A stretch of 64,000 nt of DNA from Vicinamibacterales bacterium (GTDB taxonomy: Bacteria > Acidobacteriota > Vicinamibacteria > Vicinamibacterales > Fen-181): contig DASXVO010000059.1 of the NCBI GenBank assembly GCA_036504215.1, positions 248,001 to 312,000 of the forward strand, given 5' to 3'. Below, one piece after another: positions 1 to 64,000 of the stretch; the stretch's first letter is position 1; the number at the start of each line of letters is the position of its first letter. Position numbers and translations under genes: made by a program. The notes under the pieces were generated by a model. It was not told the origin of the DNA. It did not search any database and worked only from the letters and a program-made list of their open reading frames with translations.

Positions 1-922
1 GTTCGGGCGCACCGTTGTCCACGTAGTAGACGATCGGCGCAATCGGGTCGGACACGGGCGCGGCCGGATCCTTCTTGTGCAGACGATGACGCGCGATCCA
101 GCGCTTCTCGATAGGGTCCGAGATGGGAGAAGCGTAATCGTTGAACTGGATTCCAAAGGAACTGACGCGCGCGTCGTGCCGGCGCGGCCGGTAGCCCTGA
201 CCGAGCGCCGGCAATTCCACGAACGCGTGGTGCTCCCGCACGGTGACGGCTTCGGCCGACGGCGTCACCTCCCGCACGAGCCGGCCGGGATCCTCATCTG
301 TCGTGAACGTCAGTGTCGTCTCGACCTCGGTGTTCTTCGGAAACCCCTTCGTGCGGGGAACGTAGAAGGCCGACCGCGTGTCGTCCAGCTTGTAGCGGCC
401 CTGCTTGGCCTGACGGAGCCGGCCGACCACCCCGTGCGCATCGCGAAGGAAGAAGCCCGTGGCGTCCACGAGCACCGTCGGGCCCTCGGACGCCTCGACC
501 GTGAAGCCCCACAGCACCGATCGCGCGAACGACTGATCGACCGCGCGTCGCTCGGCGACGTCTTCCGTCAACGCGCGGTAGCGGTAATTCGGTTGGACCA
601 TCAGCACCTTTGGTCCGACGCGCTCGAACACGACGACGGCCGACACGCCGAGTTGCCCGCGATCCAGGCCGATCGCATTCGATCCGACGCCGGCCGGCAG
701 CGACACCTGGTAGAGCAGTTCGGAGCCGAAACGAGAGATCTCCATCCACATCTTCCCGGACGCCTCGTCCCAGTACAACGGTACGAAGCCGTCGATCCGA
801 TGCAGGTTGGCGACGATATCCGCGACCCGCTTCGGGGCGTGAACAGGGGACTGTTGCCGATCCCGAGCAGCGGCCGACACCGAGAGGACAACCGAGAACA
901 CGACGATCAGTGGAATGCGCAT
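1..922 (-). CDS. Zinc-dependent metalloprotease, DUF5117/DUF5118 family (partial, N-terminal part)
   Basis: The reading frame starts at ATG 922 and is still open at the left edge, so about 307 N-terminal residues are visible. A signal peptide comes first ([19 protein letters not shown]). It is followed by the DUF5118/DUF5117 pattern of a large secreted metalloprotease family: a segment reading [18 protein letters not shown] near residue 45, then [19 protein letters not shown] near residue 110, and a YYVDNGAPE stretch at the edge. In this family the HExxH zinc site lies further downstream, so catalysis cannot be checked here. A GGAG ribosome site lies 8 bases before the ATG. It lies downstream of the S9 peptidase on the same strand, 324 bases away. 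The family call is from recognised sequence character and is fairly secure. Confidence 0.8.
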
Positions 923-1096
923 ACAGATCTCCGGACCGGACACTGTCGCTGGTGAGGGCCGAACGACGAAGCCAGGAACAAACGACATCGAACGAAGGAC
1001 AGGCGACTGGCAACGGAGAACTCAGAGCGAAGAGGCGTGAAACGGAGAACGGAGACGACCCGGGTTCTCCGTTCCACGTCTTCCGTTGAACGGCTG

Positions 1097-1193
1097 GACA
1101 TCTTCCAGGGGTTAGAGCGTGCCGAATGAACCACGCTCTCGCGCCGCGCTTCCGCCCCTGGAAGATGTCGATGACGACGCCGGAGGCGTCGTC
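1097..1193. repeat. Nested inverted repeats in the 923-1246 intergenic gap
   Basis: A 15-base arm (GACATCTTCCAGGGG, 1097-1111) is perfectly inverted at 1155-1169, and an inner 8-base arm (AGAGCGTG, 1114-1121) is inverted at 1132-1139. A second hairpin follows, with 9-base arms 1173-1181 and 1185-1193 and a 3-base loop. No T-run follows, so it is not a plain Rho-independent terminator. No convincing gene was found in the 324-base gap, and 956-1090 is only purine-rich sequence. Confidence 0.7.
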
Positions 1194-1246
1194 CAGAAAC
1201 AACGTGGGCTGGCGAAGCGAGTTCGGCAGTTCGAGGCGAAGCTCCG

Positions 1247-3706
1247 CTAGTGTCCCTTGGTCGGCGTGGTTCCGCGCGGCGGCGCGTTCTTCACGTACTT
1301 GTCGAACCAGCCGATCATCTCGGCCAGCGTGTGCAGTACCGATTCGCGGCCCGTGTAGCCATGCGCCTCGTTCGGCAGCGTGACGTACCGCACCGTGGCG
1401 CCGTGCCCCTTGAGGGCCATGTAGAACCGCTCGGACTGGATGGGGAAAGTGCCCGAGTTGTCGTCCGCCTCGCCATGAGTCAGCAGGATTGGGTCCTTGA
1501 CGTTGTTGGCATAGTAGAAGGGCGACATCCTGGCGTAGACCTCCGGCACCTCCCAGAAGGTCCGCCTCTCGGCCTGGAAGCCAAAGGGTGTCAGCGTCCT
1601 GTTGTAGGCGCCGCTACGGGCGATGCCGGCGCGGAACAGGCGCGAGTGCGACAGCAGGTTGGCTGTCATGAACGCCCCGTAGCTGTGACCGCCCACGCCG
1701 ATGCGATCGCGATCGGCGACGCCCAGGTCGACGACCTTGTCGATGGCGGCTTCTGCACTCGCCACGAGCTGGTCGATGTAGGTGTCATTGGCCGTCTCCC
1801 CGGCCCCGACAATCGGCATCGTCGGGTTGTCGAGCACGGCGTAGCCCTGGGTGAGGAAGAACATGTGCGACGGCCCCGTGTAGGTCGTGAAGCGGTACGG
1901 CGAGCCACTCACCTGGCTGGCGAGGCTCGGGTCGGTGAACTCGCGCGGATACGCCCACATGACGAGCGGCAGCCGCTCGCCCTTCTTGTAGCCGGGCGGC
2001 AGGTACAAGGTTGCACTCAGCTTCACGCCGTCCTTGCGGTCGTAGGTCAACAACTGCCTTTCCACTCCCGCGAGCTGCGGCGCCGGGTCCTTGAACTCGG
2101 TGAGCGCGCGCCTGCCCTGCTTCGCCAGGTCGCGCACGAAGTAGTTGGGTGGCGCCTTCACCGTTTCGTACCGTGTCAGCAGCGTCTTGCCGTCGTCGGT
2201 CAGGAGGTTGACCACCTGCTCGTAGCTCTCCCCCTCGCACTGCCAGATCCGCTCGGTGTCACCCGTCTTCAGGTTGTACCGATCGAGGAACGGCCTGTCG
2301 CCCCTGGGAGAAGCGCCGTCGCCGTTCAGGTAGATTGAATCGACCACCTGCACGATGGTGCCAGCCTCGGCACCGGAGCGGCCTCGGCCGCCATTGCCGC
2401 CACTCGACCGGGGCCGCACGACCGGGTGTCCGGGGTCCTTGTACCGATCCTCTGAGCTCACCTCCCAAATCTTGCGCGCCGCTCCACCGTCGAGCACCCA
2501 CGTCCGCCGCAGGCGACGGTTCCGCTCGAATTCGGTCACGAGCACGACGTTCTTGTCGGTCCACGCAACGCCCTCGAAACGCTGCTCGAGCTTGATCAGT
2601 TCCGACGGCTCACCGGCGAATGGCGCCTTGAGCAGCATCACCTTGTCGCGGTACGGCACCTTGTTGCGCAGGTCGCCGCCGTCGAGCGCCTCGGCCCACG
2701 CGAGCGTCGCCGGATCGACGGGATTCCACTTGAAGGCCCGCGGTCCGGTCTCGACCCCGCGCATCGGTACGTGTTCGCCGGACGGGACGTCGGCGACCGA
2801 TCGCACGACCTTGCCGGCCTTCGTCCACAACTCGACGTCCTTTGGAAAGTCGCTCGAGGGCACGAGATGCGAGAACGGCCGCTTGATGCGAGAGACGAAC
2901 AGGAATTCGCCGTTCGGAGACGGCTCCGCCTGGTCGTAGATGCCCGGCTTGCCAACCAGGGTGCGGACACCCGTGGTCGCATTCACGAAGGCCAACTGGC
3001 TCGTGAAGTAGTACTCGAACAGCGCATCGTCGTGGGAGGTCTTGAGCAGGTCCTCGTAGGTGCTGACCGGAGAAGTCTTGCCGAGGTTCTCCTCGACGTT
3101 CGGGCCTTCCGGCACCTGCGGGGCCTTCGGCGAAGCCCCTCGCGTCGCCACGACGAACTTGCACAGCAGGGCGGTGTTGGCGGTCCAGTCGCAGGCCGCG
3201 CCGGACGTGGCGTTGAGCGTCGGCGTGGTGAGCAGCTTCCCGACACCAGTCGTCGCGTCCGCCACCCACAGGGCGATGCCGGATGCCTTCGTCTCAGTGA
3301 ACGCGATCCGCCTGCCGTCCGGCGAGAAGCCGAGCCAGCCGAGCCTGGCGCCCGCCGGCACGACGACCTTGACCGTCTTCCCGTCCGCGATACGCTGCAG
3401 CGCGATGCCGGTCAGCGGTTGCGTGCGGTGCGGGCCATTCGTCTTCGGATTGACGCGGGCCCCGGCCAGGCGGAACATCGGCTGCGAGAGATCGGCCACC
3501 GTCGGCATGCTGGCCCGGTCGAGCAGCGCGAGTTGCTGGCGCGACGGGCTGAGCACCACGGTAGGAACCGGTTTGGCGTCGAGGATGTCGACAACGGTCT
3601 TCGGCGGCAACTGGTACTTGGTCTGCGCCAGCGCGTCGCCCTGCGCGGCGAAGTCCACGCACACGACGGCGAGCGCCAGCGCCCAGAGGGATCTGGAATT
3701 ACACAT
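1247..3706 (-). CDS. Secreted S9 family peptidase (prolyl oligopeptidase fold, glutamyl-endopeptidase-like)
   Basis: This is an 819-residue exported serine peptidase. A signal peptide (about residues 1-27, ending ALA) leads into a long beta-propeller region with TolB-like SPDG motifs, and a C-terminal alpha/beta-hydrolase domain begins around residue 560. The catalytic triad is visible: Ser675 in GGHSYGAF, Asp748 in HGEADDNSG and His782 in NEAHGY. The length and the GHSYGAFM motif fit the S9 branch that includes glutamyl endopeptidase-like enzymes rather than classical prolyl oligopeptidase. The substrate cannot be read from sequence. A GGAG lies 8 bases before the ATG. The DUF5117 protease lies downstream on the same strand, and rubrerythrin is divergent. 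Confidence 0.9.
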   Translation of the reverse strand: MCNSRSLWALALAVVCVDFAAQGDALAQTKYQLPPKTVVDILDAKPVPTVVLSPSRQQLALLDRASMPTVADLSQPMFRLAGARVNPKTNGPHRTQPLTGIALQRIADGKTVKVVVPAGARLGWLGFSPDGRRIAFTETKASGIALWVADATTGVGKLLTTPTLNATSGAACDWTANTALLCKFVVATRGASPKAPQVPEGPNVEENLGKTSPVSTYEDLLKTSHDDALFEYYFTSQLAFVNATTGVRTLVGKPGIYDQAEPSPNGEFLFVSRIKRPFSHLVPSSDFPKDVELWTKAGKVVRSVADVPSGEHVPMRGVETGPRAFKWNPVDPATLAWAEALDGGDLRNKVPYRDKVMLLKAPFAGEPSELIKLEQRFEGVAWTDKNVVLVTEFERNRRLRRTWVLDGGAARKIWEVSSEDRYKDPGHPVVRPRSSGGNGGRGRSGAEAGTIVQVVDSIYLNGDGASPRGDRPFLDRYNLKTGDTERIWQCEGESYEQVVNLLTDDGKTLLTRYETVKAPPNYFVRDLAKQGRRALTEFKDPAPQLAGVERQLLTYDRKDGVKLSATLYLPPGYKKGERLPLVMWAYPREFTDPSLASQVSGSPYRFTTYTGPSHMFFLTQGYAVLDNPTMPIVGAGETANDTYIDQLVASAEAAIDKVVDLGVADRDRIGVGGHSYGAFMTANLLSHSRLFRAGIARSGAYNRTLTPFGFQAERRTFWEVPEVYARMSPFYYANNVKDPILLTHGEADDNSGTFPIQSERFYMALKGHGATVRYVTLPNEAHGYTGRESVLHTLAEMIGWFDKYVKNAPPRGTTPTKGH

Positions 3707-3857
3707 CGGACGTCTCCAAGGGGCATCGGGAAGGGGGCGCTAGGATGGCGCGATTCTACACTCTCGGTTCGTGGTACGCTACGCACCGGTATATCACCCG
3801 CTCCAACCCGGAGATGGGGCGACCTCGCAGTCATCACACCACCACGGAGGAGGGACG

Positions 3858-4358
3858 ATGGCGACACAGGAGAATTTGAAGGCGGCGTTTGCTGGCGAAA
3901 GCCAGGCGAATCGCATGTATCTGGCGTTTGCGAAGAAGGCTGACAGCGAAGGTCTGAAACAGGTTGCGAGACTGTTTCGGGCGGTCGCGGCAGCCGAAAC
4001 GGTGCACGCGCTCGCCCACTTCCGCGTGATGGGCGGCGTGAAGGGCACGATTGACAACCTGAAAGCGGCCATCGCGGGCGAGCACTACGAATTCACCGAG
4101 ATGTACCCGACGTTCATTTCGGAGGCCGTGTCCGAAGGGAAGAAGCCGGCCGAGGTGAGCTTCAAGAACGCCAACGCGGTCGAGGAAGTCCATCACGCGC
4201 TCTACGGTGAGGCACTGGCGGCCGCGGCTGCGGGGCACGACCTCCCGGACGCGAAGATGTACGTCTGCGACGTCTGCGGATACACGGTTGCGGGTGAAGC
4301 GCCGGACGTCTGCCCAATTTGCGGAGCTCGCCACGAGCGCTTCACGGAAGTCGTCTAG
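3858..4358 (+). CDS. Rubrerythrin
   Basis: This 166-residue cytoplasmic non-haem iron protein is a peroxide reductase that protects against oxidative stress in anaerobic or microaerobic cells. The N-terminal four-helix ferritin-like domain carries the di-iron glutamates (Glu14 in AGES, a second in AAETVHA, then GEHYEFTEMY and EEVHHALY). The C-terminal rubredoxin-like domain has two CxxC pairs (CDVC and CPIC). The ATG at 3858 was chosen because GGAGGAGGG sits just upstream; the reading frame is open further upstream, but those residues do not belong to the family. The gene stands alone between a divergent S9 peptidase gene and a convergent tricorn-like gene. Confidence 0.95.
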   Translation: MATQENLKAAFAGESQANRMYLAFAKKADSEGLKQVARLFRAVAAAETVHALAHFRVMGGVKGTIDNLKAAIAGEHYEFTEMYPTFISEAVSEGKKPAEVSFKNANAVEEVHHALYGEALAAAAAGHDLPDAKMYVCDVCGYTVAGEAPDVCPICGARHERFTEVV

Positions 4359-4359
4359 G

Positions 4360-4382
4360 AAGGCGCAGCACCGGGCGCTTTT
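4360..4382. terminator. Candidate bidirectional terminator between rubrerythrin and the tricorn-like gene
   Basis: AAGGCGC (4360-4366) can pair with GCGCTTT (4375-4381), with one G-U pair and an 8-base loop, followed by TTTTC. It fills the 29-base gap between two convergent genes. The stem is short, so the call is tentative. Confidence 0.4.
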
Positions 4383-4387
4383 CTCGT

Positions 4388-7300
4388 CTACTTCTTCTGA
4401 TAATCCGGATAGGCCGGCCTCTTCGGCGTGACGACCGGGTGTTTTGCCAGTTCGGCCATCACCACCTCGATGGCCTTGTCGAGCTGTGGGTCCTTGCCCT
4501 GGCGCACGAGTTCGGGATCCATCTCGACCTCGATATCCGGGGCGATCCCGACGTTCTCGACCTCCCACTGGCTCGTCGTCGCGTTCCACACGCCGATGCT
4601 GGGCGCGGTGACCGACCCGCCGTCCATCAGCGGCGGGTAGCCGCCGATGCCGACAAGGCCGCCCCACGTGCGCTTGCCAATCAATGGGCCGAGGCCTGCG
4701 CGCTTGAACAGCCACGGCATCGCGTCACCGCCCGATCCCGCCTCCTCGTTGATGATCATCGCCTTCGGGCCGAAAATGCCCCCCTGCGGCTGGAAGCTGT
4801 CCGCGCCGTCGCGCGGCGCGACGCCGGTGACGAGCTTCCGCTGCAAGTACTCGATGATGTCGGTGGCCAGCGCGCCACCGCCGTTGAACCGCTCGTCCAC
4901 GATGACGCCCTCCTTGCCGACCTGCGCGAAGAAGTAGCGGTTGAACGCCGTGAGCCCGCCGCCAGCGGTGTCTGGCATGTAAACGTAAGCGATGCGCCCG
5001 TGGCTGACCGAATCGACGTGCCGGCGATTGCCTTCGATCCACGCGAGGTTGCGCAGCGCCGTCTCGCCCGGCACCGGCACCACCGTGACCTCACGGGCAC
5101 CGTCGCCATTCGGGCTGGCCCCGACTTTCAGCAGGACGCTGCGTCCCGCCATTCCTTCGAAGTACGAATGGACGTTCTCCGTGGCGCGCACGTCCCGGCC
5201 GTTGACCGCGAGCAGGTACTCACCTGCCTTGACGTTGACGCCGGGCTGGGTCAGCGGCGCGCGAAGCTGCGGGCTCCAGTTCTCCCCGTTGTAGACACGC
5301 GCGAACCGGTAACGGCCGTTCTCGATCGTGTAGTCGGCGCCGAGCAGCCCCGTGGACACTCGCTTCACTTCGGGCATCTCGCCGCCGCCGACGTAGAGAT
5401 GGCCGACCGTCAACTCGCCGAGCATCTCGTTGAACAGGTAGTTGAGATCCGCGCGGCAGGCGAGCTGGTCCAGGTACGGCGCATACTTCTTCTCGGTGGC
5501 CACGAGATCGAGGCCGTGATAGTGCGGGTCGTAGAAGAACTCACGCTCGATCCGCCAGACCTCGTGGTACATCTGCCGCCACGCGGTGCGTGGATCGACA
5601 CGCACCTCGATGCTGTCGGTCTGGAGTGCGCCCGACCCGGCGCCGCCGGCGGACGGTACGCTCGGCGCGGGCGATGCGCCGCCACCCTGGGCCAGCGGCT
5701 TCAGCGCGGTGATGAACCAGCGCTCGCCCTGCCGGTAGAGCATCTTCTCGCCGTTGGCCGACATGACGAAATCGCTGACTCCGCTCGTCACGACGTCGGA
5801 CTTCCGCGCCTTCAGGTCGAAGCGATGCACGGTCGCGCCGCGTGGCGCGTCCGGTCCTGGCGCGGGTGATTCGATCGCCAGCAGCACGCCGGCCTTGGCC
5901 ACTTGAAGATCGGAATAGCGTCGGGCGGGCATCGGCACGGCAAGCACGCGCTGCAGGATGTTGTCGAAATCGATCTTGACGGGAACGGCCTTCGGCGCGG
6001 GCTTCGCCGCGTCGGCCTTCTGTGGCTCACTGCCCGCCGCGGGCGGCTTGGCTGCGTCCGCCGCCGGTTTCGCGGGATCGGCCTTGTCATCGGCCGCCTT
6101 CTCCTCGTCGCTCTCGGGCGAGAACGGCGACGGCTCATCCTTCGACAACACGACGAGATAGATGCTCCGCGAGACGGGGCGTGTCGAGGCATGGAGATCG
6201 AACTCCATGGAAGCCCCCGAGTCGGTGCTCGCGGTGAAGTACAGGAACTTGCCGTCCTTGTCGAAGACGGGACTGCGCGCGTCGCTCATGCCGTCGGTCA
6301 ACTGGGTCACCTTCCCGTCGGCCAGCGAGCACAGGTAGATCGCCGAGAGGCCGCTCCGCAACCGCTTCGTGTATGTCAGCCACTTCGAGTCCGGTGACCA
6401 TGCGGGAGTGAGGTTGCTGTTCCTCTCGGCGGTGTCGGTCCTGACGGGTTTCTTCGTCTCGACGTCCACGTACCACAGTCCGAGGTGGGCGTCGTTGTAC
6501 GCAATCTTCCGGCTGTCGGGCGACCACGTCGGCGACGAGTAGAACGTGGGCCGCTCGGCGAGAGCAATCTTGACGACCTCTCCCGATGCGTCCTGATTCC
6601 TGATGTGCAGCGCGTACTCGCCGGACTCGTCGGAGAAGTACGCGATTCGCTTGCCGTCGGGTGACCAGGCCGGGTCGCGCTCCATCACGCCGGTTGTGTT
6701 CGTGATGTTCCGAACATCGCCCTTTTCCGCCGGAACCGTCACGATCTCGCCGCGCGCCTCGAACACCGCCCGTGCCCCGCTGGGCGAAATGCCCGCGTTC
6801 TCGAGCCTGTTGCCCGCCTTCACGAGCCGCTCGCGCACCTCCGGCAGGTCGCCTGCCACGGTGATTGCCACCGTCCGCGCCTTTCCGGTCTTCAGGTCGT
6901 ACAGCCCGATGGCTCCGAACTGTTCATAGGCGATCGCGTCGGGACCGGCGGACGCCGCCTTGAAGTCGAGGCCGCGATTCTCGACGACCTGCGTGAGCCT
7001 CTTGGTCGGCACGTGATAGGAGAACAACGTGACCGGTCCATTCCGGTCGGACAGGAAGTAGATGGTATCGCCCACCCACATCGGGTTGAACTCGTTCGCT
7101 TTCTCGTGCGGCAGTGTCTCGACACGCGATGTGGCCAAAGACACGATCCGGATCGACGTCGCCTGACCACCGCGGTAGCGTTTCCATGCGCGGAACGCCC
7201 TGGCCTTCGGAACGTATGCCAGGCTCAACCCGTCGGCGGAGTAGCTCCCCTCGAACCCCTGAGGCAGCGGCAGCTTTTCCTCCGGACCGCCGGTCACCGG

Positions 7301-7717
7301 CACAGTGAACAACTCCGCGAACCGGGAGTACGCAGTGCGTGTCGAGCTGAAGAGGATGCGCTTGCCGTCCGGCGTCCATCCGAGCGCAAGGTCTGCGGCC
7401 GGATGCCACGTCAAGCGCTTCGGGACGCCGCCTGCGGCCGGCACCACGAACACATCCACGTTGCCGTCGTACTCCCCTGTGAACGCTACCTCGGTCCCGT
7501 CCGGCGAGAAGACCGGACCAGTCTCGATACCCGGTCCGGACGTCAGCCGGATCGCCGCTCCGCCCTCGCGCGGCACCGTCCAGAGGTCGCCGGCGAAGAC
7601 GAAGACGATGTGTGTGCGATTGATGGTTGGCTGCTGGAGTAGCAGCGGAGCCGACGGCGTGGCTGCCGATGCCGCCGCCCAGAAAGACACGCACAGGGCC
7701 GCAAACAGGTGGCGCAT
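4388..7717 (-). CDS. Tricorn-like S41 family protease with beta-propeller and PDZ domains
   Basis: This is a 1109-residue exported homologue of the tricorn protease. A signal peptide (to about residue 19) precedes two WD40/TolB-like propeller blocks rich in SPDG/SPDS repeats (residues ~25-520). A low-complexity Ala/Lys/Pro linker follows (~545-600), then a tricorn C1 region with His718 in MYHEVWR, a PDZ domain (~790-880) and an S41 catalytic domain with Ser995 in AGSGGD. In the tricorn family the His of the C1 domain and the Ser of the S41 domain form the catalytic dyad. Tricorn-like enzymes degrade peptides released by other proteases. The start has TGAGGAG before the ATG. It converges on rubrerythrin and is not in an obvious operon. 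Confidence 0.92.
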   Translation of the reverse strand: MRHLFAALCVSFWAAASAATPSAPLLLQQPTINRTHIVFVFAGDLWTVPREGGAAIRLTSGPGIETGPVFSPDGTEVAFTGEYDGNVDVFVVPAAGGVPKRLTWHPAADLALGWTPDGKRILFSSTRTAYSRFAELFTVPVTGGPEEKLPLPQGFEGSYSADGLSLAYVPKARAFRAWKRYRGGQATSIRIVSLATSRVETLPHEKANEFNPMWVGDTIYFLSDRNGPVTLFSYHVPTKRLTQVVENRGLDFKAASAGPDAIAYEQFGAIGLYDLKTGKARTVAITVAGDLPEVRERLVKAGNRLENAGISPSGARAVFEARGEIVTVPAEKGDVRNITNTTGVMERDPAWSPDGKRIAYFSDESGEYALHIRNQDASGEVVKIALAERPTFYSSPTWSPDSRKIAYNDAHLGLWYVDVETKKPVRTDTAERNSNLTPAWSPDSKWLTYTKRLRSGLSAIYLCSLADGKVTQLTDGMSDARSPVFDKDGKFLYFTASTDSGASMEFDLHASTRPVSRSIYLVVLSKDEPSPFSPESDEEKAADDKADPAKPAADAAKPPAAGSEPQKADAAKPAPKAVPVKIDFDNILQRVLAVPMPARRYSDLQVAKAGVLLAIESPAPGPDAPRGATVHRFDLKARKSDVVTSGVSDFVMSANGEKMLYRQGERWFITALKPLAQGGGASPAPSVPSAGGAGSGALQTDSIEVRVDPRTAWRQMYHEVWRIEREFFYDPHYHGLDLVATEKKYAPYLDQLACRADLNYLFNEMLGELTVGHLYVGGGEMPEVKRVSTGLLGADYTIENGRYRFARVYNGENWSPQLRAPLTQPGVNVKAGEYLLAVNGRDVRATENVHSYFEGMAGRSVLLKVGASPNGDGAREVTVVPVPGETALRNLAWIEGNRRHVDSVSHGRIAYVYMPDTAGGGLTAFNRYFFAQVGKEGVIVDERFNGGGALATDIIEYLQRKLVTGVAPRDGADSFQPQGGIFGPKAMIINEEAGSGGDAMPWLFKRAGLGPLIGKRTWGGLVGIGGYPPLMDGGSVTAPSIGVWNATTSQWEVENVGIAPDIEVEMDPELVRQGKDPQLDKAIEVVMAELAKHPVVTPKRPAYPDYQKK

Positions 7718-7908
7718 GGTGCTCCTCAGAAGAAGTGAACAGCACAGCGTAGCACGGCGAGAAACGCCGGGTGGGGAATGCTGGTACGCCAGAACCTGTC
7801 GCGGAGCCCCGCCAACTCGTCAGCGTGAAGCGCCGCGACGGCGGCCCGAACGACCTCGCCGCGATTCTTGGGCGAACGGATGCTCTCGGCCGTACAATGG
7901 CCCACGGC

Positions 7909-8466
7909 ATGTCCATGTACAAGTCTCTCGGCGACCGGCAGCACCATCATCTTGGCAACCAGGCAACGGCCAGCATCGATGCGCAAGAAGAAGTCGCCGA
8001 CTTGCCAGGCAGCGTCTTCTTCAGCGCCAGAGTGGGCGGCGATCCGGCGGCCCGTCCGCCCGGCCTGTTCTACAAGGACCCGACCGGATCCACCCGCCGG
8101 GTGCTGATCACCAAGGCCGGTGCGTTTCAGTTCTCGCCGCTCGTCGATCTGGAGAGATTCGCGCAATTCTGCGAGATCCTGTTCGTGCCAGAGGTCGATC
8201 CCCGGGCCTGGGCCGCCGCGAAGGACACCGCGAAGCACAGTCCCGTGCCGGTCGAGTTCGCCGAGTTGGAGCCCGGGACGTTCTTCACCGCGCTAGGCTC
8301 AACCGAGAGCCTGTCGTCGCAGCGCCGGGGCGTCTATCGGCTCGGGCGTGCCGGCACCATCCAACGTCTGTTGAAGGATGCGACCCAGGGGTTGGTGTGG
8401 TCCGGGTCGATTCCCAAGGATCGTTTCGGGAATTTCGGGGAGCGCCTCACCATCGACGTGGACTGA
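7909..8466 (+). CDS. Hypothetical protein
   Basis: I do not recognise this family. The protein is about 185 residues, without a signal peptide or membrane segment, and has a histidine run (QHHH) near the start. The reading frame stays open upstream to 7771, but that part has no start with a ribosome site. A TACAAT box at 7893-7898 could be a -10 element, in which case ATG 7909 or 7915 would be close to leaderless. ATG 7897 would fall inside that box. No Shine-Dalgarno sequence is visible at any candidate. The frame is long and not contradicted by an overlapping real gene, so a coding function is likely but not certain. Confidence 0.55.
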   Translation: MSMYKSLGDRQHHHLGNQATASIDAQEEVADLPGSVFFSARVGGDPAARPPGLFYKDPTGSTRRVLITKAGAFQFSPLVDLERFAQFCEILFVPEVDPRAWAAAKDTAKHSPVPVEFAELEPGTFFTALGSTESLSSQRRGVYRLGRAGTIQRLLKDATQGLVWSGSIPKDRFGNFGERLTIDVD

Positions 8467-8595
8467 CCGCCGACCTTCGCGCCCCGGGCTGCCGCCCTGC
8501 GGGTCTTCGACCCATTCACCGCGACGTGGGGCAGCGCGTGAAGTGACCAGGGCAGGGTCCTGACACGATGGTACGGGCAAAAGGAGGGCAGAGGG

Positions 8596-8844
8596 ATGAC
8601 GCCGCCGGAGGCCAAGAAGGGCGCCAGGACCCGCCGGCGCGCCTCAATGACACCGGCCGTGACGCGAATGCCTCCAGCAATTCCGATCTCCGATGGATTC
8701 AATTCCGCGTCCTCGTGCGCGTGGTGCAGCCGCGCACTGGAGGGCGAGGGGGGATTCCTGCTGCGGGCCGGGGCGCTGCTCTGCGACGAGTGCGCCGCTC
8801 GAGCCGGTCGCATCGCCGCCAGCCAGTCGCGACGGGACACATAG
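8596..8844 (+). CDS. Small four-cysteine zinc-ribbon-like protein
   Basis: This 82-residue protein has a disordered, basic N-terminus followed by CAWC and, 22 residues later, CDEC. The CxxC...CxxC arrangement resembles a short treble-clef or ClpX-type C4 zinc finger. AAGGAGGG lies 9 bases before the ATG, which supports real translation. It ends 16 bases before the end of the convergent permease gene. No function can be assigned. The zinc site is inferred from the cysteine spacing only. Confidence 0.6.
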   Translation: MTPPEAKKGARTRRRASMTPAVTRMPPAIPISDGFNSASSCAWCSRALEGEGGFLLRAGALLCDECAARAGRIAASQSRRDT

Positions 8845-8860
8845 CATCACGCCTCTCTCC

Positions 8861-11350
8861 CTATTCGTGCCTCAGCGCCAGCATCGGATCGACCTGTGCG
8901 GCGTGGCGGGCCGGCACGTATCCGGACACGAGGGCAACCGCAAGCAGCGTGACGGTCGAGCCAATCAGCGTCGCCGGGTCGGTCGGCGCGACGCTGAATA
9001 ACTGAGCCTGGATCAGCCGACTGACAGCCATGGCGGCCGGAAGGCCGATGGCCACGCCGACAACAGCCAGCGTCGTCACCTCGCGCATCACGAGCCAGAC
9101 CACGCTGGACTGCGCGGCCCCGAGCGCCATGCGGAGACCAATCTCCCGGGTGCGGCGCGCGACGGCGTAGCTCATCACGCCGTAGAGTCCGATCGCTGCC
9201 AGCAGTGTCGCGAGCGCGCCGAAGGACGCCGACAGCAGCGACACCATCCGCTCGAGGAACAGCGACTCGTCGGCCACCACCTGCATCGTCTTCACGTCGA
9301 ACACCGGAATGGCCGCATCGAGCTGACTCGCCACCCGTCGCAGCGAGTCGCCGGTGACGCCCGTATCGCCGGCCGTCCTCACGAAGAAGGACATCTGCCC
9401 GAGGTCCGGGTCCTGCTGATACGGGATGTAGACGACGCGGGCAATCTCTTCACGCAGGCTCGTGTCGCGGCCATCCTTGGCGACGGCCACGATTTCGATG
9501 TCCGTTGCCGTGGCGCGCCGGAAGCCGAAGCGTCGGCCGATTGGATTCGAGTTCCCGAAGAAGTAGTGCGCCATCTTCTCGCTGATGATTGCGACCTTCG
9601 GCGCCCCGGCCCCGTCAGCGTCCGTGAACTCGCGACCGGCGATCAGGGGAATCCCCATCGTCCGGAAGAAGTCCGGACCGACGCTGTTCACGTGCGGGTT
9701 CATGTCCTCGCCCTCTTTCGCCTGATAGCCGTCGACCGTGATGGTGGACATGGTCAGGTTGTCCGTCAGCGGTGTGGTCGAGGCCAGCGACACGCTTCGG
9801 ATGCCAGGCTGCTTGGCGAGGCGCTCCTGCAGACGCTGGTAGAAGCCGCGGATCTGTTCAGTCGAGTAGCCGTTGAGCGCGGGATCGAGCGAGAAGGTGA
9901 CGAGGTGGTCGACCTGGAACCCGGGATTGAGCGAGCGCAGATTCCACAGGCTCCGCGCAAACAGGCCGGCGCCGATCAGGAGCAGCAGCGAAAGCGCCAC
10001 CTGTGTGATCACGAGGCCCTTTCGGAGGCGCACGTGACCGGTGCTCACGACCGAGCCGCCTTCCTCCTTCAGTGCCGGCACGAGCTGAGGGCGTGCTGTC
10101 TGCCACGCCGGCGCCAGGCCGAACAGGACGCCCGTCAGCAACGACACGACCAGGGCGAAGCCCAGCACCCGAGCGTCGGGCGTCGAGGTGAAGGCGCGCG
10201 CGGCGTTGTCGAATGGCAAGATGGTCAGGAGCAAATCGCCCGACCAGATCGCCACCAGCACGCCGATGGCGCCGCCGAGCACCGCGAGCAGGAGGCTCTC
10301 GACGAGCAACTGGCCGACAATCCTCGACCGCGAGGCGCCGAGCGCGAGCCGGATGGCGACTTCGCGCTGACGAGATGGGGAGCGGGCCATGAGCAGGTTG
10401 GCGACGTTCGCACAGGCGATGAGCAGCACGAGCCCCACCATCGACATCAGGAGGATGAGCGGGGCCGAGAACTGGTCGCGAAGCGGCGACAGGCCTTTGT
10501 GGCCCGGGAGCAGGAGCAGGCGCGTGTCGAGGAACCCCTTGCGGAAGCGCGCCGAGGTTGTCGGCATCTCCTTCAATTCCTGCTCGCGGATCTGTCGGAA
10601 CAGGACGTTCATCTGCGCCTCGGCCTGTTCGCGCGAGACGTCCGGGCGCAGCCGCGCCATGACGTTGAGCCACATGTACCGGCGGGTGTCCAGGCCGTCG
10701 TAGACGGGCGTCATCTGCGCCTTCATCATCAGCGGCACGAAGACATCCGGAACGTACCCGACCTGAAGCCCGTTGAAGCCGGCTCCGGCCACGCCAACGA
10801 TCGTCATCGGATGCCCGTTCAGCCGGATCGTCCGCCCGACGACGGCCGGATCACGGGCGAAGCGCGTCGTCCAAAAGCCGTGCGCCAGCACCGCGATCGG
10901 GTGTCCGCCCGGCGCCTGCTCGTCGGCCGACGTGAAGAGGCGGCCATACGCGGGCGCAACGCCGAGCAGGGCGAAGTAATTGCCGCTGACGAGTTCGCCC
11001 CGCACGCGCTCCGACCGGCTCTCGTACAGCATGGTCAGCGGATAGGTTGCGCGCGCGAGCACGCCGCTGAAGACCCGGCCGCGGTCCCGGAAGTCGGTGT
11101 ACATCGGGTACGAGAACGCGTCCTCGCCGCCGTCGAAGCGGCCCCGGTTCGTACCCGGCGCGCCAAGTATCACCAATTGTGCCGGCTCTTTGACCGGGAG
11201 GGCCCGCAGGAGCACCTGGTCCATCAACGTGAAGATGGCCGTATTGGCGCCGATGCCAAGCGCCAGGGTCAAGACGACCACGAACGCAAAGCCGGGCGCC
11301 TTTACCAGCGTACGGGCGGCGTACTTCAGGTTCTGAACGAAGGTGGTCAT
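8861..11350 (-). CDS. ADOP-type ABC transporter permease (MacB/FtsX-like)
   Basis: This is an 829-residue inner-membrane protein with the layout of acidobacterial duplicated orphan permeases. A first membrane helix near residues 20-40 carries the signature LTLALGIGANTAIF. It is followed by a MacB-type periplasmic core domain (~50-245), an FtsX domain of three helices (~285-420), a fourth pair of helices, a second periplasmic core (~460-665) and a C-terminal FtsX domain (~700-825) with the motif ARRTREIGLRMALGA. No ATPase gene is next to it, as is usual for this group. The substrate is unknown; MacB relatives move antibiotics, lipoproteins or peptides. TGGAGG lies just before the ATG. Confidence 0.9.
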   Translation of the reverse strand: MTTFVQNLKYAARTLVKAPGFAFVVVLTLALGIGANTAIFTLMDQVLLRALPVKEPAQLVILGAPGTNRGRFDGGEDAFSYPMYTDFRDRGRVFSGVLARATYPLTMLYESRSERVRGELVSGNYFALLGVAPAYGRLFTSADEQAPGGHPIAVLAHGFWTTRFARDPAVVGRTIRLNGHPMTIVGVAGAGFNGLQVGYVPDVFVPLMMKAQMTPVYDGLDTRRYMWLNVMARLRPDVSREQAEAQMNVLFRQIREQELKEMPTTSARFRKGFLDTRLLLLPGHKGLSPLRDQFSAPLILLMSMVGLVLLIACANVANLLMARSPSRQREVAIRLALGASRSRIVGQLLVESLLLAVLGGAIGVLVAIWSGDLLLTILPFDNAARAFTSTPDARVLGFALVVSLLTGVLFGLAPAWQTARPQLVPALKEEGGSVVSTGHVRLRKGLVITQVALSLLLLIGAGLFARSLWNLRSLNPGFQVDHLVTFSLDPALNGYSTEQIRGFYQRLQERLAKQPGIRSVSLASTTPLTDNLTMSTITVDGYQAKEGEDMNPHVNSVGPDFFRTMGIPLIAGREFTDADGAGAPKVAIISEKMAHYFFGNSNPIGRRFGFRRATATDIEIVAVAKDGRDTSLREEIARVVYIPYQQDPDLGQMSFFVRTAGDTGVTGDSLRRVASQLDAAIPVFDVKTMQVVADESLFLERMVSLLSASFGALATLLAAIGLYGVMSYAVARRTREIGLRMALGAAQSSVVWLVMREVTTLAVVGVAIGLPAAMAVSRLIQAQLFSVAPTDPATLIGSTVTLLAVALVSGYVPARHAAQVDPMLALRHE

Positions 11351-11526
11351 CCGGAAACCTCCAGTGCGGAAGGGACAAGAGCGAAAGACGGGCCACGATC
11401 AAGATGCAGCCTAACCAGCTGCCAATACAGACGTTAGGGTCTGCCGTCCCTCGCGGCGGCTCCCCGGGACCGTCCGGGAGCGAACAACGACGGGCCGTTT
11501 CCGAACGCCGGTGATACCATTCGCCC

Positions 11527-12282
11527 GTGGCGTTGGTTGCAATTCTGGGACTCGTGCTGGCTGTCGTCGGCGCGTTGTCGGCGCTCGCGCTGCTCGTTCA
11601 CGGCTGGCTCACGCGCTCGCCCCGCGCGGTGGGCCACGTCTCTCTCTCGGTGCTCTGCTACAACCTGTGGCTGGCGGCCTGGTTCCTGTTCGAGTGCCTG
11701 CGCCTGTGGGTGCTCACGCAGATGGAGCCCGTGACCGCGCTGCGGCTGGTGGCTTTCCTGTTGCTGAACGCCAGCCTCCTGTCGATTGGGTGGCTCTACG
11801 CATGGATTGCAGCCACCGACGAGGCGCTGCCAAGCCGCCCGGGGCGGATTGCCCGGCGTCTCGCACTTGTCGGCGGCCTGGGCACGGCGGCGCTCCTGGT
11901 GGTGGGGTGGAGCGCCTACCATTTCAACAGCGACGGTGTGCTGTTCATCCTGCTGCGGCGCGTGATCGGGCTGACCGTGTATCCGGTCGCGCTCGTTGTG
12001 GCCATCCAGATGCAGCGCAAGGCGCCGCTCATGCAGCATGCCGAGTGGCGCCGCGCGCTCGGCATGCTGGCGCGGTTCTACGTGCCGCTGTTTGCGGTGT
12101 TGTTCGTTTTCGCCCTGTTCCGCGACCGCCTGGGTGCGATCTCACCCATCCTGCCGCTGGCCCTCGACGCCACCCTCGACATCGTCTACACGACGTTCAC
12201 GGTGCTGTGGGTAGTCCGACTGGACGCGCACGCACTGGTGCGCGATCCCCATGACGCCCGCACGGCCGCCCCCTCGGCATGA
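11527..12282 (+). CDS. Polytopic membrane protein of unknown function
   Basis: This is a 251-residue protein with about seven hydrophobic helices (near residues 3-25, 40-62, 72-95, 110-130, 140-160, 185-205 and 210-230). Its last 20 residues are polar. The start is GTG at 11527 and has no clear Shine-Dalgarno sequence. The topology recalls 7TM sensor modules that precede kinase domains, but there is no attached output domain. I do not recognise a family. It converges with the gamma-glutamyltransferase gene, 19 bases apart. Confidence 0.7.
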   Translation: MALVAILGLVLAVVGALSALALLVHGWLTRSPRAVGHVSLSVLCYNLWLAAWFLFECLRLWVLTQMEPVTALRLVAFLLLNASLLSIGWLYAWIAATDEALPSRPGRIARRLALVGGLGTAALLVVGWSAYHFNSDGVLFILLRRVIGLTVYPVALVVAIQMQRKAPLMQHAEWRRALGMLARFYVPLFAVLFVFALFRDRLGAISPILPLALDATLDIVYTTFTVLWVVRLDAHALVRDPHDARTAAPSA

Positions 12283-12301
12283 CAGCGCGACAGCGCACCG
12301 C

Positions 12302-14143
12302 TCACCACGCTATCCCGTAATCCTCTCCATGATTGCTCGACCCTCCCCACATGGTCCCGTGGAGCCGGTCGAAGAAGATGGCGTTGATGGGTCCCGAGGT
12401 CAGCTTCTGGTAGTCCAGCTTGTAGCCACGCCGCGCGAGGTCCCCGCGAACCCACGGCGGCATGTCGTCGTTGAGCGTCAAGCGGCCAGGCTCGGCCTTG
12501 TGGTCGCCGAACGTGCTGTGCATCTGGTAGCTGTTGAAATTGGCTGCCTCGGTCGCCTGCTGCACGTTCATTCCGAACTCGACGACGTTGAGGAAGAACT
12601 GAAGGAGGTTCTGATCCTGCGTGTCGCCGCCCTGCACCGCGAACGCGAGGTACGGCTTTCCGTCCTTCAGCGCAAGACTCGGCGTCAGCGTGGAGCGCGG
12701 GCGCTTACCGGGCGTGACCACGTTGAACGGGCACATCGCCTCGTCGAGCACGAAGGCCTGCATCCGCTGGCTCATGCCAATGCCGGTGGTGCCGGCAATC
12801 GTCGCGGGAATCCAGCCGCCGCTCGGCGTGACGGACACGACCCAGCCCTGTTCGTCCGCCGCCTCGATGGACGTCGTGCCGGCGGTGAAGGACTCTTCGA
12901 ACGAGCGGTCGCCCTCCGCGCCGGTCGGCTTGGGTGGTGGTGGCGGCCAACTGGCCAGCAGCTTCGAGTACGGATTCGTGCCGTTCTGGAACGGGTACGG
13001 GTCGCCCGGCTTGATGGTTGGATCGTTGCGATCCCAGTTGATCAGTTTGGACCGTTCACGGGCGTAGTCCTTCGAGAGCAACCCCTTGATCGGCGTCGCC
13101 GGCGGCATGTACGGATCGCCGTAGTAGAAATCGCGGTCCGCGTACGTCAGGTTCATCACCTGGTAGAGCGTGTGGATGTAGCGGGCGCTGTTGTAGCCCA
13201 TGGACTTCAGATCCATCGGCTCGAGCATGTTGAGCGCCTGCAGCATGACGGGGCCCTGCACCCAGGTGGTCAGCTTGTAGACGTCGATCCCCTTGTAGTT
13301 GCTGGCGACCGGTTCCTCGAGGTGGACCTTCCAGTTGGCAAGATCGTCGAGTGTGTGGAGGCCGCCCAACTCCCTGGATCCGCGAACGAAGTCGCGCGCG
13401 ATGTCGCCCTTGTAGAACCGGTCATAGGCGGCGTAGATCGCATCCTTCCTGTTCTTGCCTGAGGCGAGGGCCTGCTGTTCGGCGTCCACCAGCTTGCGTA
13501 GCGTGGCCGCGAGATCGCCCTGCTTGAAGACCTCGCCAGGCTGGGGCGCCTCGCGCGTTTCGCCGGGGTGGGTGAGGAAGACCTTCGCCGACGGGGGCCA
13601 CTTCTTGATTTCCTTCTTCTGTCGCTCGATCGCGTCGGCCGCCTGCTGCTCGATCGGGTACCCGTCAGCCATCTGGATCGCCGGCGCCAGCACATCCTTC
13701 AGGCTCATCGTGCCGAACTCCGCGAGCATCGTCATCAGGCCGCCCGGCGTGCCCGGAGTGACGGCCGCCAGCGGGCCGTATTCGGGCGGATAGGCCATGC
13801 CCTTGGCGCGGAAGAACTCGGGAGTGGCGCCCGTCGGTGCGACGCCGAGCGCGTTGATGCCGATCACCTTTCCGGTATGTGGATTGTAGATGAGCGCCTG
13901 GGTTTCGCCGCCCCAGCCGAGCGTATCCCACATGGTGCAGACCGCTGCGAGCATGGCGCAGGTCGCGTCAACAGCGTTGCCACCCTTTTGGAAGATCATC
14001 GCGCCGGCCGTTGCGCCAAGCGGCTTGCCGGTCACGGCGACCCAGTGCCGTCCGTGCAGCACCGGCTTCACCGTTCGCTGCGCGGTCACCGCGACGCCAA
14101 GGACGACCAGGAGCGGCAGGACGAAGAGGAGACGGAGTTTCAT
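12302..14143 (-). CDS. ggt: Gamma-glutamyltransferase family protein
   Basis: This is a 613-residue exported Ntn-hydrolase of the gamma-glutamyltranspeptidase family, which transfers or hydrolyses gamma-glutamyl groups of glutathione and similar compounds. A signal peptide (to about residue 21) is followed by the family start GGNAVDATCAMLAA and the PGTPGG motif. The self-cleaving threonine is Thr423 in AGTTSIEAAD, which splits the precursor into large and small subunits. The usual TTHxSVVD sequence is altered after the two threonines, and the usual GSPGGSRI loop reads AVQGGDTQ. Only the GG pair of that loop remains. Donor preference may therefore differ from that of classical enzymes. No strong ribosome site is visible before the ATG. 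Confidence 0.88.
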   Translation of the reverse strand: MKLRLLFVLPLLVVLGVAVTAQRTVKPVLHGRHWVAVTGKPLGATAGAMIFQKGGNAVDATCAMLAAVCTMWDTLGWGGETQALIYNPHTGKVIGINALGVAPTGATPEFFRAKGMAYPPEYGPLAAVTPGTPGGLMTMLAEFGTMSLKDVLAPAIQMADGYPIEQQAADAIERQKKEIKKWPPSAKVFLTHPGETREAPQPGEVFKQGDLAATLRKLVDAEQQALASGKNRKDAIYAAYDRFYKGDIARDFVRGSRELGGLHTLDDLANWKVHLEEPVASNYKGIDVYKLTTWVQGPVMLQALNMLEPMDLKSMGYNSARYIHTLYQVMNLTYADRDFYYGDPYMPPATPIKGLLSKDYARERSKLINWDRNDPTIKPGDPYPFQNGTNPYSKLLASWPPPPPKPTGAEGDRSFEESFTAGTTSIEAADEQGWVVSVTPSGGWIPATIAGTTGIGMSQRMQAFVLDEAMCPFNVVTPGKRPRSTLTPSLALKDGKPYLAFAVQGGDTQDQNLLQFFLNVVEFGMNVQQATEAANFNSYQMHSTFGDHKAEPGRLTLNDDMPPWVRGDLARRGYKLDYQKLTSGPINAIFFDRLHGTMWGGSSNHGEDYGIAW

Positions 14144-14209
14144 GGGGGAACTTTACTACAGGAGCGGAGAGTCGGTCCTGCTACAATCCGTCCGTCACTG
14201 GAGGTCCTG

Positions 14210-14992
14210 ATGGAACTGCGGATGTACCAGATCGATGCGTTTGCCGATCGGCTCTTCAGCGGGAACCCGGCGGCCGTCTGTCCGCTCGAGTCGTGGCTTC
14301 CGGACGAGGTCATGCAGCAAATCGCGGCGGAGAACAACCTCGCCGAGACGGCGTTCTACATTCGGCACGACGGCGGCTTCGATCTCCGCTGGTTCACGCC
14401 GGCTGTCGAAGTCGATCTGTGCGGACACGCCACGCTGGCCGCGGCGCACGTGGTCTTCACCCACGATTGCTTTCCCCACGACACGATCCAGTTCACGTCG
14501 AAGAGCGGGATTCTGCGCGTTCGGCGCGACGGCGATCGGCTCGTGCTCGACTTTCCCGTGGACACGGTTGAACCGGTGACCGTGCCGCAGATCCTGATCG
14601 ACGCGCTCGGTCGCGAGCCCATCGAGTCCTACAGGGGCAAGACGGATTACATGCTCGTCTACGGCGTCGAGGAGCACGTGGCCGGACTCACACCCGACCT
14701 CGTCGATCTGGCCACCGTGCCGGCGCGCGGCATCATCGTCACGGCACCCGGCCGCCAGGTGGACTTCGTGTCGCGGTTCTTCGCACCGCAGGTCGGCGTG
14801 CCGGAGGATCCCGTGACCGGGTCGGCACACACGACGCTGACGCCCTACTGGGCCGCCCGCCTCGGCAAGAACGAGTTGACGGCCCGCCAGTTGTCGAAGC
14901 GTCAGGGCAGCCTGCGCTGTACGCTCGTCGGCAACCGCGTCGACATCGCGGGTCGGGCCGTGCCGTATCTGGAAGGCACGATCACGATCTAA
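14210..14992 (+). CDS. PhzF family isomerase
   Basis: This 260-residue cytoplasmic protein has the duplicated hot-dog-like fold of the PhzF/diaminopimelate-epimerase-like family. Family marks are FSGNPAAVC (residues 16-24), the catalytic Glu46 in NNLAETAF, the DLCGHATLAAAHV block near residue 70 and EDPVTGSAH near residue 205. PhzF itself isomerises a phenazine precursor, but most family members have unknown substrates and no phenazine genes are present here. ATG 14210 was chosen for the GGAGG just upstream. The stop codon overlaps that of the convergent AIM24 gene. Confidence 0.92.
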   Translation: MELRMYQIDAFADRLFSGNPAAVCPLESWLPDEVMQQIAAENNLAETAFYIRHDGGFDLRWFTPAVEVDLCGHATLAAAHVVFTHDCFPHDTIQFTSKSGILRVRRDGDRLVLDFPVDTVEPVTVPQILIDALGREPIESYRGKTDYMLVYGVEEHVAGLTPDLVDLATVPARGIIVTAPGRQVDFVSRFFAPQVGVPEDPVTGSAHTTLTPYWAARLGKNELTARQLSKRQGSLRCTLVGNRVDIAGRAVPYLEGTITI

Positions 14993-16071
14993 TCGGATCC
15001 GAGGATCCGTCCGAGCCCGACATTCCCGAGCACCGACCCTTCTTCCTTGCCCCCCTTGCCGATGCCGGGGATGGCCTTGTAGATCCGGTCCGCGAGCCGG
15101 CTGAGCGGCAGCGACTGGAGCCATACCTTGCCGGGCCCGGTCAGTGTCGCGAAGAAGAGTCCTTCGCCGCCGAAGAGCGCCGTCTTGACCCCGCCGACCA
15201 ACTGCACATCGTAGTTCACCGACTGCTGGAGGGCGACAATGCAGCCGGTGTCGACACGAAGGGTTTCACCGACCGCCAGGTCGTAGGAGTGAACCGTGCC
15301 GCCCGCGTGCGCGAACACCAGGCCGTCGCCGTCGAGTCTCTGCATGATGAAGCCCTCACCGCCGAACAGGCCCACCCCGATCTTCTTCTGGAAGGCGATG
15401 CCAATCGACACGCCCTTGGCCGCGCAGAGATACGAGTCCTTCTGGCAGATGAGCGTGCCACCCAGCTTGGAGAGATCCATCGGCAGGATCTTGCCGGCGT
15501 ACGGCGCGGCGAAGGCGACGCGCTCGACACCGCGACCACCAGCGTTGGTGAACACCGTCATGAACAGGCTCTCGCCGGTGAGGAGGCGCTTGCCCGCACC
15601 GAGAAGCGCGCCCATGAGGCCGCCCTGCTGCTGCCGGCCGCTGCCGTCGCCAAACACCGTTTCCATCTGGACCCCGCCGGTCATGAACATCATCGCGCCC
15701 GCCTCGGCGACGACGCTCTCACCGGGATCCAGGTAGATCTCGACGAACTGCATCTCGTTCCCGTACACCTTGAACTCGATTTCGTTCGCACGCCGGTCGG
15801 GCGCGGGTGCCGCCGGGCTGACGGCCGGGCCCAATGCTGAGCTGGCTGCCTGGCTGGACGCTGGACCGGCGACCGGAGGTGGCGCAGCCAGATGCGAAGC
15901 AAGCTGGGGTACTGCCGATACGGGCGTCCAGTTCGTCATGCCGGCGGTGAACACGAGCGTGCCGCCGTCGGCGGCCCCGGTCTGAACGCGCCGGACGATC
16001 TCTTCCTCACTGACAGGGCCCACCTGCTGTCCACCCACCGCGATGTACCACTGCTGCTCGGTCCCGGGCAT
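14989..16071 (-). CDS. GYF_2-AIM24 (TIGR00266) family protein
   Basis: This is a 360-residue cytoplasmic protein. Residues ~6-60 form a GYF_2-type module (WYIAVGGQQVGPVSEEEI) that usually mediates protein contacts. An Ala/Pro linker (~62-95) follows. Residues ~100-330 are an AIM24 domain, with NEIEFKVYGNEMQFVEIYL at its start and repeated Gly-rich strands such as GLFGGEGFIMQRLDGDGLVF. The biochemical role of AIM24 proteins in bacteria is unknown. AAGGAGGAG precedes the ATG. The 3' end overlaps the stop of phzF by 4 bases on the opposite strand. Confidence 0.88.
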   Translation of the reverse strand: MPGTEQQWYIAVGGQQVGPVSEEEIVRRVQTGAADGGTLVFTAGMTNWTPVSAVPQLASHLAAPPPVAGPASSQAASSALGPAVSPAAPAPDRRANEIEFKVYGNEMQFVEIYLDPGESVVAEAGAMMFMTGGVQMETVFGDGSGRQQQGGLMGALLGAGKRLLTGESLFMTVFTNAGGRGVERVAFAAPYAGKILPMDLSKLGGTLICQKDSYLCAAKGVSIGIAFQKKIGVGLFGGEGFIMQRLDGDGLVFAHAGGTVHSYDLAVGETLRVDTGCIVALQQSVNYDVQLVGGVKTALFGGEGLFFATLTGPGKVWLQSLPLSRLADRIYKAIPGIGKGGKEEGSVLGNVGLGRILGSD

Positions 16072-16262
16072 GGCTCCTCCTTGTGACGCGTGTCCCTCGC
16101 GTGGCCAGCGTTCGTTCGGTCAGTGCATGGATACGAGGTCTGACCTGTCCGGGTTGCACGCGCTGCCGTCCGCTCCTATATCTATACCTGATCCATACCT
16201 GCAGGACGCGACCCGCTCATTCAGCATTGGACGTCTGCGCACACCGGAGTGGTGAATATTTC

Positions 16263-16300
16263 AACACTCCATGTTGACAATTGCAGTGTTCAATTGTAGA
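16263..16300 (+). promoter_or_regulatory. Candidate promoter and operator upstream of the multihaem cytochrome gene
   Basis: In the 302-base gap before the cytochrome gene there is a TTGACA box (16274-16279) and a TGTAGA box (16295-16300), 15 bases apart. Two dyads overlap it: AACACT (16263-16268) with AGTGTT (16285-16290), and ACAATTG (16278-16284) with CAATTGT (16291-16297). Such placement would let a regulator block RNA polymerase. The remainder of 16072-16373 shows no gene. Confidence 0.5.
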
Positions 16301-16373
16301 GTCGTCGGTCGCCAAGTTCGCATCGTCCTACTAGCCCTGAACTAGTCGGGGCCTGACTTGAAAGGGAGTTCTT

Positions 16374-17315
16374 ATGCGCCTACCGTATCGGTTGCTGGCG
16401 CTGGCAGGGTTGGTGGTGCTGTTGACAAGCGGACTGGCCGCTGCCCAGGCGACACCACCGGCGGCGGCATGGAGTGCCTCCGACTGCCAGGCGTGCCACG
16501 AGAGAGTGCTTGGGCCACCATTCGCGCAGTCGCGCCACGCGAAAGTCGACCACAGCTGTGCGAACTGCCACGCCAATGTCGCTGAGCACGCCAAGGCTCA
16601 GATGAATGGCGACAAGAACGGTCCGGTGCCGTCGTTGAAGAAGCTGACCGCGCGTCAGGTCAACGACACCTGCCTGAAGTGCCACGAGAAGGCCAACCAG
16701 GCCAACTACATCTCCAGCATGCACGCGCGCCGCAATGTGGCCTGCACGTCCTGCCACAGCGTGCACGATGCGAAGTCGGTCAGGGCACAGCTGAAGACCA
16801 AGGTCGACTCCGAGACCTGCTTCACGTGCCACAAGTCCGAGCGCGCCAAGTCGCAGCGCACGTCGCACCACCCGGTCCGCGAGGGCAAGATGAACTGCAC
16901 GAGCTGCCACAACCCGCACGACGGCAGCCGCCCGAAGATGATCCTGGCGGATTCGGTCAATGACCTCTGCTACAAGTGCCACGCCGAGAAGCGCGGCCCG
17001 TTCCTGTTCGAGCACGCACCTGTTCGCGAGGAGTGCACGACCTGCCACGAGCCGCACGGGACGAATCACCGGCGCCTGCTCGCGCAGAAGCTTCCGAATC
17101 TCTGCTGGAACTGCCAATTCACGGGTTCCGGCCACTTCGCGCAGAACACCGGTGCCGACAACCACGGGACCGAACAAGGCAAGTACCAGGTGGCCCCGAG
17201 CGGAACCACGAACTTCCCGACGACCAACTCGCGGATGATCGAGAAATCGTGCAAGAACTGCCACGTGAACCTGCACGGCACCAACTCGCCTTCGGGCGCT
17301 GCTTTCTTGAGGTAA
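16374..17315 (+). CDS. MtrA/DmsE-type decahaem-like c-type cytochrome
   Basis: This 313-residue periplasmic cytochrome would carry electrons through an outer-membrane barrel. A Sec signal peptide ends near residue 24. There are nine canonical CxxCH haem sites (first at residues 38-42, last CKNCH near residue 296). A tenth CxxC at residues 244-247 is followed by Gln248 instead of His (CWNCQ). Length and site number match the MtrA, PioA and DmsE family. The gene for a matching MtrB/PioB barrel begins 3 bases after its stop, and its GAGG ribosome site lies at the end of this gene, so the two are co-translated. No outer-surface MtrC-like cytochrome or quinol oxidase is in the window, so the direction of electron flow is not shown. 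Confidence 0.9.
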   Translation: MRLPYRLLALAGLVVLLTSGLAAAQATPPAAAWSASDCQACHERVLGPPFAQSRHAKVDHSCANCHANVAEHAKAQMNGDKNGPVPSLKKLTARQVNDTCLKCHEKANQANYISSMHARRNVACTSCHSVHDAKSVRAQLKTKVDSETCFTCHKSERAKSQRTSHHPVREGKMNCTSCHNPHDGSRPKMILADSVNDLCYKCHAEKRGPFLFEHAPVREECTTCHEPHGTNHRRLLAQKLPNLCWNCQFTGSGHFAQNTGADNHGTEQGKYQVAPSGTTNFPTTNSRMIEKSCKNCHVNLHGTNSPSGAAFLR

Positions 17316-17318
17316 CCC

Positions 17319-19640
17319 ATGAAACGAGCAACCTCCATGATTGCGCTCGTCGCCATGGGACTCTTCATGGCGACCTCTTTCGCGGCGGCGCAGGACAAAC
17401 CCGCCACCACCGCCGGCGGTCAGGTGACCATCCAGACGCTGACGGTCGATGACATCTCCTCGTCGAAGTTCCGGGAATACCGGGACGTGCCGAAGGGCGT
17501 ATCGATGCCGTTCGTCAATCTCTTCACGACGAACTCGGCGCTCGACTTCAACCTGAGCGCCTTCAACGTGGGGCAGCAGGACCAGCAATACAAGGGCTGG
17601 GCGAACTTCAGCTGGATGGACTTCGGGTTCGACTACAACCAGGTCGTCCACCGCATGGGCAACGACGCTCACGTGATCTGGGCCGAAACGGCGCCGGGCG
17701 TATGGAGCATGCCGGCCTCGTTGCGGCAGTACTACTCCGACCGGGTCGACGCGACGCCAACCTCGGGCCGGGTGTATAGCTTCTACAACAACCTGCTGGC
17801 ACCGTCGTTCGCCGCTGCCGGCACGGTCGACCTGACGTCGCTGCGCAAGCGGGGCCTCTACGACTTCGACTTCAGCAAGAACCTGCCGTTCAACTTGAGC
17901 TTCACGTATACCCGCGAGCGCAAGGCCGGCTATCGCGGCCAGGGTGGCGGCGACATCATCGCCGGTCCCGTGTCACCGGTGGTTGACGTCCCCGAGACGC
18001 TGAACGAGCTGACGCAGGACTACGCGATCAAGTTCGAGTACAAGCTGAAGACCGGCAACGTCCACGCCGCGCTCAACAGGAACGTGTACACGAACGACCA
18101 GAACAACCAGTTGATCGACAACCCGTTCAGGCCGTCCGACCTGGCGTACAAGGCGGCGGTGGGGTCCACTCCGGCCTCCGGCGGCCCCGGGACGATCATG
18201 ATCACCGGCATGCCGGACAACAGCATGATGAACGAGTCGTTCGGCGCGCTCTTCAAGTTCGCCAAACAGACCCGCGTGGCGGCCGATGTGGCCCTGGGGC
18301 AGTACACCCAGAACCAGAACTACCTTCCCTACACGTCGAACACAACGGTGTTGACGGGCAGCAACGCGCCGGCGTACCTCACGTCGTCGCTCCAGCAGCC
18401 GTCGTTCAACGGCAAGATGGACACCACTACGTTCAACGTGTGGTTCTCATCACGGCCGGCCGAAAACCTCGGGATCAGGATGAGCTATCGGAGCTGGGAC
18501 CTGACGAACAAGACCAGCCGGTACATCATCAACGGCGACCTGTCGGCGGCGCCGGATCGTTCGTGGGCGGCAGCCGACGCACCCAGCGCGGACGCGCCCT
18601 ACGGCCACCCGACTGCGGTCAACTACGACAACAGCAACAAGCGCTTCCAGGGGTCCGTCACGTACGACGTGGGAGCCCTGACGCTCGAGGGCCTGTATCG
18701 GGCGGCGAGCCTCAAGCGGACGTACCGCGAAGCCGAATCGGGCACGGACAGGGGCTACACGCTGGCGGCCACGTACCACGCCAAGGACTGGCTCGGCCTG
18801 CGGCTGAGCTACGACGACGCCAAGCGGACGGCCGAGGGCACGACCGTCTACGGTTTCCAGACCGACGAAGCCGAGCGCCGCTCGAAGCGCACGGTGTTCG
18901 ACGTCGAACTGTCACCGATGAACAACATGGGTGTGACGCTCTCCTACTTCCGCCGGGACGTTGCCTACCCGAACCGTCCGAACCGGGTGGCGGTGTCTGG
19001 CGGTGTGCCTGTCGTCGGCGCGCAACCGATTCCCGGAACGCCCAGCGGTCTGCTGAGCGCGAAGTACGACAGCTTCGCGGTGGACTTCGACTACGCGGTG
19101 TCCAACAAGGTTGAGCTGACGGCCTTCTATCAGTACGAGAAGGACGTGACCGTCAACCAGTGGGTCTCCAACCCGACGGCACCGACATACGGGCTGAACA
19201 ACCTGTGGAACCACTCCGGCCAGGACAAGACGAACACGTTCGGCCTGGGCGCGGTGTTCCACGTCGTCCCCGACAAGTGGACCGTGACCGTCAACGTCAC
19301 GGATCAGAAGGTGGACGGGTTCGAGGACATCAACGCGACCCCGACCGGCACTTACGCGCTGGGCCGCACGGCGTATCCCCAGTATCTCAACCCGGCAGCC
19401 GTCTGGCCGATCAACGACTGGGATGACACGCACCTCACCACGGTCATCGCGCAGTTGGAGTACAGCCTCAACAAGTCCTGGAAGCTGACCGGCGGCTACT
19501 GGTACGAGAAGTACACGTACGGTGACGCCTGGACGAGCGGCACGACGATGTTCCCGCAGGCGACGTTGATCTTCATGAAGCCGGACAACGGCAACTACAA
19601 GGCGAACGTCGTCTACGCCAAGCTGAACTACCGGTTCTAA
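17319..19640 (+). CDS. MtrB/PioB family decahaem-associated outer-membrane beta-barrel protein
   Basis: This 773-residue outer-membrane porin would enclose the cytochrome encoded just upstream. A signal peptide (~1-24) is followed by alternating amphipathic strands with aromatic girdles throughout (for example NLSFTYTRERKAGYRG and LTGGYWYEKYTYGDAW), and the chain ends in a strand finishing with Phe (YAKLNYRF), as outer-membrane barrels do. The segment GNVHAALNRNVYTNDQ near residue 250 resembles family members. It is somewhat longer than Shewanella MtrB. I see no N-terminal CxxC of the kind described for some MtrB proteins. Spacing of 3 bases to the cytochrome gene indicates one operon. Confidence 0.88.
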   Translation: MKRATSMIALVAMGLFMATSFAAAQDKPATTAGGQVTIQTLTVDDISSSKFREYRDVPKGVSMPFVNLFTTNSALDFNLSAFNVGQQDQQYKGWANFSWMDFGFDYNQVVHRMGNDAHVIWAETAPGVWSMPASLRQYYSDRVDATPTSGRVYSFYNNLLAPSFAAAGTVDLTSLRKRGLYDFDFSKNLPFNLSFTYTRERKAGYRGQGGGDIIAGPVSPVVDVPETLNELTQDYAIKFEYKLKTGNVHAALNRNVYTNDQNNQLIDNPFRPSDLAYKAAVGSTPASGGPGTIMITGMPDNSMMNESFGALFKFAKQTRVAADVALGQYTQNQNYLPYTSNTTVLTGSNAPAYLTSSLQQPSFNGKMDTTTFNVWFSSRPAENLGIRMSYRSWDLTNKTSRYIINGDLSAAPDRSWAAADAPSADAPYGHPTAVNYDNSNKRFQGSVTYDVGALTLEGLYRAASLKRTYREAESGTDRGYTLAATYHAKDWLGLRLSYDDAKRTAEGTTVYGFQTDEAERRSKRTVFDVELSPMNNMGVTLSYFRRDVAYPNRPNRVAVSGGVPVVGAQPIPGTPSGLLSAKYDSFAVDFDYAVSNKVELTAFYQYEKDVTVNQWVSNPTAPTYGLNNLWNHSGQDKTNTFGLGAVFHVVPDKWTVTVNVTDQKVDGFEDINATPTGTYALGRTAYPQYLNPAAVWPINDWDDTHLTTVIAQLEYSLNKSWKLTGGYWYEKYTYGDAWTSGTTMFPQATLIFMKPDNGNYKANVVYAKLNYRF

Positions 19641-19671
19641 CGCAGCAGCCAGGAGGAACCCAGCGTCCGGA

Positions 19672-19700
19672 GTGGGGGCGGTCTTCGAACCCGCCCCTAC
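19672..19700. terminator. Candidate hairpin terminator between the mtrAB-like genes and prolyl oligopeptidase
   Basis: GTGGGGGCGG (19672-19681) pairs with CCGCCCCTAC (19691-19700), a 10-base stem with one G-U pair and a 9-base loop. It overlaps the stop codon of the convergent peptidase gene. There is no T-run, so termination is only plausible. Confidence 0.45.
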
Positions 19701-21859
19701 TTCGCCCATCCAAACTCCGCCGGCAGCGTCATCTTCAGCTCGCGCAGCAGGAAGCCGTACATATCCGCGCGCTCCTCGATGATCTTGTCGGTCGGCTTGC
19801 CCGCGCCGTGCCCCGCCTTGGTCTCGATCCGAATCAGCACTGGCGCCGGCCCGGCCTGCGCGGCCTGCAGCGTCGCCGTGAACTTGAAGCTGTGAAGCGG
19901 CACCACCCGGTCATCGTGATCGGCCGTCGTCACCAACGTGGCGGGGTATGTGGTGCCCGGCTTGATGGTGTGCAGCGGGGAGTACTTCATCACCGTGTCG
20001 AAGTCTTCCTTGTTCTTGTCGGGCTGTCCGTAATCCGACCGCCACGCCCAGCCAATCGTGAACTTGTCGAAGCGCAGCATGTCCATCACGCCGACCGCCG
20101 GGAGCGCGGCTCCGAACAGATCCGGCCGCTGCGTGAGGCACGCGCCGACGAGGAGCCCGCCGTTGCTGCCACCCTGGATGGCGAGCTTCGGTGTAGAGGT
20201 GTATTTCTCGCGGATCAGGTACTCGGCTGCCGCGATGAAGTCGTCGAACACATTCTGCTTGGTCTTCAGCCGTCCCGCGTCGTACCACTCCTGGCCGTAT
20301 TCGCCGCCGCCGCGGAGGTTTGCCACGGCGTAGACACCGCCCATTTCGAGCCAGCCGGCGGCCGCCGGCGTGAAGCCTGGGAGGGTGGCGATGTTGAAGC
20401 CACCGTAACCGTACAGCAGCGTCGGGTTCTGTGCGTTGCGGTCGAGGCCCTTCCGATACGTGAGGAACATCGGGATCTTCGTGCCGTCCTTCGACGGGTA
20501 GAACACCTGTACGGTCTCGTACCGGCTTGGATCGAACTTCAACGACGGCTTCCGGTGCATCGTGCTCGCGTGCGTCGCGAAGTCGTAGCGGTAGATCGTC
20601 GTGGGATAGAGATACGAGCCGAAGGAATAGAACGTCTCCGTGTCCTTCCGTCGCCCCGTCAACCCACCGACGCTGCCGAGCGTCGGCATCGCGATCGCCT
20701 GCCCTGCCGTTCCATCCAGGCTGTAGAGACGAACAGTGTGGTGCGCGTCGGTCATCCAGAGCGTGACGAACTGGTTGTCGACCATGGTGACGGCCTCGAG
20801 CACCACCTTGCCTGGCGCCTCCGAAACCAGCGTCTTCCACCCGGCAGGCTCGGGCTTGCCGAGCGTGATGGCCACGAGGCGGAACCGCGGCGCGTCCTGG
20901 TTGGTGAGCACGTAGAAGGTCGGACCATCGTTGCCGACGACGGTGTACGTCGCGTCGAAGGCGTCGAGGAACGGCTGGATCTTGCCGGCCGGGTCCTGCA
21001 GATCGCGGACGAACACGCGGTTGCGATTGTCGGTGCCTTCCGTCTGCACGACGACCAGGAACCGGCCGTCCTCGGTCACGTCGGCTCCGAATCCCCAGTC
21101 GGGCTTGTCCGGCCGCTCGTAGACCAGCGGGTCCTTGTCCTGCGTGGTGCCCAGTTTGTGGAAGAACACCTTCTGGTTCTTGTTGAGTTCCTGGAGCGCA
21201 TCGCCGGCCTTCGGCTCGTCGTACCGACTGTAGAAGAAGCCCGATCCGTCCTTCAGCCACGACGCGCCGCTGAACTTGGACCACTTCACGAGATCCGGCA
21301 AGTCCTTCGATGTTGCGACATCCCGGACGCGCCACTCGATCCAGTCGGAGCCGCTCGCCGCGAGCGAATACGCCATATAGCGGCCATCCTCGGTGAACGA
21401 CGTGCCGCCGAGCGCGACGGTACCATCCGCGGACAGCGAGTTGGGATCGATGAGCACCTCCGGCTGTGCGTCGAGCGCCCTGGCCTTGTAGACCATCGCC
21501 TGGCGCTGCAACCCCGAGTTCTTCGAGAAGACGTACCACGCGCCTTCGCGTGACGGCACGCCGTAGCGTTCGTAGTTCCAGATCTCGGTCAGCCGCGACT
21601 TGATCCGGGCGCGATCCGGAATCTGCGCGAGGTACGCGTCGGTCACCTTGTTCTCGGCGTCGATCCACGCGCGCGTGTCCGGCGCGTCCGAATTCTCGAG
21701 CCAACGGTACGGGTCGGCCACCTTCACGCCGAAGAACTCGTCCACCTGTGCCGCTCTCTTCGCGGGCGGATAGGTGTACTTCTGCGGCTCGGCCGCGCGG
21801 GGAGAAGCTGAGAGGCTCATAACTCCAACCAGGATCGCAACGATGTGACGTTTTCTCAT
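19697..21859 (-). CDS. Prolyl oligopeptidase (S9A), exported
   Basis: This is a 720-residue serine peptidase that cuts short peptides after proline. A signal peptide (~1-23) is followed by the N-terminal helix segment YPPAKRAAQVDEFFGVKVADPYRWLE, given here only in part (YRWLE marks the family), then a seven-bladed propeller (~75-430) and the hydrolase domain. The triad is Ser565 in GGSNGG, Asp649 in ADHDDRVVP and His684 in KAGHGAGK, exactly the classical arrangement. Substrate peptides of about 30 residues or fewer are expected from the gated propeller. Together with three M24 peptidases elsewhere in the window it points to use of proline-rich peptides. Confidence 0.95.
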   Translation of the reverse strand: MRKRHIVAILVGVMSLSASPRAAEPQKYTYPPAKRAAQVDEFFGVKVADPYRWLENSDAPDTRAWIDAENKVTDAYLAQIPDRARIKSRLTEIWNYERYGVPSREGAWYVFSKNSGLQRQAMVYKARALDAQPEVLIDPNSLSADGTVALGGTSFTEDGRYMAYSLAASGSDWIEWRVRDVATSKDLPDLVKWSKFSGASWLKDGSGFFYSRYDEPKAGDALQELNKNQKVFFHKLGTTQDKDPLVYERPDKPDWGFGADVTEDGRFLVVVQTEGTDNRNRVFVRDLQDPAGKIQPFLDAFDATYTVVGNDGPTFYVLTNQDAPRFRLVAITLGKPEPAGWKTLVSEAPGKVVLEAVTMVDNQFVTLWMTDAHHTVRLYSLDGTAGQAIAMPTLGSVGGLTGRRKDTETFYSFGSYLYPTTIYRYDFATHASTMHRKPSLKFDPSRYETVQVFYPSKDGTKIPMFLTYRKGLDRNAQNPTLLYGYGGFNIATLPGFTPAAAGWLEMGGVYAVANLRGGGEYGQEWYDAGRLKTKQNVFDDFIAAAEYLIREKYTSTPKLAIQGGSNGGLLVGACLTQRPDLFGAALPAVGVMDMLRFDKFTIGWAWRSDYGQPDKNKEDFDTVMKYSPLHTIKPGTTYPATLVTTADHDDRVVPLHSFKFTATLQAAQAGPAPVLIRIETKAGHGAGKPTDKIIEERADMYGFLLRELKMTLPAEFGWAK

Positions 21860-21918
21860 AACACTCCTAATCCAACCCGCCCTTTCGCCAGCCTCGAGCC
21901 AGGAGCCGCGCGGCCCGC

Positions 21919-21996
21919 CCCGTCCTTCACGACCGCCAGGCCAATCCCGGGGACATCAAACGACTTCATCACGCGCGCGACGAAGGCGTCGAGATC
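21919..21996 (-). pseudogene. Remnant of a serine hydrolase (class C beta-lactamase-like) N-terminus
   Basis: On the minus strand 26 codons read DLDAFVARVMKSFDVPG followed by IGLAVVKDG. This is typical of the mature N-terminus of secreted serine hydrolases of the beta-lactamase/transpeptidase fold. The similarity stops there: the next residues are unrelated and the frame ends within about 20 codons, so the SxxK catalytic site is absent. It lies between two divergent genes, beside a heptamer repeat. The most likely reading is gene debris left by a deletion. Homology is by pattern recognition only. Confidence 0.5.
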
Positions 21997-22031
21997 GGGC
22001 GTGACGCATAGGGACAAGGATACGAGAGAAA

Positions 22032-22087
22032 GGAGGAAGGATGAAGGAGGAAGGATGAAGGGGGAAGGATGAAGGAGGAAGGAGGAA
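22032..22087. repeat. Heptamer tandem repeat, locus 1
   Basis: Eight 7-base units alternate GGAGGAA and GGATGAA, one with a single change (GGGGGAA). The tract lies in the divergent gap between prolyl oligopeptidase and the second ADOP permease. The same units recur at 27757-27833 and, in diverged form, at 59134-59189. Confidence 0.85.
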
Positions 22088-22171
22088 GGCAAACCGATGC
22101 CGACAATTCTCCGTCCAACGTGCCGAGGGAGGGACGGCCAGCGCGTCCCGGGCGGAAACCAGGGGGAACAC

Positions 22172-24556
22172 ATGGACGGATTCTGGCAGGACGTGCGGTT
22201 TGGCCTCCGGCTTTTCAGGAAAACGCCTGGCTTCCTCGCCATGACGATCCTCGCGCTGGGCTTGGGTATCGGCGCGAACACCGCCGTCTTCAGCGTCGTC
22301 TACAGCGTGCTGCTGAAGCCGCTGCCGTATCCTGAGCCCGACCGGCTGGTCACCATTTACGACACGCAGCCCGACTGTGACTCCTGCCCTGCTTCCTACC
22401 CGAAATACGTGGACTGGCGAGAACAGAATCGCGTCTTCCAGGTCATTGGCGGGTCCTCGGGTGGCAGCGCCGTGCTGACTGGCCGGGGCGACCCGGAGCG
22501 CGTGCCGATCGCGAATGCGACAGCTTCCTTGTTCAGGGTCTACGGCATCAACCCCGTGCTCGGCCGCGCGTTCTCGGAGGATGAAGACCGACCGGGAGGA
22601 CCCAAGGTCACGGTGCTCAGCTACGGATTCTGGGAGCGCCGATTCGGCAAGGACGCGCGAATCATCGGCCAGACGCTCGTCCTGGACGAGGTGCCACGGA
22701 CCGTGGTGGGCGTGATGCCCCAGGGCTTCACCCACCGGATGGCGGATGCCTTCGTCCCGCTCGCTCGCCAGCTCGACGAACGGCAGCGTGGGACTCACTT
22801 CCTCGCGACCTGGGGACGCCTGAAGACGGGGGTGACGGTGGAACGCGCCAAACGCGAAATGATCGCGCTTGGCCACCGGTTGGCGCGCGAGCACGGCACG
22901 AACCACGGAATCGACGTCCGTCCGCTGCGCGATCAGGTGGTTGGTGACGCTGCCACCCCGCTGCTGGTGCTCTTCGGCAGCGTGGCATTCGTCCTGTTGA
23001 TCGCCTGCGCGAACGTGGCCAACCTGTTGCTGGCCCGCGCCGCGGCCCGGCGGCGCGAGGTCGCCGTTCGAACCGCGCTCGGCATGACCAAGGGCCGCCT
23101 GGTCCGCCAGTTGCTGACCGAAAGCGTGATGCTGTCGCTCGCGGGCGCCACCGTCGGCCTCGCCCTGGCCTGGGGCGGCGTGCGCCTGTTCGTGGCCACC
23201 GCGCCGCCGGTCGTCCCGAGGATGGCGTCAATTGCGATCGATGGCAGCGTGCTGCTGTTCACGCTGGGTGTGGCCATTGCCACCGGGATCCTGTTCGGCC
23301 TCGCGCCCGTGCTCCACGCCCGCGGTGGGCCGGCCGACGCCCTGAAGGAAGAGACAGGGCGCAGCACGGGCAATCTGGTATCCCGTCGTGCGGGTGCCGC
23401 GCTGGTTGTCGCCGAGATCGCTCTCTCGGTCACGCTGCTCGTCGGCGCCGGCCTGACGGTGAAGAGCCTGATCAATCTCCAGCACCAGGGCCTGGGCGTC
23501 GTGGTCGAGCGCGTGCTGGCGTTCGACGTCGCACTCCCGAAGGCCCGCTACGACACCGACGACCGCGTGCGGATCTACTTCGCCGCAGCGCTCGAGCATC
23601 TGCGGGCGATACCGGGGGTGCAGTCCGCCGGCGCCATCACGCTCCTGCCGCTGCGGGCGTTCGGCAACAACGCCGAGTTCCATGTCGAGGGCAAGACGCT
23701 GTGGAAGGCGAACCAGGCGCCGCTTGCCGAGACCCGCGTCGTGGATGGCGCGTACTACCAGACGATGGGTATCCCCCTGATCCGGGGCCGGTTCTTCACG
23801 CCCCGGGACGATGCCAGGAGCAAGCAGGTTGTGATCGTGAATGAGTCGCTGGCGCGTCGCTGCTGGCCCGGCGAGAATCCCATCGGCAAGCGGCTCAGCG
23901 TTGGCTCGCCTGATTGGTACGAGGTCGTCGGCGTCGTGGGCGACGTGCGGACGTACAGCGCCGCCGACACGCCCCGCTACGAAATCTCAGGCCCGCTCAG
24001 CCAGGGGCCGTCGCCGCAGATGACGTTCGTACTGCGCTCGGCCACTGCAGACCCAACCACGCTGACCGCATCCATCCGCCGCGAACTGGCTGAGGTCGAC
24101 GCCACGCAGCCGATCTCGAAGTTGCAGACAATGGAAGAGGTGGTGCGAACCTCATTGTCGCGTCCGCGGTTGTTGTCGGTGCTGATTTCGGTGTTCGCCG
24201 GCCTCGCGGCACTGCTGGCGCTGGTCGGCGTCTACGGACTGGTCGCATATGCAGTCAGCCAGCAGATGCCGGAATTCGGCATCCGAATGGCCATCGGGGC
24301 GTCTCCCCATGCGCTGATTGGCCTCGTCGTGAAGCGCGGAGGGCTTCTGGCGCTTGTCGGCATGGCCACCGGCGCGGCCACGGCCTTTGCGCTCACGCGG
24401 CTGATGACCTCCGTGCTCTATCAGGTGCAGCCGGCCGATCCGCTCGTGTTCGGGCTGACCTGTCTGGCGGTCCTGGTGGCGGCGCTGGCAGCCTGCTACT
24501 TGCCCGCCCGGTCCGCGGCGAAAGTGGACCCAATCAGTACGCTTCGAACGTCGTAG
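22172..24556 (+). CDS. ADOP-type ABC transporter permease (MacB/FtsX-like), second copy
   Basis: This 794-residue inner-membrane protein is built like the first ADOP gene: an N-terminal helix with ILALGLGIGANTAVFSVV, a MacB-type periplasmic core, a first FtsX domain (VLLIACANVANLLLARAA near residue 275), a second core and a C-terminal FtsX domain with QMPEFGIRMAIGASPHALIG. ATG 22172 was chosen because AGGGGGA lies 7 bases upstream and the next residues start the family (MDGFWQDVRFGLRLF). A longer frame from 22097 adds 25 unrelated residues. No ATPase partner is nearby. It and the 8861-11350 gene are distant paralogues. Confidence 0.9.
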   Translation: MDGFWQDVRFGLRLFRKTPGFLAMTILALGLGIGANTAVFSVVYSVLLKPLPYPEPDRLVTIYDTQPDCDSCPASYPKYVDWREQNRVFQVIGGSSGGSAVLTGRGDPERVPIANATASLFRVYGINPVLGRAFSEDEDRPGGPKVTVLSYGFWERRFGKDARIIGQTLVLDEVPRTVVGVMPQGFTHRMADAFVPLARQLDERQRGTHFLATWGRLKTGVTVERAKREMIALGHRLAREHGTNHGIDVRPLRDQVVGDAATPLLVLFGSVAFVLLIACANVANLLLARAAARRREVAVRTALGMTKGRLVRQLLTESVMLSLAGATVGLALAWGGVRLFVATAPPVVPRMASIAIDGSVLLFTLGVAIATGILFGLAPVLHARGGPADALKEETGRSTGNLVSRRAGAALVVAEIALSVTLLVGAGLTVKSLINLQHQGLGVVVERVLAFDVALPKARYDTDDRVRIYFAAALEHLRAIPGVQSAGAITLLPLRAFGNNAEFHVEGKTLWKANQAPLAETRVVDGAYYQTMGIPLIRGRFFTPRDDARSKQVVIVNESLARRCWPGENPIGKRLSVGSPDWYEVVGVVGDVRTYSAADTPRYEISGPLSQGPSPQMTFVLRSATADPTTLTASIRRELAEVDATQPISKLQTMEEVVRTSLSRPRLLSVLISVFAGLAALLALVGVYGLVAYAVSQQMPEFGIRMAIGASPHALIGLVVKRGGLLALVGMATGAATAFALTRLMTSVLYQVQPADPLVFGLTCLAVLVAALAACYLPARSAAKVDPISTLRTS

Positions 24557-24833
24557 ACCTCACCCGCAAGCCAGGGCACTCGCGCAGGTTCTGGCAGCGC
24601 TCCAGGGTGCTTGTCGTACCGGCCCGCTGGCCGGCGAGCGAACCGTCCGGAATCGGACGGATGGTGCCCGACGCCGCACAGGCCGAAGGCGGCCGGCGCG
24701 GCCTGCTCCGCAGATCATGGCGAAAATCGCGATGCAACCTTTCCCTCCGCCCGCGCGTATTAGTGGTATCGCTCTTGCGCATGCTGGGCGATGTCCCATC
24801 GTCGGCAGCCCGACGGGCGCGGGAGAGCCTCCA
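24557..24833. other. Intergenic stretch without a recognised gene
   Basis: These 277 bases hold a 7-base hairpin (CCGTCCG 24643-24649, loop GAAT, CGGACGG 24654-24660) without a T-run, shortly after the permease gene. No other feature is recognisable. Frames crossing this stretch have no ribosome site or family likeness. Confidence 0.5.
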
Positions 24834-25037
24834 ATGACACTTGCAGCCACAACCGTCAGAGCAACCGGCGCCCTTGCCGTGATGTGCACGGTTCTGGCGA
24901 TCGCGACCATCTGGGTGATGATGACCGACCCCGTTACGGTGGCCACCGCTGTCAACCAGGGCGACCTGTCCTCGGTCTTCTCGCTGCTGTCCCACGCGCT
25001 TGCCAGCGCGTTCCGCGCCCTCGTCCGGTACCTGTGA
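24834..25037 (+). CDS. Small single-pass membrane protein (hypothetical)
   Basis: This 67-residue frame starts at ATG 24834 with GGGAG 9 bases upstream. One hydrophobic helix spans about residues 12-30 (ALAVMCTVLAIATIWVMM), followed by a mildly amphipathic tail ending RALVRYL. I do not recognise it. It could be a real small membrane protein or a chance frame. The ribosome site and the helix are the only support. Confidence 0.4.
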   Translation: MTLAATTVRATGALAVMCTVLAIATIWVMMTDPVTVATAVNQGDLSSVFSLLSHALASAFRALVRYL

Positions 25038-25135
25038 TCCGGCCCGGATCGTCCGGAGTCACCGGGCATGGACCGCAAACACCGATCGCGTCCTGGCTGA
25101 AAGCGTCATCACTCCCGGAGTGACGCCACCCGCGG

Positions 25136-25645
25136 CTACCCCAGGTCCTGACGAATCCGATGCGAGACGGTTCGCGCCGCTTTCGTTTCGAAGCGGCCGG
25201 ACTGCGACTCGTATCCGATGCGCCTGTAGCAGGCGGCAAGGCTCGCCGCGTCTTTCACCTCAGGTGCGGCCGCCACCTCGAGTGCGTGCTGCAGTTCGTG
25301 TCCCAGCAGCTCGATGCGGGTATCCGGTGTGACGTTCCAGCGATCCACCCAGACCAGCACGAACCGGAGGCCGCCCGTGCTCGTGAGATACCGCAGGTTG
25401 GCGTGAACGTCCGAGACTGCGACGCCTGTCGGAATCTGCTCGGTCACGTAGACGACGACGTCGGTGTTGGCGAGGCGACGTGACAGCCCGCGGAAGACGG
25501 CCGACCGCTCGAGGGCCTCCTGGATCACGCGTCGCGCGCCCGGCGAAAGTCCGCGCAGGTGCGGTTCGCCGTCCGAGGCGTGGGCCGCTTGGACTGAAGT
25601 CGCGACGAGCAGCGCGAGGAGAGCGACGAAGAACGCAGGGCGCAT
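25136..25645 (-). CDS. Secreted protein with HExxH motif, putative metallopeptidase-like
   Basis: This 169-residue protein has a signal peptide (~1-23) and a compact domain containing GHELQHALEVA at about residues 115-125, the HExxH zinc-binding pattern. The region before it (RFVLVWVDRWNVTPDTRIELL) fits the strand and helix that lead into such a site. A third ligand is not obvious; the glutamates of YESQSGRFETKA are candidates. GGAGG lies 5 bases before the ATG. It follows the hydroxyproline cluster on the same strand after a hairpin. Function is unknown and peptidase activity is inferred only from the motif. Confidence 0.7.
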   Translation of the reverse strand: MRPAFFVALLALLVATSVQAAHASDGEPHLRGLSPGARRVIQEALERSAVFRGLSRRLANTDVVVYVTEQIPTGVAVSDVHANLRYLTSTGGLRFVLVWVDRWNVTPDTRIELLGHELQHALEVAAAPEVKDAASLAACYRRIGYESQSGRFETKAARTVSHRIRQDLG

Positions 25646-25709
25646 GGTCGCCTCCGCAAACAGGCCAGGATCTTGGTGATTCCGGCCTCTGAAAGCAGAG
25701 ACGACTGTG

Positions 25710-25761
25710 CCCGCGAAAACGATCTTACCGGGACGTTCGTTTTCCCTCTGTTTCTCGCGGG
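25710..25761 (-). terminator. Nested hairpin at the end of the hydroxyproline cluster
   Basis: AAAACGA (25716-25722) is inverted at 25737-25743 and the pair is enclosed by CCCGCG (25710-25715) and CGCGGG (25756-25761). It lies just beyond the M24 stop codon and 65 bases before the next gene, where a terminator would be expected on the minus strand. Confidence 0.4.
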
Positions 25762-25798
25762 AATGCCGACATCGCGCCGTAGCGTCGTCCGAGGAACT

Positions 25799-26983
25799 TC
25801 AGCGGACCAGACGCAACGTGGTCTGCGGGTCGGAGAGATATTCCGCCCCGACTTCGGTCACGACGACCATTTCTTCGACCGTCGCGATCCCGCAGCCTGG
25901 TACGGTCAGGCGCGGCTCGATCGTGAAGACCATGCCCCGCTCGATAGGAACGAACGGCCTTCCGGCGTATTTCTCCCACGCCGGGCCGAGGATCGCCGTG
26001 CCGTCGTGCGCGAAGCGTCCGACCTGATGTCCGAGGGCGTGCGGGAACTCGGCGTAGCCCGCGCCGGTGATGAGAGTACGTGCAACCGCATCCACGGCCT
26101 GGCCGGTGACGCCGGGTTTGATGACCGTTCGCGCCTCCTCGATCGACCTGACGATCGTATCGAACCCGCGCTGAACGTCCGGCGGCGCCACGGTCTCGCC
26201 CTGCGAGAGCACGTAGAACGTCCGCTGCAGGTCCGCGCAGTAGTCCTCGTGCTTGATGCCAAAATCCATGTTGACGAGGTGGCCACGCTCGACCACCCGG
26301 CCGGTGGGAGAATAGTGCGCCCCGGCCGTGTCCGGGCCCGTGAAGACGGCTGGACACGTGCCCGCCTCCCACGCGAGGTCGAGGCCGTCTCGTCGAACGA
26401 GGCCGGCGACGTACTCGGCCACGTCACGCTCGGTCCGGCCCGGCGCCAGGAACTGTCCCACCCTCGTGAAGATCTCCTCGGTCAGGCGGATGGCTTCCTT
26501 CATGCGGGAGACTTCAGTCGCCGTCTTCCTGGCCCGGAGCGCGGAGATGAGCCGCTCGGACGACACCAGACGATCCTGGAAGCCGATCTCCGCGAAGAAG
26601 TCCTGGAGCGTGAGGAACATGCCGTGGGTGAGGCCGTCGCAGACCTCGCTGTCCTTCGAGAAATTGACTGCAATCTGCCGCGGGTTGCGGTCGCGCAGGA
26701 AGTCGAGCAGCGGCTGCTTCACGCCCTGGACGTAGGCCTCGACCACCCGGTAGGCGCCCGTGTCCTCGAGCGTCTGCTTGTCGTACTGCCCGACGATCGC
26801 GTGCGCCTCGCCCGTCGCCATGATGAGGAAGGCGCTGTGCCACGTGAGGTGGCTGGGCGCCAGGAACGGCATCACGGGATCGCCGTTCATGCCGGTCTCA
26901 CGCACGAAGGTCAGCCAGCACGGCATCTCCAGTTCGCGCAGAATCTCCACCGCTTGAGCGATCTTCTCCCGGATGAGCGACAT
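25799..26983 (-). CDS. M24 family metallopeptidase (Xaa-Pro dipeptidase/aminopeptidase type)
   Basis: This is a 394-residue cytoplasmic creatinase-fold enzyme. Residues ~1-150 are the creatinase N-terminal domain and ~160-390 the pita-bread catalytic domain. The five metal ligands are in place: Asp in VNMDFGI, Asp in YCADLQRTF, His in ALGHQVGR, Glu in FTIEPRL and Glu in TVEEMVV. M24 enzymes of this type release residues next to proline, and some accept hydroxyproline. It starts 8 bases after a GntR gene with TAGGAG before its ATG, in line with HypD and its activase. This context suggests that it feeds proline or hydroxyproline to the cluster. Confidence 0.9.
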   Translation of the reverse strand: MSLIREKIAQAVEILRELEMPCWLTFVRETGMNGDPVMPFLAPSHLTWHSAFLIMATGEAHAIVGQYDKQTLEDTGAYRVVEAYVQGVKQPLLDFLRDRNPRQIAVNFSKDSEVCDGLTHGMFLTLQDFFAEIGFQDRLVSSERLISALRARKTATEVSRMKEAIRLTEEIFTRVGQFLAPGRTERDVAEYVAGLVRRDGLDLAWEAGTCPAVFTGPDTAGAHYSPTGRVVERGHLVNMDFGIKHEDYCADLQRTFYVLSQGETVAPPDVQRGFDTIVRSIEEARTVIKPGVTGQAVDAVARTLITGAGYAEFPHALGHQVGRFAHDGTAILGPAWEKYAGRPFVPIERGMVFTIEPRLTVPGCGIATVEEMVVVTEVGAEYLSDPQTTLRLVR

Positions 26984-26991
26984 GTGAGCTC

Positions 26992-27735
26992 CTATCCCCA
27001 GCTTCCCCGTTCCCCGTGGACCGCCACGATCCGGCGGTACCGTTCGATCGCGTTGCGATAGTTGAACCGTGCCGCCTGCTCGGCGGCGTCCCCGTCGCCG
27101 GCCTTGATCGCGTCCAGAATCCGCCCGTGCTCGTCGAGTGATTCCCTGACGCCTTGCGTGTGGATGAGGGCCTCCGTGTACACGCGGACGTAGCGCTCGC
27201 GTCGCGCGTGGAGCGCGCGGAGCTTGACCAGCAGGCGCGGGCCGGCCGCGGCCTCCTCGTAGCAGCGATGGAACTGCAGGTCCAGTTCCTGTGCGGCGCG
27301 GATATCCGAAACCTCGGTTGCCTCGAGCGCGCGCAACTGCCCGGTCAGCAATCCGCCCTGCACGACAATCGCCGCCCGCCGCTCGGCCGGCAGTTCCGCG
27401 GCGAGGCGGGCAGCCACGCCGTCGAGCGCGCCCACCATCAGGAACAGTTCGCGCATGTCGTCGGCGGTCAGCGGCGCAACGATGACGCGGCCCGGTCGCG
27501 TCGCGTCGTTGCCGATCACGAGTCCTTCCTGCTGCAGCCGAAGCAGCGCCGCCCGCACTGGCGTGCGGCTCATGCCCAGCCGCCGGCTCACCTCGACTTC
27601 CGTCAGCGGGGCGCCCGGTGCGAGGCGAAGCGTGACGATGGGGTCACGAAGGTGGGCATAGGCTTCGTCGGCGAGCGTGCCGACTCGGGAGCGGGTGGCC
27701 GCCGATATCGGACGCTTCGAGCCAGCCATGGGCAT
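26992..27735 (-). CDS. GntR family transcriptional regulator (FCD type)
   Basis: This regulator of about 247 residues has an N-terminal winged helix (AYAHLRDPIVTLRLAPGAPL; recognition helix in EVEVSRRLGMSRTPVRAALL) and an all-helical FCD ligand domain (~residues 95-235) with the metal-site pattern AAQELDLQFHRCYEEA. The frame is open further upstream to 27849, but that part is translated heptamer repeat (HPSSFLLPPSS), so Met at 27735 or 27729 is the better start. Neither has a clear ribosome site. The paralogous GntR gene lies at 31213-32034, and both proteins end in GERGxW. It probably senses a metabolite of the hydroxyproline route. Confidence 0.85.
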   Translation of the reverse strand: MPMAGSKRPISAATRSRVGTLADEAYAHLRDPIVTLRLAPGAPLTEVEVSRRLGMSRTPVRAALLRLQQEGLVIGNDATRPGRVIVAPLTADDMRELFLMVGALDGVAARLAAELPAERRAAIVVQGGLLTGQLRALEATEVSDIRAAQELDLQFHRCYEEAAAGPRLLVKLRALHARRERYVRVYTEALIHTQGVRESLDEHGRILDAIKAGDGDAAEQAARFNYRNAIERYRRIVAVHGERGSWG

Positions 27736-27756
27736 TAGGAGAGGATAAGGGATAAA

Positions 27757-27833
27757 GGAGGAAGGATGAAGGAGGAAGGATGAAGGAGGAAGGATGAAGG
27801 AGGAAGGAGGAAGGAGGAAGGAGGAAGGATGAA
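27757..27833. repeat. Heptamer tandem repeat, locus 2
   Basis: Eleven uninterrupted 7-base units of GGAGGAA or GGATGAA fill most of the 125-base gap between hypD and the downstream GntR gene. The purine strand is antisense to both genes. Each GGAGGAAGGATG unit resembles a Shine-Dalgarno sequence followed by a start codon on the plus strand. Confidence 0.9.
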
Positions 27834-27860
27834 GGTGGAGCGCCTTCATCCTTGTGAGAT

Positions 27861-30218
27861 CTAGAACCCCTTCTGCTCGGTCCGCGAGATGATTTCCTCC
27901 TGCAGGCCCTTCGTGAGGTCGCAGAAGTAGTCGCTGTAGCCGGCCACGCGAACGATCAGGTCGCGATACTTCTCGGGCTCCTTCTGTGCCGCACGCAGCG
28001 TGTCAGCCGTCACCACGTTGAACTGGATGTGATGGCCGTCGAGCTTGAAGTAGGCGCGGACGAGGTGAGCGAGTTGTTCGATGCCCTCCGCGCCGTCGAG
28101 CAGAGAGGGCGTGAACTTCTGGTTGAGGAGCGTGCCGCCCGACCGTGCGTGGTCCATCCGAGACGCGGACTTGATGACCGCCGTCGGGCCGCAGCGGTCG
28201 GCGCCGTGCGCCGGCGAGATCCCGTCCGACACGGGCACCCAGGCGTGCCGCCCATCCGGTGTGGCGCCGCACACCGATCCGAAATAGACGTGGCAGGTGG
28301 TCGAGAGATAGTTGACGTGATAGGTCGAGCCGGTCGGCCCGCGGCGCGCGTCGATCGACGTGAACAGCCAGTCGCACAACTGCGTCACGAACGCGTCCGC
28401 GTACTCGTCGTCGTTGCCGTACTTCGGCGACTTGTTGACGAGCAGTTGACGCAACCCCTCGTGGCCGATGAAGTCCGCGCGCACCGCCTGAACGAGCGCC
28501 TCCATCGTGACGGCCTTGTGATCGAAGACGTGGTACTTGATCGCCGCGAGGCTGTCGGCCGCGGTGCCAGGGCCGACCGGCATGATGTAGCGCGTGTTGT
28601 ACCGCGCCCCGCCGGCGTTGTAGTCGCGGCCGTTGCGGATGCAATCGTCGGTGATCAGCGAGAGAAACGGAGCCGGCATCATCGTCGCGTACATCCGCTC
28701 GATGATGTGGCTGCCGCGGATCTTGATGTCGATGAAGTGGTTCAGTTGCGCCCGGAAGGCGTCGAGGAACTGGTCGAACGTCGTGAACGTCGCCGGGTCG
28801 CCCGTCTTCGGCCCAATCTGCCGCTCGGTCCGCGGGTCGTACCCGTTGTCGAGCGTCACCTCGATGACCTTCGGCAGGTTGAAGTACCCGGTGAGGATGT
28901 AGCTCTCCTTGCCGAACGCCCCCACCTCGACGCACCCGCTGGTGCCGCCGCAGCGCGCGTCCTCGACCGACTTCCCCTGGCGCACCAGTTCCGCCACGAC
29001 CATGTCGGCGTTGAAGATCGACGGCTGGCCCCAGCCCTTGCGGATGATCTCGCACGCCTTCCTGAGGAACCGATCCGGGCTCTTCTTGCTGAGCTGCACG
29101 TTCGACGATGGCTGCAGCAGGCGCATCTCGTCGATCACTTCGAGCACGAGATACGTCACGTCGTTGACGCCGTCGCTCCCGTCGGCCTTGAGGCCGCCGG
29201 TGTTGATGTTGGAGAAGTCGGTGTACGTGCCGCTCTCGGCCGCCGTCACACCCACCTTCGGCGGCGCCGGCTGGTTGTTGAACTTCACCCAGAAACACTG
29301 CAGCAGTTCCTTGGCCCGCTCGCGTGTCAGCGTGCCCGCCTGGACCTCCCGTTTGTAGAACGGATAGAGGTGCTGATCGAGGCGCCCGGGACAGAACGAG
29401 TCCCAGGTGTTCAGTTCGGTGATGACGCCGAGATGCACGAACCAGTACGCCTGCAGGGCTTCCCAGAAGGTGCGGGGCGCCCGTTCCGGAACCCAGTCGC
29501 AATTGGCCGCGATCTGTTCGAGTTCCACCCGCCGGACGGGGTCGACCTCGACGGCGGCAAGCCGACGGGCCTCGGCCGAGTACCTCTTGGCCCAGCGGAC
29601 CATCGCGTCGGCGGCGAGGCGCATGCCCTTCAACTGCTGCCGCTTGTCGTAGGCCTCGAGATCGTGGAGATCGTCGAGCGCGGCCACCTCGCGATCGATG
29701 TCCGCCTGAAAGTCGATCATGCCCTTCTGGTAGATCTTCCCGTCCGTCACCGTGTGGCCGGGCGCCCGTTGCTCCATGAACTCGGTGAACACGCCGGCCT
29801 CGTACGCCGCCTTCCATTCGTCGGCCAGTTCCAGGAACATCCGGTGGCGCATCGAGCGCTCGCGCCAGAAGGGAATGACGCGGTCACGGTACGCCTCACG
29901 AGCCTCGGGCGCCACGGCAAACGAGATCTTCTCGCGGGTATCGAGGATCTCGAGATCCTCGAGCGTGTGGCAGCAGAGCTCCGGATACGTGGGCGTCGCC
30001 TTCGGCACCGGTCCGCGCTCGCCGACAATCAACTCGCCGGGCTCGATGTACAGCGCCTTGTGCGCCGCCAGGTGCTGGAACGACAGCGCACGCAGGATTG
30101 GCAGCGATACCGAGGGCGCGTTCCGGTAGAACTCGGTCATCAATTCCGCACGCTCCGTCGAGAGCGTGGGCTTGGTCTCCAGGCTGATCTGTCGCAGGCG
30201 TGCCACCCGTTCCGTCAT
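27861..30218 (-). CDS. hypD: trans-4-hydroxy-L-proline dehydratase (glycyl radical enzyme HypD)
   Basis: This 785-residue glycyl radical enzyme removes water from trans-4-hydroxy-L-proline to give pyrroline-5-carboxylate, which ordinary enzymes convert to proline or glutamate. The thiyl cysteine is Cys429 in GGTSGCVEVG and the radical glycine is Gly760 in RVAGYSDYF, both at the spacing I recall for Clostridioides difficile HypD. Long stretches such as GELIVGERG, FTEMEQ-like FTEFMEQRAPGHTV, WVKFNNQPAPPKVG and YNTRYI follow that enzyme closely, which separates it from pyruvate formate-lyase and the choline or diol lyases. ATG 30218 overlaps the activase stop by ATGA and has GGAGG upstream. The symbol should not be confused with the hydrogenase gene hypD. 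The enzyme is oxygen-sensitive. Confidence 0.92.
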   Translation of the reverse strand: MTERVARLRQISLETKPTLSTERAELMTEFYRNAPSVSLPILRALSFQHLAAHKALYIEPGELIVGERGPVPKATPTYPELCCHTLEDLEILDTREKISFAVAPEAREAYRDRVIPFWRERSMRHRMFLELADEWKAAYEAGVFTEFMEQRAPGHTVTDGKIYQKGMIDFQADIDREVAALDDLHDLEAYDKRQQLKGMRLAADAMVRWAKRYSAEARRLAAVEVDPVRRVELEQIAANCDWVPERAPRTFWEALQAYWFVHLGVITELNTWDSFCPGRLDQHLYPFYKREVQAGTLTRERAKELLQCFWVKFNNQPAPPKVGVTAAESGTYTDFSNINTGGLKADGSDGVNDVTYLVLEVIDEMRLLQPSSNVQLSKKSPDRFLRKACEIIRKGWGQPSIFNADMVVAELVRQGKSVEDARCGGTSGCVEVGAFGKESYILTGYFNLPKVIEVTLDNGYDPRTERQIGPKTGDPATFTTFDQFLDAFRAQLNHFIDIKIRGSHIIERMYATMMPAPFLSLITDDCIRNGRDYNAGGARYNTRYIMPVGPGTAADSLAAIKYHVFDHKAVTMEALVQAVRADFIGHEGLRQLLVNKSPKYGNDDEYADAFVTQLCDWLFTSIDARRGPTGSTYHVNYLSTTCHVYFGSVCGATPDGRHAWVPVSDGISPAHGADRCGPTAVIKSASRMDHARSGGTLLNQKFTPSLLDGAEGIEQLAHLVRAYFKLDGHHIQFNVVTADTLRAAQKEPEKYRDLIVRVAGYSDYFCDLTKGLQEEIISRTEQKGF

Positions 30219-31168
30219 GACGATCCTCCAGGTCGGACGATCAAGCCGCACCCTTCCAGCAGCCGGACCGCGCGCGCGACCTGGTCGGTGGATGGCGGTT
30301 GAACGTGGCCCAGGCGATAGGGCCGTTGCAGGCGCTCGTACTTGGCGAGGCCGGCGCGGTGATACGGCAGCACATCCACGCGCGTCAGGTGCAGCGACGC
30401 GAGGAAGGCGCCCATCGCGCGAACGTTCTCGTCGTCGTCGTTGACGCCCGGGATGAGCGGGAAGCGGACCAGCACCTGCGAGTGCACGGCCGCGAGTCGT
30501 TCGAGGTTCTGCAGGATGCGGAAGTTGGAGGCGCCGGTGAAGGCACGATGGCGGTCCTCGTCGATGATCTTGAGATCGAAGAGGAACAGGTCCGCGTCGC
30601 CCGCGGCCTCCATCAGGACGTCCGGGTCCACCTGGCCGCACGTGTCGACCGCGACGTGGACGCCCGCCGCGCGACACGCCGCGAGCATCTCGAGCGTGAA
30701 GACGGGCTGCATCAACGGTTCGCCGCCGGAGAACGTGACCCCCCCTCCCGACTCGTCGTAGAAGATCCGGTCGCGCTCGATCTCGGCCATCAGCGCGTCC
30801 ACGCTCATGCTGCGGCCGACCAGCTCGCGCGCGCCCGTCGGGCACGCCTCGGCGCAGGCGCCGCACGTATCGCAGGCGTCCGGTGTGACCATGCCGCCGT
30901 CGGCGGCCGGCTGAACCGCGTGATGCGGGCAGACGGCCGTGCACGCGCCGCAGCGGACGCACCGCTCGGCGCGGGGCATGAATTCCGGGGACGAAAGCTG
31001 GCTCTCCGGGCTATGGCACCATGCGCAGCGCAGCGGACAACCCTTCAGGAACACGGTCGTCCGGATGCCCGGTCCGTCGTGGATCGCAAACCGCTCGATC
31101 CGGAGCACTCGCCCCTCGATCACCGACCGCCCCACGAACGCCGGATCAGACCACGTCGCGCACGTCAC
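30215..31168 (-). CDS. hypE: Glycyl-radical enzyme activating protein (radical SAM), HypD activase
   Basis: This 317-residue radical SAM enzyme installs the glycyl radical on the dehydratase encoded next to it. The CxxxCxxC cluster site is in GCPLRCAWCHSPES. An inserted ferredoxin domain binds two further 4Fe-4S clusters (CVRCGACTAVCP and CDTCGACAEACP), as in other glycyl-radical activases. The GGEPL motif (VTFSGGEPLMQP) binds the SAM amino group. The start is GTG at 31168 with GGGAG upstream; an in-frame GTG a few codons later is possible. It overlaps hypD by 4 bases and follows the GntR gene by 44 bases, so the three appear to form one operon. Confidence 0.93.
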   Translation of the reverse strand: MTCATWSDPAFVGRSVIEGRVLRIERFAIHDGPGIRTTVFLKGCPLRCAWCHSPESQLSSPEFMPRAERCVRCGACTAVCPHHAVQPAADGGMVTPDACDTCGACAEACPTGARELVGRSMSVDALMAEIERDRIFYDESGGGVTFSGGEPLMQPVFTLEMLAACRAAGVHVAVDTCGQVDPDVLMEAAGDADLFLFDLKIIDEDRHRAFTGASNFRILQNLERLAAVHSQVLVRFPLIPGVNDDDENVRAMGAFLASLHLTRVDVLPYHRAGLAKYERLQRPYRLGHVQPPSTDQVARAVRLLEGCGLIVRPGGSS

Positions 31169-31212
31169 TGCATGCTCCCATCACTCTCGCCAAGTCCCCG
31201 CCGCTTCGTCCG

Positions 31213-32034
31213 TTACCAGTTTCCCCGTTCGCCGAGAATCGTCACCACCCGTGCGTACCGTTCCACCGCCCCGCGCCACGTGCGCGAGACCGCCGTCTCG
31301 ACCGCATCGGCGTCGCCGCGGCGCAGGGCTTCGATGATGGCGGCGCGCTCGCGCTCCGCCTCGTCAAAGGCCGAGATGATCGCCGTCGTGTAGACCCGCT
31401 CGTACCGTTCGGCTTGCGGCTGCAGGACCTCGAGTTCCGCGATCAACCGCGGGCCCGCCGCCGCCGTCGCATACGTGCGGTGGAAACACGCGTGCAGGTC
31501 CTGGGCGCGAAGCAGGTCGGGCGGGCGATCGGCCGCAGCCTGGTGCAGCAAGTCGGCCAGCCGCGCCAACTCGTCGGCCAGCGCCTCGCGCTGCGGCGCC
31601 TCGAGCGCGGCCGCCAGCCGCGCGCCAGCCGCTTCGAGCGCGCCGGTAATCAGGAAGACCTCCCGCATGTCGGCCGCCGTCAACGGAGCCACGCTGGCAC
31701 GCAGCATCTGCCCGGCCGGCTGAGCCGTCACGAATCCCTCCTGCAGCAAGCGTTGCAGCGCGGCGCGGACGGGGGTGCGGCTCACGCCGAGACGCGCGGA
31801 CAAATCGGTTTCGACGAGCGGCGTGCCGGGCGCCAGGCGGCCGGACACGATGAGGTCATGCAGCCGCTGGTAAGCGGAGACGGTGATGTCGATGCGGAGC
31901 AAACCACCCTTTGCGCGGGCGCGGAGGCCCGCGGCCACCGGGGCTTGGTCCGCCGGAGATTCTCCGCTGGCCCGGGCCGAACGGCCAGGGTGCCTGATGA
32001 GCTTTGCGGTGGGTCTGCTGGCGGCTGGAGACAT
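31213..32034 (-). CDS. GntR family transcriptional regulator (FCD type), first gene of the hyp operon
   Basis: This 273-residue regulator has a long Ala/Arg-rich N-terminus, so a later start is possible. The winged helix covers ~50-115 (AYQRLHDLIVSGRLAPGTPLV and ETDLSARLGVSRTPVRAALQ as its two key helices) and an FCD domain covers ~125-265. It is a paralogue of the regulator at 26992-27735. As the first gene before hypE and hypD, and divergent from a TauE/SafE transporter, it is the likely local repressor or activator. A GTGTAC/GTACAC dyad lies just before its start. Confidence 0.88.
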   Translation of the reverse strand: MSPAASRPTAKLIRHPGRSARASGESPADQAPVAAGLRARAKGGLLRIDITVSAYQRLHDLIVSGRLAPGTPLVETDLSARLGVSRTPVRAALQRLLQEGFVTAQPAGQMLRASVAPLTAADMREVFLITGALEAAGARLAAALEAPQREALADELARLADLLHQAAADRPPDLLRAQDLHACFHRTYATAAAGPRLIAELEVLQPQAERYERVYTTAIISAFDEAERERAAIIEALRRGDADAVETAVSRTWRGAVERYARVVTILGERGNW

Positions 32035-32045
32035 GCGGTCGGCTC

Positions 32046-32104
32046 GTGTACGGTTTCAATGTACACCAGTTGAACGTTGCACTGCACACAATTCGGTATA
32101 CACT
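32046..32104. promoter_or_regulatory. Divergent promoter region with candidate GntR operator
   Basis: GTGTAC (32046-32051) is inverted as GTACAC (32061-32066) with a 9-base spacer, in the GT(N)AC style of GntR sites. On the plus strand TTGCAC (32077-32082) and TACACT (32099-32104), 16 bases apart, could serve the transporter gene. The palindrome GTATAC (32096-32101) overlaps the latter. Confidence 0.4.
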
Positions 32105-32140
32105 ACGCCCACCGAGTCCCCCCTCGAGCTGGAGACCCGC

Positions 32141-33061
32141 ATGATGAACGGGACGATTGCGTTGCTCGCGGTGCTCGTCGCGCTCACGATCCTCTACGTC
32201 GCCGCCTGGATCGTGATGCTCGTCCGCTCGCGCCGCCAACAGGCCGACGCCTCTCGGTGCCGCCCCTGGCCGGGCCCGATCGAACTGGCCATCGGCCTTG
32301 TCACCGACTTCTTCGACACGCTCGGCATCGGCAACTTCGCTACCACAACGGCGGCCTTCAAGCTCTTTCGCCTCGTGCCGGACGAGCGGATTCCCGGCAC
32401 GCTCAACGCCGGCCACACGCTGCCGGTCGTTGCCGAGGCGCTGATCTACGTGGCGATCCTCCAGGTTGACATGACGACGCTCGTTGCCATGATCGGCGCG
32501 GCCGTCGCGGGCGCCTGGCTCGGTGCGGGTATCGTCGCGCGCCTGCCGCGGCGGGCCATCCAGATCGGGATGGGCTGTGCGCTGCTCGTGGCGGCCACGC
32601 TGATGCTGCTCACCCAGTTCGGCGTGCTCGCGCGCCTCACCGGCGAGACGCTGAGCCTGTCGGGACTCCGGTTTGCCGTCGGCGTCACCGCCAACTTCGT
32701 CCTGGGCGCGCTGATGACGCTCGGAATCGGCCTCTACGCGCCGTGCATGATTCTCGTGAGCCTGCTCGGCATGAACCCCACCGCGGCCTTCCCGATCATG
32801 ATGGGATCGTGCGCCTTCCTGATGCCCGTCGGAAGCCTGCGGTTCATCTCCCTCGACAAGTACAGTCTGCGGGCGGCGCTCGGCCTGACCATCGGGGGCA
32901 TACCCGGTGTGCTCCTGGCCGCGTTCCTGGTAAAGTCCCTCTCGCTCGGAGCCGTTCGCTGGCTGGTCGTCTTCGTCGTTGTGTATGCTGCCGTCATGAT
33001 GCTCCGCTCGGCGTGGACCGAGCGAGCGGGCGGGGCCAGAGTGATCGAGGTCGGTCGGTAA
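32141..33061 (+). CDS. TauE/SafE (TSUP) family membrane transporter
   Basis: This 306-residue protein has about eight membrane helices. Residues ~35-70 hold the first TSUP half (GLVTDFFDTLGIGNFATTTA) and ~180-220 the second (VGVTANFVLGALMTLGIG). Family members export or import sulfite, sulfoacetate and other small organic anions. The longer open frame starting at 31883 runs through the promoter, so ATG 32141 with GGAG upstream was chosen. Its divergence from the GntR-hypE-hypD operon could mean that it carries a related small acid, but no substrate can be inferred. Confidence 0.88.
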   Translation: MMNGTIALLAVLVALTILYVAAWIVMLVRSRRQQADASRCRPWPGPIELAIGLVTDFFDTLGIGNFATTTAAFKLFRLVPDERIPGTLNAGHTLPVVAEALIYVAILQVDMTTLVAMIGAAVAGAWLGAGIVARLPRRAIQIGMGCALLVAATLMLLTQFGVLARLTGETLSLSGLRFAVGVTANFVLGALMTLGIGLYAPCMILVSLLGMNPTAAFPIMMGSCAFLMPVGSLRFISLDKYSLRAALGLTIGGIPGVLLAAFLVKSLSLGAVRWLVVFVVVYAAVMMLRSAWTERAGGARVIEVGR

Positions 33062-33079
33062 TCACACGGAGATTGCTGC

Positions 33080-35494
33080 ATGTTCCAGATCCGTACGTAT
33101 CGACGCGCGGCGCCCGCAGTCGTGGCGCTCCTGTCAGTGCTCGGCTTCATCGTCCTGGCGCAGATGCCCGTGGGGGCGCAAGCGCCGGCCAAGGCTTCTG
33201 GGAAGACGGCCGCCGCCGCACCCGCCGCTCCAGCCGTCGTCGCTGACGCGCAGTTTCGCGTCAAGGCCTTCGACCAGGTGGTGAGCATGAAGGCGACGTC
33301 GCCCTTCAGGGATCTGAAGTGGCAGTTCATCGGCCCGACGAACATCAGCGGCAGGGTGGTGGACGTCGCCGTTGCGAATCGCAAGGGCAAGACCCGCGTC
33401 ATCTACGTGGCGTCGGCCTCCGGCGGGTTGTGGAAGACCGAGAACGAAGGAACGACCTTCGAGCCGATCTTCGAACAGGGGCCGTCGGTACAGGGCGGCG
33501 ACGTCACGGTCGCGCCGTCGGATCCGAACATCATCTGGTTTGGAACCGGCGAGGCGAACATCTTCCGCAGCTCGAACGCCGGCGTCGGGATCTACAAGTC
33601 GACCGACGCGGGGAAGACGTGGCAGCACATGGGCCTCGCGCCCACCCATACGATTCCGCGCATCGTCGTCCACCCGACGAACCCGGAAATTGTCTACGTC
33701 GCGGCCGGCGGCCACGAGTGGACGGACAACGAAGAGCGCGGCGTCTACAAGACGATTGATGGGGGCAAGACGTGGGACAAGATCCTGTTCGTCAACGCCA
33801 GGACAGCCGCGAACGACCTCGTAATGGATCCGACCGACCCGAACACGCTCTACGCGACGACCTGGCAGCGCATCCGGAAGAAGTGGAACGATCCGCGCAA
33901 CGAGGCCGGCTATACGGGGAGCGGCATCCACAAGACCACTGACGGCGGCAAGACGTGGACGCCCATCAACGAAGGCCTGCCGGGCGCCGAATTTCGCGGG
34001 CGCATCGGGATCGACGTCGCCCGCTCCAACCCGAACGTGGTGTACGCCTTCGTGGACAATTACGAGATTGCGCGGCAGGCCAAGCCCGGCGAGATGGACT
34101 CCTATGGACGCCCGAGGCAGGGCACGATCAAGGGCGCGGAGATCTACCGCTCCGACAACAAGGGCCAGACCTGGAAGAAGGTGAGCGAGTCGAACGCCTA
34201 CATGGAGGGCTCCGCCGCGACCTACGGCTGGGTGTTCTCTCAGGTCCGTGTCGATCCGAACAACGAGAACGTCGTGTATTTCATGGGGCTCCAGATCAAC
34301 CAGTCCACCGACGGCGGGAAGACGTGGAAGGTGCTGCGCGGCATGCACACCGACCACCACGCGATGTGGATTGACCCGGCAAATTCGGACAACATCATCA
34401 ACGGCAACGACGGCGGCATCGTGATGTCGTACGACTTCGGGAAGACGTGGCGGCAGTTCACCACCAACCTGCCAGTCGTGACGTTCTTCAACGTCGCGTA
34501 CGACATGGCGGAACCCTTCCACGTCTACGGCTCGGTGCAGGACCACGGCAGCTATCGCGCGATCGTCGACCTGAGCAAGGGCCGCGACAAAATTCCGGTG
34601 CAGGTGTTCGAAGATGCGTTGGGCGGTGAGGGAACGACCCACGCGATCGACACGAGCGACAACAACACGGTGTACGCATCGAGCTTCTACGGCAATCTCG
34701 ACCGCGCCGACCTCACGAAGCCCGGGACCGCGAGGGGATGGCGGCCCTCGTCGTTCCTGACAACCAACATCATGCCGAAGGCTGGCGAGGGCGAGGTCCT
34801 TCGTGGTCAGTGGATGGCGCCGACACTGGTGTCACCGCACGATCCGAACGTCGTCTACCACGGCCTGCAGTACGTCTACCGGTCGATGCACAAGGGCGAC
34901 GCCTGGGAGCGAATCAGTCCTGACCTCACCGGCAACGTTCCGTCGATGCTCGGGGACATCCCGTACCAGACGCTGTATGCGCTGGCCGAGTCGCCGAAGC
35001 GCTTCGGCCTGCTCTACGCGGGGACCGACGATGGGCGGCTGCACATCACGCGGGACGGCGGCAAGGTGTGGACGGAGCTGACGGCGAACCTGCCGCAGAA
35101 GAAGTGGATCTCCCGCGTCGTGCCGTCGGCGTTCGACGAGGGCACGGTCTACGTGACGCAGAACGGCAAGCGTGACGATGAGTTCGCGGCCTACATCTAC
35201 AAGTCCACCGATTTCGGCAAGACGTTCAAGAACATCGCGGGCAACATCCCGTGCGGTCCGGTCAACGTGATCCGCGAGGATCCCGCGAACCCGAAGATCC
35301 TCTATGTCGGTACGGACATGGCGGTCTTCGTGACGACCGACGGCGGCGCCACGTGGAACGTGCTCGGCGCCAACCTGCCGTCCACGTACGTGCAGGACAT
35401 CGTCATCCACCCGCGCGACCGCGTCGTCGTCGTCGCCACCCACGGCCGGGGCCTGTGGGTGCTGGACGCCGTGCCGGTCCAGGCCAGGAAATAG
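33080..35494 (+). CDS. Secreted VPS10/sortilin-like BNR-repeat protein
   Basis: This is an 804-residue exported beta-propeller protein. A signal peptide (~1-34) and an Ala/Pro-rich linker precede about ten blades with Asp-box motifs (STDAGKTW, TIDGGKTW, TTDGGKTW, SYDFGKTW, TTDGGATW). These are typical of sortilin-like and BNR glycosyl-hydrolase-like proteins. Such proteins are abundant in acidobacteria, and their ligand is unknown; annotation pipelines often call them glycosyl hydrolases. No catalytic residues can be named. GGAG lies 8 bases before the ATG, 18 bases after the transporter gene. A paralogue lies at 51527-54190. Confidence 0.85.
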   Translation: MFQIRTYRRAAPAVVALLSVLGFIVLAQMPVGAQAPAKASGKTAAAAPAAPAVVADAQFRVKAFDQVVSMKATSPFRDLKWQFIGPTNISGRVVDVAVANRKGKTRVIYVASASGGLWKTENEGTTFEPIFEQGPSVQGGDVTVAPSDPNIIWFGTGEANIFRSSNAGVGIYKSTDAGKTWQHMGLAPTHTIPRIVVHPTNPEIVYVAAGGHEWTDNEERGVYKTIDGGKTWDKILFVNARTAANDLVMDPTDPNTLYATTWQRIRKKWNDPRNEAGYTGSGIHKTTDGGKTWTPINEGLPGAEFRGRIGIDVARSNPNVVYAFVDNYEIARQAKPGEMDSYGRPRQGTIKGAEIYRSDNKGQTWKKVSESNAYMEGSAATYGWVFSQVRVDPNNENVVYFMGLQINQSTDGGKTWKVLRGMHTDHHAMWIDPANSDNIINGNDGGIVMSYDFGKTWRQFTTNLPVVTFFNVAYDMAEPFHVYGSVQDHGSYRAIVDLSKGRDKIPVQVFEDALGGEGTTHAIDTSDNNTVYASSFYGNLDRADLTKPGTARGWRPSSFLTTNIMPKAGEGEVLRGQWMAPTLVSPHDPNVVYHGLQYVYRSMHKGDAWERISPDLTGNVPSMLGDIPYQTLYALAESPKRFGLLYAGTDDGRLHITRDGGKVWTELTANLPQKKWISRVVPSAFDEGTVYVTQNGKRDDEFAAYIYKSTDFGKTFKNIAGNIPCGPVNVIREDPANPKILYVGTDMAVFVTTDGGATWNVLGANLPSTYVQDIVIHPRDRVVVVATHGRGLWVLDAVPVQARK

Positions 35495-35501
35495 TCATCG
35501 G

Positions 35502-35581
35502 GGGTCGGGACCAATTCTTCGCTCCGGCCGGCACATCTGCACCGCGCATTTGTCGTCGCCGGGCGGAGAGGGCCCCGACCC
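35502..35581. repeat. Inverted repeat between two secreted-protein genes
   Basis: GGGTCGGG (35502-35509) is inverted as CCCGACCC (35574-35581), separated by 64 bases. It fills the 114-base gap between the VPS10-like and DUF885 genes. There is no T-run and no known role. Confidence 0.45.
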
Positions 35582-35608
35582 ACCCCTCACCCCGCCGACG
35601 GAACTACG

Positions 35609-37384
35609 ATGATCCCGAAAACCTCTCTTTGCCTCGTCGCCGTCGTTGCCTGTCTGAGTGTGCCGGCTGGTCCCGGGTTCGCTCAGGCTCCAGTCCCATC
35701 GTACGTCGTCGATAGCAGGGCGCTCGCGTCAGCCTCGACGAGCGAACTCCGGACCCTCGTCGATCGGTTCACCCTCGACCGCGAGGCGATCAACCGGAGC
35801 TGGGACACACCCTACTCACCCGAGCGCGCCGTGCGGCTGAAGGCGTTCCTGGCCGGTTGGCGGACGCAGTTGGGCCAGATGGCGTTCGAGAAGCTCAGCC
35901 AGGACGGGAAGGTCGATTTCCTGCTGCTCCTGAATCGAATCGGCCGCGAAGAAGCGCGCCTTGCCCGCGACGAGAAACTCCTCGCCGAAACCGCGCCGCT
36001 TCTGCCGTTCGCCACCCGCATCATCGGGCTGGACGACGCGCGGCGCCGGATGGGGAGCATCGATGCCAAGGCCGCGGCCTCGTCGATGGCCGCTCTTGCC
36101 GGCGAGATCGCGAGGACGCGCAAGTCGATCGAGGATGGCTTGGGTGCCGACGCCGGCCCGGGACGTGTGCGCACCTCGCGGGTGATTGGCTTGCGAAGCG
36201 CCCAGATGGCCGTCCGGCTCGAACGAGCGCTGACCGAGTGGTTCTCCTACTACAACGGCTACGACCCGCTGTTCACGTGGTGGGCGGCGCAGCCTTTCAA
36301 GAAGGCCGACGACTCGCTGAAGGCCTATGCGAAGTTCCTGCGCGAAAGCGTCGTGGGCGCCAGGGACGGCGAGGCCGACCCGATTGTCGGCGATCCGATC
36401 GGGCGCGACGCGCTCCGCGCCGATCTTGCCTTCGAGATGATTCCGTACTCGCCCGACGAGCTCGTGGCGATTGGCGAGCGGGAATTCGCGTGGTGCGAGG
36501 CGGAGATGAAGAAGGCCGCCCGCGACATGGGTTTCGGCGACGACTGGAAGGCGGCACTCGAGAAGGTGAAGACACTGCACGTCGAGCCCGGCAGGCAATC
36601 GGACCTGATTCGAGACCAAGCGCTCGAAGCGATCGCGTTCCTCGAGAAGCGCGACCTCGTCACGATCCCGCCGCTCGCCCGCGACATGTGGCGCATCGAG
36701 ATGATGTCGCCGGCCCGCCAGAAGGTGAACCCGTTCTTCACGGGTGGCGAGGTCATCTCCGTTTCGTTCCCCACCGACGGCATGGAGCACGAAGACAAGC
36801 TCATGAGCCTGCGCGGGAACAACATCCATTTCGCCCGCGCCACGGTGCACCACGAGCTCGTCCCCGGACATCACCTGCAGGGCTTCATGGCCGATCGCTA
36901 CAACCCGCACCGGCAGCTGTTCAGCACGCCGTTCTACGGCGAGGGGTGGTCGCTCTACTGGGAGATGCTGCTATGGGACCTCGGGTTCCCCCAGTCGGCC
37001 GAGAACCGCGTCGGCATGCTCTTCTGGCGCATGCACCGTGCGGCGCGTATCATCTTCTCCTTGAAGTTCCATCTCGGCCAGATGACGCCGCAGGAGTGCA
37101 TCGACTTCCTGGTGGACCGCGTCGGGCACGAGCGCGCGAACGCGACCGCCGAGGTGCGTCGCTCGTTCAACGGCAGCTACCCGCCGCTCTACCAGGCGGC
37201 ATACATGATCGGTGGGTTGCAGCTGCGGGCTCTGTCGAAGGAACTGGTCGGGTCCGGGAGGCTGACATGGCGACAGTTTCACGATGCCGTGCTGCAGGCC
37301 AACGAAATGCCGATCGAGATGCTGCGCGCGCTGCTGACCAGGCAGCCGTTGACGCCGGCCTTTGGGAGTTCATGGAAGTTCTGA
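35609..37384 (+). CDS. DUF885 family secreted protein (putative metallopeptidase)
   Basis: This is a 591-residue, mostly helical exported protein. A signal peptide ends near residue 25. The C-terminal half has the DUF885 signature HHELVPGHHLQ, with His415, Glu416 and His421, followed by FYGEGWSLYWEMLLWDLG, which resembles the zinc site of thermolysin-like or M3-like peptidases. The protein matches DUF885 in length and motif spacing. Peptidase activity is inferred and no substrate is known. The start has only a weak GGA ribosome site. A small secreted protein gene follows 10 bases later in what appears to be one operon. Confidence 0.88.
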   Translation: MIPKTSLCLVAVVACLSVPAGPGFAQAPVPSYVVDSRALASASTSELRTLVDRFTLDREAINRSWDTPYSPERAVRLKAFLAGWRTQLGQMAFEKLSQDGKVDFLLLLNRIGREEARLARDEKLLAETAPLLPFATRIIGLDDARRRMGSIDAKAAASSMAALAGEIARTRKSIEDGLGADAGPGRVRTSRVIGLRSAQMAVRLERALTEWFSYYNGYDPLFTWWAAQPFKKADDSLKAYAKFLRESVVGARDGEADPIVGDPIGRDALRADLAFEMIPYSPDELVAIGEREFAWCEAEMKKAARDMGFGDDWKAALEKVKTLHVEPGRQSDLIRDQALEAIAFLEKRDLVTIPPLARDMWRIEMMSPARQKVNPFFTGGEVISVSFPTDGMEHEDKLMSLRGNNIHFARATVHHELVPGHHLQGFMADRYNPHRQLFSTPFYGEGWSLYWEMLLWDLGFPQSAENRVGMLFWRMHRAARIIFSLKFHLGQMTPQECIDFLVDRVGHERANATAEVRRSFNGSYPPLYQAAYMIGGLQLRALSKELVGSGRLTWRQFHDAVLQANEMPIEMLRALLTRQPLTPAFGSSWKF

Positions 37385-37394
37385 GGAGGAGTGC

Positions 37395-38147
37395 ATGACG
37401 CGTACTGCCTGTCTCGTTCTGGTCGCGCTCTTCGTGCTGGTCCCGGCGGCGTTCGCTGACGTCACCATCAACTCGTCGATGGCCATGAACGCCGGCGGCA
37501 TGGCCATCAACGGCACGACGGCCACGAAGATCAAGGGCACGAAGATGCGGGCCGACTCGAAGGTGATGAACCAGGAGATGTCCATCATTGTCGATGCCGC
37601 GGCCAGGCAGCAGTGGATGGTGAACCACACCGCCAGGCAGATTCAGGCGATCGACCCGCAGAAACCGACCTCGCCGATGCCGATGACCTTCGGTGAGCCG
37701 AAGATCAGCGTGAAGCCGAACGGGCAGACCAGGACGATCCTGGGCCAAACCTGCAACGGCTTCACCGTCGAGATGACTCTGCCGATCGCCATCGGCAACG
37801 AGTCGGTCACGATGAACATGGGCGGGACGGCGTGGACGGCCAAGTCGGCTCCGGGCGTGGCGGACATGAAGACGTTCTACAAAGCGGCAGCCGACGCCGG
37901 GATGATGGTGTCCGGGCTCGGTCAGGGACCTCAGGGCAAGGCGTTGTCCGAGGCGCAGAAGCTCCTGGGCCAGAACGGGATCAGCTACGAGCAGGAGCTG
38001 AAGATCACGATCGAGGGGACGGGGCAGATGGCGGCCATGATGAGCCAGATGGGCAACATGACCATCACGCTCAAGGTCACCTCGGTCTCGGCGGATCCCA
38101 TCCCCGCCGACGCATTCGAGCTGCCGGCGGGGTATACGAGACAGTAG
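37395..38147 (+). CDS. Secreted protein of unknown function (DUF4412-like)
   Basis: This is a 250-residue exported protein with a signal peptide (~1-20, ending AFA) and a beta-rich mature part, unusually rich in methionine (for example TGQMAAMMSQMGNMT). The beginning (VTINSSMAMNAGGM, then KIKGTKMRADS) resembles DUF4412 proteins, which may bind lipids like LolA, but the likeness is weak. GAGGAGG lies just before ATG 37395. It follows the DUF885 gene by 10 bases. The methionine clusters could bind copper or undergo oxidation, but nothing in the sequence proves it. Confidence 0.75.
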   Translation: MTRTACLVLVALFVLVPAAFADVTINSSMAMNAGGMAINGTTATKIKGTKMRADSKVMNQEMSIIVDAAARQQWMVNHTARQIQAIDPQKPTSPMPMTFGEPKISVKPNGQTRTILGQTCNGFTVEMTLPIAIGNESVTMNMGGTAWTAKSAPGVADMKTFYKAAADAGMMVSGLGQGPQGKALSEAQKLLGQNGISYEQELKITIEGTGQMAAMMSQMGNMTITLKVTSVSADPIPADAFELPAGYTRQ

Positions 38148-38201
38148 GCGGCAAGGCGGGAAGGCGGAACACGGCGATCTCCGCGAGTTCTGTATCGAAC
38201 G

Positions 38202-39383
38202 TCAGGCGAGCCTGCCACGCCGCGGCGGCGCGGAGTGACAGTGCCGATCGGGCGGGCCTGTGATCGGCGGCGTCTGCACCTCGGCCGAATCGTCGTTTTC
38301 CGCGGCGGTCTGCAGCCGCTCCAACACGAGATCCAGGTTGCTCCGCATGACGACGTGCGGCACGACTTTGATGCGCGCCGGCGGCGTGGTCCCGTCCACG
38401 AGGAACTTGTAGAGCGCGTGCAGGGCCAGGCTGCCCTGGCGCACCGGGCGCTGGTACACCGTGGCAGCGACAGCGCCACGGCGAATCCAGGGGACCAACG
38501 CAGGAAACAGATCGGTCGCGATGACGGCTATCCGGCCGAGCCGTCCCTGGCTCTCGATGGCGCGAAGCACCGGCAGCGAGTTCACGGTGCTCACGTAAAT
38601 CCCGTCGAGCCCGGGGTTCGCCTTCAGCAGCCTCACTGCCTGCCGATACGCCGCCCTCTCGTCATCGTGCGCTTCGACCGTGGCCGCGAGGGTCAGTTGA
38701 CCAGCGAGCATGCCGAGGCTCCCGTTGAACCCGCGCAGTTTCTCCGCGTGATCCTGGGTGCCAAGCCAGCCGGTGAAGAACGCCACGTGCCGGCCGCCAG
38801 GCAGAAAGCGGGCCATCAGTTCGCCTGCGACCGCTCCCACCGTGAAGGGATCGGCGGACACGAACGTCAGACGCTCCGTTTCCGGGGCGTCGGTGACGAC
38901 GCACGCGACGGCTGCCTTCTGGAGAGCGGCCCTGTGAATCCACGGGGCCAGCGCGTGCGGATCGCCAGGCGCGACGATCAATCCGTGCACGCCGCGCTGG
39001 AGGGCCTGCTCGAACAGCGGGATGTCACCCTCGCCGAGCCCAGGGTAGCTGCGGAACTCCACCTGGAGCGCCGGGGCGAACGGAGCGGCCGCCTCGCGAA
39101 TGCCCTCGCGAAGCGAGTCCCAGAAGAGCGCGATCTCGCGCGGCAGATGGACGGAGATGCGAAAGGCGGTGCCGGACTTGAGAAACCGGGCGGCGAGGTT
39201 CGGCCGATAGCCGAGCGACTCGGCCATCGCGAGCACGCGAGCCCTGGTCGCCACGCTGATCCCGCGCTTGTCGTGGAGCGCGCGATCGACCGTTCCGATC
39301 GAGATGCCGAGCCTCCGGGCGATGTCCTTGATGCCGACGGGCGTACCCTGTTTACCGGGCGCCGCGGGAGCCTGTCGCTTCAT
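38202..39383 (-). CDS. LacI family transcriptional regulator of arabinofuranoside use
   Basis: This 393-residue repressor-type protein has an N-terminal LacI helix-turn-helix (VGIKDIARRLGISIGTVDRAL) and hinge helix (PNLAARFLKSG). A periplasmic-binding-protein-like sugar domain (~75-350) follows, with the Asp of VIATDLFPALV where ligand contacts usually lie. A disordered tail of about 30 residues ends it. ATG 39383 overlaps the GH127 stop by ATGA and has GGAAGG upstream; an in-frame GTG four codons earlier is less likely. The gene is co-transcribed with GH127 and probably binds the palindrome at 41922-41939, regulating its own operon and the divergent one. Confidence 0.88.
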   Translation of the reverse strand: MKRQAPAAPGKQGTPVGIKDIARRLGISIGTVDRALHDKRGISVATRARVLAMAESLGYRPNLAARFLKSGTAFRISVHLPREIALFWDSLREGIREAAAPFAPALQVEFRSYPGLGEGDIPLFEQALQRGVHGLIVAPGDPHALAPWIHRAALQKAAVACVVTDAPETERLTFVSADPFTVGAVAGELMARFLPGGRHVAFFTGWLGTQDHAEKLRGFNGSLGMLAGQLTLAATVEAHDDERAAYRQAVRLLKANPGLDGIYVSTVNSLPVLRAIESQGRLGRIAVIATDLFPALVPWIRRGAVAATVYQRPVRQGSLALHALYKFLVDGTTPPARIKVVPHVVMRSNLDLVLERLQTAAENDDSAEVQTPPITGPPDRHCHSAPPRRGRLA

Positions 39384-41845
39384 CGCACCTTCCACTCCTG
39401 GATGCCCGCCGACCAGTCCGGTTGCATCGTGAGCTCCAGGCGCAGCCCGGACGAGGTGACCGGCTTGAAGCGGATCTTATTGTACCGGTCCTTTGCGAGG
39501 CCATACGGGTCGAGCGCCTCAACCGGCCGCCACTGGTCGCCGTCGCGATACAGGAGCCGCCACGACGCAGGCACCCGCACGCCGCCCGCACCCGTGTCAT
39601 CGAACCAGTAGACGTCGGCCTCGGAGACCGTGGCGGTCTTCGGGAACGCGTACTCGACCCACTCGGTCGCCCCCTTTGTCGGCCACCAGTCGAAGTACGA
39701 AGCCGGATCGTTCGACGAGGCGGGCTCCTCGCCGTCGTTGATCATCCGCGCGTTCTTCCTGGATTTCCCTGACGTCGTCACGGTGCTCGTCGTCGCGGGC
39801 GTTGGCCACGGCGTGGGCCGGGCCACCGATTCGACCCGCGGAATCCAGACCATCATCTCGCCCCGCCCGCGATTCGCCCAGGCGTAATACGGGATGGCGG
39901 TGAACGGGCGATCGGCGCTGACGACCTTGCCTTGCGCATCCTTGGAGAGGCCGACCGCCCTGCCCGCGATGACCATGACGCCGTTCAGGAGTTGCGGTCG
40001 GAACTCCGCGCGGAGCGTCGCCGCGTCGGGCAGCACCAGGTTACGGACATGTCCGTCGGGGCTGTCCGGCCATTCGGCCGCGTAGACCACGGGGCCTCGC
40101 TGGAGCGCCACGCGGTTGCGATCGGCCTCGACTTTCTCGTGAGCAACCACGCGGCGGATCGGCATGGGCAACGAGAGGTCGAGCATGTCGCCAGGACGCC
40201 AGCGGCGTTCGACTGTCGCGTATCCGTCCTCGAGCACGATGGGCACCGGCCGGCCGTTGACCTTCAGCGCAGCCGGTTCGTCCAGGCGATCGAGGAAGCG
40301 ATAGAGATCGGTCGGCACCGGTTCGTTCCGGGCCCAGCCGGGGATCCTGACCTTGACGGCGAACGCGGCCTCGCGGTCGGGCCTGACGACCATCCGGACG
40401 GTGCCGTCCCACGGGTACCGCGTCTCCTGGCGCACGGTCACGGTCGGACCGTTCTCCAGGGCAATGTCGGCGGATCCGGCCGCGAAGAGGTTGACGAAGA
40501 TCGTCGAGCCGCGCCGCGCGTAGACGTACCCTGGAACGGACGCCATGAAGCGGGTCATGTTGCCGGGGCAGCAGGCGACGCCGAACCACGGGCTGCGGCC
40601 GTGCTGTCCCGCGGATTCGAGCGGGTTCGGGTAGAAGAACGATTTGCCGTCGAGCGAGACGCCCGAGATGAGGCCGTTGTAGAGCGTGCGCTCCATGACG
40701 TCGATGTACTTCGCGTCGGCGTGCAGCAGGAACAGCCGGTGGTTCCAGAAATCGTTGCCGATCGCCGCGCATGTCTCGTTGTAGGCCGTCATGTTCGGCA
40801 TCTCGTAGTCGGCGCCGAACGCCTCGCCTCTGCCGGTCGCACCGATGCCGCCGGTGATATAGAGCTTCCTGGCGACCAGGTTGTTCCAGATCGTATCGAC
40901 CGTCTTCAGGTAGGCGGCGTCGCCGGTGAGCGCGGCCACGTCGGCGATTCCTGAGTACATGTAGGTCGCTCGCACCGCGTGGCCGACCGCCTCGGTCTGC
41001 TCGACGATCTTCGTCTGCGACTGGTTGTAGGTGCGGCCGCCGCCCTTATCGCCGTCCGGGCCCCGCTCATCGAGCAGGAATCTCGCGAGGCGGAGGTACC
41101 GCTCGTCGCCTGTCACCCGGTACAGCTTCACCAGTCCCATCTCGGTGATTTGGTGGCCCGGCCAGATCGACCGCTTGCCGGGGCCGAAGGTGCCGACCAG
41201 CAGGTCGGCCGTCTTCAGTGCGATGTCGAGCAGCGTACGCTTGCCGGTCGCCTGGTAGTGCGCGACCGCTGCTTCGTAGAGATGCCCGAGGTTGTAGAGT
41301 TCGTGGCTGTTCACCTTCTCGAGCTGCCACCTGTTGGCGCCGGCCCACGGATGCGGGTGCGCGGGATCGATCGTGCGCGTGGTGTAGAGGTACCCGTCCC
41401 TCTCCTGCGCCGCACCGATCTTCACGATGAGTGCGTCCACGTAGGCATCCAGTTTCGGGTCCGGATGCACGCTGAGCGTGTACGACGCGCCTTCGATGAC
41501 CTTGTAGAGGTCGGTGTCGTCGAACGGATAGCCGGGCGGCTTGCGGTCGATCAGTTCCTCGCCGCGCAGGGCCTTGGCTGCGCGCTCGAAGTTGTCCACA
41601 CGGCCCGACAATTCGCACTGCTGAAACGCGAACGGGACGCTCACCTGGCGGTTGGTCTCGATTCGCGGAGTCCAGAATTCGTCGGTCAGGTGAACGGCAG
41701 TGAAGGGCACCGGCTGCACGGGGTAGTCGTGGGCGGGCGCTGGCTGAGTCTGAGCCACGCCGAGCAGGGGTCTCGACGCCACCCAGCATCCGATCACCGC
41801 CGCCGCGAGTGCCGCCGCGATCGGTGTTCGCAGTCGAGGAGTCAT
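39380..41845 (-). CDS. GH127 beta-L-arabinofuranosidase, exported
   Basis: This 821-residue exported enzyme removes terminal beta-L-arabinofuranose. A signal peptide or anchor (~1-30) precedes an (alpha/alpha)6 catalytic domain of the DUF1680 clan and C-terminal beta-sandwich domains. All residues known from Bifidobacterium HypBA1 are present at matching spacing: Glu341 in GEAF (acid/base) and Glu357, Cys359, Cys425 and Cys426 (zinc site, with the cysteine nucleophile in ACCPGN). HypBA1 acts on hydroxyproline-linked arabino-oligosaccharides. A Ser/Thr/Asp-rich insert near residues 675-710 is unusual. ATG 41845 was chosen over 41860 for its GGAAGG site. It shares its promoter region with the divergent GH146-type gene. 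Confidence 0.92.
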   Translation of the reverse strand: MTPRLRTPIAAALAAAVIGCWVASRPLLGVAQTQPAPAHDYPVQPVPFTAVHLTDEFWTPRIETNRQVSVPFAFQQCELSGRVDNFERAAKALRGEELIDRKPPGYPFDDTDLYKVIEGASYTLSVHPDPKLDAYVDALIVKIGAAQERDGYLYTTRTIDPAHPHPWAGANRWQLEKVNSHELYNLGHLYEAAVAHYQATGKRTLLDIALKTADLLVGTFGPGKRSIWPGHQITEMGLVKLYRVTGDERYLRLARFLLDERGPDGDKGGGRTYNQSQTKIVEQTEAVGHAVRATYMYSGIADVAALTGDAAYLKTVDTIWNNLVARKLYITGGIGATGRGEAFGADYEMPNMTAYNETCAAIGNDFWNHRLFLLHADAKYIDVMERTLYNGLISGVSLDGKSFFYPNPLESAGQHGRSPWFGVACCPGNMTRFMASVPGYVYARRGSTIFVNLFAAGSADIALENGPTVTVRQETRYPWDGTVRMVVRPDREAAFAVKVRIPGWARNEPVPTDLYRFLDRLDEPAALKVNGRPVPIVLEDGYATVERRWRPGDMLDLSLPMPIRRVVAHEKVEADRNRVALQRGPVVYAAEWPDSPDGHVRNLVLPDAATLRAEFRPQLLNGVMVIAGRAVGLSKDAQGKVVSADRPFTAIPYYAWANRGRGEMMVWIPRVESVARPTPWPTPATTSTVTTSGKSRKNARMINDGEEPASSNDPASYFDWWPTKGATEWVEYAFPKTATVSEADVYWFDDTGAGGVRVPASWRLLYRDGDQWRPVEALDPYGLAKDRYNKIRFKPVTSSGLRLELTMQPDWSAGIQEWKVR

Positions 41846-41893
41846 GGGTCCACCTTCCATCTGGCCGAGCGTCTTGGGCCGAGCGCCCTTCCG

Positions 41894-41939
41894 TTGTCCT
41901 GCCGACCGCGGATGTGTATTATACGTGAACGTTCACGTA
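41894..41939 (+). promoter_or_regulatory. Promoter with perfect 18-bp LacI-type operator
   Basis: TTGTCC (41894-41899) and TATTAT (41917-41922) are 17 bases apart and form a good plus-strand promoter. The perfect palindrome TACGTGAACGTTCACGTA (41922-41939) begins at the last base of the -10 box and covers the expected start of transcription. Its core, with a central CG, is typical of LacI-family sites. On the minus strand TATAAT (41923-41918) could serve GH127. The rest of 41940-42023 holds a 12-base direct repeat (TCCTGGCTTCTG) and no gene. Confidence 0.8.
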
Positions 41940-42023
41940 CGTCGACCCCCCGGCTCCGGGCGCCTGACTGCTGAATTCCGACTCCTGGCTTCTGGTTCCT
42001 GGCTTCTGTCCAAGGAGACAGCC

Positions 42024-44426
42024 GTGACCCTCTGGCGCTCCAGCCACTCGTCCATTCTGTTCACCACCGTGACCGCGGCTGCAGTACTCGTTGTGGCGCT
42101 GTCGATGTCCGGATCCACGCAGGCTCGCGGATCCAGGGCGGACATCGTCGCCTACCGGGCGGAACCATTTCCGCTCCAGGACGTCCGCCTTCTCGATGGT
42201 CCCTTCCGCGAGGCGATGCTCCGCGACCAGAGGTATCTGCTCGATCTCGACCCCGACCGACTGCTCCACAACTTCCGCGTGAACGCCGGCCTTCCGTCGA
42301 CGGCACAACCGCTCGGCGGTTGGGAGGCGCCCGATGTCGAGCTGCGGGGCCACTCGGTCGGTCACTACCTGTCGGCGCTCGCGCTGATGTACGCGAGCAC
42401 GGGTGACGGACGATTCAAGGCACGCGGCGACATCATGGTCACCGAGCTGGCCAAGGTACAGGATGCGCTCGCCGCCAAGGGCGCGAACAAGGGCTACCTC
42501 TCGGCGTTCCCAGAGGCGTTCATCGACCGCGTGGACGGCCGCCGCAAGGTCTGGGCGCCGTATTACACGCTCCACAAGATCATGGCGGGGCTGCTCGACA
42601 CGTATCAGCTCTGCGGCAACCAACAGGCGCTCGAGGTGGTGACGAAGAGCGCCGACTGGGTGAAGTTCCGCATGGACCGGCTCACGCGCGAGCAGCAGCA
42701 GGCCATGCTGATGACCGAGCACGGCGGCATGACGGAAGTGCTCGCAAATCTGTCGGCCGTGACCGGCAACCCGGAGCATCTTCGGGTCGCCCGGCTGTTC
42801 GACCACGCGTTCCTGATCGACCCCCTCGCCCGACACGAGGACACCCTGAACGGCCTCCACGCGAACACGCAGATCCCCAAGGCCATCGGTGCCGCGCGCG
42901 AATACGAGCTGACCGGCGAGCCGCGCTACCGGGAGATCGCCACGTTCTTCTGGGAACGCGTCGCGCTCCGCCGGTCGTACGCGAACGGCGGACACAGCGA
43001 CGACGAGCTGTTCTTCCCTGTGGAGAACTTCTCGGAGCACCTGGGCGCGTCGAGTTCCGAGACCTGCAACACCTACAACATGCTCAAGCTGACGCGCCAC
43101 CTGTTCTCCTGGTCGCCGTCGGCGCGGTTGATGGATTTCTACGAGCGGGGACTGTTCAATCACATCCTGGCGTCGCAGGATCCGGCCACGGGCATGATGA
43201 TCTACTACTGTCCGCTGCTGCCGGGCGGATTCAGGTCGTACTCCACGCCGGACGCCTCGTTTTGGTGCTGCGTCGGCACGGGCATGGAGAACCACGGGAA
43301 GTACCCGGACACCATCTACTTCCACGATGACAAGTCCCTCTTCGTGAACCTGTTCCTCGCGTCGGAGCTGAACTGGCGCGCCAAGGGGCTGCGCGTGCGC
43401 CAGGACACGAAGTTCCCGGAGGATGACTCGACGAGACTGTCGTTCACAGCCGACAGACCGATACGCCTGGCGCTGAAGATCCGATTCCCGTCGTGGGCGA
43501 CCAACGGCATGACCCTCGCCGTGAACGGCGCGCCGCAGACGATCTCCGAACAGCCCGGGTCGTACGTCTCGGTCGATCGTGAATGGAAGAGCGGCGACAC
43601 CGTGCAGGTCCGCCTGCCGATGGCGGTGCACACCGAGGCAATGCCGGATAATCCGAACCTCGTCGCCGTCCTGTATGGTCCGATCCTCCTGGCCGGAGAC
43701 CTCGGCAAGGACGGTCTGACGCCCGCCGTGCGGTACGGACCCAGTGCGCCGCCGGTCCGCCGAATGGCGGTGCCCGCCGTACCCGCATTCGTCACGACCG
43801 TGGCAGCGGTGGCCTCCGCAGTCAAGCCAGTGCCCGACCACCCTCTGACGTTCCGCACGTCTGGCATCGGCCGCCCCACCGACGTGACGCTGATTCCTTT
43901 CTATCGCGCGTCCGACGTGCGCTACACGGTGTATTGGGAAGTCATGAACGCTGCGGCGTGGGAGAAGCGATCTGCCGAGCGCGCAGCGGCCGACGCGCGG
44001 CGCGCGCAACTGGGCACCCGGACGATCGACACCGTCGACACCGGCAAGCCGGAGAGCGAGAGCACGCATCACTTCCAGCACCAGGGCGCCGTGAAATCCG
44101 ACTTCGACGGCCGCTTCGGCCGCGAGGCAACGGGAACCGGCTGGTTCAGCTACGAACTGAAGGTCGTTCCGGATCAGCCGCTGAAGTTGGTCTGCCTGTA
44201 CCGCGGGAGCGAGGGCAGTACGCGAACGTTCGATGTCCTCGTGGACGGCGAGAAGGTGGCATCGGAGACGCTGCCATACCATCCGACCGAGTTCCTCGAC
44301 GTCGAGTACGCCGTGCCGATCACGCTGACGCGCGGCAAGACGCGGGTGACGGTCAGGTTCCAGCCACGGCCGGGCGCGGCGACGGGCCAGGTGTACGAGA
44401 TCGCGGTGGTGTCAGCCGGCAAGTGA
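42024..44426 (+). CDS. GH146-type beta-L-arabinofuranosidase (DUF1680), exported
   Basis: This 800-residue exported relative of GH127 has the DUF1680 (alpha/alpha)6 domain (~45-480), followed by the DUF4986-like and C-terminal beta domains usual for GH146. The zinc-cysteine site is complete: Glu346 and Cys348 in SSETCNTYNMLKL, and Cys415 and Cys416 in FWCCVGTGMENHGK. Glu328 in DDELFF is the probable acid/base. It should cleave beta-L-arabinofuranosyl ends, possibly of a different linkage from its neighbour. The start is GTG 42024, with AAGGAG 7 bases upstream and a signal peptide following; the upstream open frame crosses the operator. It heads the symporter-isomerase-kinase-epimerase operon. 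Confidence 0.9.
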   Translation: MTLWRSSHSSILFTTVTAAAVLVVALSMSGSTQARGSRADIVAYRAEPFPLQDVRLLDGPFREAMLRDQRYLLDLDPDRLLHNFRVNAGLPSTAQPLGGWEAPDVELRGHSVGHYLSALALMYASTGDGRFKARGDIMVTELAKVQDALAAKGANKGYLSAFPEAFIDRVDGRRKVWAPYYTLHKIMAGLLDTYQLCGNQQALEVVTKSADWVKFRMDRLTREQQQAMLMTEHGGMTEVLANLSAVTGNPEHLRVARLFDHAFLIDPLARHEDTLNGLHANTQIPKAIGAAREYELTGEPRYREIATFFWERVALRRSYANGGHSDDELFFPVENFSEHLGASSSETCNTYNMLKLTRHLFSWSPSARLMDFYERGLFNHILASQDPATGMMIYYCPLLPGGFRSYSTPDASFWCCVGTGMENHGKYPDTIYFHDDKSLFVNLFLASELNWRAKGLRVRQDTKFPEDDSTRLSFTADRPIRLALKIRFPSWATNGMTLAVNGAPQTISEQPGSYVSVDREWKSGDTVQVRLPMAVHTEAMPDNPNLVAVLYGPILLAGDLGKDGLTPAVRYGPSAPPVRRMAVPAVPAFVTTVAAVASAVKPVPDHPLTFRTSGIGRPTDVTLIPFYRASDVRYTVYWEVMNAAAWEKRSAERAAADARRAQLGTRTIDTVDTGKPESESTHHFQHQGAVKSDFDGRFGREATGTGWFSYELKVVPDQPLKLVCLYRGSEGSTRTFDVLVDGEKVASETLPYHPTEFLDVEYAVPITLTRGKTRVTVRFQPRPGAATGQVYEIAVVSAGK

Positions 44427-44489
44427 ACGCGAACGGCTCCGTGCCGCGGCTGGCGCGGTTGCCGTTCCCTGCGCGAGCGAGGTTCTCCG

Positions 44490-46205
44490 ATGCCGTTCTT
44501 CCTCCTGGGTCTGTCGTTGGAATCGCCGTCCCGCCTCATCGTGCTGTCGCCGGTGGACATCGCGATCATCGCCATCTACTTCGCGATGGTGCTCGGGATC
44601 GGCTTCTACCTGAAGAGATACACGAAGACCGGTGACGACTTCTTCCTGGCGGGCCGCGAGATGACGGCCTGGGTGGCCGGGCTGAGCTTCCTGGCCGCCA
44701 ACCTGGGCGCGCTCGAGTTGATGGGCTGGGCCGCGGCGGCCTATCAGTACGGCATCCTCGCCACCCATTGGTACTGGATCGGCGCGATTCCCGCGATGCT
44801 GTTCCTCGGCATCGTGATGATGCCGTTCTACTACATCTCGAAGACGCACTCGGTGCCGGGCTACCTGAAGCTCCGCTTCGGCGAGCCCTCGCGCGCGCTC
44901 TCGGCCGTGACCTTTGGCTTCATGACGGTCCTCATGAGCGGCATCAACATGTACTCGATGGCGCTCGTGATGAAGGTGGTGCTCGGCTGGGATATCAACT
45001 TCAGCATCTGGGTCTCGTCGATCACCGTGGCGATCTACGTCGGCCTCGGCGGCCTGCGGTCGGCCATCTTCAACGAGGTGCTGCAGTTCGTCCTCATCTG
45101 GCTCGGCGCGATGCTGATCTCGATCATCGGCCTGATCGAGACGGGCGGCTGGAGCGGGATGGTGGCGCGCATCCACGCCAATTTCCCCGGCGGTGACTAC
45201 ACGCACCTGTGGCGGACGATGGGGTCGTTCACCGACAACCCGATGGGCATCCACTGGACGGGGATCGTGCTCGGCCTCGGATGGGTGATCTCGTTCGGCT
45301 ATTGGACGACCGACTTCCTCGTCGTCCAGCGCGTGTTGAGCGCGAAGGACCTGCGATCGGCGAAGATGGCTCCGATCATCGGTGCCGGCTTCAAGATGAT
45401 GGTGCCGTTCATCGTCATCCTGCCCGGCCTGCTCGGCCTGGCGCTCCTCCAGCCGAAGCTGATGGGCGAGGCACAGGCGGTGGCGACCGGAGGACACAGC
45501 TACAACGAAGTGCTCCCGCTGATGCTCGCGCGATACTGTGGGCCCGGCCTCCTCGGCCTCGGCATCACGGCGCTCATTGCCGGGTTCATGTCGGGCATGG
45601 CGGGCAACGTCAGCGCGTTCGCCACGGTCTGGACCTACGACATCTACAAGGCGCTGATTCGGAAGGAAGCGCCCGACGCGCACTACGTGTCGATGGGACG
45701 CTGGTGCACGGTCCTCGGCGTCCTGGTCAGCATCGGGACGGCCTACCTCGTGATGCAGTTCCTCAGCATCATGGACTACGTGCAGGCGCTGTTCAGCTTC
45801 TTCATCGCGCCGCTGTTCGGGACCGTCCTGCTCGGCATGCTGTGGAAGCGGTGCTCGCCTGCCGGCGGGTTCTGGGGGCTGCTGGCGGGCACGGTCTCGT
45901 CGGTCGGGATGTGGGCGTGGGTGAAACTCGATCCGGCGGCGGTGCGCTACATCGCGCTTTCGTCGAACGCGCGTGACATGGCCGAGAACATGTACCGGGC
46001 GTTGTGGTCCTGGATCATCTGCGTCGTCGTCACCGTGGTCGTGAGCTTGCTGACGCGCCCGAAGCCAGACAGCGAACTGACTGGCCTCGTGTACGGCTGC
46101 ACCGACGTGCCGTCCGAAGGCCATCTGCGGATCTACCAACGGCCGATCTTCTGGGCTGGCCTGGTCGGCGTCGTGTTCGTTGTACTCAACGTCCTGTTCT
46201 GGTAG
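44490..46205 (+). CDS. Sodium:solute symporter (SSS family), probable L-arabinose transporter
   Basis: This 571-residue inner-membrane protein has about 14 helices of the LeuT-like SSS fold. Family marks are GDDFFLAGREMTAWVAGLSF near residue 50, the GLGWVISFGYWTTDFLVVQR block near residue 265 and GFMSGMAGNVSAFATVWTYD near residue 370. SSS members import sugars, amino acids or other solutes with sodium. The position between an arabinofuranosidase and the arabinose genes points to L-arabinose. GAGG lies 8 bases before the ATG. Substrate is inferred from context only. Confidence 0.9.
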   Translation: MPFFLLGLSLESPSRLIVLSPVDIAIIAIYFAMVLGIGFYLKRYTKTGDDFFLAGREMTAWVAGLSFLAANLGALELMGWAAAAYQYGILATHWYWIGAIPAMLFLGIVMMPFYYISKTHSVPGYLKLRFGEPSRALSAVTFGFMTVLMSGINMYSMALVMKVVLGWDINFSIWVSSITVAIYVGLGGLRSAIFNEVLQFVLIWLGAMLISIIGLIETGGWSGMVARIHANFPGGDYTHLWRTMGSFTDNPMGIHWTGIVLGLGWVISFGYWTTDFLVVQRVLSAKDLRSAKMAPIIGAGFKMMVPFIVILPGLLGLALLQPKLMGEAQAVATGGHSYNEVLPLMLARYCGPGLLGLGITALIAGFMSGMAGNVSAFATVWTYDIYKALIRKEAPDAHYVSMGRWCTVLGVLVSIGTAYLVMQFLSIMDYVQALFSFFIAPLFGTVLLGMLWKRCSPAGGFWGLLAGTVSSVGMWAWVKLDPAAVRYIALSSNARDMAENMYRALWSWIICVVVTVVVSLLTRPKPDSELTGLVYGCTDVPSEGHLRIYQRPIFWAGLVGVVFVVLNVLFW

Positions 46206-46220
46206 CAGGGAGGAGGGGCC

Positions 46221-46439
46221 ATGCATCGCCCAGGCTTGATCTCGATCTGGTTCTTCATCGGCGTGCTGCTGCTGGCGTACGGCGTGCTCATCACCGGCAG
46301 CGGTCTCTACGAACTCGTGGCGCCGCCCGAGCGGACCGTCGTCCTCGCCAACCTTCACGCCGGCATCTGGTGGGGGGCGCTGACCCTCGTGCTCGGCGCG
46401 TTCTACACCTTCCATTTCTCTCCATGGAGACAAAAATAG
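46221..46439 (+). CDS. Small two-helix membrane protein in the arabinose operon
   Basis: This 72-residue protein has two hydrophobic helices (~6-30 and ~44-66) separated by a short polar loop (ELVAPPERTVV). GGGAGGAGGGG lies directly before the ATG, the strongest ribosome site in the operon. It starts 15 bases after the symporter gene and its stop codon is adjacent to the isomerase start. I do not know the family. It could be a small subunit or stabiliser of the symporter, which is inference from position. Confidence 0.75.
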   Translation: MHRPGLISIWFFIGVLLLAYGVLITGSGLYELVAPPERTVVLANLHAGIWWGALTLVLGAFYTFHFSPWRQK

Positions 46440-47861
<1,422 letters not shown>

Positions 47862-47865
47862 GCGG

Positions 47866-47920
47866 GCAGACTGGCAGGCGGCGGGCCGGATCGGTCCCTG
47901 GTCTGCCGCCTTTCCGCCTG
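47866..47920. repeat. Interleaved inverted repeats before araB
   Basis: GCAGAC (47866-47871) is inverted at 47901-47906 and CAGGCGG (47875-47881) at 47914-47920. This GGCGG-rich sequence lies in the 80-base gap between the isomerase and ribulokinase genes. It may be a folded mRNA spacer. A similar AGGCGG-rich tract lies near 38150. Confidence 0.4.
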
Positions 47921-47941
47921 ACTCTGTTTGGGGGCGCGATT

Positions 47942-49522
47942 ATGTCCATCGTGGCCGGCGTGGATTTCGGCACCTTGAGCGTGCGGGTGTCGGTTGTCGA
48001 CTCGACGAAGGGCCGCCTGGGCTCCGGGGTGGCGGAGTATCCGCTCAATCGGAGGAAGAACGACCCCGACCACGCGACACAAAGCCACGACGCTCACATG
48101 GACGCACTCGTCCAGGCGACGCACCGGGCGATCGAGGCCGCCGGCGTGGACGGCCACCACGTGGAGGCCATCGCGCTCGACACGACGGGCTCGAGCGTGA
48201 TCCCGGTGGGCGAAGGCCTCGTGCCGCTCGACGACTACTACCTCTGGTGCGACCACCGGGCGTGGCGCGAGGCGGCGCGCATCACCGAGGTCGCGCACCA
48301 GACCGGCCTCGACGCCATCCACTGGTGCGGTGACGTCTACTCCAGCGAGTGGGGCTGGGCCAAGCTGCTCCATTGGCTCCGCAACAACCCGGACAAGCGG
48401 CCGCGGTTCGTCACGGCGCTCGAGCACTGCGACATGGTGGCTGCGGTGCTGACCGGCGTCACCGACCCGGCACGTATCCCGCGCAGCATCTGCGCGATGG
48501 GACACAAGTGGCTGTGGAACGAAGCGCTGGGTGGGTTGCCGCCCGAGTCGTTCCTCGCCGCCGTGGACCCGTTGCTCGCCGGCGTACGCGACAAGATCGC
48601 CGGGGTGTACCAGACCTCGGACCGGCGCGCCGGCAGCCTGACGCCGTCATGGGCCGGACGGTTGGGGCTGAGCGCAGGCATCCCGATCCCGGTCGGGGCG
48701 TTCGACGCCCATTGGGACGCGGTCGGCGCCGGCGTCCGGCTCGGCGACATCGTGAACGTGATAGGCACGTCGACGTGCATCATCGCGGTGGGCGACAAGG
48801 CGGCGTGCATTCCCGGCCTGTGCGGCGTGGTTCCCGGGTCCGTGATCCCGACACTGACCGGCATCGAGGCCGGCCTGTCGGCAACCGGCGACATCTTCGA
48901 TGCGATCGCGCGTCGCGCGCAGACAACGGTTGCCGCACTCAGCGAGGGACTCGAACGGTACCGCGCGGGAGAGACCGGGCTGTTGCGCCTCACATGGGAC
49001 AACGGCGACCGGACGGTGCTGGTGAACCCGGAGCTCGGCGGCGTGACGCTCGGCTGGAACCTGTCGCACTCGCCGCAGGACGATCTGTTCGCGGCCATCG
49101 AGGGAACCGCGTTCCATACACGAATCATCCTGGAGCGGATGGAACAGCACGGCGTGCCGATCCGCCGCGTGATCAACGGCGGCGGCATCCCACGGAAGAA
49201 CACGACGCTCAATGCCGTGTATGCCAACGTGCTGAACAAGCCGATCCTCGTCCCGAGGACCGAGGTCACCAGCCTCGGGTCGTCGATCTTCGCGTTCCTC
49301 GCCGCCGGCACCTTCGCCACAATCGAGGACGCGCAGGATGCGCTCTGCCCGGCATTCGACGTGATCGAGCCCGACCCGAAGCAGGCAGCCGTCTGCGAGC
49401 AACTGTTCTCGCTCTACCGCCGGCTGTACTTCGGGTTCGGCCGCCAGACGTCAGAGGCGATCCATGTCGGCGACGTGCTGCCGGCGTTGCGGCGCATCGC
49501 CGCGGAAGTGAGGCAGGCATGA
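47942..49522 (+). CDS. araB: Ribulokinase
   Basis: This 526-residue FGGY-family sugar kinase phosphorylates L-ribulose to L-ribulose 5-phosphate. The N-terminal phosphate loop reads GVDFGTLSVRVSVVD (residues 6-20, the form usual for ribulokinases). The middle has ALDTTGSSVIPVG and DDYYLWCDHRAW near residue 100, the catalytic Asp is in PVGAFDAHWDAVG (~residue 260) and the C-terminal ATP site is INGGGIPRKNTTLNAVYANV. Length and motifs match the AraB group. GGGGG lies upstream of the ATG. The stop overlaps the araD start by ATGA. Confidence 0.95.
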   Translation: MSIVAGVDFGTLSVRVSVVDSTKGRLGSGVAEYPLNRRKNDPDHATQSHDAHMDALVQATHRAIEAAGVDGHHVEAIALDTTGSSVIPVGEGLVPLDDYYLWCDHRAWREAARITEVAHQTGLDAIHWCGDVYSSEWGWAKLLHWLRNNPDKRPRFVTALEHCDMVAAVLTGVTDPARIPRSICAMGHKWLWNEALGGLPPESFLAAVDPLLAGVRDKIAGVYQTSDRRAGSLTPSWAGRLGLSAGIPIPVGAFDAHWDAVGAGVRLGDIVNVIGTSTCIIAVGDKAACIPGLCGVVPGSVIPTLTGIEAGLSATGDIFDAIARRAQTTVAALSEGLERYRAGETGLLRLTWDNGDRTVLVNPELGGVTLGWNLSHSPQDDLFAAIEGTAFHTRIILERMEQHGVPIRRVINGGGIPRKNTTLNAVYANVLNKPILVPRTEVTSLGSSIFAFLAAGTFATIEDAQDALCPAFDVIEPDPKQAAVCEQLFSLYRRLYFGFGRQTSEAIHVGDVLPALRRIAAEVRQA

Positions 49523-50214
49523 GTACGATCGGACTGTTGCGCGGCGAAGTCCACGATGCCAACCTGGAGCTCGTCAGACGCGGCCTCGTCGTGCAGGCGT
49601 TCGGCAACGCCAGCGCGATCGACCGCGACACCGGTCTGGTCGTCATCAAGCCGAGCGGTGTGCCGTACGGGGATCTGTCGCCGGACCACCTCGTGGTCAC
49701 GGACCTCGACGGGAAGATTGTCGAGGGGCCGTTCCGTCCATCGTCCGATCTGCCCACGCATCTGGCGCTCTATCGTGCATTCCCGGACATTGGCGGTGTC
49801 GTTCACACGCACTCCCGGTTCGCCACCGTGTGGGCGCAGGCCGGTCGCGAGATTCCCTGCCTGGGCACGACGCACGCCGACTACTTCCGGGGCGCCGTGC
49901 CGATCACCGATCCGATGACGCCCGACGAGATCGGGTCCGAGTACGAGTGGAACACCGGCCAGGCCATCGTTCGACGGTTTGCCCCACTCGACCCGGCAGA
50001 GATCCCGGCCGTCCTCGTGTCGGGCCACGGACCGTTCTGCTGGGGAACCTCCGCGGGATCGGCGGTGGACATCGCCGTCGTCCTCGAGGAGGTTGCGTGC
50101 ATCGCCTGGCACACGATGGCGATTCGCCCCGACGCCGAGCCGCTTCCGACGCCGCTCCGCGACAAACACTTCCTGCGGAAGCACGGCCCCAAGGCATATT
50201 ATGGGCAAGGTTGA
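49519..50214 (+). CDS. araD: L-ribulose-5-phosphate 4-epimerase
   Basis: This 231-residue class II aldolase-like enzyme converts L-ribulose 5-phosphate to D-xylulose 5-phosphate, the last step before the pentose phosphate pathway. The zinc histidines are in VVHTHSRFATVWAQ (~residues 95-97) and in SGHGPFCWG (~171). FGNASAID and KPSGVPYGDL bind phosphate. It overlaps araB by 4 bases, indicating coupled translation. The length of 231 residues equals that of known AraD enzymes. The gene is followed after 32 bases by a Tat-exported M24 protein on the same strand. Confidence 0.95.
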   Translation: MSTIGLLRGEVHDANLELVRRGLVVQAFGNASAIDRDTGLVVIKPSGVPYGDLSPDHLVVTDLDGKIVEGPFRPSSDLPTHLALYRAFPDIGGVVHTHSRFATVWAQAGREIPCLGTTHADYFRGAVPITDPMTPDEIGSEYEWNTGQAIVRRFAPLDPAEIPAVLVSGHGPFCWGTSAGSAVDIAVVLEEVACIAWHTMAIRPDAEPLPTPLRDKHFLRKHGPKAYYGQG

Positions 50215-50246
50215 CGCGGTCACGATGCCCCTTACAGGAGATACGC

Positions 50247-51521
50247 ATGACCATTGACAGGCGGAGGTTTCTTCAGACGTCGGCGGTGGCAGCAGGCGTT
50301 GGGCTGACAGGCGACGCGTTCGCCACCGCGCAGGCGTCCTCCGGACAGGCGTCGTCCGCAAGTCCCTTCGGGCACCTGAAGCCGATGATCGACGGCATTT
50401 CCAGAATCACCACGGATGACCGCAAGGCGCGTGTCGAGCAGGCGCGGCGGCTGATGGGCGAGAACAAGATCGACGCGATCATTCTCGACTCCGGGACGAG
50501 TCTCGGCTATTTCACGGGCGTCAGGTGGTGGGCGAGCGAACGGACGTTCGTCGCGATTCTCCCGGCCAAGGGCGAGGTGGCCTATGTCTGCCCGAAATTC
50601 GAGGAAGGCCGCGCGCGCGAGCTGATCGCGATCGGCAGCGATGTGCGCACGTGGGAAGAGCACGAGAGCCCGTTCGAGCGGATCGCGCAGGTGTTGCGCG
50701 ATCGCGGCGCGTCGACGATTGGCTTCGAGGAGTACGCGCGCTTCTTCGTCTTCGACGGTCTCCGCCAGGCCGCACCGACCCTTCGGTACGTGAGCGCCAC
50801 GCCGATCACCGCGGGATGCCGCGTGATCAAGTCGCCCAAGGAAATCGCGCTCATGCAACGGGCGACGGACATCACCATCGAGGCCTACCGGGCGCTCATT
50901 CCGCTGTTGCGGGCCGGGATGGCCGAGGACGAGGTCAGCGCGCTGGCGACCGCCGCTCATCGGGCGCTCGGCGCCGACGGCGGCATCGGCGCGAGTTTCG
51001 GCGAGATGACGTCTTCGCCGCACGGCAGCATCAAGCGGCGGCCGCTGAGGGAGGGCGACGTCGTGCTCATGGACGGCGGCTGCAAGGTGGATGGCTACAG
51101 CTCCGACATCAGCCGGACGGTGGTGCTCGGCAAGCCGACCAAGCGGCAGATGGAGATCTGGGATCTGGCCAAGCGATCGCAGGCGGCGGCCTTTGCCGCA
51201 GCAAAGCTCGGCGCGACGTGCGAGGACGTCGATGCCGCGGCGCGGAAGGTGCAGGCCGATTTCGGCTTCGGACCGGACTACAAGCTGCCCGGTCTGCCGC
51301 ACCGCACCGGGCACGGAATCGGCCTCGACGGTCACGAGTGGACGAATCTCGTGCGCGGCAACACGACGAAGCTCGCGCCCGGCATGTGCTTCTCCAACGA
51401 ACCAATGGTCGTCGTTCCCGGCGAGTTCGGCGTCCGAATCGAAGACTGCTTCCACATGACCGAGCAGGGACCGAAGTTCTTCAGCACGCCCAGCCCGGCC
51501 ATCGACAAGGCGGTGGCGTGA
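50247..51521 (+). CDS. Tat-exported M24 family metallopeptidase
   Basis: This 424-residue creatinase-fold protein starts with a twin-arginine signal (DRRRFLQTSAVAAGVG), so it is exported folded with its metals. A creatinase N-terminal domain (~55-190) precedes the pita-bread domain (~195-420). The metal ligands appear complete: Asp in VLMDGGCKVDGY, Asp in SSDISRTV, His in RTGHGIGLDGHE, Glu in FSNEPMVVV and Glu in RIEDCFHM. It probably cleaves Xaa-Pro or related peptides outside the cytoplasm. CAGGAG lies upstream of the ATG. It follows araD closely, linking peptide and arabinose use. Confidence 0.9.
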   Translation: MTIDRRRFLQTSAVAAGVGLTGDAFATAQASSGQASSASPFGHLKPMIDGISRITTDDRKARVEQARRLMGENKIDAIILDSGTSLGYFTGVRWWASERTFVAILPAKGEVAYVCPKFEEGRARELIAIGSDVRTWEEHESPFERIAQVLRDRGASTIGFEEYARFFVFDGLRQAAPTLRYVSATPITAGCRVIKSPKEIALMQRATDITIEAYRALIPLLRAGMAEDEVSALATAAHRALGADGGIGASFGEMTSSPHGSIKRRPLREGDVVLMDGGCKVDGYSSDISRTVVLGKPTKRQMEIWDLAKRSQAAAFAAAKLGATCEDVDAAARKVQADFGFGPDYKLPGLPHRTGHGIGLDGHEWTNLVRGNTTKLAPGMCFSNEPMVVVPGEFGVRIEDCFHMTEQGPKFFSTPSPAIDKAVA

Positions 51522-51526
51522 ACACC

Positions 51527-54190
51527 ATGAAGAACCGACTCATTCTCTCCATCATCCTCGTTGGCCTTGCCGCAGCGGCCGTCGGCCTCCTGGCTCAGAC
51601 ACCAGCGCCCGCGGTTTCGGAGTCCAGCCTCGCCGGCTTCACGTACCGCAACCTCGGACCGTTCCGTGCCGGATCGTGGATTGCCGATATCGCGGTCCCC
51701 GACACGCCGCTCAAGTCGCACCTCTACACGTTTTATGTCGGCGTGCGCTACGGCGGCATTTGGAAGACGACGAACAACGGCACCACCTTCCAGCCCGTGT
51801 TCGACGGGCAGGACGTCACCGGCATCGGGTGCCTGACAATCGCCCCCTCCAACGAGAACATCGTGTGGGTCGGGACCGGGGACGCCGCGAGTGTCCGCGT
51901 GGCTTACCCAGGCGACGGTGTCTACAAGTCGGTCGACGCCGGCAAGTCGTGGCAGAAGATGGGGCTCGGCGACACCCAGCACATCGGCCGCATCGTCGTA
52001 CACCCGACAAAGCCGGAGATCGTCTACGTTGCGGCAATGGGACGCCTGTGGTCACCGAACGAAGAGCGCGGCGTCTACAAGACGACCGACGGCGGCAAGA
52101 CGTGGAAGAAGGTCCTCTACATCAGCGACACGACCGGCGCAATCGACATCGTCATCAACCGTCGCGACCCGAACACGCTCTATGCGGCGACGTATGACGT
52201 GCAGCGGCGTCCGTGGAAACTCATCGAAGGCGGCGCCGGAAGCGGCATCCACAAGACGACGGATGGCGGCAAGACGTGGACGAAACTCGCGGGCGGATTC
52301 CCCTCAACCCCACAGGGACGCATCGGCCTCGACATCTACCAGAAGAATCCGAATGTCCTCTACGCCGTGACCGAGAACTTCGGCAAGCGGCCGCCGACCG
52401 AGGAAGAGGCCAAGCGCGACCGCGCACGGAAGATCGAGCCGCAGGAGCGGAACATCGGTGGCGAGGTGTACCGGACCGACGATGGCGGCCGGGCGTGGCG
52501 AAAGGTGAACGCCGCGAAGGACGACGTCAGCTCGAAGGCCGGCTATTCCTTCAACCAGCTTCGCGTCGACCAGAACAACGACAAGCGTCTCATCATCAAC
52601 TGCGACTCCCTCCTCAGTTCGGACGATGGCGGGAAGACGTGGGCCGGCCTGACCTGGAATTCACGGAGCCTGTTCGGGAAGGGATTCGGCGATTTCCGCA
52701 CGATGTGGATCGACCCACAGAACTCCGACCGGTGGATTCTCGGCAGCGACGGCGGGGTACACATCTCGTACGACGCCGGGAAGACGTGCGATCACTACGC
52801 CAACATCCCGGGCGGCGAGATCTACTCGATCGATGTGGACATGGACAACCCGTACCACATCTACGCCGGTCTCCAGGACCACGACTCCTGGCGCGGACCG
52901 ATCAACGGTCCAGCCGGCCGGGTCGGCCCCGAAGATTGGGTCACCGTCGGCGACAACGACGGGATGTACAACCGTGTCGATCCGACCGACAGCCGCTGGG
53001 TCTACAACACGTTCCAGTGGGGCGGCCACTACCGGGCCGATCAACGCACGCATACGCGGAAATCGATCGCGCCGACGCGGCCGGCCGGCCAGCCGCCCCT
53101 GCGCTACAACTGGACGCCGCCGCTCGCGCTGTCGCCCTTCAACAGTCACATCCTCTACACCGGTGCGCAGGTTCTGTTCCGATCGCTGGATCAGGGCGAC
53201 CACTGGGAGGAGATCAGCCCCGATCTGACGACGAACGACGCGTCGAAGATTTCGCCGCCGGGGAGCACTGTTCAGTACTGCACCATCACGACGATCTCGG
53301 AGTCGCCCATGACCGCCGGCGTAATCTGGGTGGGCGCCGACGACGGCAAGGTGCAGGTGACGAAGAACCACGGCGCGACCTGGACCGACGTCACACCGAA
53401 GATCGCCGCCGCCGGGGGACCCGAGAACTACTGGGTGACGCGCGTAGTGGCCTCGCGCCACGCGCCGGGAGCCGCCTACGTCACGAAGTCGGGCCGCCGT
53501 TTCGATGAGTTCCGTCCCGTGGTGATGAAGACGACGGACTACGGTGCAACGTGGACGTCGATTGCGGCAAACCTCCAGCAGCGCGCGGTGGATGTCATCG
53601 TCGAGGACGTGAAGGACCCGGAGATCCTGTACCTGGGCACGAACCGCGGTGTCTACGTCTCGCTCGATACGGGACGGTCGTGGACGGCGCTGAAGGGCAA
53701 CATGCCCACGGTGCCCGTGACCGACATGCTCATCCACCCGCGGGAGCGCGACCTCGTTGTGGCGTCGTACGGTCGAGGCCTCTGGGTGGCGAACACCTCG
53801 TGGCTCGCCGAGGTGAAGCAGGGCGCGCTCTCCGGGGACTCCCACTTCTTCGCCGTGATCCCCCGACCGCTCCCGGGAGACGGCGCCTGGGGCAACTACG
53901 AGCTCTATGGCGACCGCCACCTGGTCGTACCGAATGACGACGGGTTGAACTTCGACTACTTCCTCAAGAACAAGGCGGAAGGGAAGATCACGGTGAGCGT
54001 GAGCGACGCCGCCGGCAAGGAAGTCCGCGCGCTCGAAGGCACGGGTGCGGCGGGGCTGAACCGCGTCAGCTGGGACATGACGACCGGGCGGAACCGGCAG
54101 GCACAGCCGGGCGAGTACACGGTGACGCTTCACGTGGGGGACAAGACACTGACGCAGAAGGCCCGGATCCTGGTGGCAGGCCATCGATAG
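51527..54190 (+). CDS. Secreted VPS10/sortilin-like BNR-repeat protein, second copy
   Basis: This 887-residue exported protein has a signal peptide (~1-26) and many Asp-box blades (SVDAGKSW, TTDGGKTW twice, SSDDGGKTW, TTDYGATW, SLDTGRSW) making up one or two propellers. A C-terminal beta-sandwich (~790-885) with GLNRVSWDMTTGRN and PGEYTVTLHVGDKTL resembles a FlgD-like or sorting-type Ig domain. That extra domain is absent from the paralogue at 33080-35494. ATG 51527 lies 5 bases after the M24 stop; an in-frame GTG at 51518 is the alternative. The ligand is unknown. Confidence 0.86.
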   Translation: MKNRLILSIILVGLAAAAVGLLAQTPAPAVSESSLAGFTYRNLGPFRAGSWIADIAVPDTPLKSHLYTFYVGVRYGGIWKTTNNGTTFQPVFDGQDVTGIGCLTIAPSNENIVWVGTGDAASVRVAYPGDGVYKSVDAGKSWQKMGLGDTQHIGRIVVHPTKPEIVYVAAMGRLWSPNEERGVYKTTDGGKTWKKVLYISDTTGAIDIVINRRDPNTLYAATYDVQRRPWKLIEGGAGSGIHKTTDGGKTWTKLAGGFPSTPQGRIGLDIYQKNPNVLYAVTENFGKRPPTEEEAKRDRARKIEPQERNIGGEVYRTDDGGRAWRKVNAAKDDVSSKAGYSFNQLRVDQNNDKRLIINCDSLLSSDDGGKTWAGLTWNSRSLFGKGFGDFRTMWIDPQNSDRWILGSDGGVHISYDAGKTCDHYANIPGGEIYSIDVDMDNPYHIYAGLQDHDSWRGPINGPAGRVGPEDWVTVGDNDGMYNRVDPTDSRWVYNTFQWGGHYRADQRTHTRKSIAPTRPAGQPPLRYNWTPPLALSPFNSHILYTGAQVLFRSLDQGDHWEEISPDLTTNDASKISPPGSTVQYCTITTISESPMTAGVIWVGADDGKVQVTKNHGATWTDVTPKIAAAGGPENYWVTRVVASRHAPGAAYVTKSGRRFDEFRPVVMKTTDYGATWTSIAANLQQRAVDVIVEDVKDPEILYLGTNRGVYVSLDTGRSWTALKGNMPTVPVTDMLIHPRERDLVVASYGRGLWVANTSWLAEVKQGALSGDSHFFAVIPRPLPGDGAWGNYELYGDRHLVVPNDDGLNFDYFLKNKAEGKITVSVSDAAGKEVRALEGTGAAGLNRVSWDMTTGRNRQAQPGEYTVTLHVGDKTLTQKARILVAGHR

Positions 54191-54314
54191 GGACCGTGGA
54201 CGAGACTCGTTCTCACGCCGGGATCGCGAAGATCGCAGGGACACGATCTGCAAGATACACAGATACAGCTCTCTGCGGCCTGGGTGCCCTGTGTTGAATG
54301 ACAGAAGGAGCGCT

Positions 54315-55700
54315 ATGTTCGACCGTGAGATCTACACAGCGAGACGGGCGGCTCTTCAGAAGCAGTTCAGGAATGGTCTGCTGTTGTTCATGGGCAACAA
54401 CGATTCGCCGATGAACTACACGGACAACACGTATCACTTCCGCCAGGATTCGTCGTTCCTCTACTACTGGGGCGTCGACGATCCCGAACTGGCGGCGGTG
54501 ATCGATGTGGACGCCGGCCGGCACACGATCTACGGCCACGACTTCACCATCGACGACATCGTCTGGCGGGGACCGCAGCCGACCATCGCCGAACGCGCGG
54601 CCAGGGCCGGGGTGACGGGCACCGGCTCACGTGACGAACTGGCGAAGGCGCTGAACGAGGCGGTCCGTCAGGGACGCCGAATTCACTACCTGCCGCAGTA
54701 CCGCGCCGACAACGTGCAGTGGCTGACGCACCTGATTGGGATCAGGGCGGAGGCCATCAATCAGCACGCGTCGGTGTCGCTCATCAAGGCCGTCGTGGCA
54801 CAGCGGGCGTACAAGGGCGCCGAGGAAATCCAGGAAATCGAGACCGCCCTCGAAGTGTCCCACGACATGCACGTCCTGGCGATGAGGATCGCCCGGCCGG
54901 GCATGTACGAGCGCGAGGTTGCCGGCGCGATGACCGGGTTGGTGGAGTCGCGCGGCGTGCAGCTCGCGTTCCCGATCATCTTCTCGGTGCACGGGGAGAC
55001 GCTGCACAACCACTACCACGGCAACCGGATGGAAGCCGGGCAGATGGCGGTGAACGACTGCGGCGCCGATTCTCCGCTGCACTACGCCAGCGACATCACG
55101 CGCACGGTCCCGATCGGCGGGAAGTTCGTCGGCCGGCAGCGCGACCTGTACCAGGCCGTGCTGCGCGCGCACAAGAAGGCGCTGGCCGCCGCGAAGCCGG
55201 GCGTGAAGTGGATGGACGTCCACCTGCTCGCGTGCCGCAGCCTGGCCGAGGACCTCAAGACGATCGGCTGCATGAAGGGCGATCTCGACGCGGCGGTGCA
55301 GGCCGGTGCGCACGCGATGTTCTTCCAGTGCGGCCTCGGCCACATGATGGGCTATGACGTGCACGACATGGAGGGGCTCGGCGAGCAGTACGTCGGCTAC
55401 GACTCCACCGTCACGCGGAGCACGCAGTTCGGCCTCAAGTCCCTCCGCATGGGGCGCGCACTCGAGCCGGGCATGGTGATGACGGTCGAGCCGGGCATCT
55501 ACATGATCCCGACGCTGATGGACAAGTGGCGGGCCGAAGGGAAGTTCACCGATTCTCTGAACTACGACGCGATCGACCAGTTCCGCACGTTCGGCGGGAT
55601 CCGTGTGGAAGACGATGTCGTCATCACCGAGACTGGTTGCCGCGTCCTCGGCAAACCGATCCCGATCGAGATGGAGGACGTCGAGGCGCTGGCGGGGTAG
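54315..55700 (+). CDS. Aminopeptidase P family protein (M24B, Xaa-Pro aminopeptidase)
   Basis: This 461-residue protein has the aminopeptidase P N-terminal domain (~1-135, including NDSPMNYTDNTYHFRQDSSF and YYWGVDDPE) and an M24 catalytic domain. Metal-site blocks are VNDCGADSPLHYASDITRTV, CGLGHMMGYDVHD, MTVEPGIYMIP and GGIRVEDDVVIT. The two aspartates, one histidine and two glutamates expected are therefore present. It removes N-terminal residues that precede proline. No signal peptide, so it is cytoplasmic. ATG 54315 was chosen for the AAGGAG site; an upstream ATG at 54291 lacks one. It completes an araD-M24-VPS10-M24 run on one strand. Confidence 0.92.
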   Translation: MFDREIYTARRAALQKQFRNGLLLFMGNNDSPMNYTDNTYHFRQDSSFLYYWGVDDPELAAVIDVDAGRHTIYGHDFTIDDIVWRGPQPTIAERAARAGVTGTGSRDELAKALNEAVRQGRRIHYLPQYRADNVQWLTHLIGIRAEAINQHASVSLIKAVVAQRAYKGAEEIQEIETALEVSHDMHVLAMRIARPGMYEREVAGAMTGLVESRGVQLAFPIIFSVHGETLHNHYHGNRMEAGQMAVNDCGADSPLHYASDITRTVPIGGKFVGRQRDLYQAVLRAHKKALAAAKPGVKWMDVHLLACRSLAEDLKTIGCMKGDLDAAVQAGAHAMFFQCGLGHMMGYDVHDMEGLGEQYVGYDSTVTRSTQFGLKSLRMGRALEPGMVMTVEPGIYMIPTLMDKWRAEGKFTDSLNYDAIDQFRTFGGIRVEDDVVITETGCRVLGKPIPIEMEDVEALAG

Positions 55701-55760
55701 TCCGGCCCTCGTGTCCCGCAATCCGTCCAGGCGGCCGGGGTGTTGCCAGCCGAGAGCCGC

Positions 55761-57320
55761 TCAGTCGATGCGGTAGTGGCACCCCCGGCTTTCACGCGAC
55801 TCGATCGCGGCGAGGAGCACCGCCAAGGCCGTCTGGACTCCGTTGCGCAGGCTGATCAGCGGGTCGCTCAGCTCGGACCGCGCGTAGAACCGGCCGATCT
55901 CGAGCTGCAACTCCCTCAGGATCTGATGCGCGCGGTCGAGGCGCCGCCGGCTTCGCACCAGGCCGACGTAGTTCCACATGGTCTGGCGAATCGTCAGCCA
56001 ATCCTGTGCGACGAGCGCCGGATCGACCGGCTCGTTCTCGTTCTGCCAGGGCGCGATCTCCGGCATGTAATAGCCGGCCTTCGACGTGACGTTCTGCGCC
56101 GCATCCCGCCCGGCCCGTGTCCCCCAGACGAGACACTCGAGGAGCGAGGTGCTGGCCAGCCGGTTGGCTCCGTGCAGGCCCGTGCACGACACTTCGCCGA
56201 CCGCGCGGAGGCGGTGCATGCTCGATCGACCCCAGCCGTCCACGGTGATACCCCCGCAGCTGTAGTGCGCGGCGGGCACGACCGGAATTGGCTGGCTCGT
56301 GATGTCGATCCCCACCTCGCGGCACTTGCCGTAGATGAGCGGAAAGCGGTGGCGGATCCAATCGGCGGGCTTGTGGCTGATGTCGAGATAGGCGCACGGC
56401 AGGCCGGTCTCGTGCATCATCTGATGGATGCCGCGCGCGACGATGTCGCGGGGGGCGAGCGAGCCGTCCGGGTGGTACGCCGACATGAACTCGCGCCCCG
56501 TGTCATCGACCAGACGCGCGCCTTCTCCCCGCAGCGATTCCGAGATCAGGAACCGTTCGTCGCTGTGGAAGAGCGTTGTCGGGTGGAACTGCACGAACTG
56601 CATGTTGAGGCAGTGTGCGCCCGCACGATAGGCCATCGCGACGCCGTCACCGCACGCCCCCGGCGGATTCGTCGTGTGCAGGAAGATCCGGCCGAGGCCG
56701 CCGGTGGCGAGGATCGTCTCTTTCGCCATGAGCGAGCGGACGCGGCGGCTCTCGTGGTCGAAGACGTACGCGCCGACACACGTTGGCTCCCGGTACACGT
56801 CGAGCGGGTTGCGCGAGTGGTGCGAGAGGGACAGCAGGTCGATCGCCGAGTGCCTGGTGAGGATCGTCACGTTCGGCTCGCGACGGACCGCCGCGAGCAT
56901 CGATTCCTCGATCGATCGGCCCGTCCCGTCCGCGCGGTGGATGATTCGCGGGACGGAGTGCGCGGCTTCGGCGGTCAGATCCAGATCGCCGTTCGGCGTG
57001 CGGTCGAAGGGGACGCCGGCGTCCTCCAGCAGAACCTCGCGAACGAGCGTCGGGCCCTCTTCCGCGAGCAGGGCCACCGCGGCGGGATCGCACAGCCCTG
57101 CACCAGCCGTGATGATGTCGGCGGCGAGACGATCGGGCGAGTCGTTCGCGCCGCGGTAGATGATGCCGCCTTGCGCGTCCCAGGTGTTGCACTGCTCGGG
57201 GCGCTCCGCCTTGGTGAGCATCAGCACCTGTGCCCCGGTCCGCGCTGCAGCCAGCGCCGCGGCGCATCCGGCCAGTCCGCTTCCGAGCACGAGCACGTCG
57301 ATCTGGTCGTTGTTGGCCAT
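55761..57320 (-). CDS. nadB: L-aspartate oxidase
   Basis: This 519-residue FAD enzyme oxidises L-aspartate to iminoaspartate, the first step of de novo NAD synthesis. The FAD-binding fold starts with VLVLGSGLAGCAAALAAA. Further marks are TWDAQGGIIY (~residues 48-57), FVQFHPTTLF, the active-site segment SESLRGEGARLVDD and PAAHYSCGGITVD, and the C-terminal helical domain is complete. Start ATG 57320 lies 7 bases after the nadC stop; a longer frame from 57350 would overlap nadC. It is the last gene of nadA-nadC-nadB. Confidence 0.95.
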   Translation of the reverse strand: MANNDQIDVLVLGSGLAGCAAALAAARTGAQVLMLTKAERPEQCNTWDAQGGIIYRGANDSPDRLAADIITAGAGLCDPAAVALLAEEGPTLVREVLLEDAGVPFDRTPNGDLDLTAEAAHSVPRIIHRADGTGRSIEESMLAAVRREPNVTILTRHSAIDLLSLSHHSRNPLDVYREPTCVGAYVFDHESRRVRSLMAKETILATGGLGRIFLHTTNPPGACGDGVAMAYRAGAHCLNMQFVQFHPTTLFHSDERFLISESLRGEGARLVDDTGREFMSAYHPDGSLAPRDIVARGIHQMMHETGLPCAYLDISHKPADWIRHRFPLIYGKCREVGIDITSQPIPVVPAAHYSCGGITVDGWGRSSMHRLRAVGEVSCTGLHGANRLASTSLLECLVWGTRAGRDAAQNVTSKAGYYMPEIAPWQNENEPVDPALVAQDWLTIRQTMWNYVGLVRSRRRLDRAHQILRELQLEIGRFYARSELSDPLISLRNGVQTALAVLLAAIESRESRGCHYRID

Positions 57321-57327
57321 GGTCTGA

Positions 57328-58191
57328 TCAGACGTCGAAGTCCAGGGCAATGTCGACTGACGGGGCCGAATGTGTCAGGGCGCCGACCGAGATCGTGTCG
57401 ACGCCGGCCTCGCCGTACGCCCGGATGTTGGCCAGGGTGATCCCGCCGGACGCCTCGATCCAGCACGAGGCGCCGGCGGGCGTCGAACGAATGCGAGCGA
57501 CCGCGGCTGCCACCTGCGCGGGCGGCATGTTGTCGAGCAGCACCGCGTCCACGCCGATGTCGAGGGCCTCGGAGAGCTGGTCGAGCGAGTCCACCTCGAT
57601 CTGCACCGGCACGTCACGGTTGCGATGCTCCAGAACCGATCGAAGCGCGGAACCGATCCCGCCGGCGGCCGCGATGTGGTTGTCCTTGATCAGCACCGCG
57701 TCGAACAGTCCGACCCGATGGTTTCGGCCGCCGCCCATGCGCACCGCGTACTTCTCGAGTTGTCGCAGTCCAGGTGTCGTCTTGCGGGTGTCGGATACCG
57801 ACGCACCCGTTCCGGCGAGGGCCTCGACATAGCGTCTCGTGACGGTCGCGATCCCGGACATCCGCTGCAGCAGGTTCAGTGCGACGCGCTCGCCGGTGAG
57901 GATTGGCCTCGCGTCACCGGCCAGGCGCAGGAGCCTCGCGCCGGCTTCAACGGCAGCACCGTCTGCCATCTCGGCCGTGGCCGCGAGGCGACCGTCGAGT
58001 TCGTGGAACACGAGACGCGCGATGTCGAGGCCGGCCACCACACACGCCTCCCGCGCCACAATCCAGGCCGTCGCGACGGCGTCCGCCGGGACGGTCCACT
58101 CGGTGGTGATGTCGCCCGTGCCGACATCCTCCGCGAGGAAACGGCGGGCCTCCTCGCGAAGCGCGGCGGGTGAGAGCGCATCGGTCGCCAT
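57328..58191 (-). CDS. nadC: Nicotinate-nucleotide pyrophosphorylase (quinolinate phosphoribosyltransferase)
   Basis: This 287-residue enzyme joins quinolinate and PRPP to form nicotinate mononucleotide. Marks are EDVGTGDITTEWTVP near the N-terminus, RVALNLLQRMSGIATVTRR, DTRKTTPGLRQLEKYAVRMGG (only part quoted matters: TRKTTPG), HRVGLFDAVLIKDNH and the C-terminal EASGGITLANIRAYGEAG. ATG 58191 was chosen by comparison with family length; the frame extends to 58290 inside nadA. It sits 13 bases after nadA and 7 bases before nadB. Confidence 0.95.
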   Translation of the reverse strand: MATDALSPAALREEARRFLAEDVGTGDITTEWTVPADAVATAWIVAREACVVAGLDIARLVFHELDGRLAATAEMADGAAVEAGARLLRLAGDARPILTGERVALNLLQRMSGIATVTRRYVEALAGTGASVSDTRKTTPGLRQLEKYAVRMGGGRNHRVGLFDAVLIKDNHIAAAGGIGSALRSVLEHRNRDVPVQIEVDSLDQLSEALDIGVDAVLLDNMPPAQVAAAVARIRSTPAGASCWIEASGGITLANIRAYGEAGVDTISVGALTHSAPSVDIALDFDV

Positions 58192-58204
58192 GGTTTCCGG
58201 ACCC

Positions 58205-59152
58205 CTACCCGCAGTCGAGCATCCGCTGGAGCGGCACGAGACATTGCGCCCGCAGGGTCTCCGGGAGCGTGATCTCCGGTCGCCGGTCACGCATGCAACG
58301 GTACACCTTCTCCAGCGTGTTCAGCCGCATGTGCGGGCACTCGTTGCACGCGCATTGGTTCTCGGGCGGCGCCGGGATGAATGTCTTGTCCGGGCACGCC
58401 TTCATCATCTGGTGGATGATGCCGGGCTCGGTGACGACGATGTAGGAGGAGGCGGGGCTGGCGGTCGCGTAGTTCAGGATCGAGGTCGTCGATCCGATGT
58501 GATCCGCCAGGCGCAGGATGCGCTCCTCGCACTCGGGATGCGCCAGGACGAGCGCGTCTGGATGCTCGGCTTTCAGCCGCAGCAGCCGGCGCTCGGAGAA
58601 CGTCACGTGAACCGAGCACGACCCCGGCCACAAGAGCATCTCGCGGCCCGTCTTCTTGATCAGGTACCGACCGAGCTGCTGATCCGGTGCGAAGATGATC
58701 GGCCGATCGGCCGGAACCTGCCGGATGATCCGTTCGGCGTTGCTCGACGTGCAGATGATGTCGCTCAGCGCCTTCACGCCCGCGCTGCAGTTGATGTAGC
58801 TGATGACGGTGTGCCCCGGGTGCGCTCGCACGAACCGCTCGAACTCGGGCGCCGGGCAACCGTCTGCCAGGGAGCAGCCGGCGGCCAGATCGGGCAGCAG
58901 GACCTGCTTGTCCGGGTTGAGGATCTTCGCGGTCTCGGCCATGAAGTGCACGCCGCAGAAGACGATGACGTCTGCCTGCGTCTTCGCGGCCGACTGCGCG
59001 AGTGCGAGGCTGTCGCCGATGACGTCCGCGATGTCCTGGATATCGGGTTCCTGGTAGAAGTGGGCGAGGACGATCGCGTTCAACTCGCGCTTGCGCCGGG
59101 CGATCTCCTCGAACAGATCGAGCGTCGGTGAGGTACCGCCTTCATCCTTCAT
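58205..59152 (-). CDS. nadA: Quinolinate synthase
   Basis: This iron-sulfur enzyme of about 315 residues condenses iminoaspartate with dihydroxyacetone phosphate to quinolinate. Family blocks are [71 protein letters not shown] and [15 protein letters not shown]; the three conserved cluster cysteines lie in these. ATG 59152 was chosen because GGTAGG precedes it and the length then matches family members. The frame is open to 59389 but would include a heptamer repeat (KDEGGRL units) and overlap the divergent aminotransferase. Even with this start the first residues (MKDEGG) come from the repeat. Confidence 0.92.
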
Positions 59153-59189
59153 CCTACCGCCTTCATCCTTCAACCTACCGCCTTCATCC
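59134..59189. repeat. Heptamer tandem repeat, locus 3, at the nadA 5' end
   Basis: Eight 7-base units, read on the minus strand as GGATGAA, GGCGGTA and one GGTTGAA, form a 21-base higher-order period. In the nadA frame they encode KDEGGRM/L. The units are related to those at 22032-22087 and 27757-27833, with GGCGGTA as an added variant. The remainder of the divergent gap to 59279 probably holds the nadA promoter. Confidence 0.75.
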
Positions 59190-59279
59190 TTCAAAAAGTC
59201 TGTTGCTGCGGCCTGCTTGTAGTCTAACGTAAACTCGAGGACTGTTGGAGCCAGCAGCTGGAGTCCCGGAGCCGTCTTC

Positions 59280-60446
59280 GTGATCTTCTCGACCCGCGTG
59301 CCGTCCAATCTGACGCACAATCGGCTCACCGAGGTCGAGCTCGGCCTTCGTGCGCGCGGCGTCGCGCTCGTCGATCTCACCGAAACCAACCCGACGCGCG
59401 TCGGCCTGGCCTACCCGGACGGATTGCTCCAGCCGCTCGGCGACCCGGCATCGCTCCGATACGAGCCTCAGCCGTTCGGTCTTCCCTCGGCTCGCGAAGC
59501 GGTGGCGCGCGAGTACCGCGGACCTGGCGCCACCGTCGAGCCGGCCCGCGTCATCCTGACCGCCAGCACGAGCGAGGCCTATTCGTTCCTCTTCAAGCTC
59601 CTGTGCGAGCCCGGCGATCAGGTTCTCGTCCCGGTGCCGAGTTATCCGCTCTTCGAGTACCTGACGCGCCTCGACCTCGTCGATGTCCGGCCCTACCCGC
59701 TCGAGTACCACGGCACCTGGTCGGTGGATCTGCCGGCACTTCGATCGCTGGTGACGCCGCGGACCCGGGCGATTCTGGTCGTCTCGCCGAACAACCCGAC
59801 GGGATCGGTGCTCGGTCGCGCCGATCTCGACGGCCTGGCGGGGATCTGCGCCGAGCTCGATCTGGCGCTCATCGGCGACGAGGTGTTCGCCGAGTACCTG
59901 ATCGATCCACGCGCCGATATGGTCCGGGTTCTCGACCAGGAGCGGGCGCTGACCTTCAGCCTTGGCGGCTTGTCGAAGTCCGGCGGCCTGCCGCAGGTGA
60001 AGCTGGGCTGGATGATCGCGGGCGGACCCGAGGCGCTCGTCGACCGGGCGCTGGCCCGGCTCGAAATTGTCTGCGACGCGTATCTGTCCGTGTCCACGCC
60101 GGTCCAGCAGGCAGCGGGCGCACTCCTGGCCGCGTCGCGCGACGTCCGCCAGCTCATCGCGGCCAGGACTATCGAGAACCTCACGACGCTGACGCGTCTC
60201 GTCCTGGCGTACCCCGCGTGCAGCCTGCTGCGCGTCGAAGGAGGGTGGTCGGCGGTCATCCGGGTGCCGGCCACGCAGAGCGAGGAGCAACTCGTCGTCG
60301 ATCTGCTCGAACACGATCACGTGCTCGCACATCCGGGCTACTTCTTCGATTTTCCGCGCGAAGCCTACGTGGTCGTCAGCCTGCTGCCGCGGCCCGACGA
60401 GTTCGGCCGCGGCGTGAGGTGCCTGCTGGCGCGCGCATGCCCATGA
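59280..60446 (+). CDS. Pyridoxal-phosphate aminotransferase, class I/II
   Basis: This 388-residue fold-type I aminotransferase has [14 protein letters not shown] near residue 33, the SPNNPTG motif (~164-170), the GDEVFAEY cofactor-binding Asp and the Schiff-base lysine in [18 protein letters not shown] (~residue 232). The C-terminal arginine that binds the substrate carboxylate is expected near the [15 protein letters not shown] block. Substrate specificity cannot be read. The start is GTG 59280. MalQ starts within its last codons, so the two are co-transcribed. Confidence 0.9.
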
Positions 60447-62107
60447 TCAGCCCCTCCGCTCACCTCCGTGCCGGCCGCCATGCCGGCCTGCTCATCCCGT
60501 TGTTCTCGATGCCCTCGCGTCAGAGCTGGGGCATTGGCGAGATCGGTGACATCCCGCTGATGGCCGCCTGGCTCCGCGGGGCGCACCAGGACCTCCTGCA
60601 GTTGCTGCCGATCAACGAGATGGCCGTGGGGCAGCGATCGCCGTACTCGGCGATGACGGCGATGGCAATCGATCCGATCTTCATCAGCGTGCATGCGGTC
60701 GAGGAATTCCGGGCGATCGGCGGGGAGGCCGGGATGACGCCCGATTGGCGCGACCGCCTGATGGCGGCCCGCCGGGCGCCAGCCATCGACCACGCGACCG
60801 TGCGGAGCGTGAAGGCGGAAGCCCTCCGGGCCGCCTTCGCGCGGTTCAAACGCGAGCACTGGGCGCCCGCATCGTCGCGCGCGGCCGCTCTCCGCGCCTG
60901 GAGCGAGGACCAGTCGTGGTGGCTCTCCGACTACGCTTTGTATCGGGCGCTCCGCGCCGCCGACCGCGATCGGCCGTGGCTGGAGTGGCCCACGGCGCTG
61001 CGCGATCGAGAGCCGGGAGCGCTCGCACTCGCCCGCCGGGACCTGCGCGACGAGATCCTCTACCGCCAGTGGCTCCAATGGATCGCAGACACGCAGTGGT
61101 GCGAAGCCAAGGAGCTGGCGCGGCCCGTTTCGCTCATGGGCGATCTGCCCTTCATGGTCGACGGCGACAGCGCTGACGTCTGGGCCAACGCGGAGGCGTT
61201 TCGACTCGACGCGTCGGTGGGCGCGCCGCCCGACGCGTTCAGCGTGACTGGCCAGAACTGGGGGATGCCCGCGTATCGCTGGGACGTGATGCAACGCCAG
61301 GACTACCGGTGGCTGCGCGAACGCGCGCGCCGGAGCGCGGCAATCTTCGACGGCTACCGCGTCGACCATCTCGTCGGTTTCTACCGCACGTACCAATTCC
61401 CTCTGGACGGCAGCCCGGCTCACTTCTCGCCGGCCCTCGAAGATGAGCAGTTGCGCCTCGGCGAAACCGTGCTGACGATCTTCGCCGAGCCTGGCGCGCG
61501 CATCATCGCCGAGGATCTCGGCACCGTGCCGGACTTCGTGAGGGCTTCGCTCGCGCGGCTGGACGTGCCCGGCTACAAGGTCTTCCGCTGGGAGCGCCAT
61601 TGGTCGAAGGATGGCCAGCCCTACCGCGATCCGGCCGCATATCCGGCCTCATCCGTGGCCACCTCCGGTACGCACGATACCGAGCCGACGGCGGCTTGGT
61701 GGGACGGCCTCGACGACGTGGAGCGCAGGAAGGTGCTCGAGGCGCCTGGAGTGGCCGAGCGCCTGGCGGCAGCGGGCGGGCGGGACGCCCGTCCCACTCA
61801 GTCATCGCAGGACACCGGATCCACGCAGGCCTTCACGCCCGCCCTGCGCGACATCTTCCTCGAAGTCCTGTTCGCGTCCGGGTCCGACTTCCTGCTCCTG
61901 CCGATCCAGGATGTGTTCGGATGGCGCGACCGCATCAACGTGCCCGGGAGCCAGGGCGACCGCAATTGGACCTGGCGCCTGCCCTGGCCAATCGACGATC
62001 TGGCGTCCCAACCGGACGCGCGTGAACGATGTCGGGCCCTCCGTGCCTGGACGGAGCGCTGCTCGCGGCAGATCACAGCTTTTGGTGCGCCGGACCGAAA
62101 ACTGTAA
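60443..62107 (+). CDS. malQ: 4-alpha-glucanotransferase
   Basis: This 554-residue GH77 amylomaltase transfers maltodextrin units and is used in glycogen or maltose metabolism. Marks are GIGEIGDIPLMAAWL, QLLPINEM, SPYSAMTAMAIDP, PPDAFSVTGQNWGMPAYRW, the nucleophile Asp in GYRVDHLVGFYRTY, the acid/base Glu in IIAEDLGTV and SGTHDTEPTAAWW. A Gly/Arg/Gln-rich insert (GGRDARPTQSSQDTGSTQ, about residues 445-462) interrupts the usual sequence; its DNA contains the hairpin at 61782-61795. ATG 60443 overlaps the previous stop by ATGA; ATG 60437 is equally possible. Confidence 0.93.
   Translation: MISPSAHLRAGRHAGLLIPLFSMPSRQSWGIGEIGDIPLMAAWLRGAHQDLLQLLPINEMAVGQRSPYSAMTAMAIDPIFISVHAVEEFRAIGGEAGMTPDWRDRLMAARRAPAIDHATVRSVKAEALRAAFARFKREHWAPASSRAAALRAWSEDQSWWLSDYALYRALRAADRDRPWLEWPTALRDREPGALALARRDLRDEILYRQWLQWIADTQWCEAKELARPVSLMGDLPFMVDGDSADVWANAEAFRLDASVGAPPDAFSVTGQNWGMPAYRWDVMQRQDYRWLRERARRSAAIFDGYRVDHLVGFYRTYQFPLDGSPAHFSPALEDEQLRLGETVLTIFAEPGARIIAEDLGTVPDFVRASLARLDVPGYKVFRWERHWSKDGQPYRDPAAYPASSVATSGTHDTEPTAAWWDGLDDVERRKVLEAPGVAERLAAAGGRDARPTQSSQDTGSTQAFTPALRDIFLEVLFASGSDFLLLPIQDVFGWRDRINVPGSQGDRNWTWRLPWPIDDLASQPDARERCRALRAWTERCSRQITAFGAPDRKL
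61782..61795. repeat. Short palindrome inside the malQ insertion
   Basis: GGGACG (61782-61787) and CGTCCC (61790-61795) form a hairpin with a 2-base loop, preceded by GGGC. The encoded GGRDARPT peptide does not belong to the GH77 family. The sequence looks like a REP-type element inserted in frame. Confidence 0.55.
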
Positions 62108-62119
62108 CCACCCGCTCGC

Positions 62120-62142
62120 GGGCCCCGGCCTGCCCTTTTTTT
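62120..62142 (+). terminator. Candidate Rho-independent terminator after malQ
   Basis: GGGC (62120-62123) pairs with GCCC (62132-62135) around a GC-rich loop, followed by seven T residues (62136-62142). The stem is short but the T-run is the longest in this GC-rich region and lies 13 bases after the malQ stop. Confidence 0.5.
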
Positions 62143-62247
62143 CGATCGCCTGAAATCTCCTGTTTTCAGTCAGCTTCGCCTTGTCTTCGCGCCTCGACCT
62201 TGGAGCCGGTCTTGCACAACGTCCGTTCGGTTCCAATGCCCGGACCT

Positions 62248-63813
62248 ATGAACACTTCATTCTTCGACGATGGATTCGGACGACGGTCTCGCGGAACGGA
62301 CGCTGACGGCGTCCAGACGGAATCACTCCGCCTGTGTCGCGAGTTGTCCGATTCCCCGACGACCGAAGCAGCGCTCGTCGAACGAGCGGGCCGCCTCGCC
62401 GGCTTCTCGCACCCGGCGTTTCCCGCGGTCAGGCGGATCGAGCGCGTGCAGGCACCGTCCGGCGGTCTTGTGATCGTCGCGGATGCCGTCGGGGGAGTGA
62501 GGCTGTCGGACGTGCTGCGTGGAGCCGAAAGGCGATGGGCCGAGCCGAACCACGACGCGGCCGTCGAAGTGGTCCGCCAGGTGACCGCCGCGATTGCGGC
62601 GCTCCATCGCCATTCACGTGACCTGGCCCACGGCGCGATCGGCCCCGAGCGAATTGTCCTCGGGCCCGACGGCAGGTCATCGGTCGTCGATGGCGTCCTC
62701 GGTCCGGCTCTCGAGGGCCTGCAGAAGGGACGCACGCCGCTCTGGACGCAGTTCCGGGTGCCCGTCCCCTCGGTCGCCGGTTTCGCGCGATTCGATCAAC
62801 TGACTGACGTGATGCAGATCGGCGTGCTCGCGCTCGCGCTCGTGAGCGGCAGGCTGCTGGGCCGCGACGAGTTCCCACGCAGCCTGTTGGACCTGCTCGC
62901 ACAGGCGTCGACGGCCGATCCCTTGACGGCACGTCCGGTGCTGTCGCGGTCGATGCGTTCGTGGATCACGCGGACGTTCCAGCTCGAGCCGCGTTCGTCG
63001 TTCCGCACGGCGATCGAGGCGGAGTCCGCGCTGACCGAGATCCTCGGGCGAGAGCCTGGCTGCAGGCCGTCGCCCGCCGCTGTTCGGCAGTACCTCGAGG
63101 CCTGCCTGCCCGAATCGAACGCGGCGCCGACACCGGCCGAGGACGACGGCCGCGCGGGAGCGCCGCCACGCGACGGGCGTCGCGGCGAGTCGGCCAGCGA
63201 GACCGCCCGCCAGGCCGAGCGGTTCGCGACCGTCCGGATCTTCAACGCGACGGTGCCTCATCCGAAGCCGACCGCCTCGCGCACGGTGGCGATGCTGCCG
63301 GCTGCGGCCCCCGCCGCCTCGTCAGCCCTGGACAGACGGGCCACGCGGGCGGTCAGGACCGGCGCGGTGTCTCTCGATGCCCTTCAGTCGGTCTTCCGCT
63401 GGATGGCCGGGCAGATGTCGTGGTTGAACTGGATGTCGGTACGCGCGGCGCTCCGTGTCGCCGTGGTCGCGTGCGGGCTGATGGCGCTGTTCGGCGTCAC
63501 CTACCTCGGCGCACGCGGATACCTCGGGTTGTCCGGGATCGCGGGCGGCACCGGCACCCTGGTCGTCGAGTCACGACCCTCCGGCGCCAGCCTGATCGTG
63601 GATGGCTTTGCCAAGGGAGCGACTCCGGCCACGCTTCAATTGAGCGCCGGCGACCACACGATTGCGCTCCACACATCGCGCGGCACCACGCTCGTTCCAG
63701 TGACCGTCGTCGCCGGGACGCGCAAGGTCGAGCGCGTCGAGATTCGCCAGCGTGGCCGCTCTCCGAAGTCGGGATTGACGCCAGCATTGCCTGCGGCTCG
63801 ACTCCAGCAGTAG
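62248..63813 (+). CDS. Pseudokinase-like membrane protein with PEGA domain
   Basis: This 521-residue protein has an N-terminal region (~45-275) laid out like a Ser/Thr protein kinase. The catalytic loop HRDxxxxN is replaced by HGAIGPERIVL and the DFG motif by VDGVLG, so the fold may be kept without activity. A disordered linker (~285-395) leads to one membrane helix (~412-437, RVAVVACGLMALFGVTYLGA) and a PEGA domain outside the membrane (~450-500, VVESRPSGASLIVDG and ATPATLQLSAGDHTI). PEGA domains bind cell-surface components. ATG 62236 is an alternative start. No clear ribosome site is visible for either. Confidence 0.75.
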   Translation: MNTSFFDDGFGRRSRGTDADGVQTESLRLCRELSDSPTTEAALVERAGRLAGFSHPAFPAVRRIERVQAPSGGLVIVADAVGGVRLSDVLRGAERRWAEPNHDAAVEVVRQVTAAIAALHRHSRDLAHGAIGPERIVLGPDGRSSVVDGVLGPALEGLQKGRTPLWTQFRVPVPSVAGFARFDQLTDVMQIGVLALALVSGRLLGRDEFPRSLLDLLAQASTADPLTARPVLSRSMRSWITRTFQLEPRSSFRTAIEAESALTEILGREPGCRPSPAAVRQYLEACLPESNAAPTPAEDDGRAGAPPRDGRRGESASETARQAERFATVRIFNATVPHPKPTASRTVAMLPAAAPAASSALDRRATRAVRTGAVSLDALQSVFRWMAGQMSWLNWMSVRAALRVAVVACGLMALFGVTYLGARGYLGLSGIAGGTGTLVVESRPSGASLIVDGFAKGATPATLQLSAGDHTIALHTSRGTTLVPVTVVAGTRKVERVEIRQRGRSPKSGLTPALPAARLQQ

Positions 63814-63854
63814 CATGGTCCTTTGCGGGTCCACCGCCAAAGGAGAGTCGAGCC

Positions 63855-64000
63855 ATGAAGCGTTTGCTGCCGCTCGTCCTGTTCGCCGCACTCCTGGCCC
63901 TGCCTGCCGCCGCGCAGACCGCACCGCCGGCCGGCGCCGCGGCGCCGAGCCCCGACGGTTTCACCAAGATCATCAAGACCTCGTTCGACGGCATCACGCG
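63855..64000 (+). CDS. Secreted protein, start only (partial)
   Basis: Forty-eight residues are visible before the window ends. A signal peptide (MKRLLPLVLFAALLALPAAAQ) is followed by an Ala/Pro stretch and DGFTKIIKTSFDGIT. AAAGGAG lies 9 bases before the ATG, and the sequence begins 41 bases after the PEGA protein gene. The end of the visible part recalls the first helix of exported DinB-like proteins, but this is too short to decide. Confidence 0.7.
   Translation, partial: MKRLLPLVLFAALLALPAAAQTAPPAGAAAPSPDGFTKIIKTSFDGIT

Follow-up and report, generated by a model that had tools for sequence, protein, structure and literature searches.

The analysed window is a 64 kb stretch of DNA (G000:C59:248001-312000) from a draft assembly of 5.9 Mb in 90 contigs, and feature positions are given within it. 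An mtrA-like gene (16374..17315, + strand), which encodes a Sec-exported MtrA/DmsE-family cytochrome of 313 aa with nine CXXCH motifs and one CWNCQ, is followed by an mtrB-like gene (17319..19640, + strand), which encodes an outer-membrane barrel of 773 aa with 26 predicted strands. Both reading frames are intact, and the spacer consists of three bases, CCC; these coordinates agree with the earlier note, in which a cytochrome gene was followed 3 bases on by an MtrB/PioB barrel gene. A sigma-70-like promoter match, TTGACA-17-TAGAGT (16274..16302, + strand), lies 71 bases before mtrA, but this is a consensus match only (one found vs. 0.5 expected in shuffles). The upstream neighbour, a gene for a protein with GYF_2 and AIM24 domains (14989..16071, − strand), and the convergent downstream neighbour, a gene for a prolyl oligopeptidase of the S9 family (19697..21859, − strand), lie outside the putative conduit. 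Both flanking genes are on the opposite strand and unrelated to the pair, and thus mtrAB is an isolated two-gene unit. When the 64 kb were scanned, the mtrA-like cytochrome was the sole ORF in the window with at least two CXXCH motifs.

The cytochrome scores above the cut-off of TIGR03508, DmsE family decaheme c-type cytochrome (2e-63, 214.3 bits vs. 192.2). It carries an N-terminal Sec-type signal peptide, judged by eye, and its first CXXCH is at residue 38 of 313. A profile built from the cytochrome together with 12 relatives matched PDB 6R2Q chain A at 2.5e-80, with NrfB as the next chain (7e-15), and the single sequence matched chain A at 1.4e-41. In the profile alignment, the ten haem-motif positions are co-linear, one to one, with those of chain A. 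The description 'decahaem-type' in the earlier note holds for these ten positions but not for the motifs that occupy them; because nine are CXXCH and one is CWNCQ, rather than ten intact CXXCH, we do not claim the label 'strict decahaem' for this protein. An AlphaFold2 single-chain model built with 13 sequences was unusable (pLDDT 47.6). The dN/dS ratio of mtrA against two orthologues is 0.26-0.27; the gene is under purifying selection.

The barrel protein matches PF11854 (MtrB_PioB) well above the gathering threshold (1.7e-40, 139.7 bits vs. 23) and does not, as the earlier note had allowed, belong to a different outer-membrane family. It falls below the cut-off of the narrower NCBIfam model TIGR03509 (96 bits vs. 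240), as does MtrB2, the paralogue encoded on contig C35 of the same genome (166 bits). A profile combining the barrel with 9 relatives matched 6R2Q chain B (2.6e-17) and no other chain. The AlphaFold2 model of the barrel is of medium confidence (pLDDT 61.4) and has 26 strands, the number also found in models of both PioB and MtoB (PMC10654088). With this model, Foldseek placed 6R2Q chain B first (1.3e-16, followed by 4e-8), and VIA-align likewise ranked chain B first (Z 17.1, approximately 1 above the next match).

Membership of both families, together with the matches to both 6R2Q chains, supports the reading of the locus as a porin-cytochrome conduit that had been proposed from the letters of the DNA. 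The window pair is probably an MtrAB-type conduit that lacks MtrC and is fed in trans by complexes encoded elsewhere. Against this reading, the window encodes no linked partner, the proximal histidine of haem 9 is missing, and the NapC/NirT-type cytochrome encoded elsewhere in the genome shows no significant co-occurrence with the pair. The pair looks functional, and the capless two-gene kind is already known from iron-oxidising bacteria.

Relatives of the window MtrB were detected in 10 of the 162 genomes of the order at E 1e-20; nine of these are close (at least 48% identity), whereas the one in G042 is distant (32%). The mtrA-mtrB order and the near-abutment of the two genes are kept in relatives, and the pair is nearly always bare, in these ten genomes as well as in three Gemmatimonadota MAGs. 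No conserved neighbour of the pair was found across seven loci (the window, G002, G007, G050, G055, G056 and G058). In a scan of 84,980 genomes, the closest relatives of the cytochrome were found in Acidobacteria MAGs, mostly at 60-70% identity, one of them labelled Vicinamibacterales, and the next closest in the three Gemmatimonadota MAGs (60-61%); the remaining relatives, at no more than 38%, came mostly from methanotrophs and Betaproteobacteria. The tree groups the window copy with that of G058, which belongs to another family (support 97/93), rather than with that of G002, which is of the same genus as the host of the window, and places the Gemmatimonadota copies beside the Acidobacteriota group. 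These two groupings hint that the pair may have spread horizontally, as has been described for mtrCAB (PMC8805035). A long loop between haems 9 and 10 (43-51 residues between the motifs in the window clade) was considered as a signature of capless MtrA and rejected, because loops of 49 and 52 residues occur in two copies from Burkholderiaceae that have further multihaem genes in the vicinity. In one carrier (G055, L072:224-1279), the window-type mtrA is broken into two frames with four motifs each, and mtrB is intact. The Gemmatimonadetes MAG MnB_13 (VEPF01000171.1, L088; Mn-Gemmatimonadetes), which by its title perhaps comes from a manganese culture, also carries the pair (60% identity); its mtrB is divided between two frames. 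MtrC-less conduits have been studied best in iron-oxidising Proteobacteria; the bare two-gene pair in Vicinamibacterales and Gemmatimonadota extends possible electron exchange with minerals or humics to lineages known mostly from metagenomes.

The genome of the window was searched, by model and by pattern, for possible partners. There was no match to TIGR03507, the model for OmcA/MtrC-family cytochromes, in the whole genome, and no further multihaem ORF in the window, so that the absence of MtrC and OmcA pointed out in the earlier note applies to the neighbourhood and, by this model, to the genome at large. The companion claim, that no inner-membrane partner is encoded nearby, is correct for the window, but the genome has candidates on contigs C35 and C59. 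A genome search for multihaem and CymA-like proteins, which the earlier note had suggested, yielded a NapC/NirT-type cytochrome, an undecahaem cytochrome and a second MtrAB, all on C35 (G000:C35:217.4-226.7 kb; L049:4900-14215). This second set consists of the undecahaem cytochrome, which has a C-terminal hydrophobic segment, a cytochrome b561-type protein, the NapC/NirT-type cytochrome, MtrA2, MtrB2 and FeoB. The same block is also present in G002, G004, G005 (where the pair is more divergent) and G055. MtrA2 and MtrB2 belong to the same two families as the window proteins (38% and 23% identity, respectively), but are accompanied by the undecahaem, cytochrome b, NapC/NirT-type and FeoB genes. 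On the same contig as the pair, about 35 kb upstream of mtrA (C59:218-230 kb), lies an ACIII-like cluster (5-haem, Fe-S/molybdopterin-type, NrfD and mono-haem genes) with genes for a caa3-type oxidase, and contig C7 encodes a four-haem class III periplasmic cytochrome. The RuBisCO large subunit was not found in the genome, and there is one COX1 gene; this combination fits an aerobic organism without a Calvin cycle. An obligate reliance of the pair on the C35-type NapC/NirT cytochrome was considered and is not supported: this cytochrome occurs in 7 of 10 carriers of the pair vs. 62 of 152 other genomes (p = 0.099), and G058, a 98%-complete carrier, has no match to PF03264 (NapC/NirT). Other multihaem genes of the genome include one ORF that encodes 51 CXXCH motifs in 1357 aa (G000:C16:324103-328173; L158:3604-7674), followed by a gene for an apparently exported protein of 447 aa with no Pfam match, and, near the end of contig C20 (L159), a 23-haem ORF (3132-5030) close to an 11-haem ORF on the opposite strand (6276-8411).

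Compared to Shewanella MtrCAB (6R2Q), the window proteins match chains A and B with all ten haem positions co-linear, but MtrC/OmcA is absent from the locus and, by model search, from the genome, and the haem-9 motif is altered. The PioAB conduit of Rhodopseudomonas palustris TIE-1 is functional and has no apparent surface cytochrome (PMC6831781). The window pair resembles it in combining a periplasmic MtrA-type cytochrome with an MtrB/PioB barrel and no surface cytochrome, but differs from PioABC in that its cytochrome lacks the N-terminal extension of roughly 200 aa, there is no adjacent PioC, and the genes do not form part of a phototroph operon. The MtoAB proteins of Sideroxydans and Gallionella are MtrAB homologues without MtrC (PMC8805035) that are tied to mineral oxidation and expressed on magnetite (PMC12016527), and Mto is encoded with MtoD and CymA (PMC10654088). 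The window pair similarly has no MtrC; however, its flanks are unrelated genes rather than MtoD and a CymA-like gene, no partner is linked to it, and its host has no RuBisCO.

If the pair acts as an MtrC-less conduit, the window MtrA would be exported, receive nine or ten c-type haems and thread into the 26-strand MtrB barrel, forming a haem wire across the outer membrane. As a cognate surface cytochrome is lacking, electron exchange with iron, manganese, humics or other redox compounds outside the cell would fall to the outer end of MtrA or else to an unrelated cytochrome. On the inside, small periplasmic cytochromes might link the conduit, in either direction, to membrane complexes whose genes lie elsewhere; the candidates are the C35 pair of NapC/NirT-type cytochrome and cytochrome b, or the ACIII-caa3 chain on the same contig as mtrAB. 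Outward flow, which would provide an extra respiratory outlet for an aerobic heterotroph, is slightly favoured over inward flow, since the host looks aerobic and has no RuBisCO, and since the other MtrAB set adjoins FeoB.

The opposite direction, in which Fe(II) or a reduced mineral would donate electrons that pass through MtrAB and a periplasmic cytochrome c to the caa3 oxidase and so provide extra energy for a heterotroph, falls somewhat short of an even chance. It would be akin to the action of MtoAB and PioAB: the best-studied MtrC-less MtrAB pairs are uptake systems (PioAB, PMC6831781; MtoAB, PMC12016527), an ACIII-caa3 chain is encoded on the same contig as the window pair, and the Mtr system is described as electrochemically reversible in work cited in PMC12016527. 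However, the genome has no RuBisCO, which argues against lithoautotrophy by the Calvin cycle, the pair has no neighbour resembling PioC or MtoD, and the position of the other MtrAB set beside FeoB is a better fit to Fe(II) release. The sequence of MtrA or MtrB does not reveal direction (PMC8805035).

A further candidate for the inner-membrane end of the MtrC-less conduit comes from the relatives. In G007 (MELC01000086.1), the window-type pair lies directly after, and on the same strand as, a Qrc/ACIII-like quinone-oxidoreductase operon (G007:C86, L074:9153-19495) that encodes a mono-haem cytochrome, a QrcA-like 5-haem cytochrome, a QrcB-like protein, an Fe-S protein, NrfD and a cytochrome with four haem sites. 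This operon is itself preceded by a second MtrAB, nearer to the C35 type. Relatives of the Qrc-like module, at about 50% identity or more, are present in 4 of the 10 carriers of the pair and in 6 of the 152 non-carriers (Fisher p = 0.0013, uncorrected for relatedness and for a test chosen after the G007 locus had been seen). An MtrA-type gene was found within the flanking sequence examined around the module in seven of the eight readable loci (G007, G002, G042, G047, G028, G046 and G040), the one without being G041; the contig of G073 ends too soon, and that locus was left out of the eight. The six-gene module was observed near MtrA or MtrAB in seven Vicinamibacterales genomes (L162, L163, L167, L168, L169, L170 and L172). 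Because the Qrc-like module recurs near MtrA genes in the order, a quinone-linked NrfD complex is a credible partner of MtrAB conduits in Vicinamibacterales; for the window pair, the association is indirect. No Qrc-like module was found in the genome of the window at 1e-60, in a scoring of the best 6 of 26 preliminary candidates. We regard as speculative, and rather unlikely, the stronger proposition that the window pair is part of a separate MtrAB clade shared by Vicinamibacterales and Gemmatimonadota, the natural inner-membrane partner of which is a Qrc/ACIII-like quinone oxidoreductase and not CymA. If true, extracellular electron transfer would here be wired in a new way, and the role in the genome of the window would have to fall to ACIII itself. 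The repeated occurrence of a Qrc/ACIII-like complex near MtrA genes puts it forward as a concrete candidate for the inner-membrane partner that is missing and, together with the substitution in haem 9 considered below, is the part of this system worth following.

It is improbable that the pair feeds a dedicated surface reductase instead of minerals, in the way that DmsEF serves DmsAB in Shewanella. The best NCBIfam name of the cytochrome, 'DmsE family', would accord with such a role, but we take this name (TIGR03508) to cover MtrA-type proteins as well. Furthermore, no molybdopterin reductase lies beside the pair in the window, the relatives share no common neighbour, and the molybdopterin-type subunit encoded next to the pair in G007 is QrcB-like, that is, part of a quinone complex.

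The altered haem-9 motif, CWNCQ (TGC TGG AAC TGC CAA; 17103..17117, + strand), spans residues 244-248 according to the codons and the alignment, and belongs to the penultimate haem; the C-terminal haems of MtrA in 6R2Q are those nearest the outside. At this position, all ten relatives of the pair with sequence read there have CXXCH. Codon-level reading of seven Vicinamibacterales orthologues gave CWNCH or CWDCH, with His encoded by CAC; the three Gemmatimonadota copies have CWNCH or CYNCH. H248Q is a one-base change, CAC to CAA, and could be either a substitution private to the window copy or an assembly error, the latter because a single base is involved in a draft assembly of 90 contigs. If real, it would offer a natural test of whether electron conduits can accommodate an altered haem close to the outside. 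The least likely of the alternatives is that the window copy is crippled, with H248Q depriving haem 9 of its proximal ligand, interrupting the wire close to the outer end and marking a gene at the onset of decay. The CXXCH kept in all ten relatives and the one-base nature of the change speak for it; against it, a single consensus error in the draft would explain it equally well, the frames of mtrA and mtrB are both intact, and the dN/dS of 0.26-0.27 gives no sign of decay. Decay of mtrA is thus unsupported, and H248Q and S303T are the only two sites at which the window MtrA alone departs from an otherwise invariant column.
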